DNA from: Candidatus Mediterraneibacter excrementavium
GTDB taxonomy: Bacteria; Bacillota; Clostridia; Lachnospirales; Lachnospiraceae
NCBI GenBank assembly: GCA_019120275.1
Contig: DWVL01000079.1
Span: 1 to 35,591 of the forward strand
DNA: 35,591 nucleotides
Reading direction: 5' to 3'
Shown here one piece after another: positions 1 to 35,591 of this stretch. A program made the position numbers and the translations under genes. Every line of letters begins with the position of its first letter. Positions within the stretch are counted from its first letter, which is position 1. Under the pieces are notes generated by a model. The model was not told the origin of the DNA. It ran no database searches and saw only the letters and a list, made by a program, of their open reading frames with translations.

Positions 1-26
1 TTTTCACAAATAGCACATTTAGCCAT
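1..26 (-). CDS. rpmB: 50S ribosomal protein L28, N-terminal fragment
   Basis: Only the first eight codons and part of the ninth are in the window, reading M-A-K-C-A-I-C-E on the minus strand. This is the characteristic L28 N-terminus, including the first Cys pair of the zinc-ribbon form. An AGGAGG-type ribosome binding site (33-39 on the plus strand, reversed) precedes the ATG at 26. L28 is a structural protein of the large ribosomal subunit. Its divergent placement from the Asp23/FakA/RecG genes is the conserved Firmicute arrangement. The identification rests on very few residues plus this context. Confidence 0.8.
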
Positions 27-77
27 GACTGCACCTCCTAACAATATGAACTGGTCATATAGACTCATAACACTGAT

Positions 78-106
78 ATTCTAGCAGAAACGATTTTGTA
101 TTGCAA
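78..106 (-). promoter_or_regulatory. sigma-A promoter of rpmB
   Basis: On the minus strand a -35 box TTGCAA (101-106) and a -10 box TAGAAT (78-83) are separated by 17 bases. They lie about 50 bases upstream of the L28 start, with no other gene between. This is a good match to the vegetative consensus. Confidence 0.65.
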
Positions 107-133
107 GTATTTTTTAAAAAAAACGAATGTATA

Positions 134-162
134 TTGTAAAATCACACAACTAATAGTATAAT
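134..162 (+). promoter_or_regulatory. sigma-A promoter of the asp23-fakA-recG operon
   Basis: TTGTAA (134-139), a 17-base spacer and a perfect TATAAT (157-162) lie about 55 bases upstream of the Asp23-family start. The region is AT-rich and shared with the divergent rpmB promoter. Confidence 0.7.
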
Positions 163-221
163 AATCATGTTATTTGTGGCTTTAATCCATGGAAAATCCA
201 ATAAAACCGGAGGTATGAATG

Positions 222-581
222 ATGAAGGGAAGTATGAGCACTGATCTTGGGATCATCACAGTTAATCCTGACGTGATCGCCAAATATGCGGGATCTGTAG
301 CAGTCGAGTGCTTCGGGATCGTCGGTATGGCGGCAGTAAATATGAAGGACGGTCTGGTACGCCTTTTGAAAAGGGAGAGCCTGACGCACGGGATCCAGAT
401 TGAGATCTCTGATGAGAACACCATTACGCTGAATTTTCATGTTATCGTCGCCTATGGTGTAAATATCCTTTCTGTTTCGGATAACCTTATGAGCAATGTG
501 AAATATAAGGTTGAAGAGTTCACCGGAATGACGGTAGAAAAGATCAACATCTTCGTAGAAGGTGTGAGAGTGATAGATTAA
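222..581 (+). CDS. Asp23/Gls24 family envelope stress response protein (YloU-like)
   Basis: A 119-residue soluble protein of the Asp23/Gls24 (DUF322) family, matching B. subtilis YloU in size and position. The family is linked to cell-envelope homeostasis, and members next to FakA are thought to act with fatty-acid kinase; the biochemical role is not settled. Visible family features are the N-terminal stretch 'ITVNPDVIAKYAG' and the C-terminal 'VEKINIFVEGV' strand. ATG codons occur at 219, 222 and 234. The start at 222 is chosen because it sits 8 bases after the GGAGG at 209-213. It is followed 13 bases later by the fakA-like gene and is probably co-transcribed with it. Confidence 0.88.
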   Translation: MKGSMSTDLGIITVNPDVIAKYAGSVAVECFGIVGMAAVNMKDGLVRLLKRESLTHGIQIEISDENTITLNFHVIVAYGVNILSVSDNLMSNVKYKVEEFTGMTVEKINIFVEGVRVID

Positions 582-594
582 GGAGGATATTGTC

Positions 595-2268
595 GTGGCT
601 GTTAAAACGATAGATACGGAGCTGCTCCGGAAAATGTTCCTTGCAGGAGCGGCGAATCTGGAGGCAAAGAAAGAATTCATCAATGAACTGAACGTCTTTC
701 CTGTGCCGGATGGAGATACCGGTACCAATATGACGCTGACGATCATGTCGGCTGCAAAAGAGGTTCAGGCGTTGGACAAACCAGACATGGCATCAATGGC
801 AAAAGCGATTTCATCCGGTTCACTGAGAGGAGCCAGAGGAAATTCCGGCGTGATCCTTTCCCAGCTCCTCCGTGGATTTACTAAGGAGATACGTGAACAC
901 AGCGCTATTGATACAGTGATCCTTGCAAGAGCGTGCGACCGGGCGACTGCTACCGCATATAAAGCAGTCATGAAGCCGAAAGAAGGCACGATCCTTACTG
1001 TTGCAAAGGGAATTTCCCAGAAAGCGGCTGAACTTGCCGAGACAACGGACGACCTGGAAATATTTTTCCCTGAAGTGATCAGACACGCAGAGGAAGTGCT
1101 TGCCGGGACGCCGGAGCTCCTTCCGGTATTAAAAGAAGCCGGGGTCGTGGATTCCGGCGGTCAGGGACTGATCGAAGTCATCCACGGAGCATACGATGCA
1201 TTTCTGGGCAAAGATATCGATTATACAGCGATCGAGGCCGGATCCGCCACCAGGATGGTAAAACCAGGCGAACAGGCGGAAGCTGATATCAAATTCGGTT
1301 ATTGCACGGAATTTATCATTATGACGGACAAGCCGTTTACTGATAAAGATGAGACGGAATTTAAAGCTTATCTGGAATCGATCGGCGATTCGATCGTTTG
1401 TGTTGCCGACGATGATATCGTCAAGATACACGTCCATACAAATGATCCGGGACTTGCGATCCAGAAGGCATTGACATATGGTCAGCTTTCACGCATGAAG
1501 ATTGACAATATGCGTGAAGAACATCAGGAAAAACTGATCCGCGATGCCGAAAAGGTTGCTGCACAGCAGGCAAAGGCCGCTGAATCAAGAAAGAAGAAAG
1601 AGCCGAGAAAACCGGTGGGATTTATTGCGGTATCGATCGGAGAAGGAATGAATGAGATCTTCCGTGAACTGGGGGTTGACTACATCATCGAAGGAGGGCA
1701 GACGATGAACCCGAGTACAGATGATATGCTGAATGCGATCGATGAAGTGAATGCAGACCATATCTTTATCCTGCCGAACAATAAGAACATTATCCTGGCA
1801 GCGAACCAGGCACAGAGTCTGACGAAGGACAAAGACATCATTGTAATCCCGACAAAGACTGTCCCGCAGGGGATCACAGCTGTGATCAGCTACATGCCGG
1901 AAGCGGATGTAGACGCGAATCTTGAGGCGATGGAGGAAGCGATCAGACATGTAAAGACCGGTCAGGTTACTTACGCTGTCCGCGATACAAAGATTGACGA
2001 TAAAGTGATCCATGAAGGAGACATCATGGGGATCGGGGATCAGGGAATTCTGTCTGTCAGCCAGTCTGTGGAAGAGACAACAAAAGATATGCTCGCACAG
2101 CTTGTAGATGAGGATTCCGAACTGATCAGTCTGTATTACGGACAGGATATCAATGAAGAAGACGCACAGAAATTTGCGCAGTCCGTAGAGGAGATCTATC
2201 CGGATGTAGACATTGATGTGCATATGGGCGGACAGCCGATTTATTATTACGTGCTGTCTGTAGAGTAG
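595..2268 (+). CDS. fakA: DAK2-domain fatty-acid kinase FakA-like protein
   Basis: A 557-residue homologue of YloV/FakA, the ATP-dependent kinase that phosphorylates fatty acids carried by a separate FakB protein so that exogenous fatty acids can enter phospholipid synthesis. The N-terminal DhaL (DAK2) domain shows the metal/nucleotide motif 'PVPDGDTGTNM', with Asp39 and Asp41, and the 'GSLRGARGNSGVILSQ' loop near residues 74-90. A charged linker near 315-340 leads to a C-terminal DegV/EDD-like domain beginning 'GFIAVSIGEGMNEIF'. Translation starts at a GTG (595) 6 bases after AGGAGGA. No FakB (DegV) gene is in the window, so the lipid-binding partner must be encoded elsewhere. The gene lies between yloU-like and recG, as in many Firmicutes. 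Confidence 0.88.
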   Translation: MAVKTIDTELLRKMFLAGAANLEAKKEFINELNVFPVPDGDTGTNMTLTIMSAAKEVQALDKPDMASMAKAISSGSLRGARGNSGVILSQLLRGFTKEIREHSAIDTVILARACDRATATAYKAVMKPKEGTILTVAKGISQKAAELAETTDDLEIFFPEVIRHAEEVLAGTPELLPVLKEAGVVDSGGQGLIEVIHGAYDAFLGKDIDYTAIEAGSATRMVKPGEQAEADIKFGYCTEFIIMTDKPFTDKDETEFKAYLESIGDSIVCVADDDIVKIHVHTNDPGLAIQKALTYGQLSRMKIDNMREEHQEKLIRDAEKVAAQQAKAAESRKKKEPRKPVGFIAVSIGEGMNEIFRELGVDYIIEGGQTMNPSTDDMLNAIDEVNADHIFILPNNKNIILAANQAQSLTKDKDIIVIPTKTVPQGITAVISYMPEADVDANLEAMEEAIRHVKTGQVTYAVRDTKIDDKVIHEGDIMGIGDQGILSVSQSVEETTKDMLAQLVDEDSELISLYYGQDINEEDAQKFAQSVEEIYPDVDIDVHMGGQPIYYYVLSVE

Positions 2269-2301
2269 GAAAATTCCAGTGCTGCATAAATAATGAGAAG
2301 T

Positions 2302-2336
2302 CAGGGCGTTCTTCCTTCAGGGAGAACGCCCTGTTT
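2302..2336 (+). terminator. strong hairpin between fakA and recG, possible weak terminator
   Basis: An inverted repeat of about 14 bp (2302-2315 with 2320-2333, one G-T pair, loop TTCA) follows the fakA stop. Only three T residues follow it, so it may be an attenuator or an mRNA-stabilising or processing structure rather than a full terminator. recG downstream has no obvious promoter of its own. Confidence 0.5.
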
Positions 2337-2381
2337 GCGGGCAGATATCAGCAGACCATACAGAATTACCAGGAGTGGCTT

Positions 2382-4442
2382 ATGAACAGCAGATCATCCG
2401 TCGGATCCCTGAAAGGGATCGGCGAGAAAACTGAGAAAATATTTCAGAAAATAGGTGTGAATACAGTTGGGGATCTGATCCGTTATTATCCCAGAAGTTT
2501 CGACATTTATGAAGATCCGGTCCCGATCAGCGAAGTTGAGGAAGGACGGACAATGACGGTTTCCGGGTCTGTGTTCGGTCGGATCGGAGTCTCCGGGAAC
2601 CGGAACCTTCAGATAACAACGCTGTATCTGAAAGATCTGACAGGTACGATAAAAGTGCTCTGGTTCCGTATGCCGTTCTTAAGGAACACGCTGGGTAAAG
2701 GCGGAATGCTCATCCTGCGCGGCCGCGTGGTGAGGAGAAGGGACGGCCTTGTAATGGAGCATCCGGAGATCTTTTATCCGGCAGAGAAATATGCGGAAAA
2801 GCGAAGTTCCATGCAGCCGGTTTATTCGCTGACTGCCGGCCTGACGAATAATATGATCGTAAAAGCGGTGCGCCAGGCATTGGATGCCGCGGATGATTCC
2901 ATGGACATCCTGCCTGACAGCCTTGTTATCCGCCATGGATTCCAGCCTTATGCAGACGCTGTAAGAGCTATGCATTTCCCCGGAAGCAAAGAGGAATTTA
3001 TCCGGGCGCGCAGCCGGTTCGCTTACGAAGAATTTCTGGTATTTATCCTTTCGCTGAGGATGATGAAGAAAAATGACGAACGGTCGGAGAATCATTTTGT
3101 TTTTGATGACAGACCGGAAATCGACCGTTTTCTCATGGATCTTCCGTATGACCTGACCGGTGCGCAGAAAAAAGTGTGGGATGAGCTCAGGACGGATATG
3201 CAGGGACGGCATACCATGTCACGACTTGTACAGGGCGATGTTGGATCCGGCAAGACGATCATTGCATTTCTCGGCCTTTTTCTTGCCGGACTGAATGGTT
3301 ATCAGGGGGCGCTGATGGCTCCGACTGAAGTTCTGGCGAAACAGCATTTCGACAATATATCCGGTATGCTGAAACGTTACGGGATCCCGCTGAAAGCTGA
3401 ACTTCTGACCGGATCGATGACGGCAAAAGAAAAGAGGGAGGCTTATGAACGGATCGCTTCCGGCGAAGCTTCTGTGATTATCGGCACCCACGCACTGATC
3501 CAGGAAAAAGCAGTATATCATAACCTCGCCATGGTTGTTACAGACGAACAGCACAGATTCGGAGTAAAACAGCGGGAGGCTCTTGCAGGGAAAGCGTATA
3601 TGCCGCATATCCTTGTCATGAGCGCAACGCCCATTCCAAGAACTCTGGCCATCATTCTCTACGGAGATCTGGACATTTCCGTGATCGATGAAATGCCAAA
3701 AGACCGGCTGCCGATCAAAAACTGTGTTGTTGATACCGGTTACCGTGAAACCGCTTACCGGTTTATGAAAAAGCAGGTCTCCGAAGGGCGTCAGTGTTAT
3801 GTGATCTGTCCGATGGTCGGGGAAAGTGAAACCCTGGAAGCAGAGAATGTGCAGGATTATTCCCACATGCTGGCGGAAGAAATGGGCGGAAGCATCCGGG
3901 TCGGATGTCTGCACGGAAAAATGAAACAGCAGGAAAAAGATGCGATCATGGACGCCTTTGCGAATAATGATATCCAGATCCTCGTTTCCACAACGGTGAT
4001 CGAAGTCGGTATCGACGTGCCAAATGCAACGGTCATCATGATCGAGAATGCCGAACGTTTCGGACTTGCGCAGCTGCACCAGCTGAGAGGGCGCGTTGGC
4101 AGAGGGACACATCAGTCTTACTGTATATTCATGACAGCTTCAAAATCAGAAGAGACAAAAGAACGCCTTGATATACTCAACCGTTCCAACGACGGTTTCT
4201 TTATAGCCGGAGAAGATCTGCGCCTGCGGGGGCCGGGAGATCTCTTCGGCATCAGGCAGAGCGGCATCCTTGATTTTCGGATTGCCGATGTTTTCCAGGA
4301 TGCGGCGCTTCTCCAATGTGCCGGCGAAGACGCCGGGGAGCTTCTGGCTGAAGATCCTCAGCTGGCCGGTCCCGGAAAAAACCGTCTGAGAGGATATGTT
4401 GAGCGCAAAATCCGCGAAACCATGCTGGAAACGACACTTTGA
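2382..4442 (+). CDS. recG: ATP-dependent DNA helicase RecG
   Basis: 686 residues, the normal RecG length. RecG is a superfamily-2 helicase that remodels stalled replication forks and branch-migrates Holliday junctions. An N-terminal OB-fold wedge domain (roughly 60-150) precedes the helicase core. Walker A reads 'GDVGSGKT' with Lys291, motif II reads 'DEQHRFG' from Asp388, then 'SATPIPRTLA', and motif VI reads 'LRGRVGRG' near 568-575. The C-terminal 'LRLRGPGDLFGIRQSG' is typical of RecG. The ATG at 2382 follows an AGGAG. The recG position after fakA is conserved in Firmicutes. Confidence 0.97.
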   Translation: MNSRSSVGSLKGIGEKTEKIFQKIGVNTVGDLIRYYPRSFDIYEDPVPISEVEEGRTMTVSGSVFGRIGVSGNRNLQITTLYLKDLTGTIKVLWFRMPFLRNTLGKGGMLILRGRVVRRRDGLVMEHPEIFYPAEKYAEKRSSMQPVYSLTAGLTNNMIVKAVRQALDAADDSMDILPDSLVIRHGFQPYADAVRAMHFPGSKEEFIRARSRFAYEEFLVFILSLRMMKKNDERSENHFVFDDRPEIDRFLMDLPYDLTGAQKKVWDELRTDMQGRHTMSRLVQGDVGSGKTIIAFLGLFLAGLNGYQGALMAPTEVLAKQHFDNISGMLKRYGIPLKAELLTGSMTAKEKREAYERIASGEASVIIGTHALIQEKAVYHNLAMVVTDEQHRFGVKQREALAGKAYMPHILVMSATPIPRTLAIILYGDLDISVIDEMPKDRLPIKNCVVDTGYRETAYRFMKKQVSEGRQCYVICPMVGESETLEAENVQDYSHMLAEEMGGSIRVGCLHGKMKQQEKDAIMDAFANNDIQILVSTTVIEVGIDVPNATVIMIENAERFGLAQLHQLRGRVGRGTHQSYCIFMTASKSEETKERLDILNRSNDGFFIAGEDLRLRGPGDLFGIRQSGILDFRIADVFQDAALLQCAGEDAGELLAEDPQLAGPGKNRLRGYVERKIRETMLETTL

Positions 4443-4467
4443 TAAATGAAAATGTAACGAATTTCCA

Positions 4468-4496
4468 GTTTAAAACCGGCGAACCTCCACATACTA
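4468..4496 (+). promoter_or_regulatory. candidate forespore (sigma-G-type) promoter of ssp
   Basis: CATACTA (4490-4496) fits the sigma-G -10 consensus CATnnTA. A partial -35 match GTTTA (4468-4472) lies 17 bases upstream, and the gene starts about 46 bases downstream. No sigma-A match is visible. Forespore expression is expected for this gene class, but the -35 match is imperfect. Confidence 0.4.
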
Positions 4497-4542
4497 TAGA
4501 TGTAACATGAAGTTACAAAAATGCAGAAGGAGGAAATTGATC

Positions 4543-4749
4543 ATGGCAAGTCGTTCATCTAACAGAGCAGCTGTCCCTGAGGCAAAGGGCGCACTGGACA
4601 AATTCAAATACGAAGTGGCCAGCGAGCTGGGGGTGCCGTTATCTGACGGTTACAACGGCGACCTTACTTCCAAGCAGAATGGATCCGTAGGTGGATATAT
4701 GGTCAAAAAGATGATTGAACAGCAGGAGAAGCAGATGGCAGGCAAATAA
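4543..4749 (+). CDS. alpha/beta-type small acid-soluble spore protein
   Basis: A 68-residue SASP, which coats and protects spore DNA and is degraded at germination. The GPR protease site is visible as Glu24-Val25 inside 'YEVASELGV'. The conserved C-terminal DNA-binding signature 'GSVGGYMVKKMI' follows at 47-58. The ATG at 4543 is chosen because it sits 9 bases after AAGGAGG (4527-4533); an upstream in-frame ATG at 4507 has no such site and adds a non-family tail. A strong terminator follows. The gene is direct evidence that the organism belongs to an endospore-forming lineage. Confidence 0.95.
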   Translation: MASRSSNRAAVPEAKGALDKFKYEVASELGVPLSDGYNGDLTSKQNGSVGGYMVKKMIEQQEKQMAGK

Positions 4750-4784
4750 TCAGCCGCCGTATATGCAGATCTTAGCAGTGAGGG

Positions 4785-4820
4785 AAAAGCGGCCGGGATT
4801 GACCCGGGCGCTTTTTTCTG
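4785..4820 (+). terminator. rho-independent terminator of ssp
   Basis: AAAAGCG (4785-4791) pairs with CGCTTTT (4809-4815). After a single G-G mismatch, CCGGG pairs with CCCGG around the loop ATTGA, and a T-rich tract follows. The apical part overlaps the -35 box of the next promoter. Confidence 0.85.
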
Positions 4821-4827
4821 TTAAAAT
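4799..4827 (+). promoter_or_regulatory. sigma-A promoter of rsmD-coaD operon, nested in the ssp terminator
   Basis: TTGACC (4799-4804), a 17-base spacer and TAAAAT (4822-4827) with an upstream TG extension (4819-4820). The -35 box lies in the loop and descending arm of the ssp terminator hairpin. The rsmD start is 28 bases downstream. Confidence 0.75.
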
Positions 4828-4854
4828 GCAGCATATGAAACGGAGTGATGAATG

Positions 4855-5424
4855 ATGAGAGTAATTGCCGGAAGCGCCAGAAGCCTGAGGCTGAAAACAC
4901 TGGAAGGACTGGACACCCGGCCCACAACAGACCGGATAAAAGAAACCCTGTTTAATATTATCGGGCCGACCGTATATGACAGCATATTTCTCGATCTGTT
5001 CAGCGGCAGCGGCGGGATCGGCATTGAAGCCCTCAGCCGGGGAGCGAAGGAAGCTGTTTTTGTTGAGAATAATCCGAAAGCCATGGACTGCATCCGGGAA
5101 AACCTTCGTTTTACCAGGCTTGAGCATAAAGCGGCAACGATAACTTCTGATGTTATGAATGCGCTGTATCAGCTGGAAGGCGACAAGATTTTCGATATCA
5201 TATTCATGGATCCTCCGTATGACAGAGGACTGGAAAGAAAAGTGCTGAACTATCTGTCCGGTTCCGGACTCGTATATGACGATACGACGATCATTATCGA
5301 GGCTTCGCGGGAAACGGATTTTTCATATGTGGAAGCTCTCGGATTTACCGTTATCCGTGAAAAGATATACAAGACAAATAAACATGTTTTTATTGAAAAA
5401 GCAGGAGTTGAAGATATATGTTAA
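4855..5424 (+). CDS. rsmD: 16S rRNA (guanine(966)-N(2))-methyltransferase RsmD
   Basis: A 189-residue Rossmann-fold methyltransferase that uses S-adenosylmethionine to methylate the exocyclic amine of a 16S rRNA guanine. The N-terminal '[10 protein letters not shown]', the '[14 protein letters not shown]' segment (21-34), the SAM loop '[16 protein letters not shown]' (45-60) and the catalytic 'DPPY' (119-122) are all present. Two adjacent ATGs exist (4852, 4855); the second gives the family N-terminus and sits 9 bases after GGAG. The 3' end overlaps coaD by 7 bases, the usual rsmD-coaD pairing. Confidence 0.95.
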
Positions 5425-5915
5425 GAGCGATCTATCCGGGCAGCTTTGATCCGGTTACATACGGGCACATGGATATCATCGAAAGATCCCACAATCTGGT
5501 TGACGAGTTGATTGTCGGCGTATTGTGTAATAAAGCGAAAATGCCGTTGTTTTCTGCAGAAGAACGTGTTAAAATGTTAAAGGAAGTGACAAAGGATCTC
5601 AGAAATGTCCGGATCATACCTTTTGACGGACTTCTGGTTGATTTTGCAGCCAGGATGGAAGCAAAACTGATCATCCGCGGACTCCGCGCGATCACTGACT
5701 TTGAATATGAGCTGCAGATGTCACAGACCAACCATAAGCTGGAACCGAACGTTGAAACAATGTTTCTGACGACCAGCATTGAATATTCGTACCTGAGTTC
5801 AACTACAGTAAGGGAGATCGCTGCTTTTGGGGGAGATCTGTCACAGTTTGTGCCGGAAGCAGTTGCTGCAGCGCTCAGGAAAAAGATGTGTACAAAAGGA
5901 GAGTGTAACAAATGA
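5418..5915 (+). CDS. coaD: pantetheine-phosphate adenylyltransferase
   Basis: 165 residues, normal length for CoaD, which transfers AMP from ATP to 4'-phosphopantetheine in the penultimate step of coenzyme A synthesis. The nucleotidyltransferase signature '[12 protein letters not shown]' (6-17, with the T-x-G-H box at 14-17), '[15 protein letters not shown]' and the C-terminal 'SSTTVREI' motif are intact. It overlaps rsmD at its start and the following coiled-coil gene by 4 bases, so all three are translationally coupled. Confidence 0.97.
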
Positions 5916-6487
5916 GCAGCCGTATTGAGCAGATTATTGAAGAGATCGAAGAGTATATTGACAGAGATTGTAAATTTCAGCCTCTGTCTACTACAAAGAT
6001 CATCGTCAACAAAGAACATCTCGAGGAACTTCTCAGAGAACTCCGTATGAAGACACCTGACGAGATCAAACGTTATCAGAAGATCATTGCCAACCGCGAT
6101 GCGATCCTTGCTGATGCCAAAGCAAAAGCAGATGCAATGATCGAGGAGGCTCAGGTGCAGACGACGGAGCTTGTCAGTGAGCATGAGATCATGCAGCAGG
6201 CGTATGCACAGGCAAATGAAATCGTGACTCAGGCTACAGCGCAGGCACAGGAGATTGTCGATAATGCGACACGCGATGCCAATGAGATCAGGATAGGAGC
6301 GATCCAGTATACGGATGATCTGCTTGCAAATGCGGAGAGCATCATCGGACATACACTTGACAGCTATACAACAAAATATGACGGACTGATCAATTCTCTG
6401 CAGGAATGTTATGATACTGTACGGGCTAACCGCTCTGAACTTGAAATCCCTGATGAAGGATCCGGCGATTACCGTTCCGAGGACTGA
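5912..6487 (+). CDS. coiled-coil protein of unknown function, coaD-linked
   Basis: 191 residues, almost entirely charged and Ala/Gln/Glu-rich, with long predicted coiled coil from about 50 to 145 and no membrane segment or catalytic motif that I can see. Similar proteins in Clostridia are often labelled 'ATPase' or 'V-type ATPase subunit H-like' purely from coiled-coil similarity; some resemble DivIVA. There is no P-loop, so ATPase activity is unsupported. The ATG overlaps the coaD stop by 4 bases. The acidic C-terminal tail ends just before the converging ylbJ gene. Confidence 0.8.
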
Positions 6488-6492
6488 TCTGC

Positions 6493-7458
6493 TCAGAAAT
6501 GATTCACATACATGATACCCAACAGACTGGCTGCCGCAGCGGCAGCCAGTTTTTGTGCGATATAGGGACGGACAGGCAAACCGCTTCCCCGCAGCATACA
6601 TTCGGTCTGCGCTGCGGCGCAGAGGCCGCCGGATGCACTAAGTGCAAGGATAAGGGGATAACTGAGCGCAAAATCCGGGAATGTCAGACGGATCATACGG
6701 ATGCCGTTCGTCATTTCGAGAACAGGAAGCAGGATTCCGGTCAAAACACGGTTATCTCCTGTACTTCCGATCAGATGGATCAGCACAGAAAAAAAGATGA
6801 TGTACAGCCCTACTTTGACAATAGAATCAAAACTGTCCGCCAGACAGGAATCAAGCATCGAAAAATCAAATTTTTCTGAAGCGTCTGTGCATTTTTCTCC
6901 CAGTTCAGGAAATTTTCTTCTCCCTTTCAGGTATACAGGACGATAAAATACGCTGAGCAGGACCGGTACGCCGAAAAGGATCAAAAGTGTCGGAACCAGC
7001 AGATTTTTATCGCCAAATGTCTGCAATACAATATAATTTACCGCAAACGCAGGACTTGTATTATTGCAGAATGACAGAAGATATGCGCCCTCGTCCCTGG
7101 AGATCCGCCCGGAACGGACCAGATCCGCCGTTGTTTTGGCGCCCATCGGATATCCGCACAGAAATCCGGTCAGCACCGCAAAGGCTCCGTTCCCTGATGT
7201 TGAAAAGAGAAAAGAAAACAGTCTGCCGCACAGTCCGGATATCAGGTGCATTCCCCCGCAGGAGATCATCAGGCCTGTGGCGATCATAAATGGAAACAGG
7301 GTCGGCAGTACGTTCCGGAACCAGAGCAGAAGACCTTTCTGTGCGCCTTCTGACACAGCTTCGGGTGAGAGAAGCATTGCTGCGAACAGGCCGGCCGCGG
7401 CCATGCCGGACAGCATTTTTCCCCTGCCTATGCGGTATATTTCAGAATATAAACTCAC
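6493..7458 (-). CDS. ylbJ: sporulation integral membrane protein YlbJ-like
   Basis: A 321-residue polytopic membrane protein with several strongly hydrophobic segments and the nucleoside-recognition (Gate) domain features 'WFRNVLPTLFPFMI' and 'GFLCGYPMGAKTTADLVRSG'. In B. subtilis, YlbJ lies beside coaD and is a mother-cell sporulation protein needed for spore cortex formation. The conserved neighbourhood and sequence support the same role here. Translation starts at a GTG (7458) 7 bases after AAGGAGT. It converges on the coaD operon and its last codons contain that operon's terminator. Confidence 0.85.
   Translation of the reverse strand: MSLYSEIYRIGRGKMLSGMAAAGLFAAMLLSPEAVSEGAQKGLLLWFRNVLPTLFPFMIATGLMISCGGMHLISGLCGRLFSFLFSTSGNGAFAVLTGFLCGYPMGAKTTADLVRSGRISRDEGAYLLSFCNNTSPAFAVNYIVLQTFGDKNLLVPTLLILFGVPVLLSVFYRPVYLKGRRKFPELGEKCTDASEKFDFSMLDSCLADSFDSIVKVGLYIIFFSVLIHLIGSTGDNRVLTGILLPVLEMTNGIRMIRLTFPDFALSYPLILALSASGGLCAAAQTECMLRGSGLPVRPYIAQKLAAAAAASLLGIMYVNHF
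6526..6554 (+). terminator. terminator of the rsmD-coaD operon, inside ylbJ coding DNA
   Basis: A perfect 11-bp stem (6526-6536 with 6540-6550) with a CAG loop is followed by TTTTT on the plus strand. It lies 39 bases past the coiled-coil gene stop and within the last codons of the opposing ylbJ gene, where the same bases encode an Ala run. Confidence 0.85.
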
Positions 7459-7511
7459 AGACGACTCCTTTTCATGATCTGCCGGACGATCTGGCTGATC
7501 GTTTTATTTCA

Positions 7512-7540
7512 GGTATATGTCTGCCGCATCTTCTTTATGA
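7512..7540 (-). promoter_or_regulatory. candidate sigma-E-type promoter of ylbJ
   Basis: Reading on the minus strand, TCATAAA (7534-7540) and CATATACC (7512-7519) are separated by 14 bases. This partly matches the mother-cell sigma-E pattern (nATAnn, 13-14 bases, CATACAnT) about 54 bases upstream of the ylbJ GTG. The match is imperfect and is given mainly because the gene product is a sporulation protein. Confidence 0.3.
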
Positions 7541-7562
7541 AGTATTCATATAGTTAAAGGAA

Positions 7563-8408
7563 ATGAAAAACAGGTGGATTATTTTGCGCCAGTTCATACG
7601 ATACCTCATTGTTCTGTTTTTGCTTTTAGTCTTTTGCAGCTGCCAGGCCGGAGAACTGGAACGTCTCGGCGCTTCCTGCCGCCTCTCGTCAGACACTGTC
7701 CCGGACGTGCGGTTCAGAAGTCAGCCTGTACCGGAGGCCGTTGCAACCGGGATCCGGGATATGTCATCTCCCGGCGCTTATCTTGCCGTATACTGGGTGG
7801 AAAGCAGGTTTGGCGAACTGGACTGTAAGGTTTCTTTGCAAGAGGCTTTACAACTGCAAAGGAAATGGGAGAAGACAGATGAATGGAACGACTATCTGTC
7901 GGCCTGTCAGTCGATCTGGGATGATCTGACGTATTTCCCCGTGGCTGGATCCGGCGGGAATTGCAGCGTTTCATTCGAGGATTCCTGGATGTACGAAAGA
8001 ACATATAAAGGGGAGCGGGGGCATGAAGGTACGGACATCATGCCGGATGAAAACAAACGCGGCGTATTTCCTGTAGTGAGTATGACAGACGGGGTCGTTG
8101 AAAACATCGGATGGCTGGAACTTGGCGGATTCCGGGTCGGTATACGTGCACCCCACGGAGCATATTTCTATTATGCACATCTGGATTCCTATGCGGACAT
8201 CACAAAAGGGTGCGAAATAAAAGCCGGCGATCTGCTTGGCTTCATGGGCGATACCGGATATGGAACGGAAGAAGGAACACGGGGGAAGTTTCCTGTACAT
8301 CTGCATGTCGGCATATATATCGATTACAATGACAGTGAGATCAGTGTGAATCCATATCCCGCTCTGAAGTATCTGGAGAGTAAAAGACTGGACTTTAAGA
8401 CCGGGTAA
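7563..8408 (+). CDS. M23 family metallopeptidase, membrane-anchored
   Basis: 281 residues. A hydrophobic N-terminal segment (about 12-24) ends in 'FCSC', a weak lipobox with possible lipidated Cys27; it could equally be an uncleaved anchor. The C-terminal LytM-type zinc endopeptidase domain keeps all key residues: His154 and Asp158 in 'HEGTD', His206 in 'YAHLD', and His246/His248 in 'HLH'. Such enzymes cleave peptidoglycan cross-bridges outside the membrane. The stretch from 35 to 125 has no recognised domain. It is divergent from ylbJ, so a sporulation or envelope role is possible but unproven. I could not find a clear promoter. Confidence 0.85.
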   Translation: MKNRWIILRQFIRYLIVLFLLLVFCSCQAGELERLGASCRLSSDTVPDVRFRSQPVPEAVATGIRDMSSPGAYLAVYWVESRFGELDCKVSLQEALQLQRKWEKTDEWNDYLSACQSIWDDLTYFPVAGSGGNCSVSFEDSWMYERTYKGERGHEGTDIMPDENKRGVFPVVSMTDGVVENIGWLELGGFRVGIRAPHGAYFYYAHLDSYADITKGCEIKAGDLLGFMGDTGYGTEEGTRGKFPVHLHVGIYIDYNDSEISVNPYPALKYLESKRLDFKTG

Positions 8409-8413
8409 AAACA

Positions 8414-8422
8414 TGTTACAAT
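8414..8422 (+). promoter_or_regulatory. candidate extended -10 promoter of the RNA-modification operon
   Basis: TGTTACAAT combines a TG extension with a good -10 box (TACAAT, 8417-8422), just after the M23 gene and 22 bases before the methyltransferase start. The -35 region (TTTAAG at 8394-8399) is poor. Confidence 0.45.
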
Positions 8423-8446
8423 ATCCATTATGGAGGAAAGAAAATG

Positions 8447-9850
8447 ATGCTGCCAGCCGAATTTGAAAAAAAGATGAAAGATCTTCTTGGTACAGACGGG
8501 TATCAGGACTATCTGAACTGCTTTGATAACCCCAGACATTATGGACTCCGGGTAAATACAGCCAAGATATCTGTCGAGGATTTCCTGAAGATCGCTCCGT
8601 GGCCCCTGCAGCCGATCCCGTGGATCAGCAACGGATTTTATTATGACGGAGAGCACTGCCAGCCAGCAAAACATCCCTATTATTTTGCGGGACTGTATTA
8701 TCTCCAGGAACCGAGCGCCATGACGCCTGCGAACCGGCTTCCCATCACTCCCGGGGACAAAGTGCTGGATGTGTGTGCGGCTCCCGGCGGGAAAGCGACC
8801 GAACTGGGCGCGAAACTGCAGGGAAAAGGCGTTCTTGTTGCCAATGATCTGAGCAACTCCAGAGCCAAAGGCCTTCTGAAGAATATCGAACTGATGGGAA
8901 CAGGCAATGTCCTTGTCCTCAGCGAGGAGCCGGGAAAACTGATCCGGTATTTTCCGGAATATTTTGATAAGATCCTGATCGACGCTCCCTGCTCCGGGGA
9001 AGGAATGTTCCGCAAGGACCGGAAGATGATCCGCGCATGGGAAGAACATGGACCGGAATTTTTTTCAAAAATCCAGCGCAGTATCATCACTCAGGCTGCA
9101 CAGATGCTGAAACCAGGCGGTATGCTCCTTTATTCAACCTGTACATTCTCTCCGGAGGAAAATGAACAGACGATCGAATATCTGCTGCGGGAATATCCGG
9201 AATTTGAATTGTGTGAAATAGCCGGTTACGACGGCTTTTCCCAGGGGATCCCTTCAGCCGTCGAACCATCAGATGAACGCCTGCTTCAGACGGTTCGGAT
9301 TTTTCCTCATCTCATGGACGGCGAGGGACATTTTCTGGCACTTTTAAAAAAATGCGGGCCGGACACGCCAGGAGCAGAGGAAGGTACAGCGGCAGAGTAT
9401 CCGCCGGCGGGCAGGAAAAACTCCCTTCCGGATGAACTTACAGAATTTCTCACGCTGATCAGCAGAGAGTTTGCGTCCGAAAGAATGGATATCCGGGCGG
9501 ATAAAGTGTACTACATGCCGGAAGACCTGCCGCTTCTGAACGGTGTGCGTTTTCTCCGGACAGGACTTCTTCTCGGGGAGCTGAAGAAAAAAAGATTCGA
9601 GCCCAGCCAGGCGCTGGCAATGAACCTGAAAAAGAATGAATATAAAAAATGTATAGACCTTCCCGTTTCAGACGGCCGTGTCATCAAGTATCTGAAGGGT
9701 GAGACGCTGGATGTGTCTGATCTTGCCGCTCCGACAGAAAAAGGCTGGTATCTGTTCTGTGTGGACGGATATCCGCTTGGATTTGGAAAACTTGCCGGAC
9801 AGACTCTGAAAAATAAATATCTTCCCGGATGGCGGTGGCAGTCATCATGA
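8447..9850 (+). CDS. RsmB/RsmF-type rRNA (cytosine-C5)-methyltransferase
   Basis: 467 residues of the NOL1/NOP2/sun family, which methylates cytosine C5 in RNA using SAM. Counting from the alternative ATG at 8444, the SAM loop is 'DVCAAPGGKATELGAKL' (109-125), motif IV is 'DAPCSGEGMF' with Cys183, and motif VI is 'STCTFSPEEN' with the nucleophile Cys233. The region after about 300 matches the C-terminal RNA-binding FAU/PUA-like domain of RsmF-type enzymes, favouring a 16S rRNA target, but the exact site cannot be read from sequence. The start at 8447 is 9 bases after GGAGG; 8444 is also usable. The stop overlaps the next start as ATGA. Confidence 0.9.
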   Translation: MLPAEFEKKMKDLLGTDGYQDYLNCFDNPRHYGLRVNTAKISVEDFLKIAPWPLQPIPWISNGFYYDGEHCQPAKHPYYFAGLYYLQEPSAMTPANRLPITPGDKVLDVCAAPGGKATELGAKLQGKGVLVANDLSNSRAKGLLKNIELMGTGNVLVLSEEPGKLIRYFPEYFDKILIDAPCSGEGMFRKDRKMIRAWEEHGPEFFSKIQRSIITQAAQMLKPGGMLLYSTCTFSPEENEQTIEYLLREYPEFELCEIAGYDGFSQGIPSAVEPSDERLLQTVRIFPHLMDGEGHFLALLKKCGPDTPGAEEGTAAEYPPAGRKNSLPDELTEFLTLISREFASERMDIRADKVYYMPEDLPLLNGVRFLRTGLLLGELKKKRFEPSQALAMNLKKNEYKKCIDLPVSDGRVIKYLKGETLDVSDLAAPTEKGWYLFCVDGYPLGFGKLAGQTLKNKYLPGWRWQSS

Positions 9851-10572
9851 AGATCAGACTGGACAAATATCTCACCGACATGGGGACGGGGACAAGAAGT
9901 GAATTGAAAAAAGCGATCCGCTCAGGAAAAGCGTCGGTAAATGGAAGGATTGAAAAAAAGCCTGAGCGAAAAGTTGATACGGAGACAGACGAGGTTGTAT
10001 TTCAGGGACAGCCGGTCCCTTATCTTGAATACGAATATTATATGCTGAACAAACCGGCCGGTGTGATATCCGCTGTGTCCGACCGGAATAATGATACAGT
10101 TGTCGGACTGATCCGGGAACGCAGACGGAATGATCTGGCTCCGGTAGGGAGACTGGACAAGGATACGGAAGGACTGCTCCTGATCACGAACGACGGAGCG
10201 CTCGCACATCGGCTGCTCTCACCTGCAAAACATGTGGATAAGGTTTATTTTGCAAAGATCAGCGGTCATGTGACCGAAGAGGATGTGCTTCTGTTCCGGC
10301 AGGGACTGGATATCGGCGACGGGAAACCGACACTGCCAGCCGAACTGACCATATGCTCATCCGGCGCTGTCTCTGAAATCCTTCTCACGATCCGGGAAGG
10401 ACGCTTCCATCAGGTCAAGCGTATGTTTCACGCAGTCGGAAAAGAAGTCTGTTATCTGAAACGTCTGCGCATGGGTCCGCTTGTACTTGACAGCAACCTG
10501 AAACCCGGCGAATACCGCCGGCTGACAGAAGACGAGGTAAATGAATTATGCTCAACGGGAAAAAAGCTGTAA
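9847..10572 (+). CDS. RsuA-family pseudouridine synthase
   Basis: 241 residues. An N-terminal S4 RNA-binding domain (from 'IRLDKYLTDMGTGTRSE') precedes the pseudouridine synthase fold. The catalytic motif 'GRLDKDTEGLLLITNDG' carries Asp104, and 'EGRFHQVKRMF' is the conserved late motif. Size and motifs fit RsuA, which modifies 16S rRNA, more than the larger RluB/E/F relatives. The ATG at 9847 is preferred over 9829 because it gives the normal S4 start and a 4-base ATGA overlap with the methyltransferase. It overlaps the next gene by 25 bases. Confidence 0.9.
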   Translation: MKIRLDKYLTDMGTGTRSELKKAIRSGKASVNGRIEKKPERKVDTETDEVVFQGQPVPYLEYEYYMLNKPAGVISAVSDRNNDTVVGLIRERRRNDLAPVGRLDKDTEGLLLITNDGALAHRLLSPAKHVDKVYFAKISGHVTEEDVLLFRQGLDIGDGKPTLPAELTICSSGAVSEILLTIREGRFHQVKRMFHAVGKEVCYLKRLRMGPLVLDSNLKPGEYRRLTEDEVNELCSTGKKL

Positions 10573-11225
10573 TTTTCGATATGGACGGTTCTCTGGTGGA
10601 TTCTATGTGGATCTGGCCGGAGGTGGACCGCATATTTATGGCGAAGTATGACCTGACGCCCCCGGACAGTTTCCATAAAGATATTGAAGGCATGAGTTAT
10701 ACGGAAACCGCGCGTTATTTTGTCGAGCGTTTCCATATGTCAAGGACTGTGGAGCAGGTCATGCAGGAATGGCGGGATATGACGATCCGTCTTTACGCCG
10801 AAAAAGTCTATCCGAAACCGGGAGCGGTTGCATTCCTGGATAAAATGAAACAGCATGGCGTGGCGCTCGGGATCGCTACCAGCAATGACCGGGCCATTGC
10901 CGATGCAGCCCTGAATGCACGCGGTCTGGCCCCGTATTTTAAATCTGTCCGGACTTCATGTGAGGTTTCGGCAGGAAAACCGGCTCCGGACGTTTATCTG
11001 AAAGTCGCGGATGACCTTTGCGTGGATCCGTCCGAGTGCCTGGTCTTTGAGGATGTTCCGAACGGCATCCTGGCCGGGAAAAACGCCGGCATGGAAGTAT
11101 GCGCAGTAGATGATGATTTCTCCAGGCCGCTCGAGAACGAGAAGAAACGTCTTGCGGATTATTTTATCAGAGATTATAACGATATATTCAGACATACCTA
11201 CGAAAGGTGCGGTCAGGACAAATGA
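10548..11225 (+). CDS. HAD-superfamily hydrolase, subfamily IA
   Basis: 225 residues with the full HAD phosphatase set. Motif I is 'FDMDGSLVDS' with nucleophile Asp11 and Asp13, motif II lies in 'IATSND', a Lys sits in 'SAGKPAPDVYL', and motif III/IV is 'VFEDVPNGILAGKNAGM'. The alpha-helical cap between motifs I and II makes it beta-phosphoglucomutase/phosphoglycolate-phosphatase-like. The substrate cannot be assigned. It is embedded in an RNA-modification operon, overlapping the upstream gene by 25 bases and the downstream gene by 4. Confidence 0.88.
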   Translation: MLNGKKAVIFDMDGSLVDSMWIWPEVDRIFMAKYDLTPPDSFHKDIEGMSYTETARYFVERFHMSRTVEQVMQEWRDMTIRLYAEKVYPKPGAVAFLDKMKQHGVALGIATSNDRAIADAALNARGLAPYFKSVRTSCEVSAGKPAPDVYLKVADDLCVDPSECLVFEDVPNGILAGKNAGMEVCAVDDDFSRPLENEKKRLADYFIRDYNDIFRHTYERCGQDK

Positions 11226-13096
11226 AACGCAGTGATTTTTTACCCGTAAATAAAACTGATATGCTGGAGCGCGGATGGGATCAGGTTGATTTTGCCTATG
11301 TAACAGGAGACGCCTATGTGGATCATCCCTCATTCGGAACTGCTATTATAAGCCGTTTACTCGAGTCCCGCGGCTACCGGGTGGGGATCATTTCCCAGCC
11401 TGACTGGAAGAATCCGGAAAGTATCCGTGTATTCGGTGAACCCCGTCTGGGATTTCTCGTATCAGCAGGCAATATGGACTCTATGGTCAATCACTACAGC
11501 GTCTCGAAAAAACACAGGAAGACCGATGCATATACAGCCGGCGGAGAGATGGGAAAACGGCCGGATTACGCATGTGTTGTATATGGGAATCTGATCCGGC
11601 AGACATATAAAAAAACTCCGGTTATCCTGGGCGGGATCGAAGCCAGCCTGCGCAGACTGGCTCATTACGATTACTGGTCAGACCGGCTGAAGCGGTCCGT
11701 TCTCCTTGACTCCGGTGCGGATATCATTTCCTATGGGATGGGGGAGCGTTCCATTATCGAGATCGCCGATGCCCTGGATGCAGGTATACCTGTCAGCCAG
11801 CTGACATATATAGACGGCACTGTCGTTAAGATCAAAGACCGGGACAGCATCTATGACGCCGAATTTCTTCCGTCTTATGAAGAACTGAAGACAGATAAAA
11901 AGCTTTATGCGAAAAGTTTCTATACGCAGTATTGCAATACCGATGCCTTTAACGGAAAGCGCCTTGCCGAACCTTATTCCGGACATCTTTATATCGTTCA
12001 GAATCCTCCGTCCAGACCGTTGAGTACGGCGGAAATGGATGATGTATACGATCTGCCCTATACAAGGACATACCATCCGGATTATGAGGCAAAAGGCGGT
12101 GTTCCGGCCATTTCGGAGATCCGTTTCAGTCTGATCAGCAGCCGGGGCTGTTTCGGCGGCTGCAGCTTCTGTGCACTGACGTTTCATCAGGGGCGAATCG
12201 TTCAGGTCAGAAGCCATGACTCTCTGTTAAGGGAGGCCGGGATGATCACAAAAGAAAAGGATTTTAAAGGCTATATCCACGATGTGGGCGGACCGACCGC
12301 TAATTTCCGGCATCCATCCTGTACAAAGCAGATGGAGCGCGGCGTGTGCAGGGATCGGCAGTGCCTGTTTCCGGCGCCGTGCAGAAATCTGGATGCAGAT
12401 CACAGCGACTATGTCAGCCTTCTGAGGAAATTGCGGGACATCCCGGGGGTAAAGAAAGTATTCATCCGCTCCGGCATCCGGTTCGATTATCTTCTTGCCG
12501 ACCGCAGTCGTGATTTCTTACGCGAACTCTGCCAGTATCATGTGAGCGGACAGCTGAAAGTGGCTCCCGAGCATGTGGCCGCGCCGGTCCTGGCCCTTAT
12601 GGGGAAGCCGGAACATAGGGTGTATGAACAGTTTACACAGGAATTCCGGAATATGAACCGAAAACTTGGAAAAGAGCAGTATCTTGTTCCTTATCTGATG
12701 TCTTCCCATCCCGGATCGACTCTGAAGGAAGCGGTCCGGCTGGCGGAATACTGCCGTGATCTCGGGTACATGCCGGAACAGGTCCAGGATTTTTATCCGA
12801 CACCGTCTACGTTATCTACCTGTATGTACTACACCGGTCTTGATCCGCGTACGATGAAGAAGATATATGTGCCTGTAAGTCCTCATGAGAAAGCTATGCA
12901 GCGCGCATTGATCCAGTACCGCAAACCGGAATTATATGATCTGGTCCGCGAAGCGCTTACAAAGGCAGGTCGTACCGATCTGATCGGATACGGGCCGAAG
13001 TGTCTGATCCGTCCGCGGCATGACAGAAAAAAACACGCAACAGAAAAAGTTGTCAGAAAGAAAAAGACCATACGCAATATCCATAAAAAGAAATGA
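11222..13096 (+). CDS. YgiQ family (UPF0313) radical SAM protein
   Basis: 624 residues, typical for YgiQ. The radical SAM cluster motif C-x3-C-x2-C is 'CFGGCSFC' (Cys310, 314, 317), within the family signature 'SSRGCFGGCSFCALTFHQG'. An N-terminal region before it resembles a cobalamin-binding-type fold. A second Cys-rich segment, 'CTKQMERGVCRDRQC', follows near residues 363-380 and may bind an additional cluster. The C-terminus is highly basic, suggesting nucleic-acid contact. No reaction has been assigned to this widespread family as far as I know. The ATG at 11222 overlaps the HAD stop; an upstream GTG at 11207 is less likely. Confidence 0.92.
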   Translation: MKRSDFLPVNKTDMLERGWDQVDFAYVTGDAYVDHPSFGTAIISRLLESRGYRVGIISQPDWKNPESIRVFGEPRLGFLVSAGNMDSMVNHYSVSKKHRKTDAYTAGGEMGKRPDYACVVYGNLIRQTYKKTPVILGGIEASLRRLAHYDYWSDRLKRSVLLDSGADIISYGMGERSIIEIADALDAGIPVSQLTYIDGTVVKIKDRDSIYDAEFLPSYEELKTDKKLYAKSFYTQYCNTDAFNGKRLAEPYSGHLYIVQNPPSRPLSTAEMDDVYDLPYTRTYHPDYEAKGGVPAISEIRFSLISSRGCFGGCSFCALTFHQGRIVQVRSHDSLLREAGMITKEKDFKGYIHDVGGPTANFRHPSCTKQMERGVCRDRQCLFPAPCRNLDADHSDYVSLLRKLRDIPGVKKVFIRSGIRFDYLLADRSRDFLRELCQYHVSGQLKVAPEHVAAPVLALMGKPEHRVYEQFTQEFRNMNRKLGKEQYLVPYLMSSHPGSTLKEAVRLAEYCRDLGYMPEQVQDFYPTPSTLSTCMYYTGLDPRTMKKIYVPVSPHEKAMQRALIQYRKPELYDLVREALTKAGRTDLIGYGPKCLIRPRHDRKKHATEKVVRKKKTIRNIHKKK

Positions 13097-13105
13097 GGCA
13101 GACAG

Positions 13106-13882
13106 ATGAAAATTGCAGTTGTGACCGGAGCGTCCTCCGGAATGGGAAGAGAATTTGTCCGGCAGATCAGCGCCCTGTACCCGGATCTGGATGAGATCTG
13201 GGTGTTTGCCAGAAGACAGGAACGGATGGAACGGCTCAGAGACAGATGCCATACGCCTCTCCGCATCTTTGCAGGAAACCTGCTCAAAAAGAAAATCTGC
13301 AAAGAATACGGCAAAGCACTAGAGGACAGCCGGCCTGACGTACGTATTCTCGTCAATGCCGCCGGTTTCGGAAGATCCGGCAGCTTCAGGGAAATCGCAG
13401 AAGCTGATAAAATGATCCAGACAGACATGGTCAGTCTGAACTGTACGGCGCTGACCCGGATGACAGAGCTTACCATTCCCTTTATGGGTAAAGGCGGACG
13501 GATCATCAATCTTGCATCCGCGGCCGGATTCTGTCCTCAGTGCGGCTTTGCAGTTTATGCGGCGACTAAAGCTTATGTACTCAGCCTGTCCCGCGCCCTG
13601 CATGCGGAGCTGCATCCGCGGGGGATCACTGTCACAGCCGTCTGTCCGGGCCCTGTGGATACTGAATTTTTCAGGACAAGCGGAGAACTTAAAGCACCGC
13701 TGAAAAAAAGGGTTATGGCAAAAGCGCCGGATGTCGTCCGAAATGCACTGAAAGACAGCCGGAGAAAAAAAGACGTATCGGTATACGGGATCCCCATGAA
13801 AACGGTCCGGCTCGGGGCCAGACTGATCCCGCACCGGTTTATCCTGCTGGCAGAACGGATATGCTGCCACAAATGCAAGTGA
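13106..13882 (+). CDS. short-chain dehydrogenase/reductase (SDR)
   Basis: 258 residues with the classical SDR fold. The NAD(P)-binding motif is 'VTGASSGMG' (6-14), 'NAAG' is in place, and the active-site Tyr151-x3-Lys155 sits in 'YAATK', followed by the 'CPGPVDTEF' loop. Classical SDRs of this type (YqjQ/DltE-like) reduce unknown carbonyl substrates; I cannot assign one. The gene starts 9 bases after the YgiQ gene. The C-terminal 'CHKCK' and stop codon lie in a 15-bp tandem duplication. Confidence 0.9.
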   Translation: MKIAVVTGASSGMGREFVRQISALYPDLDEIWVFARRQERMERLRDRCHTPLRIFAGNLLKKKICKEYGKALEDSRPDVRILVNAAGFGRSGSFREIAEADKMIQTDMVSLNCTALTRMTELTIPFMGKGGRIINLASAAGFCPQCGFAVYAATKAYVLSLSRALHAELHPRGITVTAVCPGPVDTEFFRTSGELKAPLKKRVMAKAPDVVRNALKDSRRKKDVSVYGIPMKTVRLGARLIPHRFILLAERICCHKCK

Positions 13883-13898
13883 TACAAGTGCAAGTGAG
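13869..13898 (+). repeat. 15-bp imperfect tandem duplication at the SDR stop codon
   Basis: Units 13869-13883 and 13884-13898 match at 13 of 15 positions. The first unit contains the SDR stop codon; the second supplies part of the purine-rich ribosome binding region of the next gene. Confidence 0.8.
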
Positions 13899-13906
13899 GA
13901 AACATT

Positions 13907-14971
13907 ATGACCGAATATGTGATCGGCAGCAACGAAGCCGGTCAGCGGCTCGACAAATTTCTCGGGAAATATATGCCGCTGGCTCCGAAAAGCTTTTTTT
14001 ATAAAATGCTGCGAAAAAAGAACATAACACTCAATGGGAAGAGAGCAGCAGGTTCAGAAAAACTTACGGAAGGAGATGCGATCCGTTTTTTCCTTTCGGA
14101 TGAAACGATCTGTAAATTTTCTGCATGCAGCGAGAACATTTCCGGACCGGCAGGATCTGGCGAACCTATTTCTGCGGATGATCCGGATATCCTTTATGAA
14201 GACCAGAATACACTGTTTATAAACAAGCCGGCCGGCGTCCTTTCACAGAAAGCATCTGCAGATGATCTTTCCCTGGTAGAACAGCTGACGTCGTATCTGC
14301 TGAGATCCGGTCAGATCACCGGGAAAGATCTTCGGACATTCCATCCGGCTGTCTGCAACCGGCTGGACCGGAACACAAGCGGGATCGTAGCTGCCGGAAA
14401 GTCACTCGCAGCGCTGCAGGAATTAAGCGCTATATTCCGGGAACGAAGCCTTCACAAGTATTATCTGTGCCTGGTGTCGGGAAGGGTGGATAAAAGCGCG
14501 CGTATAACCGGATACATCGTCAAGGACAGCCGTACAAACCGGGTCAGGTTTTCGCAGACAGATACGCCCGGCTCGTCTAAGATCGAAACAGAGTACCGGC
14601 CGCTGTGTACCGGGGATCATGTTACTTTGCTGGAAGTCCGGCTAATCACGGGGAAAACCCATCAGATCCGCGCGCACCTTGCCTCCCAGGGGCATCCGAT
14701 CATCGGGGATTATAAATACGGGATCCGTAAGATCAATGACCGGTACAGGGATGCATACGGACTTCGTTCACAGCTCCTGCACGCCGCACGGCTTGTCATC
14801 CCCCAAAACTGCACAGGCGTTCTGGCAGGACTGTCCGGGAAATTGATCTGTGCTCCGCTGCCTGATCTGTTCCGGAAAATCTGCGAAGAAGAACATATAC
14901 GAAAGGATTTGCTGATATGGCCACGTGGAGTTCAAGAGGACTCAGAGGATCAACCCTGGAGGAGTTCGTAA
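13907..14971 (+). CDS. RluA-family pseudouridine synthase
   Basis: 354 residues. An N-terminal S4 domain ('GQRLDKFLGKYMPLAPKSF') precedes a pseudouridine synthase domain with catalytic motif 'NRLDRNTSGIV' (Asp154) and the family motif 'TGKTHQIRAHLASQGHPIIGD'. Length and S4 domain fit RluC/RluD-type enzymes that modify 23S rRNA; the exact uridines are unknown. It begins 24 bases after the SDR gene. Its last 18 codons overlap the start of recU in another frame. Confidence 0.9.
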   Translation: MTEYVIGSNEAGQRLDKFLGKYMPLAPKSFFYKMLRKKNITLNGKRAAGSEKLTEGDAIRFFLSDETICKFSACSENISGPAGSGEPISADDPDILYEDQNTLFINKPAGVLSQKASADDLSLVEQLTSYLLRSGQITGKDLRTFHPAVCNRLDRNTSGIVAAGKSLAALQELSAIFRERSLHKYYLCLVSGRVDKSARITGYIVKDSRTNRVRFSQTDTPGSSKIETEYRPLCTGDHVTLLEVRLITGKTHQIRAHLASQGHPIIGDYKYGIRKINDRYRDAYGLRSQLLHAARLVIPQNCTGVLAGLSGKLICAPLPDLFRKICEEEHIRKDLLIWPRGVQEDSEDQPWRSS

Positions 14972-15453
14972 ACCAGACAAATGAGAGGTACACGGAGATG
15001 GGACTTGCCCTGATCCAGAAGATCCCTACACCGATCACCCCGGTAAAGATCGATCAGGAAAGCCGACACATCACCCTTGCATATTTTGACAGGATCAGTA
15101 CGGTAGACTATATCGGTGCAGTACAGGGCATTCCGGTCTGCTTTGACGCAAAAGAATGCCGTCAGGACACATTTCCGCTGCAGAATATCCATGAACACCA
15201 GATGGATTTTATGGGTAAATTTGAGAAGCAGGGCGGGATCGCCTTCCTTTTGATCTATTTCAGTACCAGGGATGAACTTTATTATATGCGCTATGAGCAG
15301 ATCCTGAAATTCTGGGAGCGGGGAAACAGCGGCGGCCGCAGGAGTTTCCGCTATGATGAACTGGAACCCGGATGGTTTATGAAACTGAAGCAGGGGTATT
15401 TTATTCCTTATCTGGACTTTATACAGAAGGATCTGGACTGCAGGGATGAATAA
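14917..15453 (+). CDS. recU: Holliday junction resolvase RecU
   Basis: 178 residues. RecU is the Firmicute resolvase that cuts four-way DNA junctions during recombination and repair. Recognisable elements are 'RGSTLEEFVNQTNERY' (10-25), 'PTPITPVKID', and the nuclease core 'VDYIGAVQGIPVCFDAKE' with Asp64, Asp77 and Lys79. The motif usually written FEAKE in B. subtilis reads FDAKE here. 'FPLQNIHEHQMDFM' and 'GGIAFLLIYF' also match. The start at 14917 is supported by AAAGGA upstream and because the conserved RG motif lies only 10 residues in. This gives a 55-base overlap with the pseudouridine synthase gene. RecU is usually next to a class A PBP gene; that partner is not here. Confidence 0.93.
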   Translation: MATWSSRGLRGSTLEEFVNQTNERYTEMGLALIQKIPTPITPVKIDQESRHITLAYFDRISTVDYIGAVQGIPVCFDAKECRQDTFPLQNIHEHQMDFMGKFEKQGGIAFLLIYFSTRDELYYMRYEQILKFWERGNSGGRRSFRYDELEPGWFMKLKQGYFIPYLDFIQKDLDCRDE

Positions 15454-15471
15454 CTCTTTTCCGTACAGGGA

Positions 15472-15500
15472 TTGACAGAAGGTCAGAAAGTCCGTATAAT
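15472..15500 (+). promoter_or_regulatory. perfect-consensus sigma-A promoter of the histidine operon
   Basis: TTGACA (15472-15477), exactly 17 bases, then TATAAT (15495-15500): no mismatch to the vegetative consensus. The transcript would start near 15507, leaving a leader of about 43 bases before hisZ. That is too short for a T-box or a leader peptide with a terminator. Confidence 0.92.
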
Positions 15501-15549
15501 TACATAGGAATTTAACGTATTAGCACATTAAAGTGAAAGAGGAGAGCAT

Positions 15550-16800
15550 ATGGAACAGAAACTTCATACTCCGGAAGGGGTACGTGATATCTACAGCAGA
15601 GAATGCGAAACCAAACTTGCACTTCAGAAGAAACTGAACACCGTGCTTCATCTGTACGGATATCAGGATATACAGACGCCCACGTTTGAATTTTACGATG
15701 TATTCCGCGAAGAGATCGGTTCCACATCTACACAGGAACTGTACAAGTTCTTCGACCGTGACGGCAATATACTGGCGCTTCGGCCGGATATCACTCCTTC
15801 GGTTGCCAGAGCAGCGGCGACATTGTTTGAAGGCGACGATTTCCCCATAAGGCTCTGCTATGCAGGCAATACCTTTATCAATCATTCCAGTTATCAGGGA
15901 CGCCTCAAAGAGAATACACAGCTCGGAGCCGAACTGATCGGCCTGGACTCGATCGAAGCGGATGCAGAGATGATCGCGATGGTCGTAAACGGCCTGCGCG
16001 CAGTCGGACTGAGTGAATTCCAGGTCAGCATCGGTCATGTTGATTTTATCAGCAGCCTGCTAAAAGCGGCCGATCTTAACGAAGCTGAAAGCCTGGAGAT
16101 CCGGTCCCTTATTACAAACCGGAACTATTTCGGCGTTGATGAACTTCTGGACAGCAGGGCGGTAAAAGGAAGCGTGAGAAAAGCATTCCGCACCCTCCCT
16201 GAACTTGTCGGTGGTCCGGAAGTACTGGAGCAGGCGTTAAGTGCAGTCCCTGATCTCAACGCGCAGATGGGAGTGAAACGGCTGCAGCAGATCTACCGTC
16301 TGCTGAAAATGTACGGGGCTGAGGATCACATTTCATTTGATCTGAGTATGAGCGGAAACTACGGATATTATTCCGGCATTATTTTCCGCGCGTATACATA
16401 CGGAACCGGAGATGCGGTCGTACGGGGAGGCCGTTATGACCATCTGCTGGAAAAATTCGGGAAAAACACGCCGTCGATCGGTTTTGCAGTCATTATCGAT
16501 GAACTGATGAGCGCACTTTCCCGTCAGAAGATCCGCACAGAGGCCGCCCACCGGAATCTGATCGTATATACAGAAGCGACGGAAGAGCAGGCGATTGCCA
16601 TGGCACGTTCTTTCCGTGACAAAGGACGCAACATTGAACTCCTCAAAAGGACAGCGGAAGAGGAGCGGAGCAGATATGAAGAGTACGCCCGAAGAAAAGG
16701 CACGACTGTCCTTCTGTTCCTGACTGATAATGGAAAGATCGAAATGAAGAATCTGCGGACCGGCGAGGAACGTCTCGCAGATCTCAACATGACGGATTAA
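15550..16800 (+). CDS. hisZ: ATP phosphoribosyltransferase regulatory subunit
   Basis: 416 residues related to histidyl-tRNA synthetase. HisZ pairs with short HisG to form the active, histidine-sensitive first enzyme of histidine synthesis. The class II aminoacyl-tRNA-synthetase-like core is visible in 'TPEGVRDIYSRE', 'LRPDITPSVARAAAT', 'ENTQLGAELIG' and 'VVRGGRYDHLLEKFG'. Assignment to HisZ rather than HisS comes from its place directly before a short HisG. A C-terminal alpha/beta segment (about 320-416) looks like an anticodon-binding-domain remnant. Starts 3-4 bases after a GAGGAGA site and heads the operon. Confidence 0.92.
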   Translation: MEQKLHTPEGVRDIYSRECETKLALQKKLNTVLHLYGYQDIQTPTFEFYDVFREEIGSTSTQELYKFFDRDGNILALRPDITPSVARAAATLFEGDDFPIRLCYAGNTFINHSSYQGRLKENTQLGAELIGLDSIEADAEMIAMVVNGLRAVGLSEFQVSIGHVDFISSLLKAADLNEAESLEIRSLITNRNYFGVDELLDSRAVKGSVRKAFRTLPELVGGPEVLEQALSAVPDLNAQMGVKRLQQIYRLLKMYGAEDHISFDLSMSGNYGYYSGIIFRAYTYGTGDAVVRGGRYDHLLEKFGKNTPSIGFAVIIDELMSALSRQKIRTEAAHRNLIVYTEATEEQAIAMARSFRDKGRNIELLKRTAEEERSRYEEYARRKGTTVLLFLTDNGKIEMKNLRTGEERLADLNMTD

Positions 16801-16813
16801 AGGAGTATGACTT

Positions 16814-17467
16814 ATGAGATATCTGACATTTGCCCTGACAAAGGGGCGGCTTGCCAGCAGGACGCTTGATATGCTCGAGCGTCTTGGCATAACCTGTGAA
16901 GAAATGAAAGATAAAAATTCCAGGAAACTGATTTTCACGAACGAGGAGCTGAAGCTGAAGTTTTTCCTGGCAAAGGGTCCGGATGTACCCACTTATGTAG
17001 AATACGGAGCAGCCGATATCGGTGTAGTGGGAAAAGATACGATCATCGAGGAAGGCCGTAAAGTCCATGAAGTCCTCGATCTGGGATTTGGCAGCTGCCG
17101 GATGTGTGTCTGCGGATATGAAAGCGCCGCGGAACTCCTTCAGCATCATGAACTGATCCGTGTGGCTACCAAATATCCGAAGATCGCCAAGGACTATTTC
17201 TATAATAAAAAACACCAGACTGTTGAGATCATTAAAATGAACGGTTCCATTGAACTGGCTCCCATTGTCGGATTGTCGGAAGTGATCGTGGATATCGTGG
17301 AGACCGGGTCCACGCTGAAAGAGAACGGACTGGTCGTTCTTGAGGAGGTCTGTCCGCTCTCGGCGCGCATGATCGTCAACCCGGTCAGCATGCGCATGGA
17401 GAACGACCGGATCAAAAAACTGATCACCGATCTGCGGACACTCATACGCAGCGATCAGGAACAGTAA
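16814..17467 (+). CDS. hisG: ATP phosphoribosyltransferase, short form
   Basis: 217 residues, the short-form HisG that lacks the C-terminal regulatory domain and depends on HisZ. It condenses ATP and phosphoribosyl pyrophosphate to phosphoribosyl-ATP. Visible signatures include 'LTFALTKGRLA' at the start, 'GPDVPTYVEYGAADIGVVGKD' and the PRPP-binding 'EVIVDIVETGSTLKENGL'. Starts 14 bases after hisZ with an AAAGGAG site. Confidence 0.96.
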   Translation: MRYLTFALTKGRLASRTLDMLERLGITCEEMKDKNSRKLIFTNEELKLKFFLAKGPDVPTYVEYGAADIGVVGKDTIIEEGRKVHEVLDLGFGSCRMCVCGYESAAELLQHHELIRVATKYPKIAKDYFYNKKHQTVEIIKMNGSIELAPIVGLSEVIVDIVETGSTLKENGLVVLEEVCPLSARMIVNPVSMRMENDRIKKLITDLRTLIRSDQEQ

Positions 17468-17483
17468 ATGCAGGAGGTTAAAT

Positions 17484-18782
17484 ATGCGAATTGAAAAACT
17501 GGATCAGGATACCAGACAGGATCTGCTTGAGAAGCTTCTGAAGCGAAGTCCGAACAGCTACGGGAAGTATGAAGACAATGTGCGGGAGATCCTGGATGCC
17601 GTGAAAGAGCGGCGCGATCAGGCGCTTTTTGAATATACGGAAAAGTTTGACGGCGCGCACATTACATCGGACAATATCCGTGTCACGGAAGAGGAAATAA
17701 AAGAAGCATATGATCAGGTGGATCCGGAACTGGTAGAGATTATACGGAAATCACTTCACAATATACGCACTTATCATGAAAAGCAGCGACAGTACAGCTG
17801 GTTTGACAGCAAGCCGGACGGTACGATCCTTGGGCAGAAAATAACACCGCTTGCCCGTGTCGGCGTATATGTTCCGGGCGGAAAAGCTGCCTATCCATCC
17901 TCTGTGCTAATGAATATCGTACCGGCAAAGGTGGCCGGCGTGGATGAAATCATCATGGCGACTCCGCCAGGAAAAGATGGAAGAGTTACAGCCACTACGT
18001 TGGTCGCTGCCAATGAAGCCGGAGCAGACCGCATTTACAAGGCAGGAGGAGCACAGGCCATTGCAGCGATGGCATACGGCACTGAAAGCATTCCAAAGGT
18101 AGATAAGATCGTCGGACCGGGCAACATTTATGTGGCACTGGCAAAAAAATCCGTATACGGACATGTCAGTATTGATTCTGTTGCCGGGCCAAGCGAGATC
18201 CTTGTCCTGGCAGACGAGACAGCCAATCCGCGCTATGTAGCGGCTGACCTGCTCTCACAGGCGGAACATGACGAACTGGCCAGCGCGATCCTTGTTACAA
18301 CCAGCATGAAGCTGGCACAGGATGTATCCGACTGGACAGACCGCTTTATCGGTGAGCTTTCAAGGGGGGAGATCATTCAGAAATCCCTGGATAATTACGG
18401 CCACATCCTGGTTGCGGATACGCTTGAAGAGGCCATTGACGCAGCAAATGAAATCGCATCCGAACATATGGAGATCGTGACCGCCAATCCCTTTGAGGTT
18501 ATGACAAAGATCCGAAATGCCGGGGCCATTTTTATCGGCGAATATTCCAGCGAGCCGTTGGGAGATTATTTTGCCGGACCAAACCATGTGCTCCCGACCA
18601 ACGGAACGGCAAAATTCTTTTCACCGCTGTCCGTTGACGATTTCATTAAAAAATCCAGCATTATTTCCTATTCCAGGAATGCACTGGAGAAGATCCACAC
18701 AGATATCGAAACATTCGCTGAGGCAGAACATCTGACTGCACATGCGAATTCCATTAAAGTCCGTTTTGACGGCAGGGACTGA
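17484..18782 (+). CDS. hisD: histidinol dehydrogenase
   Basis: 432 residues, standard length. HisD catalyses the last two oxidations, L-histidinol to L-histidine, with NAD and a zinc ion. Family landmarks are 'LARVGVYVPGGKAAYPSSVLMN', 'KAGGAQAIAAMAYGTESIP', 'DSVAGPSEILVLADE', 'LLSQAEHDELASA' with metal-binding Gln/His, and 'FAGPNHVLPT' with a catalytic His. Begins 17 bases after hisG with AGGAGG. Confidence 0.97.
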   Translation: MRIEKLDQDTRQDLLEKLLKRSPNSYGKYEDNVREILDAVKERRDQALFEYTEKFDGAHITSDNIRVTEEEIKEAYDQVDPELVEIIRKSLHNIRTYHEKQRQYSWFDSKPDGTILGQKITPLARVGVYVPGGKAAYPSSVLMNIVPAKVAGVDEIIMATPPGKDGRVTATTLVAANEAGADRIYKAGGAQAIAAMAYGTESIPKVDKIVGPGNIYVALAKKSVYGHVSIDSVAGPSEILVLADETANPRYVAADLLSQAEHDELASAILVTTSMKLAQDVSDWTDRFIGELSRGEIIQKSLDNYGHILVADTLEEAIDAANEIASEHMEIVTANPFEVMTKIRNAGAIFIGEYSSEPLGDYFAGPNHVLPTNGTAKFFSPLSVDDFIKKSSIISYSRNALEKIHTDIETFAEAEHLTAHANSIKVRFDGRD

Positions 18783-18793
18783 AGGAGAACAAT

Positions 18794-19384
18794 ATGGAAA
18801 AACGAACTGCATCCTGTACAAGGAAAACAAAAGAGACAGATATATCACTGGATTTTACACTCGATGGATCCGGGCAGACCGAGATTGATACCGGCATACC
18901 GTTCTTCGATCATATGCTTGACGGATTTGCCCGACACGGACTTTTTGATCTGAAGCTTAAAGTCAGTGGAGATCTGGATGTAGACAGCCATCACACGGTC
19001 GAAGATGTCGGCATCGTACTTGGTCAGGCTGTCCGCGAGGCGCTGGGTTCCAAGTCCGGGATCCGCAGATACGGTTATTTTATCCTTCCTATGGATGAGA
19101 CGCTGGCGCTGTCCACCATTGATCTTTCCGGACGGCCGTACCTGAAATACAATGCAGAATTTACGGTGCCGAAACTCGGGACTCTGGATACGGAAATGAT
19201 CCGTGAATTTTTCTATGCCGTTTCCTACAGTTCCGGGATGAACCTGCACCTGAAGATCATGGAGCCGGGCAATAACCATCACATGGCCGAAGCGCTTTTT
19301 AAAGCGTTCGGAAAGGCCCTGGACATGGCTTCATCAGAGGAACCGCGCATCAGAGATGTATGGTCGACCAAAGGCACTCTGTAA
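18794..19384 (+). CDS. hisB: imidazoleglycerol-phosphate dehydratase
   Basis: 196 residues, the monofunctional IGPD form without the histidinol-phosphatase domain found in enterobacteria. It dehydrates imidazoleglycerol phosphate to imidazoleacetol phosphate using two Mn ions. Metal-binding motifs are intact: 'DHMLDGFARHGLFDL' (39-53), 'DSHHTVEDVGIVLG' (64-77) and 'NNHHMAEALFKAFG' later. It starts 11 bases after hisD. Histidinol-phosphatase must therefore be encoded elsewhere. Confidence 0.97.
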   Translation: MEKRTASCTRKTKETDISLDFTLDGSGQTEIDTGIPFFDHMLDGFARHGLFDLKLKVSGDLDVDSHHTVEDVGIVLGQAVREALGSKSGIRRYGYFILPMDETLALSTIDLSGRPYLKYNAEFTVPKLGTLDTEMIREFFYAVSYSSGMNLHLKIMEPGNNHHMAEALFKAFGKALDMASSEEPRIRDVWSTKGTL

Positions 19385-19437
19385 TATATGATATAAATGT
19401 AATACGGAACTTAAACGAAAAGGAGATCTGACATACC

Positions 19438-20721
19438 ATGAGTTATAAAAGACTGACCCCATGCATCTTTATCGATCACGGGAAGGCCGCAAAATGGTTT
19501 GACGACAGTACAGTGCTTTCAGATGACGTCGTGGCGCTGGCAAAACAATACTGTGACCGCGGCGCTGACGAGCTGATCGTCTTTGACCTTTCCACATCCG
19601 ATGAAGAACATGACGAGGCAATCGACCTGATCAAAAAAATAAACCGGGTGATCAGTATTCCAATGATCGCCGGCGGCAATATACGGCGTGCGGAGGATGT
19701 AAAGAAGATCCTCTATGCCGGCGCCAAACGTGCGATCCTCAACTTTTCCAAACCGCTGTCCATTGATCTGATACAGGAGGTATCCACAAGATTCGGAAAA
19801 GAAAGGATCGCGGTATCACTGAATGATTTTGACACACTCTTCAAACAGCAGCACCTGATCGAAGAGTACAGTACGGAAATTGTATTTATGCACCGGCTTG
19901 ATCTGAATTCAGTCATGAATATTACAGAGCTTCCATGCGTGGTCCTTACAGACACCATGGAGCAGAGCGAGATCCTCCGCATCCTGAAATGTGACAGTAT
20001 TAAAGGGGTGTCCGGTTTATTTATAAGCGATCTCAATATGGACTTTAATGAATTCAAAGATATCTGTATGGATGCCGGGATCCAGATGACTTCCTTTGAA
20101 AGCATCCTCGATTTTTCAGAATTCAAGCTGAATTCCAACGGACTTATCCCGGTTGTCGTACAGGATTATAAGACAAACGAAGTCCTGATGATGGCCTATA
20201 TGAACGAGGAAGCGTTTGACAATACAGTGAAAACCGGGCGCATGACATATTTCAGCAGAAGCCGGCAGTGCCAGTGGGTAAAAGGAGAAACATCCGGTCA
20301 TTATCAGTATGTTAAATCTCTTTCCATTGACTGTGATAAAGATACGATCCTGGCAAAGGTCGAACAGATCGGCGCAGCCTGTCATACCGGCAACCGTTCC
20401 TGTTTCTATACAACGATCGTCGGGGCGGACTACGATGCCAAAAATCCTCTGCAGGTATTTGAGTCTGTCTATAATACGATCCTCGACCGGCGGGAAAATC
20501 CGAAAGAAGGCTCATATACAAATTATCTCTTTGAGAAGGGAATCGATAAGATCCTCAAAAAAGTGGGAGAGGAGGCGACGGAAATCGTCATCGCCGCCAA
20601 GAATCCGAATCCTGAGGAAATCAAATACGAGATCTCCGATTTCCTGTATCATGCCATGGTGCTTATGGTAGAGCGCGGCGTTACCTGGGAAGATATTATC
20701 AATGAACTGGCGGACAGATAA
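19438..20721 (+). CDS. hisIE: three-domain HisIE: HisF-like degenerate barrel + PRA-CH + PRA-PH
   Basis: 427 residues. Residues about 235-330 are phosphoribosyl-AMP cyclohydrolase (HisI), with 'MAYMNEEAF', '[15 protein letters not shown]' and metal ligands Asp298, Cys299, Asp300, Asp302, Cys315 and Cys322. Residues 340-427 are phosphoribosyl-ATP pyrophosphatase (HisE), with 'KVGEEATE' and 'EISDFLYH'. Together they carry out steps two and three of histidine synthesis. Residues 1-220 look like HisF: '[12 protein letters not shown]', '[11 protein letters not shown]', '[12 protein letters not shown]' and '[10 protein letters not shown]' align with it. However, the first catalytic Asp is Phe11, the second aligns with Asn129, and the second-half phosphate loop is missing, so this part is probably not a cyclase. 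Last gene of the operon; AAAAGGAGA supports the start. Confidence 0.93.
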
Positions 20722-20745
20722 TGAAAATATGTTCTGAAAGATAAC

Positions 20746-20789
20746 AAAAGGACATAGGCTGTTTTAAGAACAGCTTATGTCCTTTTTTC
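20746..20789. terminator. terminator of the histidine operon, probably bidirectional
   Basis: A long stem (20746-20763 with 20769-20786, one G-T pair, loop TTAAG) is followed by a run of T on the plus strand. On the minus strand the hairpin is followed by CTTTTG, so it could also stop transcripts from the M20 gene. Confidence 0.9.
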
Positions 20790-20814
20790 TGACAGGAACG
20801 GATCAGGTGTAATT

Positions 20815-21111
20815 ATGAATGAACAGGAAATACGCAGAAAGGAACTACTGCGGCAGACAAGAAAACTCTATGATGAAAGGCAGGAGATACCGGCTGTCCA
20901 CCCGCGCTACAGTGGAGCATACAACAGTCTGTACGGAAGAAGAGAAGATGAGCAGACAACCGGAGGAAGCTTCCGTCTCAGAGCTTTGATCGCTGTCCTC
21001 TGTGCTGCCTGCTACATATATATAGATGAGAATCAGATCAATATCGCTGATATCAACAGTATATCGATCACAGAAGAAATCGAAAGAGAGCTGATCAGTC
21101 CGGAATGGTAG
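20815..21111 (+). CDS. small single-pass membrane protein, unknown function
   Basis: 98 residues, not recognised. The first 50 residues are hydrophilic and basic, with many Arg and Glu; a hydrophobic segment (about 57-70, 'LIAVLCAACYIYI') follows, then an acidic C-terminal part of about 28 residues. Positive residues before the membrane segment suggest the N-terminus stays in the cytoplasm. A weak AGGTG precedes the ATG. No promoter is clear between it and the his terminator. Its 3' end overlaps the end of the convergent M20 gene by 17 bases. The coding call rests on frame length and membrane-protein composition only. Confidence 0.6.
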   Translation: MNEQEIRRKELLRQTRKLYDERQEIPAVHPRYSGAYNSLYGRREDEQTTGGSFRLRALIAVLCAACYIYIDENQINIADINSISITEEIERELISPEW

Positions 21112-22537
21112 GAACCGCATCAGCCGGGATCGGGCAGACATATCCTGAAGCAGTGTTCTTTTCAAATTCAGCGCGCGCCTCTTTCAGGATTTCCGGTTCC
21201 ATGAACAGTTCGGAAACAGATGCTGCGATGACCTTGGCTGCGCAGACGGCTGCCTTTCTGCCGATCGAAGAACCTGCGCTGGAAACATTCTGCCAGCTGT
21301 GCCCGGGGCATCCGTTCGGCCATGATGCCACATGGATCTGTGCCGTAGGAGTGAGCCAGCTTACATCTCCTACATCCGTGGAGCCAGCAATGAAGGCAGG
21401 GCCCTGATACAGCGGACAGAGAAAGCTGTTCATTGCATGACCGGCCTGTTTTTGCATCTCGGCGACACGCTCGCGAATAGCCGGGTCATTTTCAGCTCCC
21501 GCACCAGGGATATGGGAATTTCCTTCATAGGTTGTGGAAAGCCGATCGGCATAATCCAGTTCTTCCGCCGTATATTCCGGCACACCGATTTCTTTAAAAT
21601 TCCGGTAAAGCACTTTTTCAAGTGTATGGCAGCTCACCGTATCGGCTGTCCCGTCAATGAATTTACGTTCCAGAACCGTATCTGTCATCATTGCAGCTCC
21701 GTCCGCGATCCGGTCTACCCTGGCCTGGAGCTCCACAGCTTCCGCAACATGATTCGAGCGCACCATGTAAAGCACGCTTGCCTTTGGCTGTACTACATTC
21801 GGACTTACTCCGCCGGCGTCCGTAATGGCGTAGTGTATCCGTGCACGGTCACTCATATGTTCACGAAGGAACTGAACACCGATATTCATTAATTCAACAG
21901 CGTCCAGAGCGCTTCTTCCCATTTCCGGTTCTTCGGCCGCATGCGAAGCAATGCCGGTAAATTTATACTGGGTCTGAATGCATGAATTAGACGAGCCGGT
22001 ACGGACTTCGTTTACATCCTCCGGATGCCATGAAAACGCAGCGTCCAGAGAATTCCAGATGCCGTCTCTTGCCATGAACGCTTTCGCGGCGCCGCCTTCC
22101 TCCCCGGGACATCCATAGAGGATAACCGTACCCGGAAGCCCGGTTTTATCCAGAAATGCTTTTACTCCCAGTGCCGCACCGAAGGAACCGGCGCCGAGAA
22201 GGTTATGTCCGCAGCCATGTCCGCAGCCTCCGGATACGATTTCTTTCTGTTCCAGGGCTCCTGCCTCCTGCGAAAGTCCCGAAAGGGCGTCATACTCTGC
22301 AAGGATTCCGATCCTGGGGCTGCCGTTTCCAAAGCTTGCTGAGAAAGCGGTCCGGATCCCGCATATTCCCTTTTCGACGAGAAATCCTTCCTGTTCAAGG
22401 ATACGGCAGTAGTAGTCTGCAGCCTGATCCTCCTGCAGCGAAAGCTCCGGATGGCTCCAGATCTGATCCGCAGCCTGACAGATCAGATCCTTTTTTGCTT
22501 CAACCGCGTCAACTGCGGTCTGTTTTTCATATGTCAT
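21095..22537 (-). CDS. M20 family amidohydrolase, AbgB-like
   Basis: 480 residues of the M20 metallopeptidase family, closest by eye to AbgB, a subunit of p-aminobenzoyl-glutamate hydrolase. Zinc-site elements are 'GGCGHGCGHNLLGAG' and 'PGEEGGAAKAF', and a dimerisation domain occupies the middle ('GIASHAAEEPEMGRSALDAVELMN'). Related enzymes hydrolyse N-acyl amino acids or small peptides; the substrate here is unknown, and no AbgA partner is nearby. The start at 22537 is chosen because AGGAGG lies 8 bases upstream; an in-frame start at 22558 would precede that site. It follows the ABC transporter on the same strand after a terminator. Confidence 0.87.
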   Translation of the reverse strand: MTYEKQTAVDAVEAKKDLICQAADQIWSHPELSLQEDQAADYYCRILEQEGFLVEKGICGIRTAFSASFGNGSPRIGILAEYDALSGLSQEAGALEQKEIVSGGCGHGCGHNLLGAGSFGAALGVKAFLDKTGLPGTVILYGCPGEEGGAAKAFMARDGIWNSLDAAFSWHPEDVNEVRTGSSNSCIQTQYKFTGIASHAAEEPEMGRSALDAVELMNIGVQFLREHMSDRARIHYAITDAGGVSPNVVQPKASVLYMVRSNHVAEAVELQARVDRIADGAAMMTDTVLERKFIDGTADTVSCHTLEKVLYRNFKEIGVPEYTAEELDYADRLSTTYEGNSHIPGAGAENDPAIRERVAEMQKQAGHAMNSFLCPLYQGPAFIAGSTDVGDVSWLTPTAQIHVASWPNGCPGHSWQNVSSAGSSIGRKAAVCAAKVIAASVSELFMEPEILKEARAEFEKNTASGYVCPIPADAVPTIPD

Positions 22538-22571
22538 TTCCTGATCCTCCTGTATCATTCTGTATCATCTT

Positions 22572-22610
22572 TTACAAAAGAAGATCCCGAAAGAATGCTC
22601 TTTCGGGATC
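22572..22610 (-). terminator. terminator of the amino-acid ABC operon
   Basis: A perfect 12-bp stem (22599-22610 with 22583-22594, 4-base loop) lies right after the ATPase stop. On the minus strand it is followed by TTCTTTTGT. Confidence 0.85.
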
Positions 22611-22615
22611 CGGGG

Positions 22616-23374
22616 TTATAACACTTTTGAAAGGAAATCCTGAAGTCTGGGATGCTGGGGATGATCGAAGAGTTCCTTCGGGTCCCCCTGTTCCAGCAGC
22701 CTGCCGTCTGCCATGAAAAGCAAACGGTTGCCGACTTCTCTTGCAAATCCCATTTCATGAGTCACAACAACCATCGTCATTCCCTCTTCGGCAAGCTCAC
22801 GCATAACATCAAGCACTTCACCGACCATTTCCGGATCGAGAGCGGAAGTCGGCTCGTCAAAGAGCATCACTTCCGGTTCCATTGCCAGAGCTCTAACGAT
22901 CGCGACACGCTGTTTCTGTCCGCCGGAAAGCTGGATCGGGTAGGAGTCGGCCCTGTCTTCCAGACCGACACGCTTCAGAAGCTCCATGGCTTTTCTTTCG
23001 GCTTCCTCTTTGGAGATCCCCTTGACTTTCATGGGAGCAAGCGTCATATTTTCGAGGATGGTCTTGTGCGGAAAAAGATTAAAGTGCTGGAAAACCATTC
23101 CCATTTTCTGACGAAGCTCATCGATGTTCAGTTTGACCGTTTTTCCGTCCGCATCCTTATATTTTTTCCGGGTAATATCTGTCCCCTGAAAAACAATGGA
23201 TCCTCCTGTAGGTTCTTCCAGAAGATTCAGGCTGCGGAGAAATGTTGATTTTCCGGAACCTGACGGTCCTATTACAGCGATCACGTCCCCTTTGTTGATA
23301 TCCACGGTAACTCCGTCAAGAGCTTTGATCGCGCCGCCCTTATAGTACTTTTTCAGATCAGTGACCCTGATCAT
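22616..23374 (-). CDS. polar amino acid ABC transporter, ATP-binding protein
   Basis: 252 residues, GlnQ/ArtP-type. Walker A is 'GPSGSGKST', the Q-loop is in '[14 protein letters not shown]', the signature is '[11 protein letters not shown]', Walker B is '[13 protein letters not shown]' and the switch His is in 'VVTHEM'. It powers uptake through the permease encoded just upstream. Start chosen at ATG 23374, one base past the permease stop and 6 bases after AGGAG; a GTG at 23392 would add six residues and overlap. Substrate specificity among polar amino acids cannot be read from the sequence. Confidence 0.96.
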
Positions 23375-23375
23375 T

Positions 23376-24152
23376 CTATCTCCTGTCTCCACGGCTCATC
23401 CTCCTTTCTATATAGGCGATAATCTTGGAGGTGGGGAAGCAGAGACAGAAATAAATTGCTGTCGCCACCAGCAGCGGTTCAACAATGACATAGGCTGAAC
23501 CTTTTACTACATTGACTGCTGACATGATATCCTGAACACCGATCGTATAGGTTACCGCTGACTCCTTTATGATCACGACAAATTCGTTTGCGATCGCAGG
23601 AAGAATATTTTTGATCGCCTGGGGAAGGATAATGTATCGCATATTCTGCCCCTGTGAGAGTCCGAGAGACCGGGCAGCCTCCGTCTGGCCGGAATCAATG
23701 GACTGGATGCCGGAGCGGATGATCTCACACAGATAAGCGCCGGAATTCATCCCGAGGGCAACTACACCCGGGAAGAACCTTTCAAACCGGATAAATCCAA
23801 ACAGCTGAAAGCTGGGCAGGTCTATGATGCCGAACACACCGTAATAAATGATGAAAATCTGCACCAGCACAGGAGTGGACCGAATAATCTCAACATATGC
23901 GGTCGCAATGAAGGCCAGCGGATTAAAACGGCTGAGCACGGCAAGCGTTCCCTGTTCTCTCTGATGTCCGTCCGCATCGATCCCGAGGAATCGGAGCGGA
24001 CGGAGATTTGACATACGCATCAGCGCAAGGATAAGCGCAAGACAGAAGCCGATCACAACGGTAAACAGTGCCAGAAAGATCGTTACAAGAGTACCCTGCC
24101 AGAACATTTCGGCATACGGTGTGATCAGTGAAAAATTTTTAAGCTGTATCAT
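23376..24152 (-). CDS. polar amino acid ABC transporter, permease protein
   Basis: 258 residues of the HisM/GlnP permease family with about five membrane segments. The cytoplasmic coupling loop (EAA motif) is '[22 protein letters not shown]'. The protein is longer than the common 215-230 residues because of a hydrophilic insertion at about 57-77 between the first membrane segments. A single permease gene implies a homodimeric channel. AAGGAG precedes the ATG; the stop is 1 base from the ATPase start. Confidence 0.95.
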
Positions 24153-24182
24153 GGGAATCTCCTTTCAGGGATCAGCAGGATA

Positions 24183-25088
24183 TTACTGTATATTTCCCGC
24201 GTCGTCAAGAAGTCCTTCATAGGTCTGGCCTGCAGCAAGTTCGTTAGCTTCTGCAACAAACTGATCCATGCTGCCGTCCTCGACAGCCGCCGCGATCGCT
24301 TCATTAACCGCATCAAGCAGAGGCTGATTATCTTTTACAACACCGATAGCGGAACCGGTCACATCCGTCTCCACATCCAGGACGATCTGAAGATCCGGGT
24401 AGTTTTTCTGATAGCTTTCTGCGATCGCTGTCTCCATAAAAGCAGCGTCCAGTGTACCTGCAACAAGTTCAGAAACGATATCCGTCACCTTGGGAAGAGA
24501 AATGATATCCGCATCCGGTGTATTCTCATTTGCGAGATCAAACTGAAGTGAAGCGATCTGTGCTCCGACCTGCACGTCCGGATCATTCAGTGCATCAAAG
24601 GATGTAAATTTGTCTGCATTTTCTTTGGTTGTTACGACAGACTGTTCTCCGTCATAGTAAATATCTGAGAAATCCATAATGTTTTCACGTTTCTCATCCG
24701 GTGCGAGTCCGGCCATTCCGAGATCAACGGATTTTGTCTGAAGTTCGCTGAGCACACCGTCAAAGTCAACTGTAATGATCTCCAGTTCCAGTCCCATATA
24801 ATCTGCAATATACTGTGCAAGAGCAAGGTCAAATCCTGCCAGTGTCGGATTTCCTTCCTCATCGATCGCATAGAACTCATACGGTGCGTAATCCGGACTT
24901 GTGGCAACTGTCAGCTTGCCTTCTGCCACAGTCTCGATCGCTGCCGCATCTCCTGCATCGTCTGCGGATGCGTCATCCGTTGTCTCTGCAGAGCTGTCAG
25001 ATGCTGTATCATCGCTTCCGCCTCCGCATGCCGCAAGTGACATTACCATGCATCCTGCAAGTAATGCTGCCAATACTTTCTTTTTCAT
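24183..25088 (-). CDS. polar amino acid ABC transporter, substrate-binding lipoprotein
   Basis: 301 residues. A signal peptide with lipobox 'LAAC' (Cys21) is followed by a Gly/Ser/Asp/Ala-rich acidic linker to about residue 50, then a type 3 solute-binding domain beginning 'GKLTVATSPDYAPYEF'. Further family marks are 'AGFDLALAQYIA' and 'DLGMAGLAPDEKRENIMDFSD'. It delivers an amino acid to the permease outside the membrane. AAGGAGG lies 10 bases before the ATG. First gene of the three-gene transporter operon. Confidence 0.95.
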   Translation of the reverse strand: MKKKVLAALLAGCMVMSLAACGGGSDDTASDSSAETTDDASADDAGDAAAIETVAEGKLTVATSPDYAPYEFYAIDEEGNPTLAGFDLALAQYIADYMGLELEIITVDFDGVLSELQTKSVDLGMAGLAPDEKRENIMDFSDIYYDGEQSVVTTKENADKFTSFDALNDPDVQVGAQIASLQFDLANENTPDADIISLPKVTDIVSELVAGTLDAAFMETAIAESYQKNYPDLQIVLDVETDVTGSAIGVVKDNQPLLDAVNEAIAAAVEDGSMDQFVAEANELAAGQTYEGLLDDAGNIQ

Positions 25089-25133
25089 AATATGTTCCTC
25101 CTTATTTCTGAATAAATATGTAGTTAAAACTCA

Positions 25134-25162
25134 TATTTATTAATCATACTCCATTTAGTCAA
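25134..25162 (-). promoter_or_regulatory. candidate sigma-A promoter of the amino-acid ABC operon
   Basis: On the minus strand TTGACT (25157-25162) and TAAATA (25134-25139) are 17 bases apart, about 45 bases upstream of the binding-protein start. The -35 is good and the -10 is weak. No long leader is possible. Confidence 0.45.
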
Positions 25163-25212
25163 ATTAATCAATACATAATACATATTAATGGTAAAAAAAG
25201 TGTTAGAAAGAT

Positions 25213-25241
25213 TTGCCACAATGACTGGATTCGTGTATACT
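25213..25241 (+). promoter_or_regulatory. sigma-A promoter of the radical SAM/RNase operon
   Basis: TTGCCA (25213-25218), 17 bases, TATACT (25236-25241). Transcription would start near 25248, which excludes the longer in-frame start at 25247 and supports the ATG at 25286. Confidence 0.7.
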
Positions 25242-25285
25242 AGGCATTGTTTAAATCCAATTTTGATCAGAATCAGGAGTTATTT

Positions 25286-27151
25286 ATGCGAAAGCTGGCA
25301 TTGAATGATGACATATTATTAAATATCGAGAAGCCTGCCCGTTACATCGGCGGCGAAGTTAATTCTGTGATGAAGGATAAAGACGAAGTGGATATCCGTT
25401 TCGCCATGTGCTTCCCGGACGTCTACGAGATCGGCATGTCCCATCTGGGCATCCAGATCCTCTATGACATGTTCAACCGCAGGGAGGATACCTGGTGTGA
25501 ACGTGTCTATTCTCCGTGGCTGGATCTGGACAAAGTGATGCGCATGAAGAAGATCCCGCTCTTTGCGCTGGAATCCCAGGACCCGGTCCGGGACTTTGAT
25601 TTTCTCGGCATTACGATCCAGTTCGAGATGTGCTACACGAATATCCTTCAGATCCTGGACTTAAGCCATATCCCGCTCCATGCTGCAGACCGGACGGAAG
25701 CGGACCCCATCGTCATCGGCGGCGGGCCCTGCGCTTACAATCCTGAACCGCTGGCGGAATTTTTCGATATCTTCTATATCGGAGAGGGAGAGACGGTTTA
25801 CGATGAACTTCTCAACACATATAAAGTATGGAAGAAGTACGGCGGTTCTAGACAGGATTTTCTCAGGCAGGCCGCCCGGATCGAAGGACTCTATGTCCCG
25901 CGGTTTTATGATGTGACATACAATGGGGACGGTACGATTGCCGCATTTACATCGAATGATCCGTGTGCGCCTTCAAAAGTGCGCAAGCAGGTGGTCATGG
26001 ACGTGACCGATACACCGTATCCCATGAAGCCGGTCGTCCCATATATTAAAGCGACCCAGGACCGGGTTGTCCTGGAGATCCAGCGGGGATGCATCCGCGG
26101 CTGCCGGTTCTGCCAGGCGGGGATGATCTACCGTCCGACACGGGAGCGAAGCGTGGAGACGCTGAAAGAATATGCCCGCACTATGCTTAAGAATACGGGA
26201 CATGAAGAGATTTCCTTAAGTTCCTTAAGCTCCAGCGACTATTCAAAGCTGAACGAACTTGTAACATTTCTCATCAAAGAATTTAAAGATAAAGGGATCA
26301 ATATTTCCCTTCCTTCCCTGCGTATCGATGCCTTCTCTCTGGATGTCATGAGCAAGGTTCAGGATATCCGCAAGAGCAGCCTGACTTTCGCTCCGGAGGC
26401 CGGCTCCCAGCGGATGCGGGATGTGATCAACAAAGGTTTGACTGAAGAAGAGATCCTGACGGGCGCAGGACAGGCCTTTGAAGGCGGCTGGACCAAGGTC
26501 AAACTCTACTTCATGCTGGGACTCCCAACAGAGACGGAAGAGGATATGAAAGAGATCGCGCGCCTGTCCGACCGGGTGGCACGCAGATATTACGAGATCC
26601 CGAAGGAAGACCGGCACGGAAAATGCCAGATCACAGCCAGTTCCTCTTTCTTCGTGCCCAAACCGTTCACCCCGTTCCAGTGGGCGTCCATGTATCCGGC
26701 GGAAGAATATGACCGGCGGGCCCATCTGGTCAATGACGAGTTCCGCGAGCAGCTGAACCGGAAGAGCCTGAAGTATAACTGGCACGACGCCCAAGGCACG
26801 GTGCTGGAAGGCGTCATGGCCCGGGGAGACAGGAGAGTAGGTAAAGTGATCGAAGAGGCCTACCGCCTGGGCTGCCTCTTTGATTCCTGGACGGAAGCTT
26901 TCCGTTATGACCTGTGGATGCAGGCTTTTGACAACACCTGTGTGGATATCGCTTTTTATAATGAGCGTGTACGTGGAAAAGACGAGATCTTCCCCTGGGA
27001 TTTTATCGATATCGGCGTGAGCCGTTCCTTCCTCCGCCGGGAATGGGAACGGGCAATGAATGAAACCGTAACCCCGAACTGCCGGGAGAAATGTTCCGGC
27101 TGTGGAGCTGCGGGATTCGGAGGAGGTGTCTGTGTTGAAGGCAAGAATTAA
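25286..27151 (+). CDS. B12-binding-domain radical SAM protein, TIGR03960 family
   Basis: 621 residues. The N-terminal part (about 35-190) is a cobalamin-binding-type Rossmann domain, in which the position of the canonical D-x-H-x2-G motif reads Asp45-Val-Tyr-Glu-Ile-Gly50. The radical SAM cluster motif is 'CIRGCRFC' (Cys269, 273, 276). A C-terminal Cys group (599, 603, 606, 616) may hold another metal site. The reaction is unknown to me. The family is typically adjacent or fused to the DUF2344 protein encoded next, and both commonly precede RNase E/G. ATG 25286 is preferred: AGGAG lies 6 bases upstream, and the promoter excludes earlier starts. Confidence 0.92.
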   Translation: MRKLALNDDILLNIEKPARYIGGEVNSVMKDKDEVDIRFAMCFPDVYEIGMSHLGIQILYDMFNRREDTWCERVYSPWLDLDKVMRMKKIPLFALESQDPVRDFDFLGITIQFEMCYTNILQILDLSHIPLHAADRTEADPIVIGGGPCAYNPEPLAEFFDIFYIGEGETVYDELLNTYKVWKKYGGSRQDFLRQAARIEGLYVPRFYDVTYNGDGTIAAFTSNDPCAPSKVRKQVVMDVTDTPYPMKPVVPYIKATQDRVVLEIQRGCIRGCRFCQAGMIYRPTRERSVETLKEYARTMLKNTGHEEISLSSLSSSDYSKLNELVTFLIKEFKDKGINISLPSLRIDAFSLDVMSKVQDIRKSSLTFAPEAGSQRMRDVINKGLTEEEILTGAGQAFEGGWTKVKLYFMLGLPTETEEDMKEIARLSDRVARRYYEIPKEDRHGKCQITASSSFFVPKPFTPFQWASMYPAEEYDRRAHLVNDEFREQLNRKSLKYNWHDAQGTVLEGVMARGDRRVGKVIEEAYRLGCLFDSWTEAFRYDLWMQAFDNTCVDIAFYNERVRGKDEIFPWDFIDIGVSRSFLRREWERAMNETVTPNCREKCSGCGAAGFGGGVCVEGKN

Positions 27152-27866
27152 ATTCAGAAAATATGGGGTCCTTCGCTTTATCGGACATCTGGACGTGATG
27201 CGGTATTTCCAGAAAGTGATGCGCCGGGCTGATATTCCGATCGCATTTACCGGAGGATACAGTCCGCATATGATCATGTCCTTTGCAAGTCCTCTTGGGA
27301 TCGGCCTGGAAAGCGAGGGGGAGTATCTGGATATCGAACTGACAGAACCGGTTGAAAGCCGGGAAGCTGTGCGCAGGATGAATGAAGCCGGAGTGGACGG
27401 GATCGAGGTGGTCTCCCTGCGGCAGATCGCGGAGGAGAAGAAGATGACCGGCATGACCATCCTTGCTGCGGCCGATTATCTGATCATTCCCGCCGTTTAC
27501 GCAGAACAGAAAGACATGAGGCGGATGCTTCCGGAAGACTGGCAGCTCCGTTTTCGCGCATTTACCGGACAGGATGAGATCCGCGTCGTCAAACAGACCA
27601 AGCGCAGCGAGCGTGAAGTTAATCTGCGTCCGCTTATCTACCATTGGGAATTCCGCGGAGATAATATTTACATGAAGCTTGCCGCCGGCAGCACTGAAAA
27701 TCTCAAGCCGGATCTGGTCATGGATGCGTTTCTGAAGACGATCTTAACCGATGCTGATGAAGCATCCTGTTATTTTACTTACCGCAGACTGGAAATGTAT
27801 GCCGATGTGGGAGAGGACGGCGAACGAAAACTTGTAACCCTGGAATCACTCGGAGAAGAGATTTGA
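27132..27866 (+). CDS. TIGR03936 family protein (DUF2344)
   Basis: About 244 residues. The N-terminus 'KARIKFRKYGVLRFIGHLDVMRYFQKVMRRADIP' and 'GGYSPHMIMSFASPLGIGLESEGEYLDIEL' are the DUF2344 signatures. It is a conserved companion of the TIGR03960 radical SAM protein; its biochemical role is unknown. There is no ATG in place. GTG at 27132 (5 bases after AGGAGG) or TTG at 27135 (8 bases after) are the candidates; I list the GTG. The gene overlaps its radical SAM partner by about 20 bases and the RNase gene by 4, so the three are translationally coupled. Confidence 0.9.
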   Translation: MLKARIKFRKYGVLRFIGHLDVMRYFQKVMRRADIPIAFTGGYSPHMIMSFASPLGIGLESEGEYLDIELTEPVESREAVRRMNEAGVDGIEVVSLRQIAEEKKMTGMTILAAADYLIIPAVYAEQKDMRRMLPEDWQLRFRAFTGQDEIRVVKQTKRSEREVNLRPLIYHWEFRGDNIYMKLAAGSTENLKPDLVMDAFLKTILTDADEASCYFTYRRLEMYADVGEDGERKLVTLESLGEEI

Positions 27867-29068
27867 GACGAAAAATTCTGATCGAAAAAAGAGACAACCG
27901 GATAAGGACTTATTTCTGTGAGGACGGTGAAATTGTGGAAATCCACAGCACTGCAGCCTCCGGAAACAGAGAAGACCGCCATCGCCTCGGCGACATTTAT
28001 ATCGGACGGGTAAGCAATATCGTGCCCAATATCGGTGCTGCATTTATAGAAATCGAAAAGGGCATCAACTGCTACTATGACATGAAAGATGCGGCCCATG
28101 CGATCTTTACACACAAGTCAGGGAAAAAAGCACTTTGCATCGGTGATGAACTGGTCGTACAGATCAGCCGTGAAGCGGTTAAAAGCAAAGCACCGACTGT
28201 CACCGGCAATTTAAGCTTTACCGGGCGGTATGCGGTCCTGACCCATGGGAATACAAGGATAGGAGTGTCTTCCAAGATCCCGAAAGCCATGCGCGAAGAA
28301 TTTAAAAAAGAATTCGCCAGCCTGGAAAATGACGCATACGGCATTATTATCCGGACGAACGCCAAAGACGCGCCGCTGAAGGATATTAAAAAAGAGATTG
28401 CATTACTGCAGGAAGAATACACCGGTCTTGTCCGAATGGCTGCCACACGTACGTGTTTCTCCTGTCTGAAATCTGCTCTGCCGTCTTATATCGCAGATCT
28501 TAAAAACGTTTATATGGAAGGTATGGAGTCGATCATCGTTGGGGACAAAGATTTGTATACACGTATTCATCTTTATTTTCAGGCTGAACTTCCGGAATAT
28601 ACAGATCTTCTGGAACTGTATGATAATCCTGAGTTTCCTCTGGACAAACTGTACAGCACGCAGACGATCCTTGACAGGGCATTAAATGAGCGTGCATGGC
28701 TGAAAACCGGAGGCTATCTGATCATTCAGCCGACGGAAGCGCTTACCGTTATCGATGTAAATTCCGGAAAAGCTGCGGCTAAGGCCCGCGCAAAAGCAGA
28801 TATCGAGGCTGGCACCCTAAAGGTAAATCTGGAAGCTGCCAGAGAAGCAGCCCGTCAGATCCGGCTGCGCAACCTGTCCGGCATCATCCTGGTTGATTTT
28901 ATCAATCTTTCAGAAGAAACAAGCACGACAAAACTTCTCAGCGAATTCCGGCATTGTCTGTCCCGTGATCCGATCCAGACGACACTGGTGGATATGACCG
29001 CGCTCGGACTGGTGGAAGTCACACGAAAAAAAGTCAGAAAGCCTCTGTATGAAGAGGAAAAAAACTGA
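27863..29068 (+). CDS. ribonuclease E/G family protein
   Basis: 401 residues. RNase E/G enzymes make single-strand endonucleolytic cuts in RNA, including rRNA processing and mRNA decay. An S1 RNA-binding domain (about 37-125, beginning 'HRLGDIYIGRVSNIVPNIGAAFIEI') is followed by the DNase I-like catalytic domain with Mg-binding Asp298 ('VIDVNSGK') and Asp345 ('ILVDFINL'). The chain ends at 'VRKPLYEEEKN', just after the 'GLVEVTRKK' motif, so the C-P-x-C zinc-link that normally follows is absent. Translation begins at a TTG that shares bases with the upstream TGA stop and follows GGAGAAGAG. Confidence 0.92.
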   Translation: MRRKILIEKRDNRIRTYFCEDGEIVEIHSTAASGNREDRHRLGDIYIGRVSNIVPNIGAAFIEIEKGINCYYDMKDAAHAIFTHKSGKKALCIGDELVVQISREAVKSKAPTVTGNLSFTGRYAVLTHGNTRIGVSSKIPKAMREEFKKEFASLENDAYGIIIRTNAKDAPLKDIKKEIALLQEEYTGLVRMAATRTCFSCLKSALPSYIADLKNVYMEGMESIIVGDKDLYTRIHLYFQAELPEYTDLLELYDNPEFPLDKLYSTQTILDRALNERAWLKTGGYLIIQPTEALTVIDVNSGKAAAKARAKADIEAGTLKVNLEAAREAARQIRLRNLSGIILVDFINLSEETSTTKLLSEFRHCLSRDPIQTTLVDMTALGLVEVTRKKVRKPLYEEEKN

Positions 29069-29076
29069 TTTTTCCG

Positions 29077-29105
29077 TTTACAACCGGCCTGCATAGGGTT
29101 ATAAT
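29077..29105 (+). promoter_or_regulatory. sigma-A promoter of aspartate kinase
   Basis: TTTACA (29077-29082), 17 bases, perfect TATAAT (29100-29105), directly after the RNase gene. The leader to the kinase start is about 63 bases, too short for a lysine riboswitch. Confidence 0.85.
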
Positions 29106-29174
29106 GTTCGCGGCGCTTTATTTTCCGCGCACGATGCTTTAATTTTGAAATATACATTTGGAGGAATAAATATA

Positions 29175-30494
29175 ATGAAGAAAGTAGTGAAGTTCGGAGG
29201 AAGTTCTCTGGCAAACGCAGAACAGTTTAAAAAGGTCGGCGCGATCATCAGAGAAGAGGAGTCGAGACGGTACGTTGTTCCGTCCGCACCCGGGAAGCGG
29301 TTCTCCGGGGACACGAAAGTAACGGATATGCTTTATGCCTGTTATGAGAGCGCTGTCAGCGGAAAGGACTTTTCCGGACAGCTTGCGCAGATCCAAGAAC
29401 GCTACCAGGAGATCATCGACGGACTGAACCTTACATTTTCACTTGACAGTGATTTTGAAAAGATCTATAAAGATTTTTCCAGTCTGGCCGGTGAAGACTA
29501 CGCGGCATCACGCGGTGAATTCCTGAACGGAAAGGTCATGGCTGCGTATCTTTCTTTTGATTTTATCGATGCAGCTGAAGTCGTACGTTTTAACGACGAC
29601 GGTTCCTTTAACGCTGAGGTGACGAACCGACTTCTTTCAGAACGCCTGAAAGACAAGCCTAATGCTGTGATCCCCGGATTCTACGGCGCAAAAGAAAACG
29701 GAGAGGTTGTAACATTTTCCCGCGGCGGATCCGACATTACCGGTTCTCTTGTGGCTCTTGCCGTAAAAGCAGATCTCTATGAGAACTGGACAGACGTGTC
29801 AGGATTCCTTATCGCCGATCCCAGGATCGTTAAAAAGCCGAAATCGATCGAAACCATTACTTACAAAGAACTGCGCGAGCTCTCCTATATGGGCGCCAGC
29901 GTACTGCATGAGGATGCGATCTTCCCGGTACGTAAAGCAGGGATTCCGATCAACATAAGAAATACCAACCGACCGGAAGACAAGGGAACACTGATCGTGG
30001 AGAGCACCTGCCGCCAGCCGAAATATACGATTACCGGCATCGCCGGAACAGACGGATTTGTTGCAGTTACAGTTGAAAAGGCAATGATGAACTCTGAAGT
30101 CGGATTCTGCCGCAAAGTCCTGCAGATTTTCGAGGATAACGGCGTATCCATTGAACACATGCCTTCAGGCATCGACACGATGTCAATCCTTGTTAATAAA
30201 GACGTTTTTGAAGAGAAAGAGCAGAAGATCCTGGCTGACATCAACGATACCGTACACCCGGATCATGTGGAACTTGATTCCGGTCTGGCGCTGATCGCTG
30301 TCGTGGGACGTGGTATGAAGTCCACAAGAGGAACTGCCGGAAGGATTTTCTCAGCACTTGCACATGCCCATATCAACGTCAAGATGATTGACCAGGGTTC
30401 CAGCGAGCTCAATATTATAATCGGTGTGCGGCATGAAGATTTCAAAGATGCGATCCGCGCGCTGTATGAGATTTTCGTACTGACTCAGATCTGA
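29175..30494 (+). CDS. lysC: aspartate kinase
   Basis: 439 residues. It phosphorylates L-aspartate with ATP, the committed step to lysine, threonine, methionine and diaminopimelate. The amino-acid-kinase domain opens with 'VVKFGGSSLAN' and contains 'SRGGSDITGSLVALAV' and 'WTDVSGFLIADPR'; two C-terminal ACT domains (about 300-439) would bind the feedback amino acid. The segment 'RYVVPSAPGKR' marks the subtype common in Clostridia. GGAGG upstream and the promoter at 29077-29105 fix the ATG at 29175; the open frame extends further to 29145 without support. Which amino acid inhibits it cannot be read here. Confidence 0.93.
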   Translation: MKKVVKFGGSSLANAEQFKKVGAIIREEESRRYVVPSAPGKRFSGDTKVTDMLYACYESAVSGKDFSGQLAQIQERYQEIIDGLNLTFSLDSDFEKIYKDFSSLAGEDYAASRGEFLNGKVMAAYLSFDFIDAAEVVRFNDDGSFNAEVTNRLLSERLKDKPNAVIPGFYGAKENGEVVTFSRGGSDITGSLVALAVKADLYENWTDVSGFLIADPRIVKKPKSIETITYKELRELSYMGASVLHEDAIFPVRKAGIPINIRNTNRPEDKGTLIVESTCRQPKYTITGIAGTDGFVAVTVEKAMMNSEVGFCRKVLQIFEDNGVSIEHMPSGIDTMSILVNKDVFEEKEQKILADINDTVHPDHVELDSGLALIAVVGRGMKSTRGTAGRIFSALAHAHINVKMIDQGSSELNIIIGVRHEDFKDAIRALYEIFVLTQI

Positions 30495-30533
30495 CACTGA
30501 TATGCTGATACATGACACGGGAGGACGATAAAC

Positions 30534-30953
30534 ATGAACATCCTGTTCTTTTTAAAGCCAAAGAGCGAAGTAGCCTATGTCTACGATTATGGCACGCTCC
30601 GCCAGGTCCTGGAGACAATGGAATACCATAAATACGCCTGCATCCCGATGCTGAACAAAGCGGGAGAATATGTCGGAACGATCACGGAGGGCGATCTGCT
30701 CTGGGGGATCAAACGCTATGCCGACTTTGATATGAAAAAAGCAGAGAACATATTTATCAGGGATTTCCCGCGAAAAGTTGATTATGCTCCCGTATACGTG
30801 AATTCTAACATGGAGGATCTGCTCCGAAAGTCCATGAACCAGAACTTCGTGCCTGTCGTGGACGATGAACGAAAATTCATCGGGATCGTAACAAGGAAAA
30901 GCATTATTGAATACTGCTACGATAAAATTAAAAATATACCGGAAAACTGTTGA
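30534..30953 (+). CDS. two-CBS-domain protein
   Basis: 139 residues made of a tandem CBS pair (about 8-62 and 76-135), with the typical 'CIPMLNKAGEYVGTITEGDLLW' and 'FVPVVDDERKFIGIVTRKSIIEY' strands. CBS pairs bind adenine nucleotides and act as energy or ligand sensors, but there is no attached effector domain. It sits 39 bases after aspartate kinase and probably shares its transcript. A regulatory link to the kinase is speculation. The stop codon overlaps the -35 box of the rplU promoter. Confidence 0.9.
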   Translation: MNILFFLKPKSEVAYVYDYGTLRQVLETMEYHKYACIPMLNKAGEYVGTITEGDLLWGIKRYADFDMKKAENIFIRDFPRKVDYAPVYVNSNMEDLLRKSMNQNFVPVVDDERKFIGIVTRKSIIEYCYDKIKNIPENC

Positions 30954-30979
30954 CGCAGGAAAAACACATATGCTATACT
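30950..30979 (+). promoter_or_regulatory. sigma-A promoter of the rplU-rpmA operon
   Basis: TTGACG (30950-30955), 18 bases, TATACT (30974-30979). The -35 box includes the stop codon of the CBS gene. Start of transcription is expected near 30986. Confidence 0.8.
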
Positions 30980-30985
30980 ACAACA

Positions 30986-31067
30986 GTATGCCGCACAGCG
31001 AGGTTTTTAAAGTTCTGCAGGAATGCAGACACCACAGCTGGCGAGTAATGTTTATAGGAGGTGCTAT
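30986..31067 (+). promoter_or_regulatory. ribosomal protein L21 leader-like RNA element
   Basis: The roughly 80-base leader of rplU resembles the Firmicute L21 leader. CGC-A-CAGC (30992-30999) can pair with GCTGGCG (31037-31043) leaving one bulged A. This encloses a conserved-looking 'GAGGTTTTTAAAG' and an inner 6-bp hairpin (31014-31019 with 31024-31029) capped by GGAA. The motif ends near the AGGAGGT ribosome binding site, which fits autogenous control by L21. Identified from memory of the motif, not by covariance search. Confidence 0.6.
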
Positions 31068-31376
31068 ATGTACGCGATTATAGCAACAGGTGGCAAACAG
31101 TACAAAGTAGCTGAGGGCGATGTCATCAGAGTAGAAAAACTCGGTGTCGGAGCAGGCGAAACTTACACATTTGATCAGGTGCTTGCAGTAAACAACGACA
31201 AGCTGGTCATTGGTAATCCGACTGTTGAAGGTGCTACGGTTACAGCTTCTGTGATCGGCGACGGAAAAGCAAAGAAAGTTGTCGTTTACAAGTACAAGAG
31301 AAAAACCGGCTACCACAAGAAAAACGGTCACAGACAGCAGTACACGGCTGTAAAGATCGACAAGATCAATGCTTAA
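31068..31376 (+). CDS. rplU: 50S ribosomal protein L21
   Basis: 102 residues, normal L21. '[25 protein letters not shown]' and the basic C-terminal rRNA-binding region '[20 protein letters not shown]' are diagnostic. The ATG at 31068 follows AGGAGGT by 5 bases; the open frame upstream is leader RNA. First gene of the L21-Prp-L27 operon. Confidence 0.98.
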
Positions 31377-31385
31377 ATCTGATCA

Positions 31386-31718
31386 ATGGTTAAAGTAACG
31401 ATTTATAAGACCAGCAGGCACGGATATACAGGATTTGACCTTGACGGACATGCGGAATATGATGATCCAGGACAGGATATCGTCTGCGCGGCAGTCTCCG
31501 CACTGGTCATCAATACGGTCAACTCCATAGAACGTTTTACTGATGATGAAACAAATTGTATTTCAGATGAAGAATCCGGCAGGATCGAATTCCGGTTCCG
31601 TCAGATCCCTTCACATGATGCCTCGCTTTTGCTGGATTCCATGGTTCTCGGTCTGGAACAGATAGAAGACAGCAGTGATTATGAACCATACATTGACATT
31701 ATTTTCAAGGAGGTGTAA
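31386..31718 (+). CDS. prp: ribosomal-processing cysteine protease Prp
   Basis: 110 residues. Prp removes the N-terminal extension of L27 in Firmicutes, a cleavage required for ribosome function. The catalytic pair His22 ('[12 protein letters not shown]') and Cys34 ('[10 protein letters not shown]') is intact. It lies between rplU and rpmA, as expected, and its last codons contain the AAGGAGGT ribosome binding site of rpmA, linking protease and substrate expression. Confidence 0.95.
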
Positions 31719-31723
31719 GAACC

Positions 31724-32008
31724 ATGATGAAAATGAATCTTCAGTTCTTTGCTCACAAAAAGGGAGTTGGTTCTACAAAGAACGGACGTGATTCCGAGTC
31801 TAAGAGACTGGGCGCGAAAAGAGCAGACGGACAGTTTGTAAAAGCCGGAAATATCCTCTACAGACAGCGCGGCACAAAGATCCATCCGGGTGTGAATGTC
31901 GGACGCGGCGGAGATGATACTCTGTTTGCACTGGTAGACGGTATCGTCAGATACGAAAGAAAAGGAAGAGATAAGAAACAGGTTTCTATCTATCCGGCAG
32001 CTGAGTAA
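31724..32008 (+). CDS. rpmA: 50S ribosomal protein L27 precursor with cleavable N-terminus
   Basis: 94 residues. The extension M-M-K-M-N-L-Q-F-F precedes '[21 protein letters not shown]', the mature L27 start; cleavage by Prp is expected between Phe9 and Ala10. Mature L27 reaches the peptidyl-transferase centre. '[27 protein letters not shown]' is the family core. ATG 31724 lies 8 bases after AAGGAGGT. Confidence 0.98.
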
Positions 32009-32021
32009 ACGCAGTCAAGTC

Positions 32022-32052
32022 AGGCCCCAGACCTTTACGGTCCGGGGCTTTT
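32022..32052 (+). terminator. terminator after rpmA
   Basis: A GC-rich stem (32022-32033 with 32039-32050, one A-C mismatch, loop TTTAC) is followed by a short T run. I see no convincing promoter before obgE, so read-through is likely and it may set lower expression of downstream genes relative to ribosomal proteins. Confidence 0.75.
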
Positions 32053-32098
32053 GTAACATTATTGATGATTCAGCATGAGAATGAGAAAAGGAGACAGT

Positions 32099-33382
32099 AT
32101 GTTCGCTGACAGAGCAAAAATATTCATCAGATCCGGTAAAGGCGGCGATGGCCACTGCAGTTTCCGAAGAGAACTGTATGTTCCGAACGGAGGTCCCGAC
32201 GGCGGCGACGGCGGAAGAGGAGGCGACCTGATCTTTGAAGTTGATGAAGGTCTTAATACCCTGTCAGACTACCGGCACAGACGCAAATACGCAGCCGGGG
32301 ACGGAGAACCCGGAGGCAAACGCCGCTGTCACGGTAAGGACGGTACAGATCTGGTCCTCTATGTTCCGGAAGGCACCGTGATCAAAGAGGCCTCATCCGG
32401 GAAAGTCATCGCAGATATGTCCGGCAGCAACCGCCGGCAGGTCGTACTGAAGGGCGGTAAAGGCGGACTTGGCAACCAGCATTTTGCGACCGCCACCATG
32501 CAGGTGCCGAAATATGCCCAGCCCGGCCAGCCGGCCCGTGAACTGGAAGTGTGTCTGGAACTGAAAGTGATCGCAGACGTAGGTCTGATCGGTTTTCCAA
32601 ATGTAGGTAAATCAACACTTCTTTCCAGAGTGACAAACGCCGATCCCAAAATCGCCAACTATCATTTCACTACGCTGACGCCTAATCTTGGCGTAGTTGA
32701 TCTTGAAGGGGCAAAGGGATTTGTTATGGCTGACATCCCCGGACTGATCGAAGGCGCTTCCGAAGGAGTCGGACTGGGACACGAGTTTCTGCGCCATATC
32801 GAGCGCACGAAGCTTATGATCAATGTGGTAGATGCGGCGGGAAGTGAAGGGCGCGATCCGGTCGACGACATCCACAAGATCAATGCAGAGCTCGAGGCAT
32901 ATAATCCGGAGATTGCCAAAAGGCCTCAGGTGATCGCCGCCAATAAGACAGATCTCATCTATGATCCGGAGGATGATCCGATAGAACGTCTGAAAAAAGA
33001 ATTTGAACCGGAAGGGATCCCTGTATTCCCAATCTCAGGTGCAACCGGGAAAGGGGTATCGGAACTTCTTTACTACGTAAGCAGACGGCTTGAGGACATG
33101 GACCAGACACCGGTTGTATTTGAGCAGGAATATTTCCCTGAAGATGAACTGATCTACGAGGAACTTCCGTATACCGTTTCTGTGGAAGATGGTGTGTATA
33201 TCGTAGAAGGACCGAAGATAGAAAAGATGCTCGGATACACGAATCTGGATTCAGAAAAAGGATTTGCCTTTTTTCAGAAATTCCTTAAGGAGACCGGCAT
33301 CCTGGATGAATTGGAGAACAAGGGGATCCAGGAAGGAGATACTGTTAAAATGTACGGTCTGCAGTTTGATTACTACAAATAG
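32099..33382 (+). CDS. obgE: Obg-family GTPase
   Basis: 427 residues with the three-domain form typical of Gram-positive Obg. The Gly-rich Obg fold (1-158) contains 'GPDGGDGGRGGDL'. The G domain follows with G1 'GFPNVGKST', G3 'DIPGL' and G4 'NKTD', and a C-terminal OCT domain occupies about 350-427 ('GPKIEKMLGYTNL'). Obg binds the 50S subunit and couples ribosome assembly to growth state and, in Bacillus, to sporulation. Start chosen at 32099, 4-5 bases after AAAAGGAGA; the frame extends to 32075 without a ribosome site. Confidence 0.97.
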   Translation: MFADRAKIFIRSGKGGDGHCSFRRELYVPNGGPDGGDGGRGGDLIFEVDEGLNTLSDYRHRRKYAAGDGEPGGKRRCHGKDGTDLVLYVPEGTVIKEASSGKVIADMSGSNRRQVVLKGGKGGLGNQHFATATMQVPKYAQPGQPARELEVCLELKVIADVGLIGFPNVGKSTLLSRVTNADPKIANYHFTTLTPNLGVVDLEGAKGFVMADIPGLIEGASEGVGLGHEFLRHIERTKLMINVVDAAGSEGRDPVDDIHKINAELEAYNPEIAKRPQVIAANKTDLIYDPEDDPIERLKKEFEPEGIPVFPISGATGKGVSELLYYVSRRLEDMDQTPVVFEQEYFPEDELIYEELPYTVSVEDGVYIVEGPKIEKMLGYTNLDSEKGFAFFQKFLKETGILDELENKGIQEGDTVKMYGLQFDYYK

Positions 33383-33416
33383 CAGAACGTTTTGAAGCAG
33401 ACAGAAGGAGAGAATT

Positions 33417-33710
33417 ATGACCACCAAACAGAGAGCTTATCTGAAGAGTCTGGCCATGACGATGGATCCGATCTTTCAGGTTGGAAAATCAAGCATGACG
33501 CCCGGACTTACCGAAGCCATTTCAGAAGCGCTTGCAGCGCGTGAACTGATCAAGATCACTGTTCTGAACAACTGTGCGGATGATCCGCGCGAACTGGCGG
33601 AGATCATTGCCGAGCGTACGCACTCGCAGATCGTGCAGGTTATCGGCAAAAAGATCGTCCTCTATCGTGAAGGAAAAGACGATAAGAAGAAGATCATGCT
33701 TCCGCTCTGA
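33417..33710 (+). CDS. yhbY: YhbY-family RNA-binding protein (CRM domain)
   Basis: 97 residues forming one CRM domain, associated with pre-50S ribosomes. 'TKQRAYLKSLAMTMDPIFQVGK' and the GxxG-type loop 'VGKSSMTPG' are present, with 'IGKKIVLYR' at the C-terminus. It lies 34 bases after obgE and 17 before nadD with AGAAGGAGA upstream; this obg-yhbY-nadD order is conserved in Firmicutes. Confidence 0.94.
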   Translation: MTTKQRAYLKSLAMTMDPIFQVGKSSMTPGLTEAISEALAARELIKITVLNNCADDPRELAEIIAERTHSQIVQVIGKKIVLYREGKDDKKKIMLPL

Positions 33711-33727
33711 CACCGGAGGAGATTACA

Positions 33728-34354
33728 ATGAAGACAGGCATTATGGGAGGGACATTTGATCCGATCCATATCGGTCATCTGCTTCTCGGCGAATTCGCTT
33801 ATGAAGATTTTGACCTTGATGAGATCTGGTTTCTGCCAAACGGAAATCCGCCGCACAAAACGACGGATGACAGCGGCATTTCACTTGCAGACCGCATTGA
33901 AATGGTCCGTCTTGCTACAGAAGATATCCCTTATTTCCGTGTAAATCTTTACGAAGCATCGGCACAGAAGCACTCATATACGTTCAGTACGATGAAAGCA
34001 CTCCGGGGGCTTTATCCGGATCATGAGTTTTATTTCATACTTGGCGCGGATTCCCTGTTCTCTATCGAACAGTGGAAGAACTTCCGGGAAATCTTCCCCT
34101 CCTGCACGATCCTCGCAGCCATGAGGGATGACAAAGATGCAGAAAGCATGAAAAGACAGATCCATTATCTGAACGATAAATACGGTGCCGATATCCGGCT
34201 GCTTCAGGCGCCTCTTGTGGAAATCTCATCTACAACTATCCGCAGACGAATCGAAAGAGGACTGTGCATCCGTTACATGGTGCCGGATATCGTGGCAGAT
34301 TATATTGAATGCAACCGGCTGTATACCGGCGGCAGGACGGAAGGAGATGGATGA
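33728..34354 (+). CDS. nadD: nicotinate-nucleotide adenylyltransferase
   Basis: 208 residues. NadD makes deamido-NAD from nicotinate mononucleotide and ATP. The signature 'GGTFDPIHIGHL' (7-18) with the HIGH box, 'LPNGNPPHK', 'FILGADSLFSIEQWKNF' and the C-terminal 'ISSTTIRRRI' motif are all present. Its stop is one base from the yqeK start. Confidence 0.97.
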   Translation: MKTGIMGGTFDPIHIGHLLLGEFAYEDFDLDEIWFLPNGNPPHKTTDDSGISLADRIEMVRLATEDIPYFRVNLYEASAQKHSYTFSTMKALRGLYPDHEFYFILGADSLFSIEQWKNFREIFPSCTILAAMRDDKDAESMKRQIHYLNDKYGADIRLLQAPLVEISSTTIRRRIERGLCIRYMVPDIVADYIECNRLYTGGRTEGDG

Positions 34355-34355
34355 T

Positions 34356-34946
34356 ATGAACGATGAGCTGCTTCAGATCAGAAAAAAACTGGCAAAAAAG
34401 CTGAAGAAAGACCGTTTTGAACACACGATCGGAGTTATGTATACAGCTGCATCCCTTGCAATGTGCTACGGGGAGGATGTGGAAAAAGCACTGACTGCAG
34501 GCCTGCTCCATGATTGTGCAAAATATTGTTCGTCAGAAGAGCAGATCATCCTCTGCCAGAAACACGGAGTTGAACTGACCGGATCAGAACTCGAAATGCC
34601 GGCTCTTATCCACGCAAAACTCGGCGCATATTTCGCATGTCACAAATATAAGATCAGGGACCAGGCCATCCTGGACGCCATCAGATATCACACAACAGGG
34701 CGGCCTGAAATGACGATGCTGGAGAAGATCATTTACATTGCAGATTATATCGAACCGAATCGGAAGCTCATTCCCGGACTTCAGGAAATACGAAGCCTTG
34801 TGTTTCAGGATATCGATCAGGCTGTATATCTGTCCGCCAGACGCACGGTGCGCTACCTGAAAGACGGCGGGAGAGCAGTAGATCCCATGACCGTAACAAC
34901 ATGTGAGTATTATGAAAAACAGATTCAAAGAGGAGACAAATCATGA
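34356..34946 (+). CDS. yqeK: YqeK family HD-domain Ap4A hydrolase
   Basis: 196 residues. YqeK proteins are symmetrical diadenosine tetraphosphate hydrolases with an iron-binding HD domain. His23 ('RFEHTIGV'), His52-Asp53 ('LLHDCAKY') and the later 'IADYIEPNR' are intact. Two ATGs are possible; 34356 is 9 bases after AAGGAG, while 34347 sits directly on it. It overlaps rsfS by 4 bases. Confidence 0.93.
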   Translation: MNDELLQIRKKLAKKLKKDRFEHTIGVMYTAASLAMCYGEDVEKALTAGLLHDCAKYCSSEEQIILCQKHGVELTGSELEMPALIHAKLGAYFACHKYKIRDQAILDAIRYHTTGRPEMTMLEKIIYIADYIEPNRKLIPGLQEIRSLVFQDIDQAVYLSARRTVRYLKDGGRAVDPMTVTTCEYYEKQIQRGDKS

Positions 34947-35299
34947 ATCAGTCAAAAGAAATGGCACGCATAGCCTATCATGCGCTCAGTGAAAAAAAAG
35001 GAGAAGATATCAAGATCATCGATATCACCGGTGTATCGGTGCTTGCGGATTATTTCATCATTGCCAACGGAAACAGCGACAGCCAGGTGAACGCGCTTGT
35101 TGACCACGTGGAAGAAGAACTCCACAAAGCGGGATACCCGTTAAAACAGCGCGAAGGCCGTTCCGGAGCAAGCTGGATCCTGCTTGACTTCGGCGATATC
35201 ATCATCCACGTATTCGATAAAGAAAACCGACTTTTCTATGATCTGGAACGGATCTGGAAAGACGGAAAAGATATCAGTCCGGAAGATCTTGCACAATAA
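34943..35299 (+). CDS. rsfS: ribosomal silencing factor RsfS
   Basis: 118 residues of the RsfS/YbeB/Iojap family, which binds L14 and blocks subunit joining when nutrients are short. 'DIKIIDITGVSVLADYFIIANGNSDSQVNAL' and 'WILLDFGDIIIHVF' are the family motifs. The ATG overlaps the yqeK stop as ATGA. Last gene of the cluster before a strong terminator. Confidence 0.96.
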   Translation: MNQSKEMARIAYHALSEKKGEDIKIIDITGVSVLADYFIIANGNSDSQVNALVDHVEEELHKAGYPLKQREGRSGASWILLDFGDIIIHVFDKENRLFYDLERIWKDGKDISPEDLAQ

Positions 35300-35304
35300 A
35301 AATT

Positions 35305-35347
35305 ATGAGCCTTAGAGGAATCCAGCTGCAATTCCTCTAAGGCTCAT
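35305..35347. terminator. bidirectional terminator between rsfS and lexA
   Basis: A perfect 17-bp stem (35305-35321 with 35331-35347) with a 9-base loop. TTTC follows on the plus strand and AATTTTTATT on the minus strand, so termination is probably stronger for lexA. Confidence 0.92.
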
Positions 35348-35366
35348 TTCATTATGCTGCATTTTA

Positions 35367-35591
35367 TTATCTGAACAATCTGATCACACCGATCACTTTT
35401 CCCAGGATAGAAACTTCTTTTACAATGATCGGATCCATGAAATCATTTTCCGGCTGGAGACGGTACACGCCTTCTTCCTTATAAAATGTCTTGACTGTAG
35501 CACCATCATCCACAAGGGCAACAACCATATCCCCGTTTGACGCCGTATGTTCCTGTTCAACAAGCACCATATCCCCGTCCAGAATACCTGC
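35367..35591 (-). CDS. lexA: LexA repressor, C-terminal part
   Basis: The final 74 residues are in the window; the gene continues past its right edge. '[27 protein letters not shown]' and 'ATVKTFYKE', which carries the catalytic Lys of the Ser-Lys self-cleavage dyad, identify the S24 peptidase domain of LexA. The Ser and the DNA-binding domain lie outside. LexA represses the SOS response and cleaves itself on RecA activation. It converges on rsfS. Confidence 0.93.

Follow-up and report, generated by a model that had tools for sequence, protein, structure and literature searches.

The window, by which we mean the whole stretch of 35,591 nucleotides analysed here, holds a histidine operon whose last gene encodes a HisIE protein with a long N-terminal extension, and this raises the question of where such an extension (called X in the following) comes from and what it still does. 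The operon and the layout of the fused gene, X::HisIE, are as follows:

15550..16800, + strand: hisZ, open reading frame named by sequence
16814..17467, + strand: hisG (short form), open reading frame named by sequence
17484..18782, + strand: hisD, PF00815 with 605.3 bits
18794..19384, + strand: hisB (dehydratase), open reading frame named by sequence
19420..19425, + strand: AAGGAG, resembling a ribosome-binding site, upstream of the ATG at 19438
19438..20721, + strand: X::HisIE gene, a single open reading frame of 427 amino acids, closing the operon hisZ-hisG-hisD-hisB-X::hisIE
19438..20097, + strand: X, residues 1-220, predicted dead HisF-derived domain (HisF profile alignment and PF00977)
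20119..20427, + strand: HisI (PRA-CH) domain, residues 228-330 (Pfam and NCBIfam matches)
20449..20718, + strand: HisE (PRA-PH) domain, residues 338-427 (Pfam and NCBIfam matches)

With the whole protein as query Pfam placed PRA-CH at 251-324, PRA-PH at 343-427 and the His_biosynth match at 5-131, and NF002747 recognized residues 228-427 as HisIE (267.5 bits, cut-off 187). The initial annotation had stated that the HisI and HisE ligands are kept, and at the positions which we take to be ligands the protein indeed carries the family consensus. The end of X lies near residue 220-226, so that the domain end proposed there, 20148 (residue 237), runs into HisI; a search with the stretch delimited in this way gave PF00977 (His_biosynth) at residues 5-132 (83.4 bits, E 2.1e-23). 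An orthologue of the window's hisZ matches PF13393 and, weakly, PF21996 (HisZ-like). Database names met for X::HisIE proteins are plain HisIE, and the nearest named relatives among those fetched come from Mediterraneibacter genomes (95% for Candidatus M. guildfordensis). An Rfam scan of the window gave no family at the gathering threshold. Beside the operon, at 21095-25088 on the minus strand, lie ABC transporter genes that by sequence look like amino-acid uptake, together with a peptidase-like gene; upstream of hisZ, at 13907-15453, pseudouridine synthase and RecU reading frames overlap by 55 bases, a similar neighbourhood being seen in two genomes discussed below (G226 and G414).

Profile searches, alignments and a tree all relate X to HisF. 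On the stretch delimited in the initial annotation TIGR00735 (HisF) scored 79.1 bits and TIGR00007 (HisA) 58.7 bits, below their cut-offs of 294.55 (curated) and 228.95, and TIGR02129 (eukaryote-type HisA) had no match at X, its two matches in the same genome being on other contigs. Similarity to solved HisF structures stops at residues 127-130 in most of the matches, a single one reaching 168, and the pairwise alignment opens a gap already near residue 27. Aligning profiles of 121 fused N-termini and 44 HisF with hhalign placed X 2-220 on HisF 1-253 with a probability of 99.9% and a score of 211, against 148 for the HisA profile. In this alignment about 21 and 11 residues of HisF are deleted from X at two places; the gap-free line-up of residues 1-220 claimed at first therefore has to be given up. 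The second half of X scored 38.4 against the second half of HisF, 30 column shuffles reaching at most 17.4, and on this profile evidence it is HisF by descent as well, despite the fading similarity of single sequences. In a tree of 22 X, 44 HisF, 41 HisA and 5 eukaryote-type HisA sequences, built from 138 columns only and with three long X branches, X forms one group (SH-aLRT 88) that joins HisF (90). Position 103 of HisF is Asn in 15/22 X and 42/44 HisF of this set and Gly in all 41 HisA. Judged by profiles and tree, X descends from HisF over its full length.

To see what was lost and what was kept, we used 148 aligned fused sequences, 143 of them distinct and 86 non-redundant after thinning at 80% identity. 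The positions of interest in the window protein are:

19468..19470, + strand: Phe11 at the position of HisF Asp11 (sequence alignment)
19600..19611, + strand: D55 to H58, X-specific conserved residues (D55 73/86, H58 72/86)
19678..19722, + strand: N81-G95, beta3-alpha3 loop and helix alpha3, the best-conserved stretch of X
19822..19827, + strand: Asn129-Asp130 at the position of HisF Asp130-Ala131 (alignment), neither residue conserved in the family

Asp11 and Asp130 are the catalytic residues of HisF. The alignment reproduced their replacement by Phe11 and Asn129 as annotated, and a check across the fused homologues, which had been suggested along with it, gave a clear answer for the first position, where Asp is absent from 148/148 sequences, and a mixed one for the second, which is unconserved though Asp stands at 129 in 13/86 and at 130 in 31/86. 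The second-half phosphate loops of HisF, among them the Gly-rich one already reported missing, are gone from X in the profile alignment. GGN (79-81) and AGAKRAILN (94-102) are both present as described; Cys9, which had been cited as a match to HisF, occurs in only 38/86 and is no family feature. The barrel of X is accordingly predicted from its sequence to be catalytically dead.

Within N81-G95 the 86 sequences share D87, K89 and G95 without exception, followed by Y93 (85), E86 (84), K90 (83), R84 (81) and N81 (59). F119 and G120 are likewise found in 86/86, D44 in 80/86 and K207 in 79/86. D44, D87, G95, F119 and G120 are usual HisF residues; R84, Y93, D55 and H58 are not HisF-like. Of the first-half elements of HisF, X retains Asp50 (HisF Asp51) in 74/86, Gly80 in 76/86 and Asn102 (HisF Asn103) in 54/86, and the position of HisF Gly82 is Asn in 59/86. 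With strands placed according to the HisF structure as we presume it to be, the catalytic face is no better conserved than the opposite face, both in the window's clade (26 non-redundant sequences; 0.777 vs 0.789, permutation p 0.62) and in the set of 86 (0.41 vs 0.50), a result that speaks against retention of a ProFAR pocket. Conservation of a pocket at the mouth of the barrel thus found no support. In the window's clade conservation is good in stretches at the strand ends, for example SLNDFD, and includes polar residues, e.g. D130, D155, T171 and D172. The second half of X is eroding in several lineages: in six of the 86 members X measures only 129-181 residues from the chosen Met onwards, and most of its second half is missing. 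The EDVKK helix, which reads EDIKK in two of the six, is retained in them, as is the FG motif. The dN/dS was 0.040 and 0.048 in the two halves of X, 0.023 in HisI and 0.016 in HisE, based on eight pairs with usable dS, which are few for a selection test, other pairs being saturated. Where it can be measured, in close pairs, X is under strong purifying selection, and a dead domain that is conserved probably does a non-catalytic job.

The fusion is widespread in the window's family, a large group of gut bacteria. Among the matches listed for 295 genomes of the window's order, a hand count found X::HisIE in at least 44 of the 48 genomes from the window's family and in none of the remaining 247. 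In a second sample of 120 family genomes, in which the distribution of fusion and HisA was likewise counted by hand from match listings, 87 have the fusion, including a copy with two stops inside the match (G332:C1:488029-489018) and two incomplete ones (G316 and G142). The others comprise five genomes with HisI(E) lacking X beside a true HisF, 13 with stand-alone HisI (the three loci read are all hisZ-G-D-B-hisI without X), three with HisA::HisI, five with only remnants or HisF-like matches and seven without any match. HisF exceeds the cut-off in 105/120; the window's own genome has an intact HisF (390 bits) adjoining HisH (245 bits) on another contig. In the five non-fused members that we fetched the order is hisB, hisH, hisA, hisF, hisI(E) in every case, and by coordinates hisA lies directly upstream of X::hisIE in 23/23 fused genomes with a bacterial HisA, 16 of these sites having been read as loci. 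X thus sits where hisF used to be in the order hisA-hisF-hisIE. A link between HisZ and X cannot be drawn from their co-occurrence, which is uninformative since HisZ is also present in the non-fused G299, G320, G283 and G395.

These results would fit a history in which an ancestor had hisH-hisA-hisF-hisIE and hisF became joined in frame to hisIE, the cyclase step being taken by another HisF encoded elsewhere, in the window's genome beside HisH. From the fused copy the catalytic Asp residues and the phosphate loops of the second half would then have disappeared, and X would have been retained as an interaction or architectural module of HisIE, possibly acting through its conserved alpha2-alpha3 side. 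That X is the operon's own former HisF, fused to hisIE and kept as a non-catalytic domain, is the reading we favour with somewhat better than even confidence. The HisF-like pseudo-domain of the initial annotation stands in any case, on the alignment, the profile comparison, the tree, the gene order and the intact HisF elsewhere.

The HisA side of the pathway varies among the 87 fused genomes, with eukaryote-type HisA over the cut-off in 64, bacterial HisA in 23, both in five and neither in five; in all, 79/120 family genomes have the eukaryote type, which in the window's genome is on a third contig (L002:1393-2259, TIGR02129, 313 bits). It is not the reason for X, as 18/87 fused genomes have bacterial HisA alone. 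In those, the catalytic Asp8 is kept in 12/12 sequences fetched from the 18 genomes. The five genomes with both types (L196-L200; G317, G343, G362, G319, G355) all show His or Asn instead of Asp8 in the resident HisA, which by this substitution is predicted to be a second dead barrel in the operon and a parallel to X. As the five group together in a first-half tree (SH-aLRT 87), the loss of Asp8 may have been a single event. G331, G369 and G340, assemblies of 95-96% completeness, have X::HisIE, HisF and HisH, and neither HisA type was found in them. The HisA::HisI fusions (L137, L138, L139 in G302, G311, G342) measure 355-382 amino acids and keep both catalytic Asp of HisA; HisE (PF01503) had no match in these three genomes or in the four stand-alone-HisI genomes searched. 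In another family of the order, G122 carries HisA and HisF in one open frame of 478 amino acids (L051).

In three Lachnospiraceae genomes, G226 (99% complete), G399 (92%) and G414, X::HisIE remains an open reading frame at a site that no longer contains hisG, hisD and hisB. In G226 it follows the recU gene, hisZGDB having disappeared from between, and in G399 and G414 it directly follows hisZ. Pathway genes were searched in G226 and G399, where HisD, HisF and HisA had no match and HisH none over the cut-off; G414 is known at the his site only. Ligand residues of HisI are altered in each of the three genomes, those of HisE in G399. The X tree places them on separate branches, which gives three changes, at least two of them forced by firmly supported branches. 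Rates were compared as unique changes in target and sister, the choice of outgroup giving ranges. For G226 against its sister L212, with nine near outgroups, we counted 18-32 vs 14-18 changes in X, 30-35 vs 5-8 in HisI and 10-18 vs 1-8 in HisE; X differed from HisI per site with all nine outgroups (p 1e-7 to 9e-5) and in the ratio test with six (p <0.05). Against L213 X is faster in G226 as well (28-40 vs 14-24; HisI 30-37 vs 1-6). Between the intact L212 and L213 the pN of X was 0.173 and that of HisI 0.118; the corresponding values were 0.156 and 0.362 for G226-L212, and 0.214 and 0.346 for G226-L213. X therefore clearly outlasts HisI in G226.

In G414 X perhaps does so. Compared with L213 it has 17-23 vs 12-25 changes in X and 16-21 vs 2-6 in HisI (ratio p <0.05 in 3/6), and compared with the nearer sister L070 17-30 vs 11-19 and 17-30 vs 3-10 (ratio test <0.05 in 1/6, per-site test in 5/6). 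In G399 X does not outlast HisI: against the window the counts are 19-25 vs 7-12 for X, 17-25 vs 5-9 for HisI and 25-33 vs 3-9 for HisE (ratio p 0.37-1), against L066 25-37 vs 4-15 for X and 19-21 vs 5-7 for HisI, leaving X no less relaxed than HisI, and against L063 both are alike. Distant outgroups gave mixed ratio tests too. The proposal that X has relaxed less than HisI and HisE in each of the three genomes was dropped, as it fails in G399 with another sister and is weak in G414 with the nearer one. A cellular function of the pseudoenzyme domain outside histidine biosynthesis would explain G226 and would make X::HisIE a scaffolding or regulatory protein based on a dead HisF; we regard it as doubtful, and slow decay after a recent loss of the pathway may account for G226. 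Keeping the gene is not the rule, as shown by the seven family genomes without any match.

What X does for HisIE can be weighed against this background. X could be a mere passenger, a fused relic that HisIE needs for folding or solubility and that has no activity of its own; the erosion of its second half, its loss in the stand-alone-HisI members and its partial relaxation after pathway loss, in G399 no less than that of HisI, would suit such a relic. The near-invariant residues, some of them not HisF-like, the low dN/dS in both halves and G226, where the HisI ligands are gone and X yet changed far less per site than HisI, make this a rather improbable account. Tuning of HisIE by an allosteric or channelling X, with ProFAR, PRFAR or some other phosphorylated metabolite bound in the former HisF site, would draw on the surviving Asp50, Gly80 and Asn102 and on the conserved strand ends of the window's clade, but it has to accommodate a catalytic face that is not favoured, the change of Gly82 to Asn in most members, the missing phosphate loops and the shortest barrels. 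We consider it unlikely, and the binding of ProFAR or an analogue, proposed initially, is unsupported for the same reasons. An oligomerising or architectural part for X, the former also proposed initially, is conceivable.

The clade-conserved D130, D155, T171 and D172 might also point to catalysis of a new kind gained on the HisF scaffold, but with Asp130 in a minority of the family and the second half cut back in some members this is very improbable. Scarcely credible is an origin of X from HisA, which is a paralogue of HisF and is fused to HisI in three family members: HisF profiles score higher in both comparisons, the tree and Asn103 favour HisF, and 23 genomes have a bacterial hisA beside X. 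Most likely X serves HisIE in a non-catalytic way, through interactions or as part of its architecture, to judge from conservation that is strongest around helix alpha3 and not at the mouth; the 13 genomes with stand-alone HisI and the three with HisA::HisI count against it by showing that X can be lost, and so does the erosion of its second half.

The family offers a natural experiment in which a textbook enzyme would have been turned into a domain without catalysis on its neighbour in the pathway. Apparent stages can still be seen: hisF intact beside hisIE, dead barrels of full length, and barrels shortened to 129-181 residues. HisF serves as a model of how half-barrels evolve, a field in which the shortened members may prove useful. 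A literature search of titles and abstract openings gave no description of the X domain. With HisF (TIGR00735) X shares homology over the whole length, Asn at position 103 in most members and the first-half GG loop, and it differs in lacking Asp11, a conserved Asp130, the phosphate loops of the second half and two segments of about 21 and 11 residues. With bifunctional HisIE (NF002747, a profile 208 long) it shares residues 228-427, X being extra. HisA/F-HisIE fusions are reported from DPANN and unclassified Archaea, in four metagenomic assemblies (PMC11237513); they likewise join HisA/F to HisIE but are sporadic, and the passages describing them, on which our comparison is based, mention no dead barrel. 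The five his fusions given in PMC1963479 do not include a HisF-HisIE type. According to the same paper, fungal HIS4 has an extra N-terminal region of unknown function before HisI-HisE, as X here, but at the sequence level the two are not homologous (hhalign 2.7%, no PF00977 match in yeast HIS4), though the fold could differ from this picture. HisZ, the regulatory subunit of ATP phosphoribosyltransferase, is, as outlined in PMC7478625, a non-catalytic enzyme paralogue kept in the same operon like X, and unlike X it forms a protein of its own, whose partner, HisG, is known. The plant HisIE homologue HISN2 is described in PMC8102479 as a tight dimer, and by analogy X may be displayed twice.
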